In this document: positions 1 through 64,000 of the stretch, piece after piece
Layout: the number at the start of each line of letters is the position of its first letter
Position numbering within the stretch: the first letter of the stretch is position 1
Source: Thermosynechococcus sichuanensis E542
Lineage (GTDB): Bacteria; Cyanobacteriota; Cyanobacteriia; Thermosynechococcales; Thermosynechococcaceae
Assembly (NCBI RefSeq): GCF_003555505.1
Contig: NZ_CP032152.1
Span: 372,001-436,000, forward strand
Length of the DNA: 64,000 nt
Direction: 5' to 3'
Position numbers and translations under genes: made by a program
The notes under the pieces: generated by a model
Databases searched by the model: none
What the model saw: only the letters and a program-made list of their open reading frames with translations
What the model was told of the DNA's origin: nothing

Positions 1-649
1 ACGTGTGAAGGCACGGTTTCTCCTTGCTTCCACCTCGGAAGTTTATGGTGACCCGCTGGTGCATCCGCAATCGGAGTCCTACTGGGGGAATGTCAACCCC
101 ATTGGTATCCGCTCCTGCTACGACGAAGGCAAGCGGGTGGCCGAAACCCTCACCTTTGACTACCACCGCCAAAATAATGTAGATGTGCGGGTAGCACGCA
201 TCTTTAACACCTATGGGCCAAAAATGCAGGTCAATGATGGCCGCGTCGTCAGCAATTTTATTGTCCAAGCCTTGCAGGGCACTCCCCTTACGGTCTATGG
301 CGACGGCTCCCAAACCCGCAGTTTTTGCTATGTCAGCGATTTAGTCGAAGGGTTGATTCGGCTGATGAATAGCGATTACATTGGTCCTGTAAACCTTGGC
401 AATCCTGATGAATATACCGTCTTGGAACTCGCCCAAAAAATCCAAGCGCTGATCAATCCGCGGGTTGAAATTCAGTTTAAGCCCCTGCCCAGTGATGACC
501 CCCAGCGCCGTCGTCCCGATATTACCCTTGCCCGCACGGTGTTGGGCTGGCAACCAACAGTACCACTGTTGGAGGGTCTTCAGCGCACCATTCCAGACTT
601 TGCGGAGCGGTTAGGCGTGCCCTATACACCTATGATGGTGGAAGTTTAG
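1..649 (+). CDS. UDP-glucuronate decarboxylase-type NAD-dependent epimerase/dehydratase, 5' end cut by window
   Basis: Extended short-chain dehydrogenase that would convert UDP-glucuronate to UDP-xylose. The reading frame is open through base 2, so the gene starts outside the window and the GTG at base 5 is not its start. The visible part has the catalytic Ser-Thr-Ser-x-x-x-Tyr region (TSEVYGD), the YDEGKR motif with the active-site Tyr/Lys, RIFNTYGP and a C-terminal substrate domain. YDEGKR is typical of the UXS branch rather than of dTDP-glucose dehydratases. UDP-glucose dehydrogenase follows 14 bp later and would make the substrate, so the two form a nucleotide-sugar operon, probably for exopolysaccharide or LPS. 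The exact sugar is inferred from family and neighbour. Confidence 0.88.
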
Positions 650-663
650 GGAGATCATTGGCA

Positions 664-2043
664 ATGCGGGTATGTGTAATTGGCACCGGCTATGTGGGCT
701 TGGTGACGGGAGTGTGCTTGGCGCATATCGGTCATGAGGTGCTTTGCATTGACAACAACATTGATAAGGTCAAGCTGCTGCAACAGGGGGAATCCCCCAT
801 TTACGAACCCGGCTTGACAGAGTTGCTGCGTGGCTGCATTGCCAATGGCCACATTCACTTCAGCAGTGATCTTGGCGCTGGGGTAGAGTTTGGTGAAGTG
901 CTCTTTATTGCTGTTGGCACACCTGCACTGCCTAATGGCGAAACCGATACCCGCTATGTAGAAGCCGTTGCCCGCGGCATTGGCGCCCATTTGCATTTGG
1001 GATACAAAGTGATTGTTAATAAATCCACAGTGCCCATTGGCTCAGGGGACTGGGTGCGGATGATTATTCTCGATGGTGTGGTTGAGCGCGAACCCGATTT
1101 AGCCGATGCTATTAAAGCGGGAGCAACCCATCCGCCCCTAGATTTTGATGTGGTCAGCAACCCTGAATTTCTGCGGGAAGGTTCGGCGGTCTATGACACC
1201 TTTAATCCCGATCGCATTGTTTTGGGTAGCAGCAGCCGCAAAGCCATTCAGATCATGCAGGAACTCTATGCGCCAATCATTGAGCGCAAGTATGCCGCTG
1301 ATCCCAGCTTGCCCCCTGTGCCCGTTTTGGTGACGGATCTCAGTTCGGCAGAAATGATTAAGTATGCTGCCAATGCCTTTTTAGCCACTAAAATCAGCTT
1401 CATTAACGAAATTGCCAACATTTGCGATCGCGTGGGCGCAGATGTGGTGCAAGTGGCCAAGGGGATTGGCCTAGATTCCCGCATTGGCGAGAAGTTTCTG
1501 CAAGCGGGCTTGGGCTGGGGTGGCTCCTGTTTTCCTAAGGATGTTTCGGCGCTCATCCACACGGCGGAAGACTACGGCTACGATGCCCAGTTGCTCAAGG
1601 CGGCGGTTCAAGTCAATCAGCGGCAACGCTTTGTTGTCATTGAAAAATTGCAACAGGTGCTCAAAATCCTCAAGGGTAAAACCATTGGCCTTTTGGGGTT
1701 AACGTTTAAGCCCAACACCGATGATCTGCGGGATGCCCCTGCCCTGAATTTGATCGATGAACTCCATCGCTTGGGTGCCAAGGTCAAAGCCTATGACCCT
1801 CTCGTATCCCAGTCAGGTTTGCGATCAGGGCTTTCCCATGTGATTGTGGAAACAGATCTGCTGCACCTTGCCGATGGCTGTGATGCGCTGGTGCTAGTGA
1901 CCGACTGGCCACAGTTCCAAGAGGTGGATTATGGCGAACTGGCCAAGGTGATGCACCAACCGGTGATCATTGATGGCCGCAACTTTTTGGATCGCAGGGA
2001 GCTAGAGGCATTGGGCTTCCGCTACGTAGGCATCGGTCACTAA
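664..2043 (+). CDS. ugd: UDP-glucose 6-dehydrogenase
   Basis: Oxidises UDP-glucose to UDP-glucuronate with two NAD+. The protein begins MRVCVIGTGYVGLV, a Rossmann GxGxxG motif, so I place the start at ATG 664 rather than the in-frame TTG at 658. Later landmarks are the NPEFLREGSAV substrate segment, the GLGWGGSCFPKD motif with the catalytic Cys, and a C-terminal UDP-binding domain with GLTFKPNTDDLRDAP. About 459 residues, normal for the family. It lies just downstream of the UDP-glucuronate decarboxylase-type gene, giving a two-step route from UDP-glucose to UDP-xylose. rnhB begins 2 bp after its stop. Confidence 0.95.
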   Translation: MRVCVIGTGYVGLVTGVCLAHIGHEVLCIDNNIDKVKLLQQGESPIYEPGLTELLRGCIANGHIHFSSDLGAGVEFGEVLFIAVGTPALPNGETDTRYVEAVARGIGAHLHLGYKVIVNKSTVPIGSGDWVRMIILDGVVEREPDLADAIKAGATHPPLDFDVVSNPEFLREGSAVYDTFNPDRIVLGSSSRKAIQIMQELYAPIIERKYAADPSLPPVPVLVTDLSSAEMIKYAANAFLATKISFINEIANICDRVGADVVQVAKGIGLDSRIGEKFLQAGLGWGGSCFPKDVSALIHTAEDYGYDAQLLKAAVQVNQRQRFVVIEKLQQVLKILKGKTIGLLGLTFKPNTDDLRDAPALNLIDELHRLGAKVKAYDPLVSQSGLRSGLSHVIVETDLLHLADGCDALVLVTDWPQFQEVDYGELAKVMHQPVIIDGRNFLDRRELEALGFRYVGIGH

Positions 2044-2045
2044 CC

Positions 2046-2654
2046 ATGGAACCACCCAGCCTGATCTATGAGCAGGCCTACTGGCAACAGGGCTATTGTC
2101 GCGTTGTCGGTGTGGATGAAGTGGGTCGGGGTTGTTGGGCAGGGCCAGTGGTGGCAGCCGCCGTAATTTTGCCGGTGGACTGTGTTCCCCTTGCAGAGGT
2201 GCGGGATTCCAAGCAGTTGAGTTCCCGCCAGCGATCGCGCCTCTTTACGCAGATTTATAACCAGGCGATCGCCATTGGCATTGGTAGTGCCAGTGTGGTG
2301 GAAATTGATCAGGTAAATATCCTGCAAGCCACCTATCGAGCAATGGCGCGTGCCCTAGCACGGGTTGCCCCTTGGGATCATGCCCTGATTGACGGCAAGC
2401 TAACAAAAACAGCGCCCTTTGAAAAGGTAACGGCCATCATCGGGGGCGATCGCCACAGCTATAGTATTGCCTGCGCCTCCATTATTGCCAAAGTACGGCG
2501 CGATCGCTTCATGGCACGCTTAGCTCGGCGTTATCCCCAGTATGGTTGGGAACGCAATGTGGGCTACGGCACCCCCCAACACCGTCAAGCCCTTGAGCAA
2601 TACGGCCCTACCCCTTGGCATCGGCGATCGTTCTTGAAATCCTTTTACCATTAA
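2046..2654 (+). CDS. rnhB: Ribonuclease HII
   Basis: Removes RNA primers and single misincorporated ribonucleotides from DNA. The 202-residue protein carries the RNase HII hallmarks: VGVDEVGRGCWAGP near residue 22 with the Asp-Glu pair, ALIDGK with the third acidic residue, the ASIIAKVRRD block and the GYGTPQH segment near the C-terminus. The ATG lies 2 bp after the ugd stop, so it is probably co-transcribed. The TAA stop at 2652-2654 is in the same frame as a DUF433 remnant that follows directly. No missing residue is apparent. Confidence 0.95.
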   Translation: MEPPSLIYEQAYWQQGYCRVVGVDEVGRGCWAGPVVAAAVILPVDCVPLAEVRDSKQLSSRQRSRLFTQIYNQAIAIGIGSASVVEIDQVNILQATYRAMARALARVAPWDHALIDGKLTKTAPFEKVTAIIGGDRHSYSIACASIIAKVRRDRFMARLARRYPQYGWERNVGYGTPQHRQALEQYGPTPWHRRSFLKSFYH

Positions 2655-2858
2655 TCCTCTAATCCTCAAGTTTGCTTAGGTCAACCAACCCTTCGGGGAA
2701 TGCGGATTACGGTGGCATTTGTCCTTAAGGCAAGTCAGTTGTCTGTCCAAGATATTCTGGCATCTTATCCAGAGTTAGAGGAAGAAGATATTCGGCAGGC
2801 TCTTGAGTATGCGGCTTGCGTACTATCTGAGCGTACTTTTAGTATTACCTCAGCATGA
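2655..2858 (+). pseudogene. DUF433 (antitoxin-like) remnant lacking its N-terminus
   Basis: Reading straight on from the rnhB stop in the same frame gives SSNPQVCLGQPTLRGMRITV, then SVQDILASYPELEEEDIRQA and a TGA at 2856. This matches the conserved core of DUF433 proteins (P-x-V-x-x-G-x-P-x-x-R-G-x-R-I), which are small helix-turn-helix proteins usually acting as antitoxin partners of PIN or DUF5615 toxins. The usual first 10 or so residues and start codon are absent, and the stretch between the two halves looks about three residues short. An ATG at 2700 could yield 52 residues but would split the conserved core. No toxin gene follows before pheT. The rest of the gap to 3002 shows nothing further I can identify. 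Confidence 0.6.
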
Positions 2859-3002
2859 GTGGTCTGCGTTGACTTGCTAATGTACATCATCCACCCCCTG
2901 CCCATTCGATCTAAGGATGCCTAAAAACTCTAGACTTGTGTAATGCCATCACAGGGGAGTAGGCTGAAGAATGGCAAAGTATGACGTTTTGTTGAGGATT
3001 CC

Positions 3003-5468
3003 ATGCGGGTTTCCCTTCGCTGGCTACGGGAATTAGTGGCTGTTGATCTCGATGTGATGACTTTGGCCGATCGCCTGACAATGGCGGGGTTTGAAGTCGA
3101 AGAAATTGAAGATCGGCGCACATGGGCGGAAGGGGTTGTGGTGGGTCATATTTTGGCCTGTGAACCCCATCCCAACGCCCAAAAATTACGGGTTTGCCAA
3201 GTGGATGTCGGTCAAGGGGAACCCCGCACGATTGTCTGTGGGGCACCCAATGCGGCCGCAGGCTTATATGTACCCGTGGCACTACCGGGAGCCTATTTGG
3301 CCAAAATTGATCTGAAAATTCGACCGGCAAAACTGCGGGGTGTGAAGTCCGAGGGCATGATCTGCTCCCTTGCGGAATTGGGGCTAACCAAAGAGTCGGA
3401 GGGCATTCACACATTTGCTGATGGGGTAACAGTGGGGGAAGATGTCCGTCCTCTCCTTGGTTTGGATGATGTGATTTTGCACTTGACCTCGACGGCCAAC
3501 CGTGCGGATGCCCTAAGTATGGTGGGCATTGCCCGTGAAGTAGCCGCACTCACTGGTGCTCCCCTGATGCTCCCCACCCCAAAGGCGATCGCCCCCAAAA
3601 AGTCCCGTGCTAAGGCCGCGGTACAGCTTGCGATCGCTGACCCTCAGGCCTGTCCCGCCTACTGTGGCACACTGATCACCAATGTCCAGATTGCCCCTTC
3701 GCCCGCTTGGCTTCAGCAACGTTTAGAAGCGGCGGGTTTGCGTGCCATCAATAATGTGGTGGACATTACTAACTACATCCTGCTGAAGTGGGGGCAGCCC
3801 CTTCATGCCTTTGATTGGGATCGGTTGCAAGGGGTTGCTGCCCAAACCCCAGTGAGGGTCGGTGTGCGTTTTGCCAAGGCCGGGGAAACCCTGAAAACTC
3901 TCGATGGTGAGCAGCGGCTGCTGAGTGCCGACAATCTCCTGATTACCGCCGGCGATGTGCCCGTTGCCCTTGCTGGGGTCATGGGGGGCGAAGAAACTGA
4001 GGTTTATGAGGGTACGCAAAATGTCTTCCTTGAGGCGGCTCTCTTTGCCAGTGCGGTGATTCGGCGCTCCGCTCGCGCTCAGGGATTACGCACGGAAGCT
4101 TCGGCTCGCTATGAACGGGGGGTGAACCCCGCAGAACTAGAGGCGGCCACCGCTGAGGCGATCGCCCTATTGACTGAGGTGGCTCAAGGGACAGTGACCT
4201 ACACAACATTAGTGGATCAGCGTCCGCCCCTCGAACGTACCCTCACGCTGCGACTGGAACAAGTGCATCGGCTCTTGGGAGCCGTGGTTGCTGATGAGGC
4301 GGAGAGCGATGAACTCGCCTATTTAGATGCAGAGACCGTTGAAGAGCTACTCAGCCGCCTTGGCTTTCACCTCAGCCGTCAAGAAACCTTTGAGAACGAC
4401 TTCGTGGTGTGGTCGGTGACAGTGCCTCCCTACCGCTTCCGGGATATTGAGCGGGAGGTGGATCTCATTGAGGAGATTGCGCGGCTCTACGGCTACGACC
4501 GTTTTGAGGAAACCTTGCCGGCGCAAGCGGAATTGGGAGCACTACCGCTGGAACTCACTCTACTGCGGGAGCTACGGGCGGCCTTTCGCGGCGCGGGTCT
4601 GACGGAATTAATGCACTATTCTTGGGTAAAAGGTGGCCAGCCCAACCAAGTGACCGTTGTGAATCCGTTGGTGGCCGAGTTTTCTTCGCTGCGTACGGAT
4701 CTAATTACGGGTCTAGTGCAGGCCTTCCGCTACAACCAAGAACAGGGAAATCCGCCCCTCAATGGCTTTGAAATTGGCCGAGTCTTTGGTCAAGATGAAG
4801 AGGGTCTCTGGGAAAGCGATCGCCTTGGGGGCATCATCGGTGGTGATCCGTGGCAAGGCAAGTGGGTGCGCCGCTCGCAGCAAGCCCAACCCCTAACGTG
4901 GTATGAAGCCAAGGGGATTCTCGAGAGTGTCTTTCAGCGGTTTGGTTTGCATGTGGAATATCAGAGCGATCGCCAAGAGGAACGCCTGCATCCGGGGCGG
5001 ACAGCGGCCCTTTGTTTGAATGGGGAACCGCTCGGTATTTTTGGCCAGTTGCACCCCCAGTATGCAGCGACCCTCGACCTGCCGGCGGCGGTGTATGTCT
5101 TTGAACTGGATCTGGAGGTACTCCTGCGCCGCCTTGAGGAACGCTATCGCCAGATCGTCTTTCAGCCCTTTTCAACCTATCCCGCCAGCGATCGCGACCT
5201 CGCCTTCTTTGCGCCGGCGGATCTCACGGTGGCGGAACTCAGCCGCACCATTTGGAAAGCCGCCGGCGGGCGCGACTCCCTCCTTGAGAGTGTCGAAGTC
5301 TTTGATGAGTACAGTGGCACGGGTGTTCCTGAAGGGCAGCGTAGTTTGGCCTTTCGCCTCACTTACCGCGCCAGCGATCGCACCCTCACCGAGGCCGAGG
5401 TGAATGAATTACATCAGCGCATTCGCGACAGCCTTGTGGAAAAATACGCCGTTACCCTCCGTAGCTAA
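3003..5468 (+). CDS. pheT: Phenylalanyl-tRNA synthetase beta subunit
   Basis: Large subunit of the alpha2-beta2 enzyme that charges tRNA-Phe; pheS is not in this window. The 821-residue protein has the full bacterial layout: N-terminal helix-plus-tRNA-binding OB fold (about 40-150, with [15 protein letters not shown]), B3/B4 editing domain (about 210-400, with [10 protein letters not shown]), the B5 DNA-binding-like domain, the catalytic-like core and a C-terminal anticodon-binding FDX-ACB domain (from about 730, [13 protein letters not shown]). The ATG follows a short purine-rich leader. bioB starts 9 bp downstream on the same strand. Confidence 0.97.
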
Positions 5469-5477
5469 GAAAGACCG

Positions 5478-6488
5478 ATGAGTACAGTATTGACGACCGA
5501 TTGGCAGCGCCTTGCCGATTTAGCCCTTGCCGATGAATGCCTCAGCCGCGATCAAGCCCGCGCGGTGTTACAAGCCCCGGATACCGAACTTCTGAATCAA
5601 CTGGCCGCAGCCTATCGGGTGCGCTACCACTACTGGGGGAATCGGGTACGGCTGCACTATCTCCTCAATGCCCAAAGTGGCCTGTGTCCAGAGGATTGCC
5701 ACTACTGCTCCCAATCCAAAATCTCCACCGCTGAGATTGAAAAGTATCCCCTACTCTCGCAGGAAAAAATTCTTGCCGCTGCCGATCGCGCTGCTCAACT
5801 CAAGGCGGGTACGTTTTGCATGGTGATTTCTGGGCGATCGCCCAGTGAAAAGGTCTTTGAGCAGGTGCTTGCTGCTATTCAGGCAGTGAAGGAACGCTAT
5901 CCCCTGAAAATCTGTGCTTGCCTAGGCTTACTCACCGCTGAACAAACAGCACGGCTGGCGGCGGCCGGTGTAGATCGTGTCAATCACAACCTGAATACGT
6001 CGGAAAACTTCCACGGCAACATTTGCACTACCCACACCTTTAGCGATCGCGACCAGACATTGGCCAATATCCAAGCCGCTGGCATTACCACCTGCTCTGG
6101 GGGCATTTTGGGCATGGGGGAATCCGATGACGATGTGATTGATCTTGCCCTCGCCCTACGGCAACGGCAGGTGACCAGTGTACCGGTGAACTTTTTGATT
6201 CCCATTCCGGGAACCCCCCTTGGCCAACAGCACAACCTGAATCCGCGCCACTGTTTACGCATTCTCGTGCTCTTTCGGCTGCTGTTGCCGCGTCAAGAGA
6301 TCCGCATTGCCGGTGGCCGCGAAGTGCATCTGCGATCGCTGCAACCCCTTGGCCTCTATGCGGCCAACTCCATTTTTGTCGGCGATTATCTAACGACCCC
6401 TGGGCAAGCCCCCCACCAAGACTGGCAAATGATTGCCGATGCGGGCTTTGTCCTCGAAGACCCTCAAGGGCGGGCGATCGCCCCATAA
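5478..6488 (+). CDS. bioB: Biotin synthase
   Basis: Radical-SAM enzyme that inserts sulfur into dethiobiotin in the last step of biotin synthesis. The 336-residue sequence has the [11 protein letters not shown] motif (CxxxCxxC, the 4Fe-4S/SAM site) near residue 72, the YNHNLNTS-like substrate segment ([12 protein letters not shown]), GGILGMGES and the late GGREVHLR block that includes the 2Fe-2S arginine region. It directly follows pheT with a 9-bp gap, so co-transcription is plausible though not functionally meaningful. No other bio genes are present. Confidence 0.96.
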
Positions 6489-6547
6489 CATCTGCACTGC
6501 GCATCGCTAAACTAGGGATTGGCGGCACTACTGTTGCGGAGTCTCCA

Positions 6548-7336
6548 ATGGGCGTTTTGGGTGGCCTTTTGCTAATTGCGGCGATCCTCCTCTTTTTTGT
6601 GCAGCGCCACTATCGCCGGAAGCTCCGTAGCCTCAAGATAGCTACGCCATCTACCACAGCGGATCTTCATCAGCTCCAACAGCAGGTGGCTCAAGAAATT
6701 GGCGCTGGCAACCTGCGGGAATATGTGAAAGTTTGCGGCCAAATTGTGGTGGATCAACCCCTAATCTCAGAGCTAAAGCAGGTGCCCTGTGTCCACTACC
6801 GTATGTGTGTCAGCCGCGAATATGAGGAACAGGTGCGCGAAACCGATAGTGAAGGCCATACCCGCTGGCGTACCGAACGCCGCTCCGACACAATGAGCAG
6901 CAATAGTCAGACTATTCCTTTCCGCGTCCGCGATCGCTACGGTGAGATTGAAGTGGATGCCCGTGGGGCTGACATAGAAACCATCCAAGTTCTCGATGAA
7001 TTTCGACCCGCCAATAACATGGGTCGCCTTGGTTTTGGCAGCTTTCAGATCAACGGGGGCAGCCTCACCTTTGGCAGTGGCAATACCATTGGTTATCGCT
7101 ATCAGGAGTGGATTACGCCCGTGAATCGCCCAGTGTTAGTTGTGGGCCTAGCCAGTGATCAAACGGGCACGCTGCGGATTGAACGCCCCACCACCAAGGG
7201 GCAACAGTTCTTGGTTTCCCTGAAATCAGAAGACAGCCTGAGTCAAGATACGAGTAATGCTGTGCTCTATTCAACCATTGGCGCTGCGGCCTGCGGGGGG
7301 TTGGGGGTCTTGCTGATCTTGGCGGGGTTGCTGTAG
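6548..7336 (+). CDS. Membrane-anchored GIDE-domain (E3-ligase-like) protein
   Basis: A 262-residue protein with one hydrophobic segment at the N-terminus (about 3-19) and another at the very C-terminus (about 240-260), enclosing a soluble region. The middle, with YVKVCGQIVVDQPLISEL and CVHYRMCVSREYEEQV, resembles the GIDE domain known from the mitochondrial ligase MUL1/MAPL and found in many bacterial proteins, where no RING finger is attached; none is seen here. Bacterial function is not established. Its last 66 bases overlap the 3' end of rsmA on the opposite strand. The family call rests on pattern recognition. Confidence 0.65.
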   Translation: MGVLGGLLLIAAILLFFVQRHYRRKLRSLKIATPSTTADLHQLQQQVAQEIGAGNLREYVKVCGQIVVDQPLISELKQVPCVHYRMCVSREYEEQVRETDSEGHTRWRTERRSDTMSSNSQTIPFRVRDRYGEIEVDARGADIETIQVLDEFRPANNMGRLGFGSFQINGGSLTFGSGNTIGYRYQEWITPVNRPVLVVGLASDQTGTLRIERPTTKGQQFLVSLKSEDSLSQDTSNAVLYSTIGAAACGGLGVLLILAGLL

Positions 7337-8110
7337 CAGTTCACTGAGGGCTAGCCAATCCTCAAGGCTGAGGGCTTCGGCGCGGCTATTGACATCTCGC
7401 CCCAACTGACGCAGCGCTTGGCGCACTTGATCCGGTTCCACGAGGGACTTGAGGGCATTGGCCAGCATCTTACGGCGAGTGGCAAAGCCCTGTTTAAGGA
7501 GCGTTTCCAACCATTGGGGCGATCGCACCTTGGGTAGCGTGGCGTGGGGTCGCAAGCAAATGACTACTGAATCCACCTTAGGCGGCGGCTGAAAGGCATG
7601 GGGAGGCACCGCACACACCTTCTCACAGGTGGCCAGAAATTGCCCCCGTACGGAGAGGGCACCGTAGGCCTTGCTGCCGGGAGCTGCCATCAGGCGATCG
7701 CCAATTTCTTTTTGCACCAGCAGAATCAACCGCTCAAAGGCCGGGCGACGCGGTCGGGCAATACTGCCAAGCAAATGCCCCAGCAAGGGGCCTGTAATGT
7801 TGTAGGGGATGTTGGCCACCACCTTATTGCACCCCAAGGGCGCTAAGTCTAGGCGCAGAATATCCCCCGCAATTAACTGAAACCGCTCACTGCCAAACTG
7901 CCGTTGCAATTGGCCACAGAGATCTCGATCCAGTTCAACGGCCACCACCTCAGCACCGCTGGCTAGGAGAGGGCGAGTGAGGGCGCCCCGACCAGGACCA
8001 ATTTCTAGGACGCGATCGCCCGCGTGCAGTTCAGCCGCTGCAATCATCTGAGCTAAAACCGATTCGCTGCGCAGCCAGTGCTGGCCAAACCGTTTGCGGG
8101 CACGAATCAC
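7271..8110 (-). CDS. rsmA: 16S rRNA (adenine1518/1519-N6) dimethyltransferase
   Basis: Dimethylates two adjacent adenines in helix 45 of 16S rRNA, a late 30S assembly step. The protein opens RKRFGQHWLRS, then has the SAM-binding VLEIGPGRGALT, the VELDRDL acidic loop, the catalytic NIPYN motif (family IV/NLPY type) and a helical C-terminal domain. 279 residues, slightly longer than E. coli RsmA. The start is GTG at 8110, immediately adjacent to the eno stop codon with no spacer, which suggests translational coupling. The final 22 codons overlap the tail of the GIDE-domain gene in antisense. Confidence 0.95.
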   Translation of the reverse strand: MIRARKRFGQHWLRSESVLAQMIAAAELHAGDRVLEIGPGRGALTRPLLASGAEVVAVELDRDLCGQLQRQFGSERFQLIAGDILRLDLAPLGCNKVVANIPYNITGPLLGHLLGSIARPRRPAFERLILLVQKEIGDRLMAAPGSKAYGALSVRGQFLATCEKVCAVPPHAFQPPPKVDSVVICLRPHATLPKVRSPQWLETLLKQGFATRRKMLANALKSLVEPDQVRQALRQLGRDVNSRAEALSLEDWLALSELLQQPRQDQQDPQPPAGRSANG

Positions 8111-9616
<1,506 letters not shown>

Positions 9617-11953
9617 ATGACCACTATTGCCCGAAGTCGTTCCCCGCAGTCTGAGATACCCGCCCGCCCTATCACCACAGAAACGGTTCACTATCAGGTT
9701 GTGCATTGGATTAGGGGTCGCTTTCGGATTCGTATTCCTCGCTTGGGCTTTGATGCTGAATATGGAGCACGGCTGCTCTACATTGTTGGCAGTTTACCGG
9801 CAGTGACAACGGCGCGCATTAACCCGCCAGCGCGCTCCCTTGTGGTGGAATATAACCCCAAGCTCTTTGGGGAAGCTCTGGCAACAATTCAGGGGCAAAT
9901 TTTTGAGTCCATTCAAGTGGCGGCCAATCCCGACCTTCCTGCCCTGAGCACTGAGAAAGCCACCCCTGCAACTGAAACTCACCAAATTAACTATTGGGAA
10001 CGCTTGGGCTTACCGGCTCTTGGTTTGGGTTTAAGTGTCGCCTCCCTGATGGGGGTACCAATTCCGGGCTATGTCATTGCCAGTGTGGTGATTGCCGGGG
10101 CAACGCCAGTGTTTCAGCGGGCATGGGAAGCAATTCAAGAGGAGAAACAGTTAACGATTGACTTCCTCGATGGGTTGGCGATCGCTCTCCACACCATGCA
10201 AGGCCACTATTTTGCCCCCTCCTTTATGCTGGGTCTGATTGAAGGGGGAGAAGTGATTCGCGATTTAACCGCACGGGGATCGGAGCGGGCGAACCTTGAC
10301 TTGCTCGACTGTCTGGGCAAAACTGCCTTTGTGGAACGGGATGGCGTTGAAGTGGAGGTGGCGGTCAAAGACCTCGTTGAGGGCGATCGCGTAGTCGTCT
10401 ACCCGGGGGATCAAATCCCCGTTGATGGCATTATTTTGCGGGGTACAGGCCTGATTGATCAGTGCAAACTCACGGGTGAATCGGTACCCGTCACGCGCAC
10501 CGAGGGGATGGAGGTTTTTGCGTCAACGCTACTGGTGGATGGTCAATTGGTGATTTTGGCGGAGCGGGTGGGGAACAATACCCGTGCGGGCGTGATTGTC
10601 GGTTTAATGCAGTCGGCACCGGTGCATGACACGCGCATTGAAAACTACGCGGCGATGGTGGCCAACAAAGCAGTCATTCCCACACTGGCGATCGGCACAG
10701 GGGTAGGTTTGCTCTCTGGGGATTTGAATCGGGCGATCGCCCTGCTGACCCTTGATCTTGGTACTGGCATTCGGGTCTCTGTACCCACCACGATTTTGTC
10801 GGCGCTCACCTATGCGGCCCAACATGGCGTTCTCATTCGCAGTGGCCGAGCGATTGAAAAACTGGCGCAAATTGACACGATTGTCTTTGATAAAACGGGC
10901 ACCTTGACCCAAGGTCATGCGGGCGTCACGGATATTAAAGTTATGGATCCTCGCTTCAGTGCCGATGACATCCTCAGTATGGCCGCCAGTGCTGAGCAGG
11001 GACTCACCCACCCCGTAGCTGAAGCCATTGTCCGCCATGCCCGTGAAACCCATCAGCCCCTCTTTGACTGTGAAGACTGGGAATACCGCGTTGGCCTCGG
11101 TGTGGCCACAAAAGTGCGGGGTGTGGATCTGCGGGTGGGCAGCCGCCGCATGATGGAGCAGGAAAACATTTGCCTGATTGATCTACATGAACGCTTCCCC
11201 GATCTCGATTCTGGACGGGCATCAATTGTCTATGTGGCTGGGGATGGGCGTTTGATTGGGGTGATTCTCTACAGCGACCCGATCCGCAATGAAAGTCCCG
11301 AAGTCATCCGTGAACTCAAGGGGGCAGGCATTACTCCGCATATGCTGACCGGTGACATTGGCCGCGTTGCCCGTGCGGTGGCTAAAGATTTGGGAATTGC
11401 GCCTGACAATATCTATGCCGAAGCCTTCCCAGAAAAGAAAGTGGAGGTGGTGCGTGCCCTCCATGACAGCGGTAAAGTGGTGGCTTTCTGCGGCGATGGT
11501 ATCAATGACTCGGCGGCGCTGGCCTATGCGGATGTGTCCATTTCCTTTGCGGGGGCAACGGATATTGCCCGTGAAACTGCCGATGTCGTGCTGATGGAGG
11601 ATGATCTACGGGGACTGACCCTTGCCATTCGCATTGCCAAGCAGGCAATGGAGATTGTCTGGCAAAATACGGCAATTGTGGCCATTCCCAATATTGGCGC
11701 ATTGCTCTCCGGCATTTTCTTTGCCCTTGACCCGATTTTGGCGGTGGTCATTAACAACGGCACAGCCATCTTAGCAGAGTTGAATGGGTTGCGCCCCTTA
11801 GCAGGTCCCGGTGGTCCCTTGCCCTTACCCCCCGTCAAAGACACACAGGAATTTCTCGCTGAATGGGAAGCCACTCACCCCGATCAGCCGGTGCAGCATA
11901 TTCCACCGAAAGCCACGGGTACTCAGGCGGAGCCTTCGCGGTTGGCTGGATAA
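9617..11953 (+). CDS. P1B-like P-type ATPase lacking the CPx metal-binding motif
   Basis: Membrane cation-pump homologue of 778 residues. Residues about 28-90 resemble an HMA-type domain without a CxxC pair. The actuator carries TGES (about 286-289), the phosphorylation site is DKTGTLT with Asp about 425, an HP motif of P1B pumps (LTHPVAE) is near 464, and the hinge is GDGINDSAAL near 625. In the membrane helix where P1B pumps have CPC, SPC or CPH, this protein reads LDLGTGIRVSVPTT (about 379-392), so the usual transport ligands are missing. The transported ion cannot be assigned. No metal-responsive regulator gene is adjacent. The last 31 bases overlap a pseudouridine synthase gene on the other strand. 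Confidence 0.85.
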   Translation: MTTIARSRSPQSEIPARPITTETVHYQVVHWIRGRFRIRIPRLGFDAEYGARLLYIVGSLPAVTTARINPPARSLVVEYNPKLFGEALATIQGQIFESIQVAANPDLPALSTEKATPATETHQINYWERLGLPALGLGLSVASLMGVPIPGYVIASVVIAGATPVFQRAWEAIQEEKQLTIDFLDGLAIALHTMQGHYFAPSFMLGLIEGGEVIRDLTARGSERANLDLLDCLGKTAFVERDGVEVEVAVKDLVEGDRVVVYPGDQIPVDGIILRGTGLIDQCKLTGESVPVTRTEGMEVFASTLLVDGQLVILAERVGNNTRAGVIVGLMQSAPVHDTRIENYAAMVANKAVIPTLAIGTGVGLLSGDLNRAIALLTLDLGTGIRVSVPTTILSALTYAAQHGVLIRSGRAIEKLAQIDTIVFDKTGTLTQGHAGVTDIKVMDPRFSADDILSMAASAEQGLTHPVAEAIVRHARETHQPLFDCEDWEYRVGLGVATKVRGVDLRVGSRRMMEQENICLIDLHERFPDLDSGRASIVYVAGDGRLIGVILYSDPIRNESPEVIRELKGAGITPHMLTGDIGRVARAVAKDLGIAPDNIYAEAFPEKKVEVVRALHDSGKVVAFCGDGINDSAALAYADVSISFAGATDIARETADVVLMEDDLRGLTLAIRIAKQAMEIVWQNTAIVAIPNIGALLSGIFFALDPILAVVINNGTAILAELNGLRPLAGPGGPLPLPPVKDTQEFLAEWEATHPDQPVQHIPPKATGTQAEPSRLAG

Positions 11954-12672
11954 GAAAGGGCGGCTAATTCACGGCGGCTGAGGGGACGAACGGCTTTGGG
12001 GCGAAGATTGCCGAGGTGAACAGGGCCGATCGCGATCCGTTGCAGGGCAAGAACCGGATGTCCAAGCTGATCAGCCACACGGCGAATCTGGCGGTTGCGG
12101 CCTTCCTGCAGGATGATTTCCAAAAGGGAGCGATCGCCCTCACTGCGCAGCAGCTTAACCACTGCCGGTAACGTCATCACCCCCTCTAGGGGAACCCCCT
12201 GTCGCCATCTTTGCAACACCCTTTCTGGCGGCTGTCCCTGCACCCAAACGCGGTAGGTTTTGGGGATGTGATGGCGGGGATGGCTGAGGTAGTAGGTAAA
12301 AGCTCCATCATTGGTGAGCAGCAGTGCTCCACTAGAGTCAGCATCTAAACGCCCCACAGGATGTACCCCCCCCACCCGCTGATACGTCGGGGGTAATAGA
12401 TCGAGAACGGTGGTGCGCCCTTGGGGATCGTGACAGGTGCAGAGAACCCCCCTAGGTTTATGGAGCAGCAGGTAGAGCCGTTGGGGGGGGCGGGGTGGAT
12501 TCAGGGGCTGTCCTTTGTATTCAATGCGATCGCGCGTTGGATCGACTTTGTCCCCCAGTTGTGCTCGCTGACCATTCACGAAGACCTGACCGCTGCGGAT
12601 GAGCAGTTCTGCATGGCGCCGTGAGGCCACTCCCCAATGGGCAAGGACTTTTTGTAATCGCTCAGTGGTCAT
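11923..12672 (-). CDS. RsuA/RluB-family rRNA pseudouridine synthase
   Basis: Isomerises a uridine in rRNA. The 249-residue protein has an N-terminal S4 RNA-binding domain (ERLQKVLAHWGVASRR to about residue 60) and a catalytic domain with the VGRLDADSSGALLLT motif containing the catalytic Asp, and the late LQEGRNRQIRR block. S4 plus the compact RsuA fold point to RluB, RluF or RsuA-type specificity; which uridine is modified cannot be told from sequence alone. ATG start at 12672. Its tail overlaps the P-ATPase by 31 bases. A second, S4-less family member lies at 24407. Confidence 0.92.
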   Translation of the reverse strand: MTTERLQKVLAHWGVASRRHAELLIRSGQVFVNGQRAQLGDKVDPTRDRIEYKGQPLNPPRPPQRLYLLLHKPRGVLCTCHDPQGRTTVLDLLPPTYQRVGGVHPVGRLDADSSGALLLTNDGAFTYYLSHPRHHIPKTYRVWVQGQPPERVLQRWRQGVPLEGVMTLPAVVKLLRSEGDRSLLEIILQEGRNRQIRRVADQLGHPVLALQRIAIGPVHLGNLRPKAVRPLSRRELAALSYPANREGSA

Positions 12673-12819
12673 AGGGGGATAGGTGCTTTCTAGGATGGGG
12701 TGGTACTTTTCAGGAGAATCTCTATGGCAGGTGGCTGCCTAGTAGTTGCCAATCCCGCAGCAAACTTGATAGAAAAGAACTGTTCGACCCTTACCTAATT
12801 ATCTGCCGTGAGGAGTTCT

Positions 12820-12966
12820 ATGAAATCTCTTTATAAGCTTGCCGCCTTGGGCTTAATTTTAGTTGGTTTTTCGACAACACTGGTCGCCTGTGGTGGTGGC
12901 GGCGGTGGTACGACCGATAACCAAACACCAATGGAATCGCCAAGTCCGCAGACCCCGGGTCAATAG
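12820..12966 (+). CDS. Small secreted lipoprotein, 48 residues
   Basis: A short gene with an upstream GAGGAG ribosome-binding site at about 12810-12815, a few bases before the ATG. The product begins MKSLYKLAALGLILVGFS, a lipoprotein signal peptide with two lysines and a hydrophobic core, followed by the lipobox LVAC and a run of six glycines. The mature part would be only about 25 residues, rich in Gly, Thr, Pro and Ser and without a recognisable domain. A strong intrinsic terminator follows at 13016, so it looks like a free-standing transcription unit. Function unknown. Confidence 0.75.
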   Translation: MKSLYKLAALGLILVGFSTTLVACGGGGGGTTDNQTPMESPSPQTPGQ

Positions 12967-13015
12967 TTTCCTTTAGCCCTTATTCGCACTATTATTGACG
13001 ACACTAACGACACTA

Positions 13016-13049
13016 AAGGGGGTAGCCGCAAAGGTTGCCCTTTTATTTT
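13016..13049 (+). terminator. Intrinsic terminator after the small lipoprotein gene
   Basis: A 12-bp stem (13016-13027 with 13033-13044, including a few G-T pairs), loop GCAAA, followed by ATTTT. It sits 50 bp after the lipoprotein stop and before the converging ABC exporter gene, so it may also limit read-through from that side. Confidence 0.75.
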
Positions 13050-13070
13050 CCCTTCTAGTCAGCGATGCCA

Positions 13071-14840
13071 TTATCTAAGGGAGCTTTCCAGTTGGTACTG
13101 CTCCCAAAGGGATTGATATAGCCCCCCCGCTGCCAAGAGTTCACCGTGAGTCCCCTGTTCGACAATATGCCCTCCATCCATCACGAGAATGCGATCGCAG
13201 GTGGCTGCCGCCGACAGTTGATGGGAAATAAAGAGTACTGTGCGCGTGTGCTGTTGCTGCCGCAGCGCTTGCAGAATTTGGCTTGCCGTTTGGTTATCAA
13301 CGCTGGCTAGGGCATCGTCGAGGACTAAAATTGGTGCATCCACCAGTAGGGCACGGGCTAAGGCCGTTCGTTGTCGCTGTCCGCCGGAGAGGGTAATCCC
13401 CCGCTCGCCCACAAGGGTGTCGTACTGCTTGGGAAAGTTGAGAATCTCGTTGTGAATTTGGGCTTGGCTGGCAGCAGCAATCACCTTTAGCTCCGTGGCA
13501 TCGGGTTCGCCGTAGCGAATGTTGTTTTTGATGGTGGTGCTAAAGAGAAAGCTGTCTTGGGGTACGTAGGCGATCGCCCCCCGCAAATCCGCAAGGCGCA
13601 GCCGCGTAATGTCAATACCATCAAGGAAAATTTGATTGGGGGCAATCTCCAATAGCCGAGGCAGGGCACTGGCCAAGGTGGATTTGCCACAGCCAATAGG
13701 GCCAACGATCGCCACCATTTCCCCCGCTTGAATCTCAAAACTGAGGTGATTGAGGGCAGGGGTGCTGCGATTGGGGTAAGTAAAGGTCAAGTTCTGACAA
13801 CGCAGGTGTCCCTGAACGCGATCGCGGGGGAGGGCAAGGGCATCGGGGGCATCGGCAATGCGCGGTTCGACACTCAAAATCGCTTCAATGCGGTCAATGC
13901 TCACTTCACCCCGTTGGTAGGTGGTAATCGTAAATCCCAATAATGCCGTCGGGAAAATCAACCGCTCAATGTACAGCAACAGGGCAATAAAATCCCCCAC
14001 CTGAATCGTATTAGCAGCAATCATGCGGCTGCCAAACCAGAGCAAAATCAGCAAACTCAAGCTGACCATCCCCCCCAAGAGGGGAAAAAGAATGTTGCGG
14101 GTTTTGGCCAGTACCAAGTTATTGCGGAGTAAGTCTTGATTTAACTGGTCAAATTGGCGTTGCTCATTGGCTTCTTGGCCATAGATTTTAATAAGGGCAA
14201 TGCCACTCATGTCCTCCTGAATGAGATCGCTGAGTTCCGAGAGGCTTTGTTGCACATCAAGTTGCTCTGCCCGCAGGCGATCGCTAAAGGTTTGGACAAT
14301 AAACAGAACCGCTGGATAGACGGCGATCGCCCCCAAGCTCAACCCCGCATGAATTGCCAGCATCACAGGCAGTGTCATACCGTAGGCAAACACTGTGTTC
14401 GCTGCACTCAAAAGGGCAAAGCCCACCAGCCGCCGAATATTATCCACATCGCTAGTGGCACGGCTAATCAGATCTCCGGGGGTATTCTCCGCAAAATAAC
14501 TGGGTTCTAACCGCAACAGGTGCTCAAAGAGCCGTTGCTTGAGGTCAAATTCCACCAATCGCCCAGCACCAAAGATCCATAGGCGCGAGGCCATGCGAAT
14601 CAGCCACATCAAGGAGGCGAGACCAATCAGCAGCAGAGCATAAAACACCACCCGCTGCAAGTCGAACTTAGCCTGCAATTCATCAACAGCAGTACCAATT
14701 AGCAGGGGCAAATAGGTGCCCAGGAGGTTGACAATGAAAAGGGCGGCAATGCCCCCCCAGATTTTAGTTTGATGGGGACGCAGGTAGGCCAATAGGCGAC
14801 GAAAACGGCCAGAGCGGCCAGCTTTAGGAAGACTCACCAT
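13071..14840 (-). CDS. ABC exporter half-transporter, MsbA/MdlB type
   Basis: A 589-residue fused permease-ATPase, the architecture of homodimeric lipid, drug or peptide exporters. Residues about 15-310 form the six-helix ABC transmembrane domain. The ATPase domain has Walker A GPIGCGKST, the Q-loop AYVPQDSFLF, signature LSGGQRQR, Walker B ILVLDDALASVD and switch FISHQ. The Walker B glutamate position reads Asp (LDDA rather than LDEA), a variant seen in some exporters. The substrate is unknown. ATG start at 14840. The small hypothetical gene at 14868 lies 27 bp upstream on the same strand and may be co-transcribed. Confidence 0.9.
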   Translation of the reverse strand: MVSLPKAGRSGRFRRLLAYLRPHQTKIWGGIAALFIVNLLGTYLPLLIGTAVDELQAKFDLQRVVFYALLLIGLASLMWLIRMASRLWIFGAGRLVEFDLKQRLFEHLLRLEPSYFAENTPGDLISRATSDVDNIRRLVGFALLSAANTVFAYGMTLPVMLAIHAGLSLGAIAVYPAVLFIVQTFSDRLRAEQLDVQQSLSELSDLIQEDMSGIALIKIYGQEANEQRQFDQLNQDLLRNNLVLAKTRNILFPLLGGMVSLSLLILLWFGSRMIAANTIQVGDFIALLLYIERLIFPTALLGFTITTYQRGEVSIDRIEAILSVEPRIADAPDALALPRDRVQGHLRCQNLTFTYPNRSTPALNHLSFEIQAGEMVAIVGPIGCGKSTLASALPRLLEIAPNQIFLDGIDITRLRLADLRGAIAYVPQDSFLFSTTIKNNIRYGEPDATELKVIAAASQAQIHNEILNFPKQYDTLVGERGITLSGGQRQRTALARALLVDAPILVLDDALASVDNQTASQILQALRQQQHTRTVLFISHQLSAAATCDRILVMDGGHIVEQGTHGELLAAGGLYQSLWEQYQLESSLR

Positions 14841-14867
14841 ATCCTCAACCTAACAGATATTGCCCCC

Positions 14868-15221
14868 CTAGGGGGTAGCGCCTTCGAGAAACTGGTTGAG
14901 GTCTTCCACTAAACGATTTAGCTCTGCCTCGGTGGTTAAGCGAATGCGTTCATCGCGTACCGTCAGGAGGACTTTGGCAGCGTAGGGGTTCGGCCAGATA
15001 TTGGGGTTACAAAACACTTCAAGAAAGACTTCGCCCACGTGCTGATATTCCATGGCGGCTTGGGAGGGCAGGGGGGTACCCGTGTTTTTAGCGTTGGCGA
15101 TCGCCCGCATCCGTTCCATTAAGGCTTGAATCTCTTGCCGTAGCGCCTCTGCGGCTGCCGAGGGAAAGCAAAAACTTACCGAGCCTTCTGCCAAGTTCAC
15201 CCGCATTCGCTGCTCACTCAT
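14868..15221 (-). CDS. Conserved-looking hypothetical protein, 117 residues
   Basis: Soluble protein with no membrane segment or signal peptide. It contains a helical stretch (about 22-50, EALRQEIQALMERMRAIANA) and a mixed C-terminal half ending in a predicted helix (ELNRLVEDLNQFLEG). Codon use matches its neighbours, and the frame is bounded by a clean ATG and stop, so I accept it as a gene. No motif that assigns function was recognised. It precedes the ABC exporter on the same strand with a 27-bp gap. Confidence 0.7.
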   Translation of the reverse strand: MSEQRMRVNLAEGSVSFCFPSAAAEALRQEIQALMERMRAIANAKNTGTPLPSQAAMEYQHVGEVFLEVFCNPNIWPNPYAAKVLLTVRDERIRLTTEAELNRLVEDLNQFLEGATP

Positions 15222-15266
15222 CGGCTCTGTCTGAACACACCTGTTGTCATTATAGGGGGGATCTTA

Positions 15267-15656
15267 TCAATCAAAAGGTGGGGAATCCTCTGGGGGGGGA
15301 TCTACGCTATGCTTTACCAGATATTCATAGCGCAGGAGTTCAAAACTGCGTTCACCGTAGCGATCGCTAATGTGCTCACAGCAGCACTGAATCGCAAACT
15401 CATCCAGTTCCTCAGGAGTAACGCCATACAGATCCTCAAAAACCTCTGGCGTGACGCGGCAAAAGCGGGGGCGGTTTTCATAAATGCGACAACGGCGGCT
15501 GAGGGGTTCAAAGTGGATACACCAGCCATCGACACCAATGAGGGATTGGTAAAGGGCAAATTCCTCGGCATTGAGAATGGTGGGCACCTCGCAGCGATCG
15601 CTTAACTCAAGGTAACAGCAGGCACCACACCCCTGCATACACTGCCACTTTTTCAT
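15267..15656 (-). CDS. YkgJ-family cysteine-cluster protein
   Basis: About 129 residues starting at ATG 15656 (MKKWQCMQGCGACC), 4 bp after the stop of the upstream RNase gene; a longer open frame back to 15731 would overlap that gene and is unlikely. Cysteines fall in the YkgJ/UPF0153 pattern: CxxGCGACC at the N-terminus, a middle Cys, the YENRPRFCR block, and CCCEH near the end. These proteins are thought to bind zinc or an Fe-S cluster, but the role is unknown. Tight coupling to the RNase gene suggests co-expression. Confidence 0.85.
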   Translation of the reverse strand: MKKWQCMQGCGACCYLELSDRCEVPTILNAEEFALYQSLIGVDGWCIHFEPLSRRCRIYENRPRFCRVTPEVFEDLYGVTPEELDEFAIQCCCEHISDRYGERSFELLRYEYLVKHSVDPPPEDSPPFD

Positions 15657-15660
15657 GCTT

Positions 15661-17691
15661 TCAGGATAATGCAATGGTTTCTGCCGGCATTGGTGTCTCA
15701 GCAGGCACTTCCTCCAGCCAAATTTGATCACTGCGGGGATCCACCCGACTCACCCGCACTTGTACACACTCTCCTAATTTGGCCTGCCGTTGAAAGCGCA
15801 TCGCCAGCTCCACCCCTAAATCCTCCAAGAGAACCAGTCCTAGCCCCTCCTCAGGACGCAGCCAACGCAGTAAAATGCCCCGCCACACCTCTTCGCGATG
15901 CCGCCGCAGGTACTCCAAGCACCAATAGCGGTTGGTCTGCCGCTCCACAAGGGAGGACTCCTGAACTGAAGACACCAGCCCCAATAAAATTTCATTCAGT
16001 TGCTCGGGTGTCAGAGGTGGGGTTTCCCCCCGCAGGTGGGCTTTAATCTGACGGTGTGCCAGCAGATCCGTGTAGCGACGAATGGGGGAGGTGACTTGGC
16101 AGTAGGCATCAAGGCCAAGGCTGGCATGGGGGTTGGGCTGGGTACTCATTTCACTGCGGGGCATACAGCGACGAATGGCACAGTCGCGCACGATTCCAGC
16201 GGGCAGTTGCAACAATTCCTCCTCTGAGGGCAGTTCCGGCGGTGATTGACTGCGAAAGGGCAGAGGGATGCCCTCACGGGTGCCAAAATGGGCAGCCACT
16301 TCACCAGCAAGAATCATCATTTCGGCCACCAGTTGGCGAGCCGGTGAGTCATGGAGAGGCGAGATTTCCACCTCTTCGCCAGCCACTTTAATGCTAGGTT
16401 CAGGGATATTAATGCGAATGGCTCCCCGTTGTTGTCGCCACTCACTGCGTCGCTGTCCCCATTGGGCGATCGCCAGCAGATCCGCTTCCCCGGTCACCCC
16501 CTGCTCCAAAATCATATCCACATCGTCATAGCTAAGGCGATAGGTAGGGCGAATCCAACTGGGGCAAATTTCGTACTCCAGCACCTCACCATTGTCGGCT
16601 AAGAGAATGCCAAAACTCAGGGCACAACAGGTTTGCCCTGCCACTAAGCTCATCGGCCCTGTGGCCAACTCTGTGGGAAACATGGGAATCATCCCCGTCG
16701 GTAAATAGACCGTTGTGGCGCGGCGGCGAGCCTCCTGATCCAAGACATCATCCACCATCACCCAGCGGGTGGGATCGGCAATGTGAATCCACAGTTTCTG
16801 GCGATCGCCGACAATTTCGAGGCTGAGGCCATCGTCAATTTCTTGGGTACTTTCGTCGTCAATGGTATAGACCTTAAGATGGGTGAGATCGCGGCGCAGG
16901 GGAGCGTCAATGTCGATGGGGGGTGAGGTGAGGCGTTCATGGGCCACAGCAAGTACCTTGGCAGAGAATTCAACGTCAATTTGACTACGGCGCAGGAACA
17001 GATTTTCGTGCTCTGACCAGAGACCGAGATCCACCAACAGTTGGAAAGCGCCCAAGGGCTGGGTGGGACGCTTCAATTCACTGAGGAGGTCAATGGCTGC
17101 TTGGTGTTGGGCACTGGGTTCAATGGCTATAGCATAACGTTCTAACTGCTCAAGGCGCTTGCGATCGCTGGCGGACCACGCCACAGTTTCCCCCTTCAGA
17201 GCTTGGGTCAAATGTTCACGAAAGCTGACTTCCTCCGCCAAGCGTTGGGCTTCCCGCTCGCTTTGATATTTTAGTTCTGCAACTTGGGCAGCCGGTCGAG
17301 GCTCGTAGGTGTCTCCTTTGAGCTTGAAGTAGAAGCGATCCTCGCTGAGGAGATAGTAGGCGGCATAGCAGGCCACCGCCGATCGCTCCGAAAAAAGCAG
17401 CTCCGCCAGATCCGCTGGTGTAATAGCGCGGTTTTCCTCGCGGATAATTTCCCAAGCCACTTCTAAACTGTCGGCATCCAACAGGGGCTGCACCTGCTGC
17501 CAAAATGTGGGAATCTCTTGGGGACGAAACCGCTCCTCGGGCACCGTAAAGGTCAGTTGGCGCGGATGGATCGTGTGGGCTTGCAAATGCTGATCAATGG
17601 CAATCCAATGCTTTTTACCTTCGGGGCGATCAATTACCGCCAAGCGACGCTGGTTATTGACCCGAAATTCAATGAGGGTGCCTTTCTCCAC
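15661..17691 (-). CDS. RNase II/RNase R-family exoribonuclease
   Basis: Processive 3'-5' hydrolytic RNase. The 676-residue protein has the RNB catalytic domain with YTIDDESTQEIDDGLS, where the Asp cluster binds Mg2+, then HIADPTRWV, and VYLPTGMIPMFP. Near the C-terminus an S1-like domain is short. The N-terminal region is unlike the cold-shock domains of E. coli RNase R and is typical of cyanobacterial and plastid members (inference). Start is a GTG at 17691. It leads a two-gene unit with the YkgJ-family gene. Confidence 0.92.
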   Translation of the reverse strand: MEKGTLIEFRVNNQRRLAVIDRPEGKKHWIAIDQHLQAHTIHPRQLTFTVPEERFRPQEIPTFWQQVQPLLDADSLEVAWEIIREENRAITPADLAELLFSERSAVACYAAYYLLSEDRFYFKLKGDTYEPRPAAQVAELKYQSEREAQRLAEEVSFREHLTQALKGETVAWSASDRKRLEQLERYAIAIEPSAQHQAAIDLLSELKRPTQPLGAFQLLVDLGLWSEHENLFLRRSQIDVEFSAKVLAVAHERLTSPPIDIDAPLRRDLTHLKVYTIDDESTQEIDDGLSLEIVGDRQKLWIHIADPTRWVMVDDVLDQEARRRATTVYLPTGMIPMFPTELATGPMSLVAGQTCCALSFGILLADNGEVLEYEICPSWIRPTYRLSYDDVDMILEQGVTGEADLLAIAQWGQRRSEWRQQRGAIRINIPEPSIKVAGEEVEISPLHDSPARQLVAEMMILAGEVAAHFGTREGIPLPFRSQSPPELPSEEELLQLPAGIVRDCAIRRCMPRSEMSTQPNPHASLGLDAYCQVTSPIRRYTDLLAHRQIKAHLRGETPPLTPEQLNEILLGLVSSVQESSLVERQTNRYWCLEYLRRHREEVWRGILLRWLRPEEGLGLVLLEDLGVELAMRFQRQAKLGECVQVRVSRVDPRSDQIWLEEVPAETPMPAETIALS

Positions 17692-17729
17692 GGCTGCCGT
17701 GCTGTACTATAACCCGACAATTATAAAGT

Positions 17730-18161
17730 TTATTGCCTCTCACTGAGCAGCAGGGGATAGCCACAGTAGCGTTCCAACAGGACAATCGCAACAATGTCAT
17801 CAATGGGGCGGGGGGGCACCCGCAACCCCTTGGGAATTAGCCGCTGCCAACCTTGGGGCGGAAAGAGTTGCCAATAGCGATCGCGGGCGTCTAAGGTGCT
17901 ATTGCGCTCATCCACGGGAATAATTTCTACAGCTAAAGCCGCTTGCAGTTGCTGCTGCCACTGGCGGGAGGTGGTTTGATTGCCCATAATCACCTGTTCA
18001 AATGGGTAGGCTTGATGCCATTCTTGGACACGGGCGATCGCGCGATCGCTGGCCACCACTGCATAACGCACCACTTCTTGACCAAGGGCAAGGGCTAGAC
18101 CACACTTGTCCCGCCCTGGATCAAACCCCAACAAATACTTAGTGCGACCGATTTGCGTCAT
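17730..18161 (-). CDS. YqgF/RuvX-like RNase H-fold nuclease
   Basis: 143 residues with LLGFDPGRDKCGLAL at the N-terminus, the first Asp motif of the YqgF/RuvC-like fold, VIMGNQTTS as the second strand segment, PVDERNSTLDARDRYW (compare DERxST in YqgF) and a final RPIDDIVAIVLLE carrying the last acidic pair. These fit a pre-16S rRNA nuclease or Holliday-junction-resolvase homologue. This looks like a cyanobacterial paralogue distinct from canonical RuvX, so the substrate is uncertain. Its start region lies about 40 bp from the divergent gene at 18204. Confidence 0.75.
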   Translation of the reverse strand: MTQIGRTKYLLGFDPGRDKCGLALALGQEVVRYAVVASDRAIARVQEWHQAYPFEQVIMGNQTTSRQWQQQLQAALAVEIIPVDERNSTLDARDRYWQLFPPQGWQRLIPKGLRVPPRPIDDIVAIVLLERYCGYPLLLSERQ

Positions 18162-18203
18162 TTGCTAGAGTGGAGAGGTTATCCAATTGGGAGCGATCGC
18201 CCT

Positions 18204-19799
18204 GTGAGCCTACCCACTGCGACCATCCGTCGTCTGTTGAATGTACCGCAAGTTGCCCCTATTTGGGTCGGTGGCGGCCGCAGTCTCGACAGCAAGAACG
18301 ACGAGGTCTTTTGTGCTGCTTGGCTCGATCCCAAGGATCAGGGGGTACGCAGCATGGAGGTCGGTCAGTTTCCACCCACCCCAGAGCAACTGATGCGGCT
18401 GTTGGTGCAGGCGATCGAATATCCGCGCCATCCCCAAGCTCAACCCTGCCGTCCCCACACCATCATCGTTGATGACCGCGAGTTGCAATTTTTTCTGCGC
18501 GGGGTGGTTGCTCCCCTCGATATTCAGGTGGAGTATCAAGCCCACATTCCCCTGCTGGATGAATTTTTTGAATTCATTGCGGCGGAAGTAACCAGCGATG
18601 ATGAAGATATCGAGGTGCTCCCCCCCGAATATGTTTCCGTGTACAAACAGAAAATTGGGGAATTCGGCCAACTAGACATCTGGCGGCGCCTAGACAGTCT
18701 TACCCCCCTTAAACTCCACTGCGACGCTTGGGACTCCCCCACCCTCTTTGCGGTACTGGTGAACCCTCAGAGCGAGGATGGTGCCTTTGGTCTCATGCTC
18801 TACCGCGGCGAAGAGGCGCTGCGCAACTTTTGGCAGCAGATTGATCAAGAGTATCCTTACATTGATGAAGACGACGATGAACGCCTAGAAGAAACGGTTC
18901 TGCGCAACGATTGTCTCTTCTTGAATTTTGCTCAGGTTGATGAAGAGGATTTAGGCCGCAATCCGTCTTTTGTCCTCAAGGGGCAGCTTTACAGCATTGA
19001 ACCGGGTGTCATCCATCCTTTGGAGGGAATGCGACCCTTTTACGCCCCTGAAGAAGCGGAAATGGTCTATGTGGCGATCGAGGCTCTGATCAAGTTCTGG
19101 AAAAAGACCAAGAAACAGTTTGACCACGAGGAGTGCCCTGAACTCGACCTGAGGTTCAAGATTCCTTCACCCCGCCATTCTGCCCTTCATTATCAGGTGC
19201 AAGTGGCAACCATGCCAGAAATGATAGCAGAAATCAATGGTGACCTTGAGGAGGGCGAATCACAGCACCAGATTCCCATTGATACAGCAGCAATTCCTAG
19301 GGATGCCTATATCCTCTTTAAGTTGTTTCCGCCTCAAGAGCTACAGGAATTACAAGCAGCCGTCTCTTACCATCAACGGGGGGAGATTCCCGAGGCCTTT
19401 GAGGGCTATCCCGTGTTGACAATTCAAACCAAAAAAGCCGCAGCGGAGGCGCTCGCCACCAAAATTGCTGAGGAGGGCGGCATTCACCATCTGACGGTCT
19501 TTCCCCTCTCAGGCCCTGAGCAAATCGTCATGCTCCTTGCCCAAACCAACGCCAATCATCTGTGGCTTTTGGATACCTTTGACCCCGAAAGTGGTCCGCT
19601 GCTCCTCGACTGGATCAAAGAAGTCAATGAACTTGAGGGCGCCTGTGGTCTGGCTGTGGCCTATGGTATGACGGGCAAAACGCGAATGCAACCGACGCTT
19701 AAGCAAATTGTGGGACTCTTTGAAACGTCCCTTGTGCATAGTTTTGTGGATACCCAACGTCCACCGACCCCCCAGCCCATTGAGATTTCTAAACGCTAG
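18204..19799 (+). CDS. Large cyanobacterial hypothetical protein (possibly DUF6930-type), about 531 residues
   Basis: The frame is open from a TTG at 18153, but I prefer GTG 18204 (V-SLPTATIRRLLNVPQ) because a GGGAG sequence lies about 10 bp upstream and the longer start would overlap the divergent YqgF-like gene. The protein is acidic, soluble and without a signal or membrane helix. An acidic run (YIDEDDDERLEE) is near the middle. It resembles a group of long cyanobacterial proteins of unknown function; the DUF6930 name is from memory and unverified. The amidotransferase gene begins 6 bp after its stop. Confidence 0.75.
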   Translation: MSLPTATIRRLLNVPQVAPIWVGGGRSLDSKNDEVFCAAWLDPKDQGVRSMEVGQFPPTPEQLMRLLVQAIEYPRHPQAQPCRPHTIIVDDRELQFFLRGVVAPLDIQVEYQAHIPLLDEFFEFIAAEVTSDDEDIEVLPPEYVSVYKQKIGEFGQLDIWRRLDSLTPLKLHCDAWDSPTLFAVLVNPQSEDGAFGLMLYRGEEALRNFWQQIDQEYPYIDEDDDERLEETVLRNDCLFLNFAQVDEEDLGRNPSFVLKGQLYSIEPGVIHPLEGMRPFYAPEEAEMVYVAIEALIKFWKKTKKQFDHEECPELDLRFKIPSPRHSALHYQVQVATMPEMIAEINGDLEEGESQHQIPIDTAAIPRDAYILFKLFPPQELQELQAAVSYHQRGEIPEAFEGYPVLTIQTKKAAAEALATKIAEEGGIHHLTVFPLSGPEQIVMLLAQTNANHLWLLDTFDPESGPLLLDWIKEVNELEGACGLAVAYGMTGKTRMQPTLKQIVGLFETSLVHSFVDTQRPPTPQPIEISKR

Positions 19800-19805
19800 A
19801 AAACT

Positions 19806-20549
19806 GTGCAGTCTCTACGGATCCTACTGCTTCAGGCGCGGGGCGATCGCACTACCCAACAGGAGGAATTGGCGGAATTTATCCGCCTGAGCGGCTTGGC
19901 CGCCGAGCAATTTACAGTGCTCAATGGCTTTGAGTGCGCTGACTTTAGCCCCGACTGTATTCAAGGCTTTGATGCCCTTTTTATTGGCGGTTCCAGTGAT
20001 GCCACCGTGCTCAAGCCAGAAATTTATCGCTTTGTACCGCCCGCAAGGGACTTAATTTTGGCCTGTATTGAGCAGGAGATACCGGTGTTGGCCTCCTGCT
20101 TTGGTTTTCAATTGGCAGTGCAGGCCCTAGGCGGTCAAGTGATTGTGGATCGCGAGGCCATGGAAATGGGCACCTACCCTTTGTATCTCACCCCAGCGGG
20201 CGTTGCGGATCCCTTGTTTGCCGGCTTTCCCAATCCCTTTTTAGCTGTTTCCGGACATCAGGAGCGCGCCTTGACCCTGCCAGCAGGAGCAACCTTACTG
20301 GCCTACAGTGAGTTGTGTCCCTACCATGCCTTTCGCTTGGAGGGCAAGCCTTTCTATGGCTTTCAGTTTCATCCTGAGGTGGACGATCGCGACCTGATTG
20401 CCCGCATTAGCCGTTATTGCGATCGCTATCAATTGGGCACTGCCGAGCTGGAAAAACTCAAGCAAACAGCCCGTCCCACCCCCTATGCCAATCAGTTGAT
20501 CCGCCGCTTTGTGGAGGTGGTGCTGGGCTATATCCCGCTACATTATTAA
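19806..20549 (+). CDS. Class I glutamine amidotransferase domain protein
   Basis: 247 residues starting at GTG 19806. It has the class I triad: Cys in VLASCFGFQLAV (nucleophile elbow), His in FQFHPEVD and the Glu two residues later. GMP-synthase-like stand-alone amidotransferases have this form, but no synthase partner domain is attached. Possible roles include gamma-glutamyl hydrolysis of polyamines or a free amidotransferase; the substrate is not evident. It follows the hypothetical gene at 18204 by 6 bp, so the two are probably co-transcribed. Confidence 0.85.
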   Translation: MQSLRILLLQARGDRTTQQEELAEFIRLSGLAAEQFTVLNGFECADFSPDCIQGFDALFIGGSSDATVLKPEIYRFVPPARDLILACIEQEIPVLASCFGFQLAVQALGGQVIVDREAMEMGTYPLYLTPAGVADPLFAGFPNPFLAVSGHQERALTLPAGATLLAYSELCPYHAFRLEGKPFYGFQFHPEVDDRDLIARISRYCDRYQLGTAELEKLKQTARPTPYANQLIRRFVEVVLGYIPLHY

Positions 20550-20588
20550 AATCCAAGCCTCTTTAACTCATTTCTTCGGTGGCTGCCC

Positions 20589-20801
20589 ATGAAAATCACC
20601 CTCAATCTTGACGACACCCTTGTAAACGAAGCACTCCAACTCACTAACGTTGCTACTCAGGAAGAACTCATCAACCTTGCACTGCAAGAACTGGTGCGAT
20701 CGCGTCGTAGGAAAAACCTACTGGATTTAGCAGGATAAATTCAGTTTGCCAAGGATTTTGATTACAAAGCTTTGCGTGAAACTCGTCATGTTGCTGATTG
20801 A
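20589..20801 (+). pseudogene. VapB-family antitoxin with premature stop
   Basis: ATG 20589 opens MKITLNLDDTLVNEALQLT, the ribbon-helix start of VapB antitoxins, and runs 49 codons to TAA 20736. The same frame continues past that stop as IQFAKDFDYKALRETRHVAD to TGA 20799. That tail is what VapB proteins normally have and it is the toxin-binding part. So the gene seems truncated by a nonsense mutation between LLDLAG and IQFA. The DNA-binding half could still be made. The full frame overlaps the vapC start by 14 bases, the usual arrangement. Confidence 0.8.
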
Positions 20802-21186
20802 TACTTCTGTTTGGATTAGTGTCCTCCGCGATCGTAGTAGTTAAGTTCGCCAGCAGCTTGAAGCTCTGATTGCCAATCGAGAAATCTTACTCACTCGATT
20901 CACCCAGCTTGAACTGCTTCAAGGTAGTTTGAATGAGCAAGAATGGTATCTGCTCTCTAGTTACCTCGAAACACAAAATTACGCTGAGCTTACAAATCAG
21001 TCTTGGCAAGCAGCAGCTCGCATTTACTTTGATTTACGCCGCCAAGGACTTACCGTTCGGAGCCCAATCGATTGCTGTATTGCTCAAGCAGCACTAGAGA
21101 ACAATTTACTTCTAATTCACAATGACCGTGACTTTGAAACTATTGCCCAAGTGCGCCCCCTGCAAAATCTTCGTTTTCAGCCTTGA
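20788..21186 (+). pseudogene. VapC-family PIN-domain toxin with premature stop
   Basis: ATG 20788 gives MLLIDTSVWISVLRDRSS and then TAA at 20842. In the same frame the PIN domain continues as VRQQLEALIANREILLTRFT to TGA 21184. The first Asp (LLIDTS), the Glu of TQLELLQG and the late Asp residues of SPIDCCIAQAA and IHNDRDFE are all kept, so the fold is intact apart from one stop codon after residue 18. An 85-residue fragment starting at ATG 20929 could be translated but lacks the first catalytic Asp. Together with the stop in vapB this is a doubly inactivated toxin-antitoxin pair. Confidence 0.85.
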
Positions 21187-21199
21187 ACTCTCTTGATAC

Positions 21200-22123
21200 T
21201 TAAAGGTTATCTGCTGCCGCAGAACTGCACCGTTGGCTGTGAATCTCGGCCAGTTGCTCCTCTAGGGTGGTGGCTTGCAGCCAATGAATCCCCGGTTCTG
21301 CCCGAAACCACGTCCGCTGGCGTTTGGCAAATTGTTGCGTGTGCTGCACGGTGAGGGCAATGGCCTCCGCGAGGGTGACCTCTCCCCGCAGATATTGGCG
21401 CATTTCGCGATAGCCCAGTGTATCTAAGAGGGGCAGTTCATCACCGTACTGCGCTTGCAATTGCCGAATTTCATCGAGCCAGCCCATGGCTAGCATCTGG
21501 TGGGTGCGCGCTTCAATCCGTGCCCGCTGCTGTTGGCGATCGCCCCCCGCCAAGGCAAAGTACCAAATCGGGTAGGGAGGCGGTTCGCGCCGCTGCTGCT
21601 GGCTGAGGGGTACCCCTGTTACGTAATAGACTTCTAAGGCTCGCAGGGTACGCACTTGATCGTGGGCATGGATGCGTTGCGCCGCCAGAGGATCCACCTG
21701 CTGCAGCCATTGATAGCATTCCTGCTGACCCAGCGCCATCAACTGTGCTCGTAGCTCTGGTTGCGGTGGGACTTGGGGCATCATTAGCCCCTGGGTAATA
21801 CTGCGGATATACAGTCCTGTTCCCCCCACCAAGAGGGGCGTGATTCCCTGAGCGTGGTAGTGGGCAATTAGGGCTTGGGCTTTGGCTTGATAAATCGCTA
21901 GGGTCAAAGTATCGCGGGGGTCACAAATATCAATGAGGTGGTGAGGCACCTGCTGTTGCTGGGCGGGGGTAGGCTTGGCGGTGCCAATATCAAAGCCTCG
22001 ATAGACTTGGCGGGAGTCGGCACTCAAAATCACGCTATTCAATTGCTGAGCAAGGGCGATCGCCAGCGCCGTTTTGCCGGTAGCCGTTGCCCCCCCAATA
22101 ACAATTAGCCCTGCATCCCCCAC
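21200..22123 (-). CDS. miaA: tRNA dimethylallyltransferase
   Basis: Adds an isopentenyl group to A37 of tRNAs reading UNN codons. The 307-residue protein starts with GTG 22123 and has the P-loop GGATATGKTALA near the N-terminus, LSADSRQVYRG (catalytic Asp-Ser-Arg), the HHLIDI segment, LLVGGTGLYI and the C-terminal LDTLGYREMRQYL block. Length and motif order are normal for bacterial MiaA. Its 3' end converges on the vapC remnant with a 13-bp gap. It is divergent from gyrB. Confidence 0.95.
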   Translation of the reverse strand: MGDAGLIVIGGATATGKTALAIALAQQLNSVILSADSRQVYRGFDIGTAKPTPAQQQQVPHHLIDICDPRDTLTLAIYQAKAQALIAHYHAQGITPLLVGGTGLYIRSITQGLMMPQVPPQPELRAQLMALGQQECYQWLQQVDPLAAQRIHAHDQVRTLRALEVYYVTGVPLSQQQRREPPPYPIWYFALAGGDRQQQRARIEARTHQMLAMGWLDEIRQLQAQYGDELPLLDTLGYREMRQYLRGEVTLAEAIALTVQHTQQFAKRQRTWFRAEPGIHWLQATTLEEQLAEIHSQRCSSAAADNL

Positions 22124-22240
22124 TCAAATACAGCCTGAAAATTTCCTAGAATCGCCTATAACCCTTATGTGCTAAAATTTAGGTCAGATTTGACATTTAG
22201 GCAAGTGAAGACGCATTTGCCTCGATTCTATAGCAGTTAG

Positions 22241-24172
<1,932 letters not shown>

Positions 24173-24196
24173 AGCCAGTCCCCAGATTAGATGTGC

Positions 24197-24202
24197 TATA
24201 GT
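24197..24202 (+). promoter_or_regulatory. Extended -10 box for the RNA at 24209
   Basis: TATAGT preceded by TGC, an extended -10 arrangement. It lies 25 bp past the gyrB stop. The predicted +1, about 7 bases downstream, falls exactly on the first base of the 15-bp closing stem of the structured RNA. The -35 region is weak. Confidence 0.55.
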
Positions 24203-24208
24203 AGCTCT

Positions 24209-24399
24209 AGTTTGGCTGCGACGTTGGTGACTGCCAATATTGTTTTGTGATCTACAATTGCAAAACATTTGGGAATCAACACCGTGGGCGGCAGTAAACT
24301 GGTCGTTGAGCCAGAAACTTCTAAGTCTGCGGTTAGCATTCCCCCCTAGTCTTTACTAGGTCATAAACTGAGGTAAAACGGCGTCGCGGTTAGACTTTT
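24209..24399 (+). ncRNA. Structured RNA, 6S RNA (ssaA) candidate, about 190 nt
   Basis: The two ends pair over 15 consecutive positions (24209-24223 with 24382-24396, 11 Watson-Crick and 4 G-U), and the 3' strand is followed directly by TTT. Internally there are a 7-bp helix TGTTTTG/CAAAACA (24241-24247, 24261-24267), ACTGCC/GGCAGT (24230-24235, 24290-24295), and a perfect 6-bp hairpin CCTAGT-CTTT-ACTAGG (24345-24360). An extended -10 box is positioned for transcription to start at the first paired base. Length near 190 nt, end-to-end pairing and a large internal open region are the features of 6S RNA, the sigma70-holoenzyme decoy. The identity is inferred from architecture and not from a recalled sequence. 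No protein frame explains the region. Confidence 0.55.
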
Positions 24400-24406
24400 C
24401 CTAACC

Positions 24407-25006
24407 ATGAATTATCGCTACATTCTGCTGTACAAGCCCTATCGGGTGCTTTGTCAATTTCACGATCCAGAGGGGCGATCCACCCTCAAAGATTACGTTC
24501 CTATTCCCGATGTTTATCCCGCTGGGCGCCTAGACTACGACAGTGAGGGGTTAGTTCTCCTCACCAATGATGGCTGGTTGCAACACCGCTTGACGGATCC
24601 CCGCTATGGTCATCCCCGCACCTACTGGGTACAGGTGGAAGGTGAACCCGACACAGCAGCCTTGACTCAATTAGCAGCGGGGGTAGTGATCCAAGGCTAT
24701 CGCACCCGACCGGCTCGTGTAGAGGTACTCAAGCAAGACCCCCCTTTGCCGCCAAGGGAACCACCGATTCGCTATCGCCGCCATATTCCCACCCAGTGGC
24801 TGAGCTTGACTCTACGGGAAGGTCGCAATCGCCAAGTCCGCCGCATGACGGCTGCGGTAGGATTTCCCACACTGCGCTTGGTACGGGTGGCGATCGCCAA
24901 CTTACAATTGGGTGACCTGACCCCCGGTGAATGGCGAGAGATTCTGCCTGCAGAACGGCAAGCCCTTTGGCAATCCTGTGGTCGGCGACCCGCTCAACGT
25001 CCTTAG
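24407..25006 (+). CDS. RluE-type rRNA pseudouridine synthase
   Basis: 199 residues, catalytic domain only, without an S4 domain. It begins [18 protein letters not shown] and has the catalytic [15 protein letters not shown] motif and the [17 protein letters not shown] block. This matches the RsuA family, RluE branch (23S rRNA helix 68 uridine in E. coli). The ATG lies 10 bp downstream of the structured RNA's 3' end, so the RNA's end hairpin must either terminate before it or act as its leader. Confidence 0.9.
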
Positions 25007-25090
25007 CATTTCTTAATAACCTGAGGAGTCTATATTAAAATCAAGTAATACTTGTTAGCCTTGACTGCACTGCATTTATGAGGTCGTCCC

Positions 25091-26254
25091 ATGGGACAGC
25101 CATTTCTCGGTAAAATTGGTCGTCCGTGGCTAATCGGGGGGGCGATCGCCATCGGCCTGGGAAGTTTGGCACTGAGTTTTAACTATTGGCAGCAGCTTCA
25201 ACGCGCCAGTGAAGAGCAAGAAATCCAAGCCGCCCTTGCCAACCCCATCAGCGATCGCATTACCGCCCTTGGCCGACTCGAACCGGAAGGGGAAGTGGTG
25301 GCGGTGAGTGCCCCCTCGATGACGGAGCGATTAGGACAGTTGTTGGTCCGCGAAGGCGATCGCGTGGTTGCCGGTCAACCCCTTGCCTATTTAGATACCT
25401 ATCCGGAGCGCAAAGCTGAACGCGATTTGGCCGCCAGTCAGTTGCAGGAAGCCCGTCTGCGCTATGAGGCCGAAACCCGCTTAGCCCTTGCTCAAATTGC
25501 CGAAGCTGAGCGGCGTCGCGATCGCGCCAATGAACCGGCGATTGCCGCCATTCAAGCCCAGCAGGCCACGATTCAACGCATCCAAGCGGAACTCGAGACC
25601 GCCAATCGGGAGTATCAGCGCTTTGCCCAACTCTTTGCCGATGGAGCAGTGTCGCAACAGGACTTAGATGACCGCACTGTCCGCGTCCGTAGCTTACAGG
25701 AAGAACTACGCAACGCCCAAGCCAACCTCGTTCGCTTGCAGGAAGAGCGCCGCACCGAACTGGCCACAGCCAATGCGCAAGTGGACGCCGCCCAAGCCAA
25801 TCTCGGACGCGTGCAAACCCAAGTGCAACTCCTCTCAGCAGAACGCAATCTTCAACTGGCGGAAGCCCGTCTTGAGCGCACCATTATTCGCGCCCCCCGC
25901 AACGGTCGTGTGCTGCGGATTCACACCAGAGCCGGCGAAACCATCAATGAACGGGGGATTCTTGAATTGGGAAATACCGATCAAATGTATGCCGTTGCTG
26001 AGGTGTATGAGACTGATGTGCCGCGGGTTCGTGTGGGGCAGCCCGCTGAAATTCGCAGCAGTGCCCTCAGGGCGCCGCTCACTGGCCGTGTAACTCAAGT
26101 GGGGTTGTTGGTGGCCAAGAATGATGTGACTGATACGGATCCAGCCGCCAAAACCGATGCGCGAGTGGTGGAAGTCAAAATTCGTTTGGATAACAGTGAG
26201 CCAGTGGCAGGGCTGACCAATATGCAGGTGGAAGTGGCCATTGATCCCCGTTGA
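25091..26254 (+). CDS. DevB/HlyD-type membrane fusion protein of an ABC exporter
   Basis: Periplasmic adaptor of 387 residues. One N-terminal membrane anchor (about 11-30), a lipoyl-like half (SAPSMTERLGQLLVREGDRV), a long coiled coil rich in Ala, Gln, Glu and Arg (about 105-255), the second lipoyl half (ERTIIRAPRNGRVLRIHTR) and a beta-barrel C-terminus (YAVAEVYETDVPRVRVGQ). It leads a three-gene operon with a DevC-like permease and DevA-like ATPase, spaced by 9 bp each. In heterocyst-formers DevBCA exports glycolipid with TolC. Here, in an apparently unicellular species, the cargo is unknown. A TolC-type gene is at 40808. Confidence 0.9.
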   Translation: MGQPFLGKIGRPWLIGGAIAIGLGSLALSFNYWQQLQRASEEQEIQAALANPISDRITALGRLEPEGEVVAVSAPSMTERLGQLLVREGDRVVAGQPLAYLDTYPERKAERDLAASQLQEARLRYEAETRLALAQIAEAERRRDRANEPAIAAIQAQQATIQRIQAELETANREYQRFAQLFADGAVSQQDLDDRTVRVRSLQEELRNAQANLVRLQEERRTELATANAQVDAAQANLGRVQTQVQLLSAERNLQLAEARLERTIIRAPRNGRVLRIHTRAGETINERGILELGNTDQMYAVAEVYETDVPRVRVGQPAEIRSSALRAPLTGRVTQVGLLVAKNDVTDTDPAAKTDARVVEVKIRLDNSEPVAGLTNMQVEVAIDPR

Positions 26255-26263
26255 GGTGCACCG

Positions 26264-27418
26264 ATGATTTTTGCGATTCCCCTTGCTTGGCTGCAATTGA
26301 TTCGAGAGCGGATTCGCCTGTTGGTGGCGATCGCTGGCATTGCCTTTGCTGTCGTGCTGATGCTGATGCAGTTTGGCTTTCGCGATGCCCTCTTTAAGGC
26401 CGCAGTGCGCTTCCACGAGAGCTTAAACACCGATATTGTCCTCATTAGTCCCCAATCCACGGCGCTGATTGCCATGCGCAGCTTTCCCCGGCGGCGACTC
26501 TACCAAGCAGCGGGCTTTGAAGGGGTCGAGTCTGTTTCTCCCCTTTACCTAAGTTTTGGTCTCTGGCGCAATCCCATTAACAAAAGTACCCGCCAACTGA
26601 TGGTGATTGGCGTGGATCCGATGGCGGTGTCCATTTCCGTGTCCGATACCCCCCACTGGCAGGATGCGATTAAGCTGGCGGATCACGTTCTTTTTGATGC
26701 CCAATCCCGCGCTGAGTTTGGCCCGATTCCTGAACTATACCGCCAAGGGGAGGAGGTGACCACCGAGGTCTCTGGCCGCAAAATCACCGTGGCAGGCTTG
26801 TTTCGCATGGGAGCCAACTTTGGTGCCGATGGTAATTTGCTCACTAGCGATTTGAACTTTCTGCGCCTTTTCCCCGAACGTAATCCGGGGCTGATTGATG
26901 TGGGTTTAGTACGGGTACAGCCGGGGGTGAATACGAAAGCACTGGCACGGCGGATGAATGCTTCCCTAGGCAATGATGTGCTGGTGATGACCCGTGAGGA
27001 GTTTGCGGAGTTTGAGCGTAGTTACTGGGAAAAGAGCACCTCCATTGGCTTTATTTTCTCCCTTGGTGCCCTGATGGGATTTATCGTTGGCTCCGTGATT
27101 GTCTATCAAATTCTCTACACCGATGTCACGGATCACTTGGCGGAGTATGCCACCCTCAAGGCCATGGGCTACCGCGATATTTTCTTCTATGGCGTAGTCA
27201 TGCAGGAGTCATTGATTCTCTCCTGTCTGGGCTATATTCCGGGATTCATCGTTTCGTTTTTACTGTATATCGTCATTGCCAATGCCACATCACTGCCAGT
27301 GTGGATGACGGTGGAGCGGGCTAGTTTGGTCTTTACGCTGACGGTGCTGATGTGTACTATTTCGGGGGCGATCGCCATGCGACGGATTCAAGCGGCTGAT
27401 CCGGCTGACATTTTCTAG
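26264..27418 (+). CDS. DevC-type ABC exporter permease (MacB/FtsX fold)
   Basis: 384 residues with one membrane helix near the N-terminus (about 20-38), a large periplasmic domain, and three helices in the C-terminal third (about 265-285, 310-345, 355-375). This is the MacB/FtsX permease layout of the DevC family. A GAGGTG ribosome-binding site precedes ATG 26264. It sits between the adaptor and the ATPase genes, 9 bp from each, so the operon encodes a complete inner-membrane exporter apart from the outer-membrane channel. Confidence 0.9.
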   Translation: MIFAIPLAWLQLIRERIRLLVAIAGIAFAVVLMLMQFGFRDALFKAAVRFHESLNTDIVLISPQSTALIAMRSFPRRRLYQAAGFEGVESVSPLYLSFGLWRNPINKSTRQLMVIGVDPMAVSISVSDTPHWQDAIKLADHVLFDAQSRAEFGPIPELYRQGEEVTTEVSGRKITVAGLFRMGANFGADGNLLTSDLNFLRLFPERNPGLIDVGLVRVQPGVNTKALARRMNASLGNDVLVMTREEFAEFERSYWEKSTSIGFIFSLGALMGFIVGSVIVYQILYTDVTDHLAEYATLKAMGYRDIFFYGVVMQESLILSCLGYIPGFIVSFLLYIVIANATSLPVWMTVERASLVFTLTVLMCTISGAIAMRRIQAADPADIF

Positions 27419-27427
27419 GATGGTGCT

Positions 27428-28123
27428 ATGGAGCCAGTGATCCAAATTCAAGGCCTCAATCACTACTTTGGTCAAGGGCAACTGCGCAAGCAAATTCTCT
27501 TTGATCTCTGCACTCGCATTGATGCGGGCGAAATAGTGATCATGACCGGGCCTTCAGGGTCAGGGAAGACCACACTGTTAACCCTGATTGGCGCCTTGCG
27601 ATCGGCACAAGAGGGCAGTCTGCGGGTTCTCGGTCAGGAGCTACGCAACGCTACCAAAGAGCAGCAGATTCAAATTCGCCGCCAAACGGGCTACATTTTC
27701 CAAGCGCACAATCTGCTCCATGCCTTGACAGCACGCCAAAATGTGCAGATGGCGCTGGATTTGCAACCCCACCTCAGTCCACAGGAAGTCCGAGAACGCG
27801 TGGAAGCAATGCTGTGTGCCGTTGGCCTTGGAGAGCGCCTTGACTACTATCCCCATGAACTTTCAGGGGGGCAAAAGCAACGGGTGGCGATCGCCCGCGC
27901 TCTGGTGGGACACCCCAAAATTGTCCTTGCTGATGAACCCACGGCTGCTCTCGATAAAAAATCCGGTCGCGATGTGGTGGAAATCATGCGTACCCTTGCC
28001 CGTGAACAGGGCTGCACGATTTTAATTGTGACCCACGATAACCGCATTCTCGATGTGGCCGATCGCATTATTCACATGGAAGATGGCCGCCTCTCAGAAA
28101 CTACGATTGGCATTTCTGCCTAG
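27428..28123 (+). CDS. DevA-type ABC exporter ATP-binding protein
   Basis: 231-residue ABC ATPase with Walker A GPSGSGKTT, Q-loop YIFQAHNLL, signature LSGGQKQR, Walker B IVLADEPTAALD and switch histidine in VTHDNRI. All canonical residues are present, in contrast to the PstB-like ATPase at 52455. The LolD/MacB-like DevA subgroup is indicated by the operon. It is the last gene of the devBCA-like operon; a stem-loop followed by a T run lies about 110 bp downstream (28233-28259). Confidence 0.92.
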   Translation: MEPVIQIQGLNHYFGQGQLRKQILFDLCTRIDAGEIVIMTGPSGSGKTTLLTLIGALRSAQEGSLRVLGQELRNATKEQQIQIRRQTGYIFQAHNLLHALTARQNVQMALDLQPHLSPQEVRERVEAMLCAVGLGERLDYYPHELSGGQKQRVAIARALVGHPKIVLADEPTAALDKKSGRDVVEIMRTLAREQGCTILIVTHDNRILDVADRIIHMEDGRLSETTIGISA

Positions 28124-28133
28124 CCTAAAATAG

Positions 28134-28302
28134 GGGCAGGCAGTGCAGGGCAAATCCACTGATGATGTTTGCGGCTCCGCAGGGGGCAGGATTTTCACTG
28201 GTATCTCAAGGAAGGGGCAAGCTACCGCCGGCAAATGCCCGATGACCACGGCATTTTTTGCAGTGTGCACTTTTCCGGATTGTGGCTACACTGGCCTGCC
28301 CT
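28134..28302 (+). ncRNA. Possible structured RNA or operon-trailer with long-range closing stem
   Basis: Bases 28134-28145 can pair with 28289-28301 over 12 positions with one bulged G (GGGCAGGCAGTG against CACTGGCCTGCCC). A second helix, AATCC/GGATT (28153-28157 with 28277-28281), would stack inside it. The -10-like TAAAAT at 28126-28131 is just upstream. Inside are the hairpin TGCGG-CTC-CGCA and the terminator-like stem at 28233-28259. No known riboswitch was matched. The internal terminator-like stem and the closing helix are hard to reconcile in one transcript unless they are alternative structures. The 60-codon frame in this stretch has no coding character. Weakly supported. Confidence 0.3.
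28233..28259 (+). terminator. Terminator-like stem downstream of devBCA-type operon
   Basis: AAATGCC (28233-28239) pairs with GGCATTT (28250-28256) over 7 bp with a 10-base loop and is followed by TTT. It is about 110 bp past the ATPase stop, so it could end the exporter operon. Confidence 0.4.
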
Positions 28303-28466
28303 CAGAGACGGTCATTTATCCTTAGTGCTGGAAACCTAGCCAACAGGATTGAAGTCGCGATCGCTCAAATAACTGTTCTGTGCTATGGTCATAGGTAGCG
28401 GCTTGCAAGCGCGGCAGTGGCATTGTCAACTCTTCTCGTTTCCAACAGTTTCATCTTGCCAGAGGT

Positions 28467-28501
28467 CTCCGGCGGCAGTTTTGGCCGTAATCGGAGCTTT
28501 T
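28467..28501 (+). terminator. Terminator-like hairpin just upstream of the rpoB promoter
   Basis: CTCCG (28467-28471) pairs with CGGAG (28492-28496), and inside it GCGGC pairs with GCCGT, with a three-base bulge; CTTTT follows. It precedes the TTGACA box at 28509 and would shield rpoB from upstream transcription. A TGCTATGGT extended -10-like sequence near 28380 could drive a short transcript ending here. Together with the preceding features this accounts for most of the 455-bp gap 28124-28578. Confidence 0.45.
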
Positions 28502-28508
28502 GGTGTGC

Positions 28509-28537
28509 TTGACAGTGCAATGCCTCTTCGTTTAAGA
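28509..28537 (+). promoter_or_regulatory. rpoB promoter, -35 TTGACA and -10 TTAAGA
   Basis: A consensus TTGACA (28509-28514), a 17-bp spacer and TTAAGA (28532-28537), about 40 bp before the rpoB ATG. Predicted transcription start near 28544. This is the best sigma70-type match in the upstream gap. Confidence 0.55.
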
Positions 28538-28578
28538 TGCAAGATCCGCGTTTTAGCGATACCCTCTAGAGGATATAC

Positions 28579-31905
<3,327 letters not shown>

Positions 31906-31931
31906 ACACTCAGAACTGAGTCAGCTTGTTT

Positions 31932-31947
31932 GGGGGCGATCGCCCCC
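31932..31947. repeat. Perfect 16-bp palindrome built on a HIP1 site, rpoB-rpoC1 gap
   Basis: GGGGGCGATCGCCCCC, a HIP1 octamer GCGATCGC extended to a perfect 16-bp palindrome in the 76-bp gap between rpoB and rpoC1. HIP1 is an abundant cyanobacterial repeat. It might form a weak hairpin but has no T run, so I do not call a terminator. Confidence 0.6.
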
Positions 31948-31981
31948 TTGATCCATTCACCGCCAAAGGATTTGTGAGTTT

Positions 31982-33850
31982 ATGCCCAGAATCGAGCAAC
32001 GCTTTGATTATGTAAAAGTGTCTCTCGCGTCACCGGAGCGCATCATCCAATGGGGACAGCGCACACTGCCCAACGGTCAAGTGGTGGGCGAGGTGACCAA
32101 GCCAGAAACCATCAACTACCGCACACTTAAGCCGGAGATGGATGGCCTCTTCTGCGAGCGGATTTTTGGCCCCGCCAAGGATTGGGAGTGCCACTGCGGT
32201 AAGTACAAACGGGTGCGCCATCGCGGCATTGTCTGCGAACGCTGTGGTGTTGAAGTCACCGAATCGCGGGTGCGCCGCCATCGCATGGGCTACATTAAGT
32301 TGGCTGCCCCGGTGACCCATGTCTGGTATCTGAAGGGGATTCCCAGCTACATGGCGATCCTACTGGATATGCCCCTGCGGGATGTAGAGCAAATTGTCTA
32401 TTTCAACTCCTATGTGGTGCTAGATCCGGGCAATCACCCCGCCCTCAGCTACAAGCAGCTCCTGAGCGAAGATCAGTGGCAGGAAATCGAAGAAGAAATC
32501 TACAGCGAAGACTCAGAGCTAGAGGGCATTGAGGTGGGCATTGGGGCGGAAGCCATTCAACGCCTGCTGCGGGATTTAGATCTGCAAGCAGAGGCTGACC
32601 AACTGCGGCAGGAAATCCTCAACTCCAAGGGGCAAAAACGCGCCAAGCTCATCAAGCGGCTGCGGGTCATTGATAACTTTATTGCCACTGGTTCCAAGCC
32701 GGAATGGATGGTCTTGACGGTGATTCCCGTGATTCCACCGGATCTGCGGCCAATGGTGCAGTTAGATGGGGGGCGCTTTGCCACCTCTGACCTCAATGAC
32801 TTGTACCGCCGCGTCATTAACCGTAATAACCGCCTTGCCCGCCTGCAAGAAATCCTTGCCCCCGAAATTATTGTCCGCAACGAGAAGCGGATGCTTCAAG
32901 AGGCGGTGGATGCCCTGATTGATAATGGGCGGCGCGGTCGCACCGTAGTGGGCGCCAATAACCGTCCCCTGAAGTCCCTTTCCGACATTATTGAGGGCAA
33001 ACAGGGTCGCTTCCGCCAAAACCTACTTGGAAAACGGGTGGATTACTCGGGGCGTTCAGTGATTGTGGTCGGGCCAAAACTGAAAATGCACCAGTGCGGC
33101 CTGCCTCGGGAAATGGCCATTGAACTCTTCCAGCCCTTTGTGATTCACCGCTTGATTCGCCAACAAATTGTCAACAATATTAAGGCGGCAAAGCGGATGA
33201 TCCAGCGCAATGACCCCCAAATTTGGGATGTGTTGGAGGAGGTCATTGAGGGTCACCCGGTGCTGCTCAACCGGGCACCAACGCTCCACCGTTTGGGGAT
33301 TCAGGCCTTTGAGCCAATTCTGGTGGAAGGGCGTGCCATTCAACTGCACCCCTTGGTGTGTCCCGCCTTCAACGCGGACTTTGACGGTGACCAAATGGCG
33401 GTGCACGTGCCCCTCTCGATTGAAGCCCAGGCGGAGGCGCGGATGCTGATGCTGGCCTCCAATAATATCCTGTCGCCGGCCACGGGCAAGCCAATTATTA
33501 CCCCTAGCCAAGATATGGTTTTGGGCTGCTATTACTTGACGGCAGAAAATCCGAAGCTACCGGATTATAGCGATCGCTACTATGCCAACTTCCAAGACGT
33601 GGTTATAGCCTACGAACAGGGACACTTGCCGCTCCATGCCTTTGTCTGGGTGCGCTACGACGGCGAGGTGGACGATGGTGACACCAGTGAACCCCGAATT
33701 ACGACCTATGAGGATGGCTCCCGTTTGCTGGAGTATCCCCTGCGGCGGATTAAGGAGGATGCCAACGGTCAACTCATTTCCCAATACATCCGCACCACCC
33801 CCGGTCGCATCATCTACAACCAAACGATTCAAGAAGCCCTAGCCAGTTAA
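31982..33850 (+). CDS. rpoC1: RNA polymerase gamma subunit (beta' N-terminal part)
   Basis: 622 residues corresponding to the N-terminal part of bacterial beta'. It has the zinc-binding [20 protein letters not shown] (about residues 72-91), the bridge to the clamp, [11 protein letters not shown] and the absolutely conserved [12 protein letters not shown] (about 464-475), whose three Asp residues hold the catalytic Mg2+. The split of beta' into rpoC1 and rpoC2 is diagnostic of cyanobacteria and plastids. rpoC2 begins 19 bp downstream. Confidence 0.98.
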
Positions 33851-33869
33851 TTTGGGAGACCCCAACACC

Positions 33870-36800
33870 ATGACTGAGAAAAAGCCTGTTTTCTTTAACC
33901 GCATCATTGACAAAAAAGGCTTGCGGGACCTGATTGCTTGGTCGTTTAGCAACTTTGGCACCGCCCGCACAGCGGAAATGGCTGATAAAGTCAAAGACCT
34001 TGGCTTTCGCTATGCCACCCGCGCCGGCGTCTCCATCAGTGTGGATGACCTGCTTGTGCCCCCGAAAAAGCAGGAACTCCTCGAAGCCGCCGAAAAGGAA
34101 ATTAAAACCGCTCAGGAGCGCTACTCGCGGGGTGAAATTACGGAGGTGGAACGCTTCCAGAAGGTGATTGACACCTGGAACACCACCAACGAAGAACTGA
34201 AAAACGAGGTGGTGCGCCACTTCCGCAATACCGATGTCCTCAACTCCGTCTATATGATGGCCTTCTCCGGGGCGCGGGGGAATCTCTCCCAAGTGCGTCA
34301 GTTGGTGGGAATGCGGGGGTTGATGGCCAATCCCCAAGGGGAAATCATTGACCTGCCCATTAAAACCAACTTCCGCGAAGGGCTGACGGTGACGGAGTAC
34401 ATTATCTCCTCCTATGGTGCCCGCAAGGGACTGGTGGATACGGCACTGCGGACGGCGGACTCCGGTTACCTGACCCGGCGCTTGGTGGATGTCTCCCAAG
34501 ATGTGATTATCCGCGAAGAGGATTGTGAAACGGAGCGGGGCATTACGCTGCGCAGTATGACGGTGGGGGATAAGGTACTGGCCCTAGAGGACCGGCTTTT
34601 GGGCCGGGTGGTGCTCAATGATGTCTGCCATCCAGAAACCGGCGAAGTGCTGGTGGCCAAAAATCAAGCCATCTCTGCTGATCTGGCCAAGAAAATTGTT
34701 GATGCGGGTATCGAAGAAGTAGTGGTGCGATCGCCCCTCACCTGCGAGGCCACTGGCTCGGTGTGTCGTCTCTGCTATGGCTGGAGCCTTGCCCACGCCA
34801 AATTGGTGGATATGGGAGAAGCCGTAGGGATTATTGCTGCTCAATCCATTGGTGAACCCGGTACGCAGTTGACAATGCGCACGTTCCACACGGGCGGGGT
34901 GTTTACGGGGGAAGTGGCTCGCCAAGAGCGTGCTCCCTTTGCTGGTACGGTGGAGTACGGCAAGAAATTACGGGTACGTCCCTACCGCACGCGTCACGGG
35001 GATGATGCCTTTATTGTCGAAACCGCTGGCAAGCTGGTGATCAAAAGTGGTCAGCAAAGCCAAGAATTTGACCTCTCCCAAGGGTCAATTGTGCTAGTGG
35101 CGGATGGTGAAACCGTTGAAGCGGGTCAATTATTGGCGGAAGTGGCGCAGGCCTCCCGCAGTGTCCGCAAGTCCACGGAGAAAGTGACCAAGGATGTGGC
35201 CTCGGATTTGGCGGGTCAAGTGAAGTTCGTCAACCTTGAGGCAGAGGAGAAGCGCGATCGCCAAGGCACCACCACCCGCATTGCCCCCAAAGGTGGCTTG
35301 ATTTGGGTACTGTCGGGGGAAGTCTATAACCTGCCCCCTGGTGCGGAGCCGGTTGTGAAAAATGGCGATCGCATTGAAGCTGGGGCTGTCCTCGCCGAAA
35401 CCACGGTAAAAACCGAGCATGGCGGTGTCGTCCGTCTCCCTGAGCAACAGGACAGCAAAGGGGGTCGCGAGGTGGAAATTATTACTGCCTCGGTGATGCT
35501 CGATAAAGCGAAGGTGCTCAAAGAAACGCAGCAGGGACGCGAGCATTACATTATTGAAACCGCCACTGGTCAGCGGTTCTCCCTGAAGGCTGCCCCCGGT
35601 ACAAAAGTCGCCAACGGTCAAGTGGTGGCCGAACTCATTGACGATCGCTACCACACCACAACGGGCGGTATCCTCAAATATGCCGACATCGAAGTGGCCA
35701 AAAAAGGCAAAGCCAAGCAGGGCTATGAAGTCCTCAAGGGGGGGACGCTGCTGTGGATCCCCGAAGAAACCCATGAGGTGAATAAGGATATTTCCCTACT
35801 GATGGTAGAAGACAACCAATACGTCGAAGCGGGGACTGAGGTTGTCAAGGACATCTTCTGCCAAAACAGTGGTGTCGTTGAAGTCATCCAGAAAAACGAC
35901 ATCCTGCGGGAAATTATTATCAAGCCCGGCGAACTGCACCTTGTGGATGATCCGGAAGCGGCACGGCTGAAGCACGGCATGTTGGCACGTCCCGGTGAAG
36001 AGGTTCTCCCCGGCCTTGTGGTGGAAACCCTCTCGCAAGTGGATTATCTGGAGGACACCCCCGAAGGGCCAGCGATTCTGCTGCGCCCCGTCCAAGAATT
36101 TAGCGTTCCTGATGAGCCATCGGTACCCAGCCAAGACTCCAGTGATAGCTCAGGGCAGTCCATTCGCCTGCGGGCCGTACAGCGGTTGCCCTACAAACAC
36201 GATGAGCGAGTTAAATCCGTTGATGGCGTTGATCTGCTGCGGACGCAGCTCGTCCTTGAAATTGGCAGCGAAGCCCCGCAACTGGCCGCTGACATTGAAA
36301 TTGTGACGGATGAGGTGGATCCAGAAGCCCAGCGCCTCCAACTGGTGATTTTGGAATCCTTGGTGATTCGCCGTGACATTGCTGCAGATCAAACCCAAGG
36401 CAGTACGTTTACTTCCCTCTTGGTCAAAGATGGCGATCACATTGGCCCCGGTGCCGTGATTGCCCGCACGGACATCAAAGCCAAGCAGGCGGGTGAGGTA
36501 CAGGGGATTTTGCGCAGTGGCGAATCGGTTCGCCGCATTCTGGTGGTTACTGAGAGCGATCGCCTGCGGATCGAGACCAACGGGGCTAAACCCACGGTCA
36601 AAGTTGGCGATCTCGTGCGTCCCGGCGATGAACTTGCCAAGGGAGTAAGTGCCCCAGAAACAGCAGCGGTAATGGCGGTAGCCGATGACCACGTGCTCCT
36701 GCGCCTAGCCCGTCCCTACCTTGTCTCACCGGGGGCAGTGCTGCAAATTGAGGACGGTGACCTTGTGCAGCGGGGGGATAACCTCGCCCTGTTGGTGTTT

Positions 36801-37850
36801 GAGCGGGCGAAAACGGGTGACATCATCCAAGGGTTACCTCGGATTGAAGAACTCCTTGAAGCGCGCCATCCCAAGGAAAAATGCGTGCTGGCTGTGCGCC
36901 CCGGCACCTGTCAAGTCACCTACAACAGTGATGACAGCGTAGATATCAAAGTCATTGAAGAGGACGGCACAATTCAGGAATACCCTGTCCTGCCGGGTCA
37001 AAACCCCTTGGTGGTGGATGGTCAAAAGGTCAATCTCGCTGACCCCCTCACCGATGGTCCTGTGGATCCCCACGACATCCTCTCAATTTACTTTGAGTAC
37101 TACAAACCCCAAGGGTTGCTCAAAGCCGCCCAAATTAGCCTTGAGAAGGTGCAATCCTTCTTGGTCAACGAGGTACAGTCGGTGTATCTCACCCAAGGTA
37201 TTGAGATTGCCGATAAACACATTGAGGTGGTTGTCCGCCAGATGACCTCCAAGGTGCGGATTGATGATGCCGGCGATACAATTGTTCTCTCTGGGGAACT
37301 CATGAGTCTGCGCCAAGCGGAGCAAGCCAACGAACCCATGGCACTCACGGGTGGTGCACCGGCCCAATATACCCCCGTCCTCCTGGGGATTACCAAGGCC
37401 TCGCTGAATACCGATAGCTTTATTTCAGCCGCCAGTTTCCAAGAGACGACACGGGTACTCACGGAAGCGGCCATTGAAGGCAAGTCCGATTGGCTGCGGG
37501 GACTCAAGGAAAACGTGATCATTGGCCGTCTTATCCCAGCGGGCACCGGCTTCAACAGCTACGAGGAAAGTAGCAATGGTGACGAAGAGTGGGAAGAGGG
37601 AGAAGATCGCTTGGGTCAAACCCACGTTATCAGCCCTGAACCCGAACCACCAACGATGACGGTCAATGTCACTGCTGACCTTGGTGAGGATGTTCTCATT
37701 GACGATGAAACCGCGCCCCACGTGATTGAAAAAATCACTGGACGGACTCGTGATTTTGAATTCGCCAGTAGTGATGCTGACGATGAGGAGGATGACCTCA
37801 CAGACGAGGACGATGACTATGGGGATGAAGAGGAGGATGACACCTTCTAA
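33870..37850 (+). CDS. rpoC2: RNA polymerase beta' subunit (C-terminal part)
   Basis: About 1326 residues. I use ATG 33870 ([11 protein letters not shown]) rather than TTG 33852. N-terminal landmarks are the [19 protein letters not shown] bridge-helix region and the trigger-loop segment [17 protein letters not shown], with a zinc-like cluster [13 protein letters not shown]. From about residue 350 a long insertion of repeated sandwich-barrel hybrid motifs runs to about 970, a cyanobacterial feature recently linked to interaction with sigma. The C-terminus resumes core beta' sequence and ends in a strongly acidic tail. A hairpin at 37874-37948 closes the operon. Confidence 0.97.
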
Positions 37851-37873
37851 CTAAAATTCCCTTGATTGCAGCA

Positions 37874-37948
37874 GGCTACGGTAGAGGTTAGCACCTAATC
37901 TAGGAGTGTCCTGAGGACAAACGATAGGTGCACTTGCCGTAGCTTTTT
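37874..37948 (+). terminator. Long multi-helix terminator at the end of the rpo operon
   Basis: Starting 24 bp after the rpoC2 stop, GCTACGG (37875-37881) pairs perfectly with CCGTAGC (37937-37943) and is followed by TTTTT. Inside, GCACCTA (37891-37897) pairs perfectly with TAGGTGC (37925-37931), and GTCC-TGA-GGAC (37908-37918) forms the tip. Stacked perfect helices over 75 nt are more than a terminator needs, so a stable 3' end or processed RNA is possible. The rest of the gap to 38064 shows nothing I recognise. Confidence 0.65.
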
Positions 37949-38064
37949 GGTTCTCAAGTCGCAGATCATGCCGCGCACCGCAGGACATTTTTGCAGGGAT
38001 GCGAGAAACCTGTACCATACTCTAAAATTGGCAGTGGAGGGGTCAGAGTAAAAATCACGATTTC

Positions 38065-38895
38065 ATGCCTGTTTCAGCGTATTCCAGCCTCAGGGCGGAT
38101 CAGTTTCGTCATCCCCGCGATCGCGAGGCCACCCAAGCACTCCAACAACTGCCGGGGTTAGATATTCTTGTGCGATCGCTCCTCGGTTCGGTGGCGGAGC
38201 AGGCTCTTTACCTTGAAAACATTGGCAGTAGTCTGCGCCTGAGTGAACAGCAACTCCCAGACATTTACGGGCTTCATATCGAGGCTTGCCGTATTTTAGG
38301 TCTAGAGCCACCTCAACTGTATTTGAAACAGCATCCGGTTCCCAATGCCTATACCTTTGCCATGCGGGGCAAGCAACCCTTTGTGGTACTGCACTCCGCG
38401 CTGGTGGAATTGCTGACGCCAAGAGAATTGCAGGCAGTGTTGGCCCATGAGTTGGGACATCTGAAGTGTGAGCATGGGGTGTATCTGACGATCGCCAACC
38501 TACTGCTTTTTGCCACTAGTCAACTTTCCCCTTGGGGCTTACTCTTGGCGCAGGGATTGCAAACCCAATTGATGCACTGGTTGCGCTGTGCCGAACTCAC
38601 CTGCGATCGCGCGGCATTGTTGGTGACCCAAGACCCGCGTGTTGTCGCTTCGGTGCTCATGAAACTCTGTGGTGGTTCTCCGCAGTGGAGCGATCGCCTG
38701 AATCTTGACGCCTTCATTGCCCAGGCACGGGAATATGACGCTGCCGATCGGGGTTGGTACAACCTTTTCAAGGAATTGCAGGCCAGTCAACTCACCCACC
38801 CTTTACCTGTTCTGCGGGCACGGGAAATTCTTGCTTGGGCAGAAACTCAGCAGTACGATCGCCTCGTCAAGCAATTACACTCCGCTCGTGAATAA
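38065..38895 (+). CDS. M48-family zinc metalloprotease (HtpX-like)
   Basis: 276 residues with the zinc-binding HELGH motif (LAHELGHLKCEHGVY, about residues 131-145), the third ligand region RCAELTCDRAALLV (Glu of the ELxxD type), and hydrophobic stretches around the active site (about 147-170). M48 enzymes of this size act in membrane-protein quality control. No signal peptide. The cytochrome-b-like gene begins 2 bp after the stop, so the two are co-transcribed. Confidence 0.9.
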   Translation: MPVSAYSSLRADQFRHPRDREATQALQQLPGLDILVRSLLGSVAEQALYLENIGSSLRLSEQQLPDIYGLHIEACRILGLEPPQLYLKQHPVPNAYTFAMRGKQPFVVLHSALVELLTPRELQAVLAHELGHLKCEHGVYLTIANLLLFATSQLSPWGLLLAQGLQTQLMHWLRCAELTCDRAALLVTQDPRVVASVLMKLCGGSPQWSDRLNLDAFIAQAREYDAADRGWYNLFKELQASQLTHPLPVLRAREILAWAETQQYDRLVKQLHSARE

Positions 38896-38897
38896 CG

Positions 38898-39563
38898 ATG
38901 GCCAAATCTATTCCCTATCAACCCCTTTTGCTGCGCCTTGCCCATGGGGCGATCGCAATTTTGGCACTCCTCGCTCTCATCTCAGGGTTTTGGGTCTATA
39001 ACACCTACGATGGCCGCTGGGGAGCACTGCCCCTACCAAGGATTCCCGATATTCAAGGCCTCCACGGTACGATTGCCCTCGTTCTTTTATTGCTGTTTCC
39101 CTTCTTTGCACTGTACTGCTTTCATTGGGGCGATCGCCGGCTGTTGCATAAGAAATCCTTGACGCAACTTTCCCAAGGGAATTGGCATGCTTGGCAACGG
39201 TTAGCAAATACCCTAATGCTGGTGGCCGTCACGTTTGCCCTCATCACTGGGCGGATGATGCAGGAGGAGTGGTTGCCCATAGGTGAGCTAAATCGAGGCT
39301 GGTACTTGGCTCATTTAGGGGCTTGGAGTGTGGTGCTACTGAGTTTGCTGTCTCACTTGATTCTGGGGGCAAAGGCAGGGGGGTGGCCACTTTTGGTTTC
39401 AATGGTGAGTTTTGCAATCCGCCCAGAGGATCGGCGGGTCGGCAACTGGTGGCGTGGCAGTAGGCTCAAGCCTTCCAATCAACTGTTGTTGGGTCTAGAA
39501 ATCATTGTTTTGCTGGGGATTGTGATCGCTTTTGTCTTGCCCGCTCTCATAACTGCTCGATAA
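38898..39563 (+). CDS. Cytochrome b561/b6-like four-helix membrane protein
   Basis: 221 residues with about four to five hydrophobic segments (about 13-32, 52-72, 101-118, 137-157, 198-217). Histidines sit in or next to the helices (RLAHG at 15, QGLHG near 55, YCFHWG near 75, AHLGAW near 138, LSHLILG near 152), fitting di-haem ligation of a cytochrome-b-type domain. Electron donor and acceptor are unknown. Its 3' end overlaps the next minus-strand gene by 17 bases. Confidence 0.75.
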   Translation: MAKSIPYQPLLLRLAHGAIAILALLALISGFWVYNTYDGRWGALPLPRIPDIQGLHGTIALVLLLLFPFFALYCFHWGDRRLLHKKSLTQLSQGNWHAWQRLANTLMLVAVTFALITGRMMQEEWLPIGELNRGWYLAHLGAWSVVLLSLLSHLILGAKAGGWPLLVSMVSFAIRPEDRRVGNWWRGSRLKPSNQLLLGLEIIVLLGIVIAFVLPALITAR

Positions 39564-40149
39564 TGCCCCGCAGGCGATCGTAGTCCTCCTTGAGGAGTCG
39601 GTTCAGGTATTGGGCGGCCTGCACCAGCCACTGGCGATCGCGCTGGCGGAGTTGATACAAGGAACGCAGGGTTGCTGCCACCAAGGCATCGCCGGGTCCA
39701 TAGCGCAGGGTCAACAGTGTTCGCAAAAAGGTCAATGTGCCACTAAAGGCAATCACTTCCTCAGCGGGACACTTATAGACCTGCTGGTGCATTTGGGGTG
39801 GGCGGGGGGGCAAATGGTGATAAAAGCGTGCCTGTTCCTGAAAGCCAGTGATAGCGATCGTGATCTCCGTTTTCAACATAGCAAAAATATGGGGCTGCTC
39901 TTGCCGTAGTTGCTCTAGGGATAGCCCCAAGGCAGTGGCACGGTGAATAGTGTCAATGGGAGCCGTCACCACATAGGCAACAACACCATAAATGACGCGA
40001 TCGCCGTCGGCAATGCGCACCCAACTACCCAAGGCTGGCACTACAGGAAAATCGAGGCTAGCGGGTTCGTGGCACTGGGCAATGCAGTGATCCGTTGCTG
40101 TCTGGATAATTTCGGCAAGGGGCTGGGGGGGAGGCGATCGCCGCGCCAT
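39547..40149 (-). CDS. HAS-barrel-like hypothetical protein, 200 residues
   Basis: Soluble protein. The N-terminal half (about 30-100) has the PALGSWVRIADGDRVIYGVV pattern of a small beta-barrel resembling the HAS barrel found near HerA-type ATPases. The C-terminal half is helical (ALVAATLRSLYQLRQRDRQW). A similar gene occurs in other cyanobacteria by my recollection, but function is unknown. It lies 3 bp downstream of ndhS, so co-transcription is likely, and its tail overlaps the cytochrome-like gene by 17 bases. Confidence 0.65.
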   Translation of the reverse strand: MARRSPPPQPLAEIIQTATDHCIAQCHEPASLDFPVVPALGSWVRIADGDRVIYGVVAYVVTAPIDTIHRATALGLSLEQLRQEQPHIFAMLKTEITIAITGFQEQARFYHHLPPRPPQMHQQVYKCPAEEVIAFSGTLTFLRTLLTLRYGPGDALVAATLRSLYQLRQRDRQWLVQAAQYLNRLLKEDYDRLRGIIEQL

Positions 40150-40152
40150 CGT

Positions 40153-40371
40153 TTACTTTTTCGCTTTGCCTTTGGCCGTTGCCACGACTGGCTCTAGTTC
40201 GTTCATTTGAAACGTAACCAATTTATCCCAGTTTCCCCCTTCAAAGAGCACGGCCACTTTGCCATCCGTGACCCGCTGCACAATCCCCTGAAATTGGTAG
40301 TAGGTATCGTTGGGATTGGTGACCTTCACGGTCATACCGGGGAGAATCGTCATTGCTAAGTCGCTGGCCAT
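40153..40371 (-). CDS. ndhS: NDH-1 complex subunit S (ferredoxin-docking subunit)
   Basis: 72 residues from ATG 40371 ([20 protein letters not shown]). A longer frame from 40449 exists, but a GGGA lies about 10 bases before 40371 and the conserved part starts here. The core reads [39 protein letters not shown], an SH3-like fold matching NdhS of photosynthetic NDH-1, which forms the binding site for ferredoxin in cyclic electron flow. The C-terminus ends in a basic KGKAKK tail. Other ndh genes are not in the window. It is the upstream gene of a pair with the HAS-barrel-like gene. Confidence 0.88.
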
Positions 40372-40490
40372 CGTTTTATCCCAAAGATGTGGATGTGAAT
40401 TTATTATCTCCTGCCCTTGACCCGTTCGCGCTTTGCTGAGGGGTAGCAAAGAATAAGTGTCAGCTATGGGTTTGATGATATTTTCTTTAA

Positions 40491-40582
40491 CGGAGAGGGA
40501 GGGATTCGAACCCTCGGATAGGAGTTACCTGCCTATCAACAGATTAGCAATCTGCCGCTTTCGACCACTCAGCCACCTCTCC
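40491..40582 (-). tRNA. tRNA-Ser (anticodon GCU)
   Basis: Read on the minus strand, GGAGAGG (from 40582) pairs with CCTCTCC to form the acceptor, with G at 40491 as the discriminator base. The D arm is TGGCTGAGTGG, the anticodon loop is ATTGCTAAT with anticodon GCT, the long variable arm (TGATAGGCAGGT...ACTCCTATCCGA) is of serine type, and the T loop is GGTTCGAATCC. CCA is not encoded. It decodes AGC/AGU. Confidence 0.97.
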
Positions 40583-40598
40583 TCTTTGAGGGTTCCCT

Positions 40599-40628
40599 AT
40601 TCTAGATCACTTTTCTCCCCCTTTTCAA
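40599..40628 (-). promoter_or_regulatory. Promoter of tRNA-Ser
   Basis: On the minus strand TTGAAA (40628-40623), an 18-bp spacer and TAGAAT (40604-40599), placing +1 about 10 bases before the mature tRNA 5' end. The remaining gap to 40807 shows no further element I can support. Confidence 0.55.
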
Positions 40629-40807
40629 TCCTCGTGGTCTGCCGCTGCTGTTCTAGGTCGCGATCGCAGTCGAGAATCCATGCTAAAGTTTGGCAGAATG
40701 GGCGTGTTGTGGGAGTGAAGCACATGACTGCATGCTGGCAACCTTCACCAGTACTTAGGGGAAGTCCTACCGCGACTAAGTTGAGCAGGTTGCACGTCTA
40801 AGTTCTC

Positions 40808-42565
40808 ATGTTGAATAATTTTGCCCTGAATCCCAAAAAAATGCTGGTGTCGGGACTCCTCGCGATCGCCCCTGTGATGCTGCCTAGCTTCGTTCAAGCG
40901 ATACCCACAACTACTCCAGTAGCACAGGCCTCTCCCCAAAGGCCAGCCTCGGATGCCCTGACGCCGCTCGACCCCAATCCCGATAGACTAGCGCTTCCTG
41001 AGACGGTCAACATTGATCTCAATCAACCCCTCACCCTAGAGCAAGCCATTGAGGTGGCCATTCGCAATAACATTGGCCTGCAAATTAGTGAGCTACAACT
41101 ACAACGGGCACGGGCACAACTGCGACAGGTGCAAGCACAGCTTTATCCCACCCTTACGTTGCAAGCCAGCATTGGCCAAAATACCTCCCCCGGTGGCCAG
41201 CCTGCCTACCTGCCCCTCAACTTTCAGCAGCAACTCTCTTTACAACAGCAGCAACAGCAACAGGCGCAGCAACAGCTTCTCGCGCAACAACTGGCCGCCA
41301 GCAGTATTTTGAATACTCAGGTGCAACGGCTGCAACAGCGATTTCAAGGCCCGCAACTCACGGCGTTTACGGATCAGCAAAACCTAGAGCTGCAACAGCA
41401 ACTGCAACAACTGCAAAATAGTGCCAGTCAGGCTGCGACGCCCTCCAACTTCAGTCCCATTACCCTTGCACCAGTGAATCAACTCAACTTCACGAACTTT
41501 TTCACGAATGTTTTTGGGGCAACGGGGGGTGCAACCTTCAATGCAGCACTGGTGATGAACTATACGCTGTTTGCCGGCGGCGGGCGATCGGCAGCTATCG
41601 AAGCGGCTCGCAACCAAGTGCGCTTCAGTGAATTGGAGGTACAACGCCAGCGCCAACAACTGATCCTTGATGTCACAAATGACTATTATTTGGCACAACA
41701 GGCCAAGGTACAGGTGCAAATTGGTGAAGCAGCAGTGGCCAATGCCCAAGTGACCCTGCGAGATGCTCAGGCCTTTGAGCAAGCAGGGATTGGGACGCTG
41801 TTGGATGTGTTGACCGCAGAGGTGAACCTTGCCAATGCTCAGCAAAACTTGAGCCAAGCCCGCAATTTGGAAATCACTACCCGGCGACAGTTGGCACAGC
41901 GGTTGAATGTGAATCAGACAGTGGATGTGGCGATTGCTGGGCGCGTCGAACCCGCTGAGGAATGGTCACTTTCCCTTGAGGAGAGTATTCTCCTTGCCTA
42001 CCAAAACCGTGTTGAGCTAGAGCAGCGGCTGCTACAGCGCACGATTGCCTTGAAAAATCGTCAGGTGGCCTTGGCGGCTACCCGTCCCCAACTCAGCCTC
42101 TTTGCCAGTGGCAATATGCTGGACAAAGTCACCGATGATCTCGCACCTCGCTTTGGCTATGGGGTGGGGCTGCAAATGCAATTAGCCCTCTTTGATGGCG
42201 GCAATGCCCGTGCTAGTGCAGCTCGCCAAGAAGCCCTTGCAGCAACCGCTGAGGAACAATATGCCAATCAGAAAAACACCATTCGCCTAGAGGTGGAAAC
42301 CGCCTACACCAATCTCAGAGCCAATGAGAAAAACATTGCCACCGCACGAACAGCAGTAACCCAAGCCACTGAAGGGCTGCGCCTTGCTCGGCTGCGTTTT
42401 CAAGCGGGGGTGGGAACTCAACAGGAAGTCACGAATGCTGAAACGAATTTGACCCAAGCCCAAGGGAATCTGCTTGCCGCCATTTTGAATTACAATCGCT
42501 CCTTAGCAGCATTAAAGCGGGCTGTGGGCTATCCAGAACCAACACGTTTAGGAGTCAGGAAATAG
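40808..42565 (+). CDS. TolC-family outer-membrane channel with Gln-rich insert
   Basis: 585 residues with a signal peptide (KKMLVSGLLAIAPVMLPSFVQA) and the two repeats of outer-membrane efflux proteins: LTLEQAIEVAIRNNIGLQIS near residue 77 starts the first, and LSLEESILLAYQNRVELEQ the second. Typical pairs such as LDVLTAEVNLANAQQNL and QEVTNAETNLTQAQGNLL mark the periplasmic helices. Between the first helices is an insert of about 100 residues very rich in glutamine, including a run of seven. Likely the channel for the exporters in this genome. Ends 3 bp before gmd. Confidence 0.92.
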   Translation: MLNNFALNPKKMLVSGLLAIAPVMLPSFVQAIPTTTPVAQASPQRPASDALTPLDPNPDRLALPETVNIDLNQPLTLEQAIEVAIRNNIGLQISELQLQRARAQLRQVQAQLYPTLTLQASIGQNTSPGGQPAYLPLNFQQQLSLQQQQQQQAQQQLLAQQLAASSILNTQVQRLQQRFQGPQLTAFTDQQNLELQQQLQQLQNSASQAATPSNFSPITLAPVNQLNFTNFFTNVFGATGGATFNAALVMNYTLFAGGGRSAAIEAARNQVRFSELEVQRQRQQLILDVTNDYYLAQQAKVQVQIGEAAVANAQVTLRDAQAFEQAGIGTLLDVLTAEVNLANAQQNLSQARNLEITTRRQLAQRLNVNQTVDVAIAGRVEPAEEWSLSLEESILLAYQNRVELEQRLLQRTIALKNRQVALAATRPQLSLFASGNMLDKVTDDLAPRFGYGVGLQMQLALFDGGNARASAARQEALAATAEEQYANQKNTIRLEVETAYTNLRANEKNIATARTAVTQATEGLRLARLRFQAGVGTQQEVTNAETNLTQAQGNLLAAILNYNRSLAALKRAVGYPEPTRLGVRK

Positions 42566-42568
42566 GGG

Positions 42569-43648
42569 ATGGGCGATCGCAAGCGGGCATTAATTACGGG
42601 TATCACAGGTCAAGATGGGTCTTATCTCAGTGAGCTACTTCTTGAGAAGGGCTACGAGGTTCACGGCATTATTCGCCGCACCTCCACGTTTAACACTGAT
42701 CGCATTGACCACATTTACGTTGACCCCCACCAAGAGGATGCTGCGCTGCGCCTGCACTATGGGGATCTGACCGATGGCGGTACCCTACGGCGGATTTTAG
42801 AACTCAGCCAGCCCGATGAAATTTACAACTTGGGGGCGCAATCCCATGTGCGGGTGAGCTTTGATGCGCCGCAATACACCGTAGAAACCGTGGCCATGGG
42901 GACGCTGCGACTCCTAGAGGCGATTCGCGAATACCAAGAGCGCACGGGCAAACAGGTGAAGTTTTACCAAGCGGGGTCTTCGGAGATGTTTGGCCTCGTG
43001 CAGGAAGTGCCGCAGCGGGAAACAACGCCCTTTTATCCCCGCAGTCCCTATGCCTGCGCCAAGGTCTATGCCCACTGGCAAACGGTGAATTATCGCGAGG
43101 CCTATAACCTTTTTGCCTGTAATGGCATCCTCTTTAACCACGAAAGTCCTCGGCGGGGGGAAACCTTTGTGACCCGCAAAATTACTCGTGCCGTTGCCCG
43201 GATTGTGGCTGGCCAGCAAAACAAGCTCTATTTGGGCAATTTGGATGCCAAGCGGGATTGGGGCTACGCCAAGGACTATGTACGTGCCATGTGGCTGATG
43301 CTGCAACAGGAGCAACCCGATGACTATGTGGTGGCCACAGGCGAAACCCACTCCGTGCGGGAATTTTTAGAACTCGCCTTTGGTCATGTCGGTCTCAACT
43401 GGCAGGACTACGTGGAATTTGACCCCCGTTATTTGCGTCCCACAGAGGTGGATTTACTCTTAGGGGATCCGACTAAGGCCAAAACCGTTTTAGGCTGGCA
43501 GCCCTCGGTTACATTTCCTGAACTGGTGGCTCTGATGGTGGAAGCGGATCTCCATGCCGTGGGGATTCAAGGCACAAACCCCAAAACCACCTCTGACACC
43601 GTGCTGGATCTCATTGCCCAGCGGCAGTTTATCAGTAAGGCAGACTAA
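42569..43648 (+). CDS. gmd: GDP-mannose 4,6-dehydratase
   Basis: Converts GDP-mannose to GDP-4-keto-6-deoxymannose. The 359-residue protein begins with [15 protein letters not shown] (NAD(P)-binding GxxGxxG), then [13 protein letters not shown], the active-site region QAGSSEMFG with [15 protein letters not shown] (Tyr-x-x-x-Lys), and [16 protein letters not shown], a hallmark of Gmd. It is followed 2 bp later by fcl, which completes GDP-L-fucose synthesis. Confidence 0.97.
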
Positions 43649-43650
43649 CC

Positions 43651-44592
43651 ATGGATCTCAGTCAAAAAAGGATTCTCGTCACCGGTGGGGCGGGATTTTT
43701 GGGACGCCAAGTGGTGGCACAATTGCAAAAGGCGGGGGCAGTGCCTGAGCAGATTACGGTGGTGCGATCGCGGGACTACGACCTACGCCAACTGTCTGCT
43801 TGCCAAGCCGTTGTTCAAAACCAAGATATTGTCATTCACCTTGCCGCCCATGTGGGGGGAATTGGCCTCAATCAAGCCAAGCCCGCTGAACTCTTTTATG
43901 ACAACCTGATGATGGGGGCACAACTCATTGACTGTGCCTATCGGGCGGGGGTTGAGAAATTTGTTTGTGTAGGGACGATTTGCGCCTATCCCAAATTCAC
44001 CCCCGTTCCCTTCAAAGAAAGCGATCTTTGGAACGGTTACCCCGAAGAAACCAACGCCCCCTACGGCATTGCTAAAAAAGCCCTCCTCGTACAATTACAG
44101 GCCTATCGGCAACAGTATGGCTTTAATGGCATCTATCTCTTGCCTGTGAATCTTTATGGGCCGGGGGATAACTTTGACCCCCTGAGTTCCCATGTGATTC
44201 CTGCTTTAATTCGCAAAGTTGACATTGCTCAGCAACAGGGGGAGAGGGTGATTCCCGTGTGGGGGGATGGTAGTCCTAGCCGTGAATTTCTCTATGTCGA
44301 GGATGCGGCTCGCGGCATTGTCATGGCCACCCAAGCCTACGATCATCCCGATCCCATTAACCTCGGTACGGGGGAAGAAATCACCATTAAGAATTTAGTT
44401 GACCTCATCTGCGATCTGATGGACTTTCAAGGGCAGATTGAATGGCAAACCGATAAGCCCAATGGTCAACCCCGGCGTTGCTTGGACACCACTAAGGCAA
44501 AAGAAGCTTTTGGGTTTCGTGCCCAAATTTCCCTCAAAGAAGGCTTAGAACGTACAATTGCTTGGTATCGTCAGCATGCGGCATCACTATGA
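43651..44592 (+). CDS. fcl: GDP-L-fucose synthase (epimerase/reductase)
   Basis: 313 residues; epimerises and reduces the Gmd product to GDP-L-fucose. It has LVTGGAGFLGRQVVAQL for NADP binding, VCVGTICAYPK (the catalytic Ser position reads Thr-Ile-Cys here rather than the usual SSCIYP), YGIAKKALLVQ with Tyr-x-x-x-Lys, and NLYGPGDNFDPLSSHVIPAL. The TGA stop overlaps the ATG of the GxxExxY gene (ATGA), suggesting coupled translation. Most likely used for cell-surface glycan. Confidence 0.95.
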   Translation: MDLSQKRILVTGGAGFLGRQVVAQLQKAGAVPEQITVVRSRDYDLRQLSACQAVVQNQDIVIHLAAHVGGIGLNQAKPAELFYDNLMMGAQLIDCAYRAGVEKFVCVGTICAYPKFTPVPFKESDLWNGYPEETNAPYGIAKKALLVQLQAYRQQYGFNGIYLLPVNLYGPGDNFDPLSSHVIPALIRKVDIAQQQGERVIPVWGDGSPSREFLYVEDAARGIVMATQAYDHPDPINLGTGEEITIKNLVDLICDLMDFQGQIEWQTDKPNGQPRRCLDTTKAKEAFGFRAQISLKEGLERTIAWYRQHAASL

Positions 44593-44975
44593 GAGACTGG
44601 CTTCAGATTATTAAAGAGATTGCCCAAGACATCTTCCAAGAATTAGGCAGTGGTTTCAGCGAAGCCATCTACCAAAAAGCTTTTGAGGTTGCCCTGCGGG
44701 AACGGCAAATTGAGTACGAGGAACAACGCAAGGTACCGATTTTCTTTCACGGTTATTTTGTCGGGGAAGCCATTCCCGATCTGATTGTGCGTGACAATGG
44801 TCAAGCGGTTATAGTGGTTGAACTCAAGGCTGTTCAGAATATCGGCGATAAGGAAGCCAAGCAAGTCAAGAAGTACATGGAGACCCTCAAAATTCCTGTG
44901 GGGGTTGTCGTCAACTTTCCCACTTCCACAACAGCGGATCACCCACAAATTATTGAAGTGAACCTAAGTTCTTAG
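44589..44975 (+). CDS. GxxExxY protein (PD-(D/E)XK-like)
   Basis: 128 residues from ATG 44589, which overlaps the fcl stop as ATGA. The eponymous motif is GFSEAIY, followed by KAFEVALRERQIEYEEQRK and IPDLIV...VVELKAV, the PD...ExK spacing of a PD-(D/E)XK nuclease fold. GxxExxY proteins are widespread, often near polysaccharide genes, and have no established function. It lies at the edge of the HIP1-free region and may belong to either the fucose operon or the accessory island. Confidence 0.85.
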   Translation: MRDWLQIIKEIAQDIFQELGSGFSEAIYQKAFEVALRERQIEYEEQRKVPIFFHGYFVGEAIPDLIVRDNGQAVIVVELKAVQNIGDKEAKQVKKYMETLKIPVGVVVNFPTSTTADHPQIIEVNLSS

Positions 44976-44978
44976 TCA

Positions 44979-45160
44979 TTATCCAGCACAATAATTGCGA
45001 ATCACCTCATCAATCGAACCGTTTGACTCTACATGCATCCGGGTCCGTTTCACCGCCCTAAAGTCGTGCTCAATCACGTTCAAATCAGGAGAGTAACACC
45101 CCGTGACCCGCTGCTTTGACCACTTCCTGAATTGCCCCTTTCGGCTGAATCGGTGCATTA
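44979..45160 (-). pseudogene. IS630-family transposase C-terminal remnant
   Basis: On the minus strand, one frame reads NAPIQPKGAIQEVVKAAGHG and, after a shift of frame, CYSPDLNVIEHDFRAVKRTR then IDEVIRNYCAG and a stop at 44979. YSPDLNxIE is the last catalytic Glu motif of IS630-type DDE transposases, and NAPIQ matches the MDNAPIH segment. The two pieces are out of frame, the part between them is too short, and everything upstream is lost, so the element is dead. No terminal inverted repeats were found. It separates the GxxExxY gene from the ParB-like gene. Confidence 0.8.
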
Positions 45161-45194
45161 TGCAATAACTACAAGAGCTGTATTGCAGAAAGTC

Positions 45195-45959
45195 CTAGCC
45201 AAATGAGATGCTAACTTCATCCCAGCGGCCTGACGGCGCAATTGCCTTCAGCTCATCCGCAGACTTAAATTTTGTACCTTTTTGAATTTGCTGGATGATT
45301 TTTTCAGCTTCTTCAACTTTTAAGCCTAGCACACGTTTGGTAAGATTCTCAGCCTTTTTGCAGCGATTGATCGACACAGGTGAATTCAATTTTGTTTTCC
45401 TAGGGATACCTTGCTTCAACTCAGCAAAGTTTCTTTTGAATTCATCCAATTCCTGAGCAATTTTTTCGAGTCTATCTATAATGGGTTTAATTTGGTCATT
45501 GAAGCTCTTTTGAAATTCATTAAATAATGTCATAAATGATTGGGAGTCTTGATTAACCAAGTTGCTTCCCTCTGGTGTTTGTAAATAAGAGCTACCATTT
45601 TGAGAATTTATTTGCAAAATAGACTTAAGTCTTTCTTGGAAGGTTAGAACTTCTTCATCTTCAAGCTCAATTCTTGATGCCCATAGTTGATTGATACCCA
45701 ATTCACGGGCAAATTCAACGACCTCTTTACCAAAGATAACTTCATACGCTGTGTCGCCTTCTGGTGTCGTGACTGGACGAATAATGACAGGTATGAGATT
45801 AGTTTTATATTTGTCTAAGTCCTCACGGATCAGTTGTGGTGAAGCAGAGAATAAGTCTTTGGGGTAGGTCTCTGGTACTATCAGATAATCAATATGAATC
45901 TGACCCTGATGCGTCTGATGTAAGCCGAGGTGCTTCGAGATTTGATTGGAGTAACTCAT
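45195..45959 (-). CDS. ParB-like protein with coiled coil and HhH-like C-terminus
   Basis: 254 residues. The N-terminal third (IHIDYLIVPE..., then YEVIFGKEVVEFARELGINQ) has the pattern of ParB/Srx domains, where GERR is replaced by GKEV. Residues about 140-190 are a predicted coiled coil (FNEFQKSFNDQIKPIIDRLE). The C-terminal part, LTKRVLGLKVEEAEKIIQQI followed by FKSADELKAI, resembles a helix-hairpin-helix or ComEA-like fold. It starts 3 bp after the stop of the nuclease-ParA fusion, so the pair is an operon like parA-parB. Much more AT-rich than the surrounding genes. Function inferred from context only. Confidence 0.65.
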   Translation of the reverse strand: MSYSNQISKHLGLHQTHQGQIHIDYLIVPETYPKDLFSASPQLIREDLDKYKTNLIPVIIRPVTTPEGDTAYEVIFGKEVVEFARELGINQLWASRIELEDEEVLTFQERLKSILQINSQNGSSYLQTPEGSNLVNQDSQSFMTLFNEFQKSFNDQIKPIIDRLEKIAQELDEFKRNFAELKQGIPRKTKLNSPVSINRCKKAENLTKRVLGLKVEEAEKIIQQIQKGTKFKSADELKAIAPSGRWDEVSISFG

Positions 45960-45962
45960 ACT

Positions 45963-47309
45963 TTACAACGCCTGAGTAGAAAGATAGCGAGCTAAATTTT
46001 CAAATGAAGTCGTTAAATCATCAATGGATTCTTTACCTGATCGATCTAATTCTTCATAAAACTTTCTACTGAATATCGGTTGCTGAGACTCTGTGGCGCG
46101 CAACATCACAACTCGGTGTGCAATCCATGTTGATTCGGGTAGAATTTGCACTGTCTGTCTTCCATTGGCTACTTTTTCAAGAATATTCGACAACTTCTCT
46201 TTCATCTCATAGTTAGCTGCCGATGTTGTACGATTATACATACTCACAGCGATTCCAAGGAGTCGAGGCGGAGTTTCCATGGCATCCCTGATGGCCTCAA
46301 GGCGGGCTAAAACGTACTCTATTGCCCGTATAGGGTAGGGAGCAAGTTGCGTCGGTATCAGGACTCCATCAGACGCCATCAAAGCAATGGCATTAACTTT
46401 ACCAAAAGCGGGTGGTGGATCAATCAGCACAATGTCATAGCCATGGTTTTTGAGTTTGCGCTGTAATACGCGATCAATATCAATGGTGCTGACCAGTGCG
46501 GGTTCCTTATCAGCGAGGCGAATGTGGGCGGGAACAATGTCAAGGTGCAGGTTGCCCCAAGCTCTTTGATAAACTACATCTTCTAGACTTACCCTTGGCT
46601 CTAGCAATAGGTCAGCAATATCCTTCTTGCCTTGCTCTTCTACATCTTTGAGGGGGTTAATGCCGACGCCAATGGTTAAGTTGGATTGTGGGTCAATATC
46701 AATCAAGAGAACTCGCTTACCCATCGTGGCAAAGGCAGCACCAAGGTTGAGGGTCAGCGTTGTTTTACCAACGCCTCCTTTGTGATTGAAAACAGTAATG
46801 ATCATGGGTGATTCCTTGGAAGTGGCTGTGGAGATAGAAAAATTCTTTGCAAGTGCCTTTTCAAAATGATGATAGACTTTGAGCTTTTGCTGGGTTAAGG
46901 CAGTGATTAGAGTAGCGGCTGCGGAGCGATGTAAAATTTTCGTCAGTTTCTGAATGGTTTTTTTATCAAGGGTGCCTGAAGCACATCTTACTTGTTGCAG
47001 TGGTTCTTTAAGAGGATTTTGATAAAAAAGGTGGTACTCGCGGCCGTTGGTCAGTAAGCCAAAAACTGCACGGGCAGCTTCCATATAGTTTCGCAGTTGC
47101 TGGCTACCGCTCAGTCGGGACTGCGCTGGAGTTTTCACCTCAATGATCAAATAGTTGAGGGGGCGATCGCCCGCCATTGGTAATGTCACCAAAAAATCAG
47201 GGTAGCCGTTGCCCATCCGAGGTTTGGCCTGATACTCAGAAGACTGATAGCCCCACTGCTTAAGCAACGGTAAGATAATTCTTTGTTCAGCATTTGCTTC
47301 ATTACCCAT
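45963..47309 (-). CDS. HsdR-N-like PD-(D/E)XK nuclease domain fused to ParA ATPase
   Basis: Starting at ATG 47309, 448 residues. Residues 1-120 match the N-terminal domain of type I restriction HsdR subunits: E8, the pair YPD38 and IIE57VK59, then QLRNYMEAARAVFGLLTNG and EYHLFY. After a basic linker, residue 169 begins MIITVFNHKGGVGKTTLTLN, a ParA deviant Walker A with the signature lysine, followed by LLIDIDPQSNLT and IVLIDPPPA. The ParA part looks complete. The frame is open back to TTG 47420, but a GATAAT -10 at 47361-47356 supports the later start. An AAGGA sequence precedes the internal ATG 46805, so a free ParA might also be made. Nuclease activity is inferred from residues, not shown. 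Confidence 0.8.
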   Translation of the reverse strand: MGNEANAEQRIILPLLKQWGYQSSEYQAKPRMGNGYPDFLVTLPMAGDRPLNYLIIEVKTPAQSRLSGSQQLRNYMEAARAVFGLLTNGREYHLFYQNPLKEPLQQVRCASGTLDKKTIQKLTKILHRSAAATLITALTQQKLKVYHHFEKALAKNFSISTATSKESPMIITVFNHKGGVGKTTLTLNLGAAFATMGKRVLLIDIDPQSNLTIGVGINPLKDVEEQGKKDIADLLLEPRVSLEDVVYQRAWGNLHLDIVPAHIRLADKEPALVSTIDIDRVLQRKLKNHGYDIVLIDPPPAFGKVNAIALMASDGVLIPTQLAPYPIRAIEYVLARLEAIRDAMETPPRLLGIAVSMYNRTTSAANYEMKEKLSNILEKVANGRQTVQILPESTWIAHRVVMLRATESQQPIFSRKFYEELDRSGKESIDDLTTSFENLARYLSTQAL

Positions 47310-47355
47310 GGGAAGCTGCGATGCAGGGAGAACGCTTTGAGGCTCATGCAAGAAA

Positions 47356-47361
47356 ATTATC
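47356..47361 (-). promoter_or_regulatory. Putative -10 box of the nuclease-ParA operon
   Basis: GATAAT on the minus strand, about 47 bp upstream of ATG 47309, with predicted start near 47349. The -35 region is poor, which would suit an activated or repressed promoter. The 16-bp palindrome at 47383-47398 lies just upstream of it. Confidence 0.4.
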
Positions 47362-47382
47362 CTTGAGAACACTAAAGAAGTG

Positions 47383-47398
47383 GATTTGTTAACAAATC
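47383..47398. repeat. Perfect 16-bp palindrome upstream of nuclease-ParA operon
   Basis: GATTTGTTAACAAATC, perfectly symmetric. It lies in the divergent region between the HD-domain gene and the ParA-type operon, at about -34 to -49 relative to the putative start of the latter. Length and symmetry resemble a ParB-type centromere half-site or a dimeric repressor operator, though the sequence is not the chromosomal parS consensus (TGTTTCACGTGAAACA). Confidence 0.6.
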
Positions 47399-47481
47399 TT
47401 TGTAATACGACAGGCGGCAAGTTATTTTCCCTTTAGAAAAGGGCTGTCGCACAATAGCAATAGATGCTTGAGGTGAAGCGG

Positions 47482-48120
47482 ATGCCCTCTCTACGTTATC
47501 TCGATGCTTTGGAGTATGCGGCTGTTCTGCATCGTGAACAAACGCGCAAGGGATCAAATGTGCCCTATATTTCCCACTTGGTTGCAGTATCCATGATCGC
47601 CCTTGAGTATGGTGCTGATGAGGATGTGGCGATCGCCAGCTTGCTTCATGATGCTGTTGAAGACCAAGGGGGACTGCCGACCCTAGAGGCTATTCGTGAG
47701 CGTTATGGCGATCGCGTTGCTGCAATTGTCCGCGCCTGTTCTGATTCAGTGGCCAATACCCTAGAAGGCGATGCAAAACTGCCTTGGGCAACTCGCAAAC
47801 TGGCCTATATCAAACACATCCAACAGGGCACCACCGCCGATCGCGATGCTCAACTGGTCTCCGCCAGTGATAAATTGCACAACCTACTGTGCATTCTCAG
47901 AGATTATGGCAACGTTGGTGGTGATGTTTGGCTGCGTTTTCGAGCGGGGCGGGAGGGGGTTCTCTGGTACTACCGCGAGTTGATTGCTGCCTTTGAGAGT
48001 GCTCATCTGATTCCTTTAGGCCTGTTGGAGCAGTTGCAACACACATACCAAGAACTTAGCCATGCCGTCGAGCAGGAGGAAGGTTTTGTGCTGCCGTCTA
48101 GTGATGTGCCTGTGGCATAG
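47482..48120 (+). CDS. HD-domain (p)ppGpp hydrolase-like protein
   Basis: 212 residues from ATG 47482, chosen over ATG 47464 because GAGGTGAAG lies just before it. It has the HD hydrolase set of RelA/SpoT and small alarmone hydrolases: RKGSNVPYISHLVAVS, IASLLHDAVEDQGG with the HD pair, RYGDRVAAIVRACSD and SASDKLHNLL. There is no synthetase domain. Probably degrades (p)ppGpp or a related nucleotide, though HD hydrolases of this type have varied substrates. HIP1 sites and normal codon use return here, so it looks like a core gene bordering the island. Confidence 0.85.
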   Translation: MPSLRYLDALEYAAVLHREQTRKGSNVPYISHLVAVSMIALEYGADEDVAIASLLHDAVEDQGGLPTLEAIRERYGDRVAAIVRACSDSVANTLEGDAKLPWATRKLAYIKHIQQGTTADRDAQLVSASDKLHNLLCILRDYGNVGGDVWLRFRAGREGVLWYYRELIAAFESAHLIPLGLLEQLQHTYQELSHAVEQEEGFVLPSSDVPVA

Positions 48121-48214
48121 GTCAAGGGCGTTACTCCCCTAGAGTCTCTGCTGGAGTAGTATCATGAAAGCAACTTCAAGCCCACTGGCGTCACCAACTT
48201 AGGAGCATCAATCA

Positions 48215-48418
48215 ATGGATGGCTTTTGGGAAAATGTCCTGCGCTACCAACGGTATTTTGTTACGGTTCTATTGGGCGTAGTGTGGAATGTTGTTGAGCC
48301 ATTGGTGCCGCTTTTGAAGCGTCCGCTGAGCGCGATCGCCCTTATTGGCCTCATGGTGGGACTCCTCACATTTGTGGCACTGACGTTACGCGCAATGTTG
48401 GGTTTAACCGCTGCATAA
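48215..48418 (+). CDS. DUF751 (Ycf33-like) small membrane protein
   Basis: 67 residues, MDGFWENVLRYQRYFVTVLLG, with two hydrophobic segments (about 14-33 and 40-62) and the ending LTLRAMLGL. The FWENVLRYxRY start matches the cyanobacterial/plastid DUF751 family (Ycf33). Function unknown. An AGGAG ribosome-binding site precedes ATG 48215. It leads a three-gene run with DUF3038 and DUF4335 genes, spaced by 9 and -1 bp. Confidence 0.8.
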   Translation: MDGFWENVLRYQRYFVTVLLGVVWNVVEPLVPLLKRPLSAIALIGLMVGLLTFVALTLRAMLGLTAA

Positions 48419-48427
48419 GGTGGTACG

Positions 48428-49030
48428 ATGGCCTCTTCCCTGCCCATCAAGGCACAAATTGACCTGATTTTGCTGAGTCTCGAAGCCTTGGCGCATGTGG
48501 GTTCGGCAGAGGTACTGGCATTGGCAGAAGTCATGGGGTTTGAGGCCTATTTGCCGGATCGCGTGGGGTTATGGCGACTGCGGCAATCGAGTCCCCTGCG
48601 GCGGGGGCGCAATGGGCGACGTAAATTGGATGTGGATGAAGCCCGTGCCTTGGCCTTGATCTGCACCCGCTTAGCGCAGCAACACCAGCAAACCATCCGC
48701 ACTGCTATTGAACGCTGGCAACAGCAAACGAGTCAAGGTCGCGCCCCCTACTTAGATCCGGTTCTCGGAGATTATATTGACCGCTTCACCAGTTTGTATC
48801 AAGAGCGGATGGCCGACAGCAGCAGGGATGGTAGTGAATTGGCACAACTGGCCTTAGATTTACTCGTGGATTTGCTCTTTTACAGTACGCCCCAAGGGGC
48901 ACGTCGCCTTTGGATCACCCTGCTAGAACGCACGGCACCGCCCCCTCCTTCCCTATCGTTGGTCGAACCTGAGCCAGTACCTGCACCAGCCCCTGAATTG
49001 CCCACCCTGTTTCCCCATTCGGACGTGTAA
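48428..49030 (+). CDS. DUF3038 cyanobacterial protein
   Basis: 200 residues, mostly helical, with KAQIDLILLSLEALAHVGS at the N-terminus, RVGLWRLRQSSPLRRG, DVDEARALALICTRLA and a C-terminal tail rich in proline and glutamate. This pattern and its pairing with a DUF4335 gene fit the DUF3038 family, which is restricted to cyanobacteria as far as I recall. Function unknown. The stop codon shares one base with the ATG of the following gene (TAATG), indicating translational coupling. Confidence 0.75.
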   Translation: MASSLPIKAQIDLILLSLEALAHVGSAEVLALAEVMGFEAYLPDRVGLWRLRQSSPLRRGRNGRRKLDVDEARALALICTRLAQQHQQTIRTAIERWQQQTSQGRAPYLDPVLGDYIDRFTSLYQERMADSSRDGSELAQLALDLLVDLLFYSTPQGARRLWITLLERTAPPPPSLSLVEPEPVPAPAPELPTLFPHSDV

Positions 49031-50181
49031 TGAGTACTACCCTCAGCTATTCTCAACCGACCTGTCAACTGGATGTTGCTGCTGAATTTTTGCCCTTCAG
49101 TCGGAAGCTGCGCCGTGCGCCGGTGCGATCGCTCCACTTTACACTGGCTCTCGGAGAAAAACTCAGCTTTGAGGGCAACGATCGCCAGCTCTATCAACTG
49201 AAAACGCTGGTCAACCAGTATATTGAAAACTTTCTTAGTTACCACCAACATCCCACGGAAGTCTCAACAGCAGGCTGGCTCTTGCGATCGCGATCGCCTC
49301 TTGAACATGAACTTCATCTACCTGATGGGCGGGTCATTCTTCTGCAACTGACAGAACTATACGATTTAGTGACCGTTCTTGACGACTGGTCTGCCGTCAT
49401 GGAGCCGTTGCCAGAACTGGTGGAGCGCGCCCAATCAACCCTTGCTCAAATCCCAATCTGGGTCAAAAGTGCAGCGGTGGCCGTGGGTGTGGGTGCTGCC
49501 TTCACCCTTGTTACCCAACGCTGGCTTATACCTCCAGCTTCGATGGTCATCACTTCCCCCGAGGCGACCCGTGAGGAACCCAACCTGCCTCCCCTAGGGA
49601 TGCCATCCCCTTTACCAGAACCTGCGGAAACCCCCCAACTCGCTCCCCTACCTAGCCCACCGCCAGCTCCCCCTGAAACTGCTACCCTTGTACCGCTGCC
49701 CTCGCCGCCAGACATGCCGCCCCCAGCTAGCTTACCGCCGCCACCTACCGTTACCCCATCCCCCCCTCCGGTTGCGCCAAAGACACCCCCACCTCAAACG
49801 CCTGATCAAAACAACGTCGTGGTGCAGACTCCCACTGAGCGTGCTCCTGCGGGTATTGAATCTGCTCCAATGATTACCCCCCCAGCCGAAACTACCCCCG
49901 TCCCTGCCACCACCCTGCGGGAGGTGAAAACCTATTTTCAGGACCGTTGGCGTCCGCCGGCCAGCCTAGACACGAGTTTGGAATACCGCATCGTTCTCAA
50001 CCCCGATGGCACCCTTGCCCAAGCGCTACCCCTCAATGGTGCAGCAGCTCGCTTTATTGATCGCACGCCGATTCCGTTGCGGGAAAGTCCTCTAGCAAGT
50101 CCCTTTGGGGGCGATCGCTCGATTTTACTGCGGTTAGTCTTGATGCCCTCTGGCAGCGTGCAAGTATTTGCTGAAAATTAA
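49030..50181 (+). CDS. DUF4335 cyanobacterial protein with Pro-rich linker
   Basis: 383 residues. The N-terminal part (LSYSQPTCQLDVAAEFLP to about 135) is the DUF4335-type domain. A single hydrophobic segment (about 150-168) is followed by a proline-rich stretch of roughly 110 residues (many PLPSPPP-like units), which would span a wall or periplasm. The C-terminal domain (about 295-383, YFQDRWRPPASLDTSLEYRI) resembles a small beta domain. Likely membrane-anchored. Always paired with DUF3038 in my recollection; function unknown. Confidence 0.75.
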   Translation: MSTTLSYSQPTCQLDVAAEFLPFSRKLRRAPVRSLHFTLALGEKLSFEGNDRQLYQLKTLVNQYIENFLSYHQHPTEVSTAGWLLRSRSPLEHELHLPDGRVILLQLTELYDLVTVLDDWSAVMEPLPELVERAQSTLAQIPIWVKSAAVAVGVGAAFTLVTQRWLIPPASMVITSPEATREEPNLPPLGMPSPLPEPAETPQLAPLPSPPPAPPETATLVPLPSPPDMPPPASLPPPPTVTPSPPPVAPKTPPPQTPDQNNVVVQTPTERAPAGIESAPMITPPAETTPVPATTLREVKTYFQDRWRPPASLDTSLEYRIVLNPDGTLAQALPLNGAAARFIDRTPIPLRESPLASPFGGDRSILLRLVLMPSGSVQVFAEN

Positions 50182-51597
50182 TCAGGCACTCGAAGAAACT
50201 GCGGGGGTAATGGTGGCAATTTCCTGCAAGCGTTGCTTGACTTTTGCGGCATTGGGATAGCGTTCCCGAGGATCGGGGTGGGTCAAGCAGTTAATTAAAT
50301 CCACCATGAGCGGATCCAAATGGGGAATATCCTCCGCATAGAGACGATACTCACGGGTGCCCCAGCGAAAATAGGTCTCCGGTTCATAGCCCGTGAGCAA
50401 ATACACCATTGTTGCTCCCAAGGCAAAGAGATCCGAAGCAGGTTCGGGTTTTCCCTCCTGCTGTTCTGGCGCCGAATAGCCCACTGTCCCAATAAATGTC
50501 CCTGAGTCGGAGGTTAAGACGGACGCTTTGCACCAGCCCACTAGCACCAAATCCGTAGTTTCTCGCTTAACGTAGGGATGAATGAGATTGGAGGGACGAA
50601 TATGCAAATGCAACACAGGGGGGTCTTGCTGGTGCAGCACTTCAAGCAATTCACACACAGGAATCAGCCAACGACTGACCTCAATCACGTTCATTGGCCC
50701 TTGGTCTTGAACCCGCTGTTTTAGGGATTGGCCATAGATCATTTCTGAGACCAAGTAGGAATCGCTGCCATGCTGAAAGGCTTCCCAAAACTGGGGTAAG
50801 ACCGGATGCTCAATTTTACACAATTGCCGCGCTTGGCGTTGAAAGGCACGGATTTCGTCGCGGGACGCCGCAAGGCTATGTCCTTTAATCACCGCCGTTA
50901 AGCCACTGCGCCAGCCCAAATAAATGTTGCTTTGACCAAGGGCACGGATAATCTGGTAGTTGCCGAGGGTTTTCCAGACTCGCAGCGGCACACCGCAGTC
51001 AATGCAAAAAAGATCATTCTCTTGGGCATGGCTGTGCTGGCAATCGGGGGGAGCACGCCACTCGCTGAGTAAATGAACTGGCAGTTGGCCTGTCACCGCA
51101 AACTCAGCCTCTTCCTCCTCTTGGGCGGTGACACTGCTACTACTGGAGGTGGGGGTGCTTTCTTCAGCACGGGAGGTGGGTTCGGCGGCTGTACCGATCG
51201 CTTCTTCTTCCCCTGAATAGGTGCCCTTCTCAACATCCACCAAGCGACCTTCAGGCAGCGTTTCCCTGCGGGCGTTAAGAGTGGCAGGACGCTGATCAGA
51301 ACCGAGGCGAATTTGAATATTGGGACCAGAGCGGGCTAGGCGGAGAATACCCCCATCCATCAAGGTTGCCTGCTGAATGCGTTTGCCATCCAAATAGGTG
51401 CCGTTGGTGCCAAGATTGACCACTTCCCATTGCAAGCCATTACGACGGAGTTCCACATGGTGACGCGACACCACCGCGCTATAGAGCACGACGTGATTAT
51501 CAACTGCTCGGCCAATACGGATGACATTTTCATTCTCAAAAGTCCAGCTTTGAACTGGGGTGGCTTGAACGGGATGGAGTAATGTCAATGTAATCAC
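50182..51597 (-). CDS. FHA domain plus predicted Ser/Thr pseudokinase
   Basis: 471 residues. An FHA domain occupies about 20-100 (IRIGRAVDNHVVL, VSRHHVEL, NLGTNGTYLDG). A linker with a single zinc-ribbon-like unit follows (CQHSH...FCIDCG, about 192-206). The kinase-like domain runs from about 210 to 460: the ATP-lysine region AVIKGH and the SAPEQ and PASDLFALGA segments are kept, but the catalytic HRD is HLH (His332 in the Asp position) and DFG is GWC (354-356), and the glycine loop is degenerate. So phosphotransfer looks unlikely. It follows the FHA/zinc-ribbon gene by 42 bp on the same strand, suggesting a joint phospho-dependent signalling role. Confidence 0.85.
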   Translation of the reverse strand: MITLTLLHPVQATPVQSWTFENENVIRIGRAVDNHVVLYSAVVSRHHVELRRNGLQWEVVNLGTNGTYLDGKRIQQATLMDGGILRLARSGPNIQIRLGSDQRPATLNARRETLPEGRLVDVEKGTYSGEEEAIGTAAEPTSRAEESTPTSSSSSVTAQEEEEAEFAVTGQLPVHLLSEWRAPPDCQHSHAQENDLFCIDCGVPLRVWKTLGNYQIIRALGQSNIYLGWRSGLTAVIKGHSLAASRDEIRAFQRQARQLCKIEHPVLPQFWEAFQHGSDSYLVSEMIYGQSLKQRVQDQGPMNVIEVSRWLIPVCELLEVLHQQDPPVLHLHIRPSNLIHPYVKRETTDLVLVGWCKASVLTSDSGTFIGTVGYSAPEQQEGKPEPASDLFALGATMVYLLTGYEPETYFRWGTREYRLYAEDIPHLDPLMVDLINCLTHPDPRERYPNAAKVKQRLQEIATITPAVSSSA

Positions 51598-51639
51598 GTT
51601 GTCTAACCGCCTCTTCGTACCTGAATATACTCTAAAGAA

Positions 51640-52284
51640 CTAGGAGATGCGTTCATAGATAAAAGTGACTAAATCTCCCTTGCCTAAGGCAATGCGATCG
51701 CCCGATTGCAGGCGGTGACGATTGCCCGGATAAAGGGGAGTATTGTTAATGTAAGTTCCATTGGCACTTCCCACATCTTCAATATAGTGGGCATTCCCCT
51801 CAATCCGTAGATCTGCGTGGATGCGGGAAACAATTTCTGAGTTAGGAAAGCCAGCCACATCAATATCGGGGGGAATGCGATCATTCGGCTTGCCAATATG
51901 AATGACGGGACGCCCTGTGGGAATTTTTAGCTCTACGCGCGTTTGCACATGAATCAACTTGGCTTCAATGGTGGCAATCTCAACGGAGAAGACATGCGCC
52001 GGTGGTGGAGGCGGCGGGGGTAGCGTTGTGAGACGGCCTTGATGGGCAACGGTTTCCACTGTTGGTGCAGCACTGGCTGTGTGTTGCATCACCTCTGGCA
52101 TTGGGGGTGCGCTGACGGCAAGGCGGCGCAGATTGAAACCACATTGGCCACAAAAACTAGCGTCTGGTTGAACTGGGGCACCACAATTTGGACAAGGAGT
52201 CATACTGGGCATGGGCGAAAAGCACGCTTCACATTGAACAGCACCGACGGGATTGGGATGGAAACACTCGGAACAGATAATCAT
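51640..52284 (-). CDS. Zinc-ribbon and FHA domain protein
   Basis: 214 residues from ATG 52284 (MIICSECFHPNPVG); the frame extends to 52320 but that part lacks conserved character. Two four-Cys ribbons are at the N-terminus (CSEC...CEAC and CPNC...CGQC). A proline-rich linker leads to a C-terminal FHA domain with VIHIGKPNDRI, SRIHADLRI and VGSANGTYINN. FHA domains bind phosphothreonine. The adjacent downstream gene also has an FHA domain, so they may share a kinase or a partner. Confidence 0.85.
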   Translation of the reverse strand: MIICSECFHPNPVGAVQCEACFSPMPSMTPCPNCGAPVQPDASFCGQCGFNLRRLAVSAPPMPEVMQHTASAAPTVETVAHQGRLTTLPPPPPPPAHVFSVEIATIEAKLIHVQTRVELKIPTGRPVIHIGKPNDRIPPDIDVAGFPNSEIVSRIHADLRIEGNAHYIEDVGSANGTYINNTPLYPGNRHRLQSGDRIALGKGDLVTFIYERIS

Positions 52285-52360
52285 AGATATGATGCCCCAT
52301 TCCACGACCAATCCAACCAACCTAAGATTAAGGTACCCATGGTTTACTATATTTCCCAGA

Positions 52361-52407
52361 GTAAAGCTAAAACAGCTAGCTGTCTCTATATTTAGGTTAG
52401 CTTTTAC
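52361..52407. repeat. Imperfect inverted repeat with palindromic centre between FHA and PstB-like genes
   Basis: GTAAAGCTAA (52361-52370) pairs with TTAGCTTTTAC (52397-52407) with one bulge; the loop contains the palindrome ACAGCTAGCTGT. It lies 48 bp after the stop of the PstB-like gene (minus strand), so it may end that transcript, though no clear T run follows in that direction. Confidence 0.45.
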
Positions 52408-52454
52408 ACCCCAATTCTATACGGGTTCATTGCCAAACTGCTGCTCAGTGAGAA

Positions 52455-53258
52455 TTATAAGAAACGACCACTGACATAATCGCGGGTTAAGGGATGCTGT
52501 GGCCTTTGAAAAAGTAAGCGCGTGGGGGCGTACTCAATCAGTTGCCCCACTGTCTGTCCCTCACTATTGGTTTGCAGGGCTAAAAAGGCTGTCCAGTCAG
52601 AAATCCGTGCTGCTTGTCGTAGGTGATGGGTTGCCATGATCAGGGTGTAGGTTTGTTTGAGCTGACACAGACACTCCTCCATGCGGTGGGTCGCAGCAGT
52701 ATCAAGCCCCATGCAGGGGTCATCCAGTAGCAGAATCTCCGGTTGCAGGGCGATCGCCCGCGCTAGACAAAGGCGTTGTTGCTGTTCTAGAGACAGGTGC
52801 AGTGCCGGCTCGCCTAAATGATTCTTCAGCGTTTGCCACAGATTCACCTGCTCCAAGGAAGATTGCACAAGGGCATCGAGATCCCCTTGATAGCCATGCA
52901 CCCGAGGACCAAAGGCGACATTCTCATAAATTGATTTTGGAAAGAGACTTGGTCTGCTGAAAATCAGCGGCATACGACAGCGCAGTTGTGATACATCCCA
53001 CTCGTAGAGGCTGTGCTGCCGATACTTAATTTCTCCAGTCATGTGGAGATTCGGAAAAAGTTCAATAAAGCGGTTCAAGCAGCTTAACAGTAAGCTCTTG
53101 CCAGACCCAGAGGCACCGATCAACGTCACCAGTTGTCGGGGTGGAATCCCTAGGCTAATGTCCCTCAGCAGAAGTTGATGGCGGCAAAACACACTCAGGT
53201 GACGTACTTCTAGGAGGGTGTCTAGACCCATAGAGACAGGAGCATCAAGGGCAGTCAT
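52455..53258 (-). CDS. PstB-like ABC ATPase with degenerate catalytic motifs
   Basis: 267 residues most like PstB, the ATPase of the phosphate importer: FPKSIYENVAFGPRVHGYQG is PstB-typical. Walker A is intact (GASGSGKSLL) and so is the switch His (ATHHLRQ). However, the Q-loop glutamine is Ser101 (IFSRPSLFP), the signature LSGGQ is LSLEQ (155-159), and the Walker B glutamate is Asp (LLLDDPCMGLD). No pstS, pstC, pstA or phoU is adjacent. It may be a regulatory paralogue or a decaying duplicate. Lies 36 bp upstream of nothing related: the next gene on this strand is an RND pump. Confidence 0.8.
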   Translation of the reverse strand: MTALDAPVSMGLDTLLEVRHLSVFCRHQLLLRDISLGIPPRQLVTLIGASGSGKSLLLSCLNRFIELFPNLHMTGEIKYRQHSLYEWDVSQLRCRMPLIFSRPSLFPKSIYENVAFGPRVHGYQGDLDALVQSSLEQVNLWQTLKNHLGEPALHLSLEQQQRLCLARAIALQPEILLLDDPCMGLDTAATHRMEECLCQLKQTYTLIMATHHLRQAARISDWTAFLALQTNSEGQTVGQLIEYAPTRLLFQRPQHPLTRDYVSGRFL

Positions 53259-53294
53259 CGGTGCAACTTGAGGAGGGTGGTCGCCACGACCACT

Positions 53295-56200
53295 CTAAAA
53301 TTCCTGAAGTTCCTCTGGGGAAGTGCTGGTGGGAGGGACAGTTGGTGCTGGCAGCGAATCCGCAAGACTGCGGTGGGCGGTACGCTCAAAACCATGCAGG
53401 ATCACATAAAAACAGGGAATGAGAAAGAGGGTAAGCAGTGTTGCCACAGCCAAGCCAGAAAACACAACAATGCCAAGGGGCTGCAAAAATTCTGAGCCTT
53501 CGCCTAGCCCTAATGCCAAGGGAAACATCCCCACCACCGTTGTAATCGTGGTCATCATGATCGGGCGCAGACGGGCAGGGGCAGCTTTGCGAATGGCTTG
53601 GCTCCGACTACAGCCTTCCTGTCGGTAAATCTCATTTGCCAGCTCCACCATGATGATGGCATTGTTGACGACAATGCCCACAAGCAAAATCGCACCAACA
53701 ATCACTGTGGCGCCAATGGCCGTCCGTGTCAGGTACAAGCCCCAAATTCCACCGGCCAACGCCAAAGGAATGGTAAACATAATCACGAGGGGGTCAAGCA
53801 GTGAGTTGTACTGTACCGCCATGACCACAAACACGAGAAAGGCCGCCAAACTGCCTAAGACCACTAGGGCCTGTTGCAATTGCTGATTGGCTTGAGCCGC
53901 CGTACTTGGCATCAGGGACACCCCGGGCGGAAACTCCAGATCGTTGAGAATCTCATTCACTTGGGCAAGGGCAGCACTGAGACTGGCACCTTCAACAAGA
54001 TTGCCCGCTAGCATAAAGACCTGCTGCTGGTTAATGCGGCGGATTTCGCCAGGGGCTTGACTGGGTTCGATGCGAGCGACATCCCCAAGGCGCAGAGGAC
54101 GGTTATTGGCGGTAAAAAGGGGAATCGTTGTCAGGTCAGTGGGCGTTTGAATGCTTTCACTGTCCAGTTGGACACGAATATCCACTAGGCGATCGCCCCG
54201 TTGCAGGCGGGTGGGCACAAACCCCTCTAAGGCGGTTTGAATCGTCTGGCCAAGGTTGAGGGGATTCAGCCCCAGTTCACTCACGCGCTCCCAATCTGGC
54301 AGAATTTGAATCTCTGGCTGGCGAGGATCCGCATCGGGACGAAAGCGCACCAAGGTGGCCTTTTCATCAAGGACTTGCAGTACTTGGCGACCAAAGCGGT
54401 TGAGGGTCTGCTCATCACTGCCCCGCAGCAGCACATCGACATCGGCACCGCGTACAGGGGAGTTGGTGAGAATAATCCCGCGCACTTGGCCGGGACTAAG
54501 GCGCAGCCGCACCCCCACAAGGTTGAGTTGATCAAGGGCTTTTGTTGCTTCTGTAATATAGCGATCCACATTAACCCCCCGCCGCAGAATGATGTTGCTA
54601 CTGGCGCGTAGGGGGTTAGCAATGGTATTCGTGCCAAAGAGGGCACCGCCAGTGGTGGTAAAGACCGCTTCCGTGCCTGGTTGTGCCATCAGCACTTGAT
54701 CTACAGCCTCCATAACACGGCGACTGGTGGGTAGCGGGGTTCCCGGCGGAAAAATGGCCGTTAGGTTAACTTGACCGGTATTAATGCGCGGTAGCAGTTC
54801 TTGGGGAATTTGCTGAGCCAAAAGCCAACTTCCGCCGCCAAGGAGGGCGATCGCCAGCCCCACCACCAGCCAACGTGCCCGTAGCACCTGCCCCAAAGCC
54901 CATTCATAGCGCCCCGTCAGCCAGAGGAACTTTTCATTAAAAAGGCGAATAAAGGCCACCTGCCGCAGACGATTTTGCACCCGTACTCCCAATAAGCGTG
55001 AAGCCAAGGCCGGCACGACCGTCAGTGCTACCAGCAGCGATGCGGCAACAGCAAAACTAATCGTTAGAATCAACTCATTAAAGAGCAGGGCAATCAAGCC
55101 CCCCAACAACAAAAAGGGCAAAATAGCCACAAGGTTAGTAAGGGTAGAGGCCAAAAGCGCCGATTCAATCCCTTGGCTGCGCCGTTTCACCTCCTCAAGG
55201 TACTGTTCTTGGCTCATGTGGTGCGGGTCAATGTCCGCCAAGGTTTCTAACATAACAATGGCGTTATCTACGACAATACCAACCCCTAGAGCCAGTCCAC
55301 CCAAGCTAAACACATTGAGGGAGAAGTTAAATAGCCCCATCAGCAACATCGCTGCCATTGTTGACAGGGGAATGGCCAGCAAAATAATCAGGGTTTGCCG
55401 CACCGAGCCGAGAAACAGCAGCACCGCGATCGCCGCCAACAGAGTTCCCGTCAGACCTGCAGTGATCACATTGTTTAGGGAGTTGCGGATATAAACCGAC
55501 TCATCAAGGACAGGAATGATCTGGGCATCGCGGGGCACGAGATTGGCGGCCTGTAGCTCGGCTAAACGGCGCTTGATCCCATCGGCCACTTCCACCGTAT
55601 TGGCTTCCGGCTGCTTGAGAATGCTCACTTTGACAGCGGGTTGGCCATTGAGCGTCACAAAGACTCGCTGCTCGGCACTGCCATCTACGACCTGCGCCAC
55701 ATCCCGCAGATAGACCCGCTGACCATTGGTGCCCGTCAGCACCACCTCCTCAATTTCGCTGGCATTACGAAACCGCCCCACCGTACGGGTTAAGGGTTCT
55801 GCCGTTTGGCCACGGATGCGACCCCCAGAGACATCTTGGTTGCGATCGCTGAGGGCCGTTAAAACTTGGTTCAAGCCCACTCCTGTGGCCTGCAATCGGT
55901 TCAAATCCACCAGAATTCGTACTTCTTCGGTCGTCCCCCCAGAGACATCCACCCCTGCCACACCGGGGACAATACTGAGTTCGCGATCTAAATCTTCATC
56001 AGCAAAAACCCGTAACTCGCGGCCACTCAGGGTTTCTGAGGTCAGGGCAAACTCATAGACGGGCAATTGCGACGGATCAAACTTAAAGAGACGCGGCGAC
56101 TCAATAATATCGGGCAAGGTACTGCGGGCACGGTTAAAAGCAGCAGTGGCCTCATTTAAGGCCTGATCAACATCGCCACCAGGTTCAAAAAATAAATCAA

Positions 56201-56486
56201 TACTGACTTGACCTTCACGGGTTTGGGAATAGACCTGCACCACTCCCTCCGTGCGACTCAGGGCTTCCTCAAGGGGCTTGGTCACCTCCTCGACAGCCAC
56301 ACTAGGCACCACCCCCGGAATATCCAGCCGTACCCCAATGCGCGGGTAGGTAATCCCCGGCAGCAGATCCACTTGCAGCCGCAAAAGGATAAAAACCGCC
56401 AACACAATGACCGTGAGGGTCAGCATCAGGGTACCAATGTGGCGGGTTACCGCCAAGCCGCTAAAACTAAAGCGTGGGGAGTTCAT
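53295..56486 (-). CDS. RND-family multidrug/solute efflux pump (AcrB-like)
   Basis: 1063-residue inner-membrane pump. N-terminal RFSFSGLAVTRHIGTLMLTL begins TM1, the first porter domain carries DVDQALNEATAAF, and a second half repeats the pattern. TM4 contains GGLALGVGIVVDNAIVMLE, with the proton-relay Asp, and a second half mirrors it (ILLVGIVVNNAIIMVEL). Twelve hydrophobic segments can be counted in two sets of six. No membrane-fusion partner gene is adjacent, so the adaptor must be elsewhere. Substrate unknown. Confidence 0.93.
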   Translation of the reverse strand: MNSPRFSFSGLAVTRHIGTLMLTLTVIVLAVFILLRLQVDLLPGITYPRIGVRLDIPGVVPSVAVEEVTKPLEEALSRTEGVVQVYSQTREGQVSIDLFFEPGGDVDQALNEATAAFNRARSTLPDIIESPRLFKFDPSQLPVYEFALTSETLSGRELRVFADEDLDRELSIVPGVAGVDVSGGTTEEVRILVDLNRLQATGVGLNQVLTALSDRNQDVSGGRIRGQTAEPLTRTVGRFRNASEIEEVVLTGTNGQRVYLRDVAQVVDGSAEQRVFVTLNGQPAVKVSILKQPEANTVEVADGIKRRLAELQAANLVPRDAQIIPVLDESVYIRNSLNNVITAGLTGTLLAAIAVLLFLGSVRQTLIILLAIPLSTMAAMLLMGLFNFSLNVFSLGGLALGVGIVVDNAIVMLETLADIDPHHMSQEQYLEEVKRRSQGIESALLASTLTNLVAILPFLLLGGLIALLFNELILTISFAVAASLLVALTVVPALASRLLGVRVQNRLRQVAFIRLFNEKFLWLTGRYEWALGQVLRARWLVVGLAIALLGGGSWLLAQQIPQELLPRINTGQVNLTAIFPPGTPLPTSRRVMEAVDQVLMAQPGTEAVFTTTGGALFGTNTIANPLRASSNIILRRGVNVDRYITEATKALDQLNLVGVRLRLSPGQVRGIILTNSPVRGADVDVLLRGSDEQTLNRFGRQVLQVLDEKATLVRFRPDADPRQPEIQILPDWERVSELGLNPLNLGQTIQTALEGFVPTRLQRGDRLVDIRVQLDSESIQTPTDLTTIPLFTANNRPLRLGDVARIEPSQAPGEIRRINQQQVFMLAGNLVEGASLSAALAQVNEILNDLEFPPGVSLMPSTAAQANQQLQQALVVLGSLAAFLVFVVMAVQYNSLLDPLVIMFTIPLALAGGIWGLYLTRTAIGATVIVGAILLVGIVVNNAIIMVELANEIYRQEGCSRSQAIRKAAPARLRPIMMTTITTVVGMFPLALGLGEGSEFLQPLGIVVFSGLAVATLLTLFLIPCFYVILHGFERTAHRSLADSLPAPTVPPTSTSPEELQEF

Positions 56487-56552
56487 GGCAAGTCAATTAC
56501 CGTAAAAGTCATCCTTTAGACACCGCTACTGTAACAAATCGTTTCTCAGCTT

Positions 56553-56706
56553 TCATGCCCAGCCCCAGCGATCGCGCCCCCCATGTTTCGCCTAATACAA
56601 GGCTTGATCGGCGCGAGGCATTGAGTCACTGAGCACCTGTTCTCCGGGTCGAAAAAGCGTGCCTCCCAAACTAATTTTGCCCCCTTGCCAACCCGCTCTC
56701 CAAGCT
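56553..56706 (-). pseudogene. C-terminal remnant of a GGDEF (diguanylate cyclase) gene
   Basis: On the minus strand a frame reads GGKISLGGTLFRPGEQ, then PRADQALY, a TAG, and AKHGGRDRWGWA with a TGA stop at 56555-56553. VSIGGAxxxPGE and RADQALYRAKHxGRN are the final motifs of GGDEF domains, so the match is quite specific, and the in-frame stop replaces the Arg codon after ALY. The catalytic GG(D/E)EF part is missing. The rest of the 328-bp gap 56487-56814, including the promoter side of the glycogen phosphorylase 3' end and the RND start, shows nothing I recognise. Confidence 0.65.
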
Positions 56707-56814
56707 ATAGCTCATCTTCTTGAGTGACATTCATGACTCTTTGAGTATAGCCTATTCCGCTTGAAAATATCTCATTCCCTTTCGAAATGGCTATAATTGC
56801 AACCTGATTCTCTC

Positions 56815-59406
56815 CTAGGCCCACAAAACCAGACCCATTTCATAGGGATGACTCAAATAGGCGTGGCGCGGTAGCAGTTGGAGGGCAATGCCTTGGTGGC
56901 CACTCGTGTCGTAGCTAATCTCAGCGGTGTAAAGGCTATAGCCTTCAGGGGTGGTACCCACAAATGTCATTAGGGTAGGACAGGCTTCCTCTAGGGTACC
57001 GGCCTCATTCACCCGCCCTTGGAACAAGATCACCTGCACATCGTTTGGCAATAGGGCACCGAGGGCAATCACAGCTTTGACTTCAACCAGTTCGTTAACC
57101 TCAAGGTTGTGCTCAGCCGAGGTTTCAACGCTGATAATCTGAATCGAGTACCAATGTTCAAAAACATGGGCTTTCCAGCGAGCTAGTTCCTTGGCTGCGG
57201 CATAGTTATTTTCCTTCAGGGTAAAGTAGCGATCGCTAGCCGGAAAATAGCCACGATGGGCATACTCGCGCACCATGCGGGCAGTATTGAATTGAGGCGT
57301 ATTCAAAGATAGGGCGGCTTTCATTTTTTGCACCCAGCCACGCGGCACGCCATTCTCATCGCGATCGTAAAAGAGGGGAATGACATCCCGCTCCAACCGC
57401 TCATAGAGCGCATTGGCTTCTACTTGATCTTGGTAGTGGCGATCGTCATAGGTTTCGCCGTGGCCAATCGCCCAACCCGTTTTCACATAGTCCGCCTCAT
57501 CCCACCAACCATCCAACGTACTTAAATTGGGTAGCCCATTCATGGCCGCCTTCATGCCACTGGTACCCGAGGCCTCCTGCGGCCGCAACGGCGTATTGAG
57601 CCAGACATCACACCCCGCCACCATCATCTTGGCTACGTGCATATCGTAGTCAGGGATAAAGGCAATATGGTTGGCCATGCCCTCTTGGTGCGTAAAGTGA
57701 ATAATTTCCTGAATCAGTTCCTTGCCAGGGTTATCCTTGGGGTGCGCCTTACCGGCAATCACAAACTGGACAATCGGGCGCCGCTGCTGTGATCCGGTCT
57801 TCACTGGTACCGCTCCCAACAAAATTCGCCGCAGCCGTTCCACATCCCGCAAAAAGAGGGTGGCGCGTTTATAGGTAGCAAAGCGGCGGGCAAAGCCAAT
57901 CGTCAAGGCCGTTGGATCCAGCACTTCTGCTGCTTGGGTCAATTCAGCACTGGAGGCGCCCTGCTCTTGGAGCATCCGTTGCAGGCGCGATCGCACAAAC
58001 ATCACCAACTGATAGCGGCAAATCTCATGGATACGCCAGAGTTCCTCATCGGGAATACTACTAACCCGTGACCAGAGGGGATCCGCCAAGGGCGCATCAG
58101 ACCACTGCGGCCCAAGGTAAATATCCAGCAGGTATTGCAGCGGTTCAGAAACGCGACTGCGAGCATGGACACCATTGGTAATCGAAGTAATCGGCACCTC
58201 CGTCGGCGGCAGATTGGGCCACAGGCCTTGGAACATTTGGCGGGAGACTTCACCGTGAAGCGCGCTCACCCCATTGACAAAACTAGCGGTATGAATGGCT
58301 AAGTTCGCCATACTAAAGGGTTCTTGAAAAGCTCCTGGATTCACGCGGCCCAAGGAGAGAAACTCCTGCTGCGAAAGGTTAAACGCCTCCGCATAGTGGC
58401 CGACATAGTAGGTCACCTTATCGGCAGGAAACAGATCAATTCCCGCAGGCACTGGCGTATGGGTGGTAAAGAGTTGGCTGGCCTGCACCACCTGCAAAGC
58501 CTCATCATAGCTGAGATGGTCTTCGGCGATCAGTTGACGAATCCGCTCTAGGGACAAAAAGGCCGAGTGCCCCTCATTCATGTGATAGACCGTTGGCCGT
58601 AACCCCAAACTGCGGAGCAGGCGTACTCCCCCAATGCCCAGCAACATCTCCTGATGGATGCGCAGATCCATATCGCCGCCGTAGAGGTAATCGGTGATCT
58701 GCTGATCGTAGGCACTGTTTTCCGGCAAATTCGTATCCAACAGATAGAGGGGAACCCGACCCACTTGCACTTGCCAGATCCGTGCTTGCACATCCCGATT
58801 GGGGTAATCTACGCAAATGTGGAGTTCTTCACCTTGGGGAGTCGTGATCAGCTTCAGGGGCAAGGTATAAAAATCATTGCTGGGATAGCGCTCCTGCTGC
58901 CAGCCATCGGCACTGAGGTACTGCGAAAAATAGCCTTTTTGATAGAGCAGCCCCACCCCCACCAAGGGCAGTCCCAAGTCACTGGCAGATTTGAGATGAT
59001 CCCCGGCCAAGACCCCTAGGCCCCCCGAATAGATGGGCAGGCACTCCGTGAGGCCAAATTCAAGGGAAAAATAGGCAATACACTCACTAGGAGGCGCAGC
59101 GGTGCGCGTTTGCTGGTACCACGTCTGCACAGGCTGGGCATATTCTTGAAATTGGCTGATCACCCGCTCCATCTGTGCCAAAAAGCCGTTGTCGGCAGCC
59201 GCATCCAAGAGACGATCTTGGCGAATGCGTCCCAAGAGGGCGACGGGGTTGTGGTTTGTTTGCTCCCACAGTTCTGGGTCGAGGCGGCGAAACAGGGCGA
59301 TCGCCTCCGTGTTCCACGTCCAGTAGAGGTTGTAGGCCAGTTCCCGCAGGGGTTCTAAACGTTGCGGCAAGTGAGGACGAACGTTAAACGTGCGGATGGG
59401 CTTCAT
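56815..59406 (-). CDS. glgP: Alpha-glucan (glycogen) phosphorylase
   Basis: Releases glucose-1-phosphate from glycogen with pyridoxal phosphate. From ATG 59406 (MKPIRTFNVRPHLPQRL) it is 863 residues, the Thermotoga-AgpA-like branch (TIGR02094) rather than the E. coli GlgP branch. Landmarks are the PYSGGLGVLAGDHLKSASDL-like N-terminal segment, YHMNEGHSAF, FATYKRATL and the PLP-lysine region SGTSGMKAAMNGLPN. A longer frame to 59499 would overlap the divergent gene. Only about 37 bp separate the two divergent starts. Confidence 0.95.
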   Translation of the reverse strand: MKPIRTFNVRPHLPQRLEPLRELAYNLYWTWNTEAIALFRRLDPELWEQTNHNPVALLGRIRQDRLLDAAADNGFLAQMERVISQFQEYAQPVQTWYQQTRTAAPPSECIAYFSLEFGLTECLPIYSGGLGVLAGDHLKSASDLGLPLVGVGLLYQKGYFSQYLSADGWQQERYPSNDFYTLPLKLITTPQGEELHICVDYPNRDVQARIWQVQVGRVPLYLLDTNLPENSAYDQQITDYLYGGDMDLRIHQEMLLGIGGVRLLRSLGLRPTVYHMNEGHSAFLSLERIRQLIAEDHLSYDEALQVVQASQLFTTHTPVPAGIDLFPADKVTYYVGHYAEAFNLSQQEFLSLGRVNPGAFQEPFSMANLAIHTASFVNGVSALHGEVSRQMFQGLWPNLPPTEVPITSITNGVHARSRVSEPLQYLLDIYLGPQWSDAPLADPLWSRVSSIPDEELWRIHEICRYQLVMFVRSRLQRMLQEQGASSAELTQAAEVLDPTALTIGFARRFATYKRATLFLRDVERLRRILLGAVPVKTGSQQRRPIVQFVIAGKAHPKDNPGKELIQEIIHFTHQEGMANHIAFIPDYDMHVAKMMVAGCDVWLNTPLRPQEASGTSGMKAAMNGLPNLSTLDGWWDEADYVKTGWAIGHGETYDDRHYQDQVEANALYERLERDVIPLFYDRDENGVPRGWVQKMKAALSLNTPQFNTARMVREYAHRGYFPASDRYFTLKENNYAAAKELARWKAHVFEHWYSIQIISVETSAEHNLEVNELVEVKAVIALGALLPNDVQVILFQGRVNEAGTLEEACPTLMTFVGTTPEGYSLYTAEISYDTSGHQGIALQLLPRHAYLSHPYEMGLVLWA

Positions 59407-59443
59407 AGGGGCTGCCAGTGTCGTCGTTTCTATCTTAGTTTCT

Positions 59444-60571
59444 ATGCGCTTTGAGTATGATTTGCTGATTGTGGCGGCCAGTCCCTTGGCGTTGGACATT
59501 GCTTATCGGTGTGCCGCCTTGGGGCGGATTGGCTTGGTGATCCCAGCCGCTGATGGGCAGTGGCAATGGCAGTGGCAACGCTGGTGGCTGTCGCAGTTTC
59601 CCCCCCAAAGGTTGGATACTCAGCAGTGGCAGCACTTTCAGACCCACCTCAGCCATGGGCAGCGACGCTATGCCCCTAGGGTCTTGGAACTCGTGGGGGT
59701 CGATGTGATTACCGGGACGGGGAAATTTGTCTGGCAGCCCCGCTGTCATTTTCAGGTGGGGGGCGATCGCCTCTATGCGCGAGGCTATTTACTCCTTGAT
59801 GCGCCAACGGCCATGGATTCCCATGATATGGACGCCCTCAGCAGGATTGAGCTGGCCTGTTGGCACCACTGGTCTGGCAAAGCCCCTGATCTTGATGGAC
59901 AAGGTTTGCCGCTTGTGGCTACAGAAGATGCGTGGTTCAACGATCGCCTGCACGCTGCCCTGAGTGGTCTCGGACTAGGGGTTCCCCTACTGGGAAGACG
60001 TAAAGCCCCCGATCCAACTCCTTTGAACCTGCACCACCTGCAGCGGGATGGCCAAGGATGGTTGCGGATGAATCCCCAAGGGTGCACCAGTCATCCCCAA
60101 ATCTATGCCTGTGGCGGTTGGCAGCGGGGATACCATTTGCCCTCCCTAACGCACTTTGAGGCCTTCGCGATCGCCCGCCAGATTTTGCAGCGCAAACCCA
60201 TGCATCTTGATTACTACCGTCAACCGTGGTGGATTGCCCTACCTGTCCCCATTGCCCGTGTCGGTTGGAATGCGCGGCAAGCGCAGCAATACCTCAGGGA
60301 ACCAATTCAGCTATGGGAGATTCAACATGTTAGTCCCGAGGGTCAGAGCCTAGGTCAAGTGGTGATTAACCGCCGAGGGCAACTCTTAGGCGCAACATTG
60401 ATCGGACGGGCAGCGATCGCCACTAGTCGCATTTTGGGGCGGTGGTTAGAACAGGAGGCCCTCACTGCGGTGGCCTATGCCGGTTGGGAACTGGATTGCC
60501 AGCGCCAGCGATCGCCAAAGGCGCGACGATCGCCCAAATCGGGGAGCGGGTTGGATTCTCCCCTGCCCTGA
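59444..60571 (+). CDS. Degenerate pyridine-nucleotide-disulfide-oxidoreductase-like flavoprotein
   Basis: 375 residues from ATG 59444 (MRFEYDLLIVAASPLALDIA); the frame extends upstream to 59390 but overlaps glgP. The FAD-binding start reads VAASPLALD where GxGxxG is expected, there is no CxxxxC redox pair, and the central FAD motif is IYACGGWQRG. The C-terminal part (RVGWNARQAQQYL, GQVVINRRGQLLGATLIG) resembles the dimerisation domain of this superfamily. Cofactor binding is therefore doubtful. The 3' end overlaps the methyltransferase gene on the other strand by 97 bases. Function unknown. Confidence 0.65.
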   Translation: MRFEYDLLIVAASPLALDIAYRCAALGRIGLVIPAADGQWQWQWQRWWLSQFPPQRLDTQQWQHFQTHLSHGQRRYAPRVLELVGVDVITGTGKFVWQPRCHFQVGGDRLYARGYLLLDAPTAMDSHDMDALSRIELACWHHWSGKAPDLDGQGLPLVATEDAWFNDRLHAALSGLGLGVPLLGRRKAPDPTPLNLHHLQRDGQGWLRMNPQGCTSHPQIYACGGWQRGYHLPSLTHFEAFAIARQILQRKPMHLDYYRQPWWIALPVPIARVGWNARQAQQYLREPIQLWEIQHVSPEGQSLGQVVINRRGQLLGATLIGRAAIATSRILGRWLEQEALTAVAYAGWELDCQRQRSPKARRSPKSGSGLDSPLP

Positions 60572-61449
60572 TGCTGCCAGAGAATCGTAAAGGCACCCGC
60601 CCCTTCCCCTTGGTGGGGCCATAGGCGATAGCAGGGAAATGCCGCCAGATGGGATTGATAGGCCGCCAGCGCCGGCACGGCTTGGGGGATCAACTGCGGA
60701 AACTTGGCCATCAGCCAGGCCGCTACCTCTTCGTTTTCATCCTGACTAAAGGTGCAGGTGCTATAGAGCAGCCATCCCCCCGGCCGCACAAGGGCAGTTG
60801 CCGCCGCTAGAATTCGCTTTTGTCGCCGTTGGTTGTGGCGAATGGTCAGGGGATGGAAGCACCCTTCGGCTTTTTGTCCTTTAGCCAGCAGGGATTGGCC
60901 AGAGCAAGGAGCATCCACAATTACCACATCAGCAGTGCCCTGGAACTCAGCAGCCAGCACTTCACTATCCCAAGCGGTGACGCCCACGGGATGAACGCGA
61001 CAGCGTTTGAGATTGCTAATGAGCATCCCCACCCGTTTGCCAATGGTTTCATTGCACACAAGGTAACGGGGTTGGAGCGATCGCCACGCAAAGAGGCTCT
61101 TGCCGCCGGGTGCCGCACACACATCAATCACCAAGGACGGCTCTGGGGGCAGCGTCAGCAGCGGAACTGCGGCAAACACCGAGGAGCTATCCAAGCAATA
61201 ATAGGCACCCGCTTCGTGGAGGGGGTGTTGACCGGTACGACTACCCGCAGCAAAGCGGCTTACCCAAGGAGGCTGCCAAGGGAGCGGCGGCAATGGTTCA
61301 AAGGGTAGTGGCGAGGCGGGTTCCTGACACCAAAGCACCGTCGCAGGGTAGGGCGGGGGAGTCGTGAGAGCCTCTAAAAAACGCTCCCGATCGCTATGAC
61401 TCTCAAAGAGACGGTTGGCACAGGCCACAGCCAATCGGGAGAGCTTCAC
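60475..61449 (-). CDS. NOP2/Sun (RsmB/RsmF-like) RNA m5C methyltransferase
   Basis: About 324 residues from GTG 61449 (VKLSRLAVACANRL), 7 bp after the Ycf23 stop; the frame extends further but overlaps that gene. SAM-binding starts at VIDVCAAPGGKSLFA; the two catalytic cysteines are in VDAPCSGQSLL and STCTFSQDENEE. This is the NOP2/Sun family, which methylates cytosine-5 of rRNA or tRNA; no N-terminal NusB-like domain is present, so it is not classical RsmB. It closes with a PDLGDRRAFG tail. Confidence 0.88.
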   Translation of the reverse strand: MKLSRLAVACANRLFESHSDRERFLEALTTPPPYPATVLWCQEPASPLPFEPLPPLPWQPPWVSRFAAGSRTGQHPLHEAGAYYCLDSSSVFAAVPLLTLPPEPSLVIDVCAAPGGKSLFAWRSLQPRYLVCNETIGKRVGMLISNLKRCRVHPVGVTAWDSEVLAAEFQGTADVVIVDAPCSGQSLLAKGQKAEGCFHPLTIRHNQRRQKRILAAATALVRPGGWLLYSTCTFSQDENEEVAAWLMAKFPQLIPQAVPALAAYQSHLAAFPCYRLWPHQGEGAGAFTILWQHQGRGESNPLPDLGDRRAFGDRWRWQSSSQPA

Positions 61450-61456
61450 CCCAGAT

Positions 61457-62197
61457 TTAGCGGTGGACGGCAATGGCACCTTTGACCGCTTCGGCGAGGG
61501 CACGCACACTGGCCACCATGGCCACTTCACTATTGAGTTGGTTGACGGCAGAGCCGACGCCCACACCCGCAGCCCCAGCGGCGATCGCCAGCGGAATCGT
61601 CACCGTCGAAAGCCCCGACGCACACAGCACCGGCACCGCAACAGCGCGGGAAATTTCATAGGCTGCCGCCAATGTGGGCGCTGCTTTTTCAATGAGACCC
61701 AATGTACCACTGTGGTGAGGTTGGCTACTCGTCCCCCCTTCGGTTTGAATCACATCGGCACCGGCGGCCACCAAGGCCTCAGCGAGGGCAACCTGTTGAT
61801 CCAAAGGCAGCGTGTGGGGCACGGTTACCGACAGCATGATTTGGGGCAGCAGCTCGCGAGTTTGGCGCGTCAACACCAGCACTTCCTCAGCGCTAAATAC
61901 CCGCCCCTGGGCATAGAAACTATCGTAGTTACCAATTTCAACGAGATCCGCACCAGCGGCAACGGCATTCAGCAGTTGTAATGGCTCCACCGCAGACACA
62001 CAGACGGGCAAGGTCGTTAGTTCCTTGGCAAGGTGCACCAGTTCCGGATCGGCAGCAATATCCACAAAGGTGGCGCCCCCTTGATCGGCAGCAGTTACCA
62101 CCGCCCGCACGCGATCGCGATCAAAATTGTTGAGGCCACTAATAATCTTGAGAACAGAACGCTGCTCAAAGGCAGCAGCCAAACGCGGATGCAGCAT
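61457..62197 (-). CDS. ycf23: Ycf23 / DUF561 TIM-barrel protein
   Basis: 246 residues with VLKIISGLNNFDRDRVRAVV, FVDIAADPELV, VCVSAVEPL, EIGNYDSFYAQG and VGVGSAVNQL. The order of motifs and the (beta-alpha)8-like repeat match the Ycf23 family of plastids and cyanobacteria, annotated DUF561, with a distant relation to nitronate monooxygenase and thiazole-type barrels. Function unknown. Start ATG 62197. The NOP2/Sun gene follows with a 7-bp gap. Confidence 0.9.
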   Translation of the reverse strand: MLHPRLAAAFEQRSVLKIISGLNNFDRDRVRAVVTAADQGGATFVDIAADPELVHLAKELTTLPVCVSAVEPLQLLNAVAAGADLVEIGNYDSFYAQGRVFSAEEVLVLTRQTRELLPQIMLSVTVPHTLPLDQQVALAEALVAAGADVIQTEGGTSSQPHHSGTLGLIEKAAPTLAAAYEISRAVAVPVLCASGLSTVTIPLAIAAGAAGVGVGSAVNQLNSEVAMVASVRALAEAVKGAIAVHR

Positions 62198-62306
62198 AGA
62201 CTTGAAACTTTCCGTAGTTGTGCATTTTTTTATCCTACCGCCCTTTTCACAATGACTGTGAGTGATATTTGTTAAGCTCGTAGAGTCTCTAGCTGTCGTT
62301 CAGCCT

Positions 62307-63251
62307 ATGACCGTTCCCGTGACAGTGCTCACTGGCTACTTGGGCGCCGGTAAAACCACACTCCTCAACCGCATTCTCACCCACGAACACGGCAAGAAGG
62401 TGGCTGTGATTGTCAACGAGTTTGGCGAAGTAGGCATTGATCATCAACTGGTGGTCAATACCGATGAAGAAATTTTCGAGATGAATAATGGCTGCATTTG
62501 CTGTACGGTGCGCGGCGACTTGATTCGCATTATTGGCAACCTGATGAAGCGGCGGCACAAGTTTGATCACCTTGTTATTGAAACCACAGGGCTGGCGGAT
62601 CCGGCACCCGTGATCCAAACCTTTTTCATGGATGAGGATATCCGCAGCCAAACCCACTTAGATGCGGTGATTACCGTCGTCGATGCCAAGCACATTCACT
62701 ACCACTGGGAAGCAGATGAAGCCCAAGAGCAAATTGCCTTTGCCGATGTGATTTTACTCAATAAGACCGACTTGGTGAGCGAAGCAGACCTCGCCCAGTT
62801 GCGCGATCGCATCCACGCCATGAACCCCTTGGCCAAGGTGTACTCCACCCAGCAGGCCGCCGTACCCATGGAGTACATCCTCAATGTAGGGGGCTTTGAC
62901 CTAGAGCGTGCCCTCGAACTCGACCCAGACTTCCTTGGCGAAGATCACCATGAACACGATGACTCCGTTGGTTCTGTGGCCATTGTTGCTGAGGGCAAAT
63001 TGGATGGCGCCAAGCTGCAAACGTGGCTAACCCAGCTCCTGCAAACCCAAGGCCCCGATATTTTCCGCATGAAGGGCATTTTGCATCTGGCGGAGCAGTC
63101 CCAACCCTTTGTGTTTCAAGGGGTGCATATGCTCTTTGATGGTCGGCCCCTCGATCGCCCCCTTAACCATCAGCGCAATGAACTCATTTTTATTGGTCGC
63201 AACCTCAATGAGAGCCAACTGCGCCAAGCCTTTAGGGCGTGTCTCCTTTAG
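62307..63251 (+). CDS. COG0523 (CobW-like) metallochaperone GTPase
   Basis: 314 residues from ATG 62307 (MTVPVTVLTGYLGAGKTTLL, Walker A). It has the CxCC metal-binding motif in NNGCICCTVRGD, the ETTGLADPAPV switch, VVDAKH and the nucleotide-specificity LNKTDLV. A His/Asp-rich loop (EDHHEHDDS) may bind metal. COG0523 members deliver zinc or cobalt to client proteins. No Zur box was recognised upstream. Its stop overlaps the porin gene's stop by 4 bases, with an iron-uptake-type porin convergent to it. Confidence 0.9.
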   Translation: MTVPVTVLTGYLGAGKTTLLNRILTHEHGKKVAVIVNEFGEVGIDHQLVVNTDEEIFEMNNGCICCTVRGDLIRIIGNLMKRRHKFDHLVIETTGLADPAPVIQTFFMDEDIRSQTHLDAVITVVDAKHIHYHWEADEAQEQIAFADVILLNKTDLVSEADLAQLRDRIHAMNPLAKVYSTQQAAVPMEYILNVGGFDLERALELDPDFLGEDHHEHDDSVGSVAIVAEGKLDGAKLQTWLTQLLQTQGPDIFRMKGILHLAEQSQPFVFQGVHMLFDGRPLDRPLNHQRNELIFIGRNLNESQLRQAFRACLL

Positions 63252-64000
63252 AAGCTAAAGGTCGTGCGGATCAGCCCCTGAAAAATCGGGCTATTGGTGG
63301 AGCTATTGTTGGCATTAGTAATCGCCATAAACACGGGCGTAATCGAGATATTGTCGCTGAGGGGATAGCGGAAAAAGAGTTCATAGTTGGTTTGGGTGGA
63401 ATCATTGATCCCCGGTGCTGAGGCCAACGAGTTAATAAAGGGCTGACCCACCGCCGCCGCCAATAGCGATCCTGCCGTGAGCAAATCCCGATAAGCCAAA
63501 CCCGCCATCCAAGTTTGCGCCGTGGTATTCACTCGGCCACCAGCGGGAATGACCTCCGGCGCCACAGCAAAAGACCCTAAGCCATCAACGGTTGCTCCAT
63601 CACCATAGAGTTTCATATCGGAGTAGGCATAGCGACCAAAGAGGCCAAACTTACCGAGGGTGAGTTCCACATTCACACCACCGGCATTCTGGGAGATGTT
63701 TAGTGAAGATGAATTCGTGTATTGCAAGCGCACGGCAAAGTTATTCCGTTCATTGGCACCAAAGGCGCGAGCAAACTCCAGTTCCACAGTTCCCTGATAG
63801 GGATCGCCAAAAAGCCCCCCTCCTGTAGGGACACCGCTTGGTGCGCTTGCTTGAGCAGCCACATAAACACCGCGCAGCGTGAAGAACCCTCCCCCCGGAT
63901 TCCACTCAATACTGACCCCCGCTCCTCCGGGATCATTGACAGCGTAGGGGACAATCAGCGGGTTGTTGATAAAGAAATTGGAACTAAAATCCGTGAAAGA
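63248..64000 (-). CDS. Iron-uptake-type porin (SLH-OprB family), N-terminus beyond window
   Basis: The frame is open to base 64000 and the visible 250 residues are the C-terminal barrel: SSNFFINNPLIVPYAV, SIEWNPGGGFFTLRGVYVAA, FGANERNNFAVRLQYTNSS and a terminal LIRTTFSF with Phe last, the outer-membrane insertion signal. This is the cyanobacterial SLH-OprB porin family (iron and solute uptake), whose N-terminal SLH domain would lie outside. The GTG at 63862 is internal, not the start. Its stop overlaps the COG0523 gene's stop by 4 bases. Confidence 0.9.
   Translation of the reverse strand, partial: SFTDFSSNFFINNPLIVPYAVNDPGGAGVSIEWNPGGGFFTLRGVYVAAQASAPSGVPTGGGLFGDPYQGTVELEFARAFGANERNNFAVRLQYTNSSSLNISQNAGGVNVELTLGKFGLFGRYAYSDMKLYGDGATVDGLGSFAVAPEVIPAGGRVNTTAQTWMAGLAYRDLLTAGSLLAAAVGQPFINSLASAPGINDSTQTNYELFFRYPLSDNISITPVFMAITNANNSSTNSPIFQGLIRTTFSF

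Follow-up and report, generated by a model that had tools for sequence, protein, structure and literature searches.

A nuclease-bearing ParA ATPase and a partner of predicted ParB fold are encoded side by side in dozens of cyanobacteria, and DNA, possibly of foreign origin, is probably the target of this two-gene cassette. The copy described here comes from Thermosynechococcus sichuanensis E542, whose genome is a single contig of 2.65 Mb, and lies in a window (the whole stretch of DNA that was analysed) of 64,000 nucleotides. Unless another locus is named, coordinates refer to this window, in which the following features were recognized.

45195 to 45959, minus strand: open reading frame of the partner protein (254 amino acids), beginning 3 bp past the fusion gene; immediately follows the fusion in 44 of 45 loci
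45240 to 45380, minus strand: helix-hairpin-helix-like (HhH-like) C-terminal DNA-binding end of the partner, about residues 194-240 (HHH_3 and model)
45417 to 45548, minus strand: long helix of the partner, probable coiled coil, about residues 138-181 (predicted secondary structure, low confidence)
45660 to 45902, minus strand: predicted ParB N-terminal (ParB/sulfiredoxin) fold of the partner, about residues 20-100, lacking GERR and ENxQR
45963 to 47309, minus strand: open reading frame of the fusion protein (448 amino acids), a PD-(D/E)XK (HSDR_N-type) nuclease domain plus a ParA ATPase (Pfam)
45966 to 46805, minus strand: ParA domain, residues 169-448 (AAA_31; Soj/ParA chain matches)
46758 to 46781, minus strand: deviant Walker A motif KGGVGKTT, residues 177-184
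46806 to 47015, minus strand: helical linker (residues 99-168), where conservation within the fusion is lowest
47016 to 47309, minus strand: nuclease domain, residues 1-98 (HSDR_N_2 match, residues 9-98)
47286 to 47288, 47196 to 47198, 47139 to 47141 and 47133 to 47135, minus strand: catalytic codons of E8, D38, E57 and K59, respectively
47383 to 47398, no strand assigned: perfect 16-bp palindrome GATTTGTTAACAAATC, preceding the fusion ATG by 74-89 nt

The preliminary description of this locus, made from the sequence alone, had proposed that one open reading frame joins an HsdR-N-like domain, with E8, D38 and E57-x-K59, to a complete ParA ATPase. Pfam bears this out, with AAA_31 matching residues 170-344 (E = 2e-41) and HSDR_N_2 matching residues 9-98 when the domain is scanned alone (E = 1.8e-5, slightly above the curated cut-off), and all four residues are present as stated. 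A profile of the fusion family retrieves Soj/ParA chains of known structure, with E values down to 1e-39, and BpuSI gives a weak match to the nuclease part. Because orthologues can be aligned from the ATG at 47309 and two of them carry an in-frame stop just upstream, this ATG is likely to be the start of the fusion. The nearest named homologues are from Thermosynechococcus. An AlphaFold2 model of the fusion made with five sequences had a pLDDT of 43 and was set aside.

Conservation was assessed in 45 loci, which comprise neighbourhoods from 40 genomes, the window and four public contigs (L029 and L069 being one record). E4, E8, D38, E57 and K59 of the nuclease domain are unchanged in all 45, as are K177, K182, D206 and D297 of the ParA domain; homologues devoid of the catalytic residues, which the preliminary description had named as evidence against its reading, were thus not encountered in this set. 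Since the four catalytic residues are kept throughout while the domain around them falls to 21-30% identity among homologues that have all four, the nuclease signature is not a chance match. In a 31-row alignment of the nuclease the mean column identity is 31%, the four catalytic residues are among the eight invariant columns, and HSDR_N_2 is matched by 29 of the 31 homologues. Of the eight close pairs for which dN/dS could be computed in the nuclease part, seven give 0.09-0.24 and one gives 0.54, which indicates purifying selection. Conserved catalytic residues together with low dN/dS values suggest that the nuclease is very probably active.

The partner gene, said to begin 3 bp after the fusion, does so (the gap is 45960-45962), and the question of whether it is always adjacent can be answered almost in the affirmative: the gene that follows the fusion is homologous in 44 of the 45 loci (clusters c1 and c2), the exception being L074. 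Distances between the ParA parts correlate with those between the partners at r = 0.89, as against 0.39 (ParA) and 0.53 (partner) for the correlation with ribosomal protein S2 distances, and the fusion and its ParB-fold adaptor are inherited together.

Both of the features ascribed to the partner in the preliminary description, a ParB-like start and an HhH-like end, hold with qualifications. ParB_N is not demonstrable with Pfam in the window's protein taken alone but is matched by 26 of 34 partner homologues, and a search with the partner-family profile retrieves solved structures of Spo0J, ParB and Noc (best 3e-11). A structural model of medium confidence (mean pLDDT 61, with 79-88 at the HhH-like end) retrieves ParB, Noc, PadC and sulfiredoxin in Foldseek, ParB and Noc at E values of about 1e-4 to 1e-3. 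The HHH_3 match is weak in the window's partner (E = 0.003). Behind the ParB_N region, the partners are laid out as a coiled coil followed by HhH, SAP or Rho_N; in Pfam, the C-terminal ends of the 34 partners comprise HHH_3 in seven, Rho_N in six, SAP in four and HeH/LEM in two; the heads of the adaptor are interchangeable among HhH, SAP and Rho_N. A Pfam Csx12/Cas9 match of the window's partner spans the coiled coil, is seen in 1 of the 34 homologues and was rejected as a composition artefact. The GERR and ENxQR motifs, which belong to the CTPase, and the ParA-binding motif are familiar attributes of canonical ParB. Neither GERR nor ENxQR occurs in any of 44 partners, nor does the ParA-binding motif (L/F/I)G(K/R)G(L/F/I), and no ParB HTH of the kind that reads parS from a central position is among the 25 families listed in the Pfam scan of the 34 partners. 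The same three motifs are given as features of canonical ParB in passages available from a 2025 survey of the ParB fold (PMC12704722). The ParB-like start is therefore best described as a ParB-type fold in a protein that, judged by the motifs missing from all 44 partners, is not a canonical ParB and has none of the motifs on which CTP clamping and standard ParA binding depend.

A 16-sequence profile searched against 386 cyanobacterial genomes found the nuclease and ParA in one frame in 47 (counted from the table of matches), and seven further open reading frames, read directly, share this architecture, so the full fusion is present in at least 54 of the 386. Identity of the homologues ranges from 93% down to about 25%, the one in G006 standing at 69%; in L098-L102, where the first alignment started at ParA, direct reading showed the nuclease to be present. 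The distribution within the cyanobacteria is patchy, most genomes having no fusion. None was found in 301 Chloroflexota genomes or among phage records and viral contigs, and in the plasmid collection the single nuclease-bearing relative is a distant one on a 30.7-kb Nostoc plasmid, where it adjoins that plasmid's own, separate ParA-ParB pair. This relative is of the same type as L189:5869-7266 of the host genome (G000:C1 near 658.9 kb), a second and very divergent nuclease-ParA of 465 amino acids that adjoins rpsB and has no ParB-like partner.

The family falls into two divergent subfamilies that are about 25% identical to each other. In a tree of the ParA part, the window's subfamily forms one clade with the nuclease in all 21 rows, whereas in the second subfamily nuclease-less rows lie among nuclease-bearing ones, implying that gain or loss of the nuclease occurred on more than one occasion in that subfamily. 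Copies of bare ParA plus partner occur in the second subfamily, including in the host genome, so the nuclease is not needed for persistence of the pair. For example, L188:3882-5877 of the host genome encodes, after clpB, a nuclease-less ParA and a 363-residue ParB-like partner with an internal triplicated stretch, and such a pair after clpB is kept in three genomes of the Thermosynechococcus group (G000, G001 and G005). Decayed copies of the cassette also exist. L196, L198 and L200 were considered as natural two-gene versions of nuclease and ParA and rejected; their frames are split inside the ParA sequence, and they are thus frameshifts.

Very different versions of the cassette replace one another in place. 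In G204 and G297, two genomes of one genus whose S2 proteins are 96% identical, the DNA to either side of the cassette can be aligned at 75-89%, the nearest blocks stopping at position 7199 of L080 and resuming at 10881, whereas the fusions between them share 24% identity and come from separate subfamilies. The same is seen in G125 and G274, where the cassette is flanked by a ParA gene (93% identical) on one side and by a glycosyltransferase gene (84%) on the other, and for G235 and G079 an in-place difference of the cassettes is seen on one side. Restriction-modification systems and other defence loci commonly show such exchange in place between orthologous flanks; housekeeping genes seldom do. 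The cassette in G204 and G297 is bracketed by copies of a palindromic repeat, GTAGTGAGTCCTTNAGGACTC (seen in L080 and L095), which is interspersed through both genomes at 36-45 exact copies per genome; for this reason the bracketing repeats were rejected as cassette-specific ends or as parS. Because the one well-defined swap site is bracketed by such a genome-wide repeat, replacement in place may reflect easy recombination rather than selection.

The chromosomal position of the cassette differs between genomes, and its flanks are mostly housekeeping genes: in Pfam, 128 neighbours of 32 loci are mainly glycosyltransferases, isoleucyl-tRNA synthetase, histidine kinases and Uma2 proteins. Whether the operon sits near defence genes or on plasmids had been raised at the outset, and both associations prove to be sporadic, with a type II restriction-modification pair or other defence candidate found by PADLOC at single loci only, no clear defence island among the 128 neighbours, and the distant Nostoc relative as the one plasmid case. 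Across the 45 loci there is no conserved second neighbour and there are no plasmid genes around the cassette; in the loci examined no repair gene recurs beside it, and no methyltransferase (HsdM) or specificity (HsdS) gene is found among the window's open reading frames at 40-53 kb. In about 11 of the 45 loci, from both subfamilies (L030, L079, L081, L082, L088, L091, L096, L097 and L101 among them), the fusion is closely preceded by an extra ParA of about 294-330 amino acids, which in most cases is encoded on the other strand. Upstream of the fusion, G000 and G001 each contain a single copy of the 12-bp core of GATTTGTTAACAAATC, both times at this position; the palindrome is degenerate in other orthologues, its right half not being kept in all; it is possibly, if weakly, a candidate operator. 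No conserved parS-like site was found around the cassette. Directly downstream of the partner gene, the window carries a remnant of an IS630-like transposase C-terminus (45000-45190, reading ...EHDFRAVKRTRMHVESNGSIDEVIRNYCAG on the minus strand), and the downstream flanks vary among the closest relatives. Farther on, at 44562-44975 on the plus strand, lies a separate 137-residue PDDEXK_3 (GxxExxY) protein (E = 2e-31, Pfam), which is not part of the system because its cluster has no member in the other loci.

The cassette resembles several known systems in part. Wadjet and Lamassu, which are anti-plasmid nuclease systems, likewise combine a DNA-sensing ATPase with a nuclease, a likeness of possible role; however, their ATPases are of the SMC type, and we detected no sequence relationship with ParA. 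In ParABS systems (Soj/Spo0J and plasmid types Ia and Ib), too, a ParA that carries the signature lysine and the deviant Walker A precedes a gene of ParB-N fold, but here the ParA bears a nuclease, and in the partner neither GERR, ENxQR nor the ParA-binding motif occurs, nor can a parS-reading HTH be detected. The HSDR_N modules (PF13588, PF04313) present in type I restriction enzymes and related type IIC enzymes such as BpuSI belong to the same PD-(D/E)XK family; in contrast to type I enzymes, the cassette has ParA as its motor and no SF2 helicase, methyltransferase or specificity subunit. The McdAB carboxysome-positioning system (PMC6328274) also pairs a cyanobacterial ParA-type ATPase with a dedicated partner, but McdB has no ParB similarity and McdAB no nuclease. 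PadC, Noc and KorB exemplify the joining of a ParB fold to other domains outside ParABS in available passages of the 2025 survey (PMC12704722), according to which a DUF3850 fusion is the only one consistently beside parA; a nuclease-ParA with an HhH, SAP or Rho_N partner is not among the passages found. The single openly accessible paper found to mention ParA, HSDR_N and cyanobacteria together (PMC1913061) deals with other nuclease families. PADLOC gave no match to the whole, the partner drawing weak coiled-coil matches; its candidate PDC-M28B covers 118-253 of the fusion, within the ParA part only, and was rejected as its identity on that account. That no system of this composition had been described agrees with what we found in the openly accessible literature and the defence libraries, although the novelty is provisional because subscription papers and preprints lay outside this search. 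Within the same scope, no earlier account of such a plasmid partition system, the other objection foreseen in the preliminary description, came to light.

Taken together, these data make it reasonably probable that the operon encodes an ATP-controlled nuclease directed by its partner. The best overall explanation, which we advance tentatively and at somewhat less than even confidence, is an ATP-controlled DNA-cleaving machine with a ParB-fold adaptor whose likeliest role would be the removal of foreign DNA. It is supported by the invariant catalytic residues, the constraint on the nuclease, the adjacency of the partner and the correlated ParA and partner distances, as well as by the retention of the nuclease in 21 of 21 rows of the window's subfamily and the exchange of heads; the want of a fusion in the phage and viral collections speaks against it. 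From what is known of ParA biology, ATP-bound ParA dimers would bind DNA non-specifically and so might bring a pair of nuclease domains close to each other. The HhH, SAP or Rho_N head of the adaptor would bind particular DNA, and its N-terminal fold would recruit ParA and set off ATP hydrolysis and cleavage. The preliminary suggestion of an ATPase coupled to a nuclease, for instance for defence or for maintenance of an element, thus gains from the composition, adjacency and likely catalytic competence, while the evidence on role is mixed. Defence against foreign DNA (plasmid, phage or transforming DNA) is a plausible and still doubtful role, favoured by the patchy distribution, the replacement in place by very different versions and the decayed copies, and disfavoured by mostly housekeeping flanks, nuclease-less sister copies and the single plasmid relative. 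It is more speculative that the cassette represents a new cyanobacterial class of genome defence or DNA surveillance, in which a nucleoid-binding ParA carries the nuclease and an adaptor of ParB fold, devoid of CTPase motifs and with an exchangeable head, selects the target.

Whereas exchange and patchiness fit defence best, the nuclease-less sister pairs fit best with DNA positioning. A chromosome- or cargo-positioning pair like ParABS, McdAB or PadC-ParA, with the nuclease as an accessory for trimming or resolving DNA, for instance when polyploid chromosomes are managed, would agree with the complete ParA motifs, with a ParB-fold partner that has the ParB-like PadC among its structural matches, and with the persistence of bare pairs such as those after clpB. 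We nevertheless regard it as unlikely, in that such a pair would not be expected to be absent from most cyanobacteria, to vary in chromosomal location, to be swapped in place for very different versions, or to lack both a conserved parS-like site and, in all 44 partners, the ParA-binding, GERR and ENxQR motifs. Many DNA repair proteins contain HhH or SAP domains, and a repair or recombination module, its head reading a branch, gap or damaged site for the ParA-nuclease to process, would also suit a constrained nuclease with mostly housekeeping flanks rather than defence islands; yet a patchy and replaceable cassette is unlike core repair genes, and with no repair gene recurring alongside, this is improbable. 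That the cassette is a relic plasmid partition operon in the chromosome, with an N-terminal domain serving only DNA binding or autoregulation, would explain the partition-operon order of the ParA and ParB-fold genes, the candidate operator upstream and the divergent relative on the Nostoc plasmid. Such a relic would not keep its catalytic residues invariant in 45 of 45 loci under purifying selection, no plasmid genes surround those loci, and the Nostoc plasmid already possesses a ParA-ParB pair of its own, which leaves this the least credible account.

ParA ATPases have an established role as positioning motors. A conserved nuclease fusion with an intact active site would give ParA an effector arm and thereby a new way to act on DNA that has been recognized. 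The small size of the system, its presence in a thermophilic cyanobacterium with a single chromosome, and the existence of natural nuclease-less sisters would make active-site mutants and comparisons straightforward.
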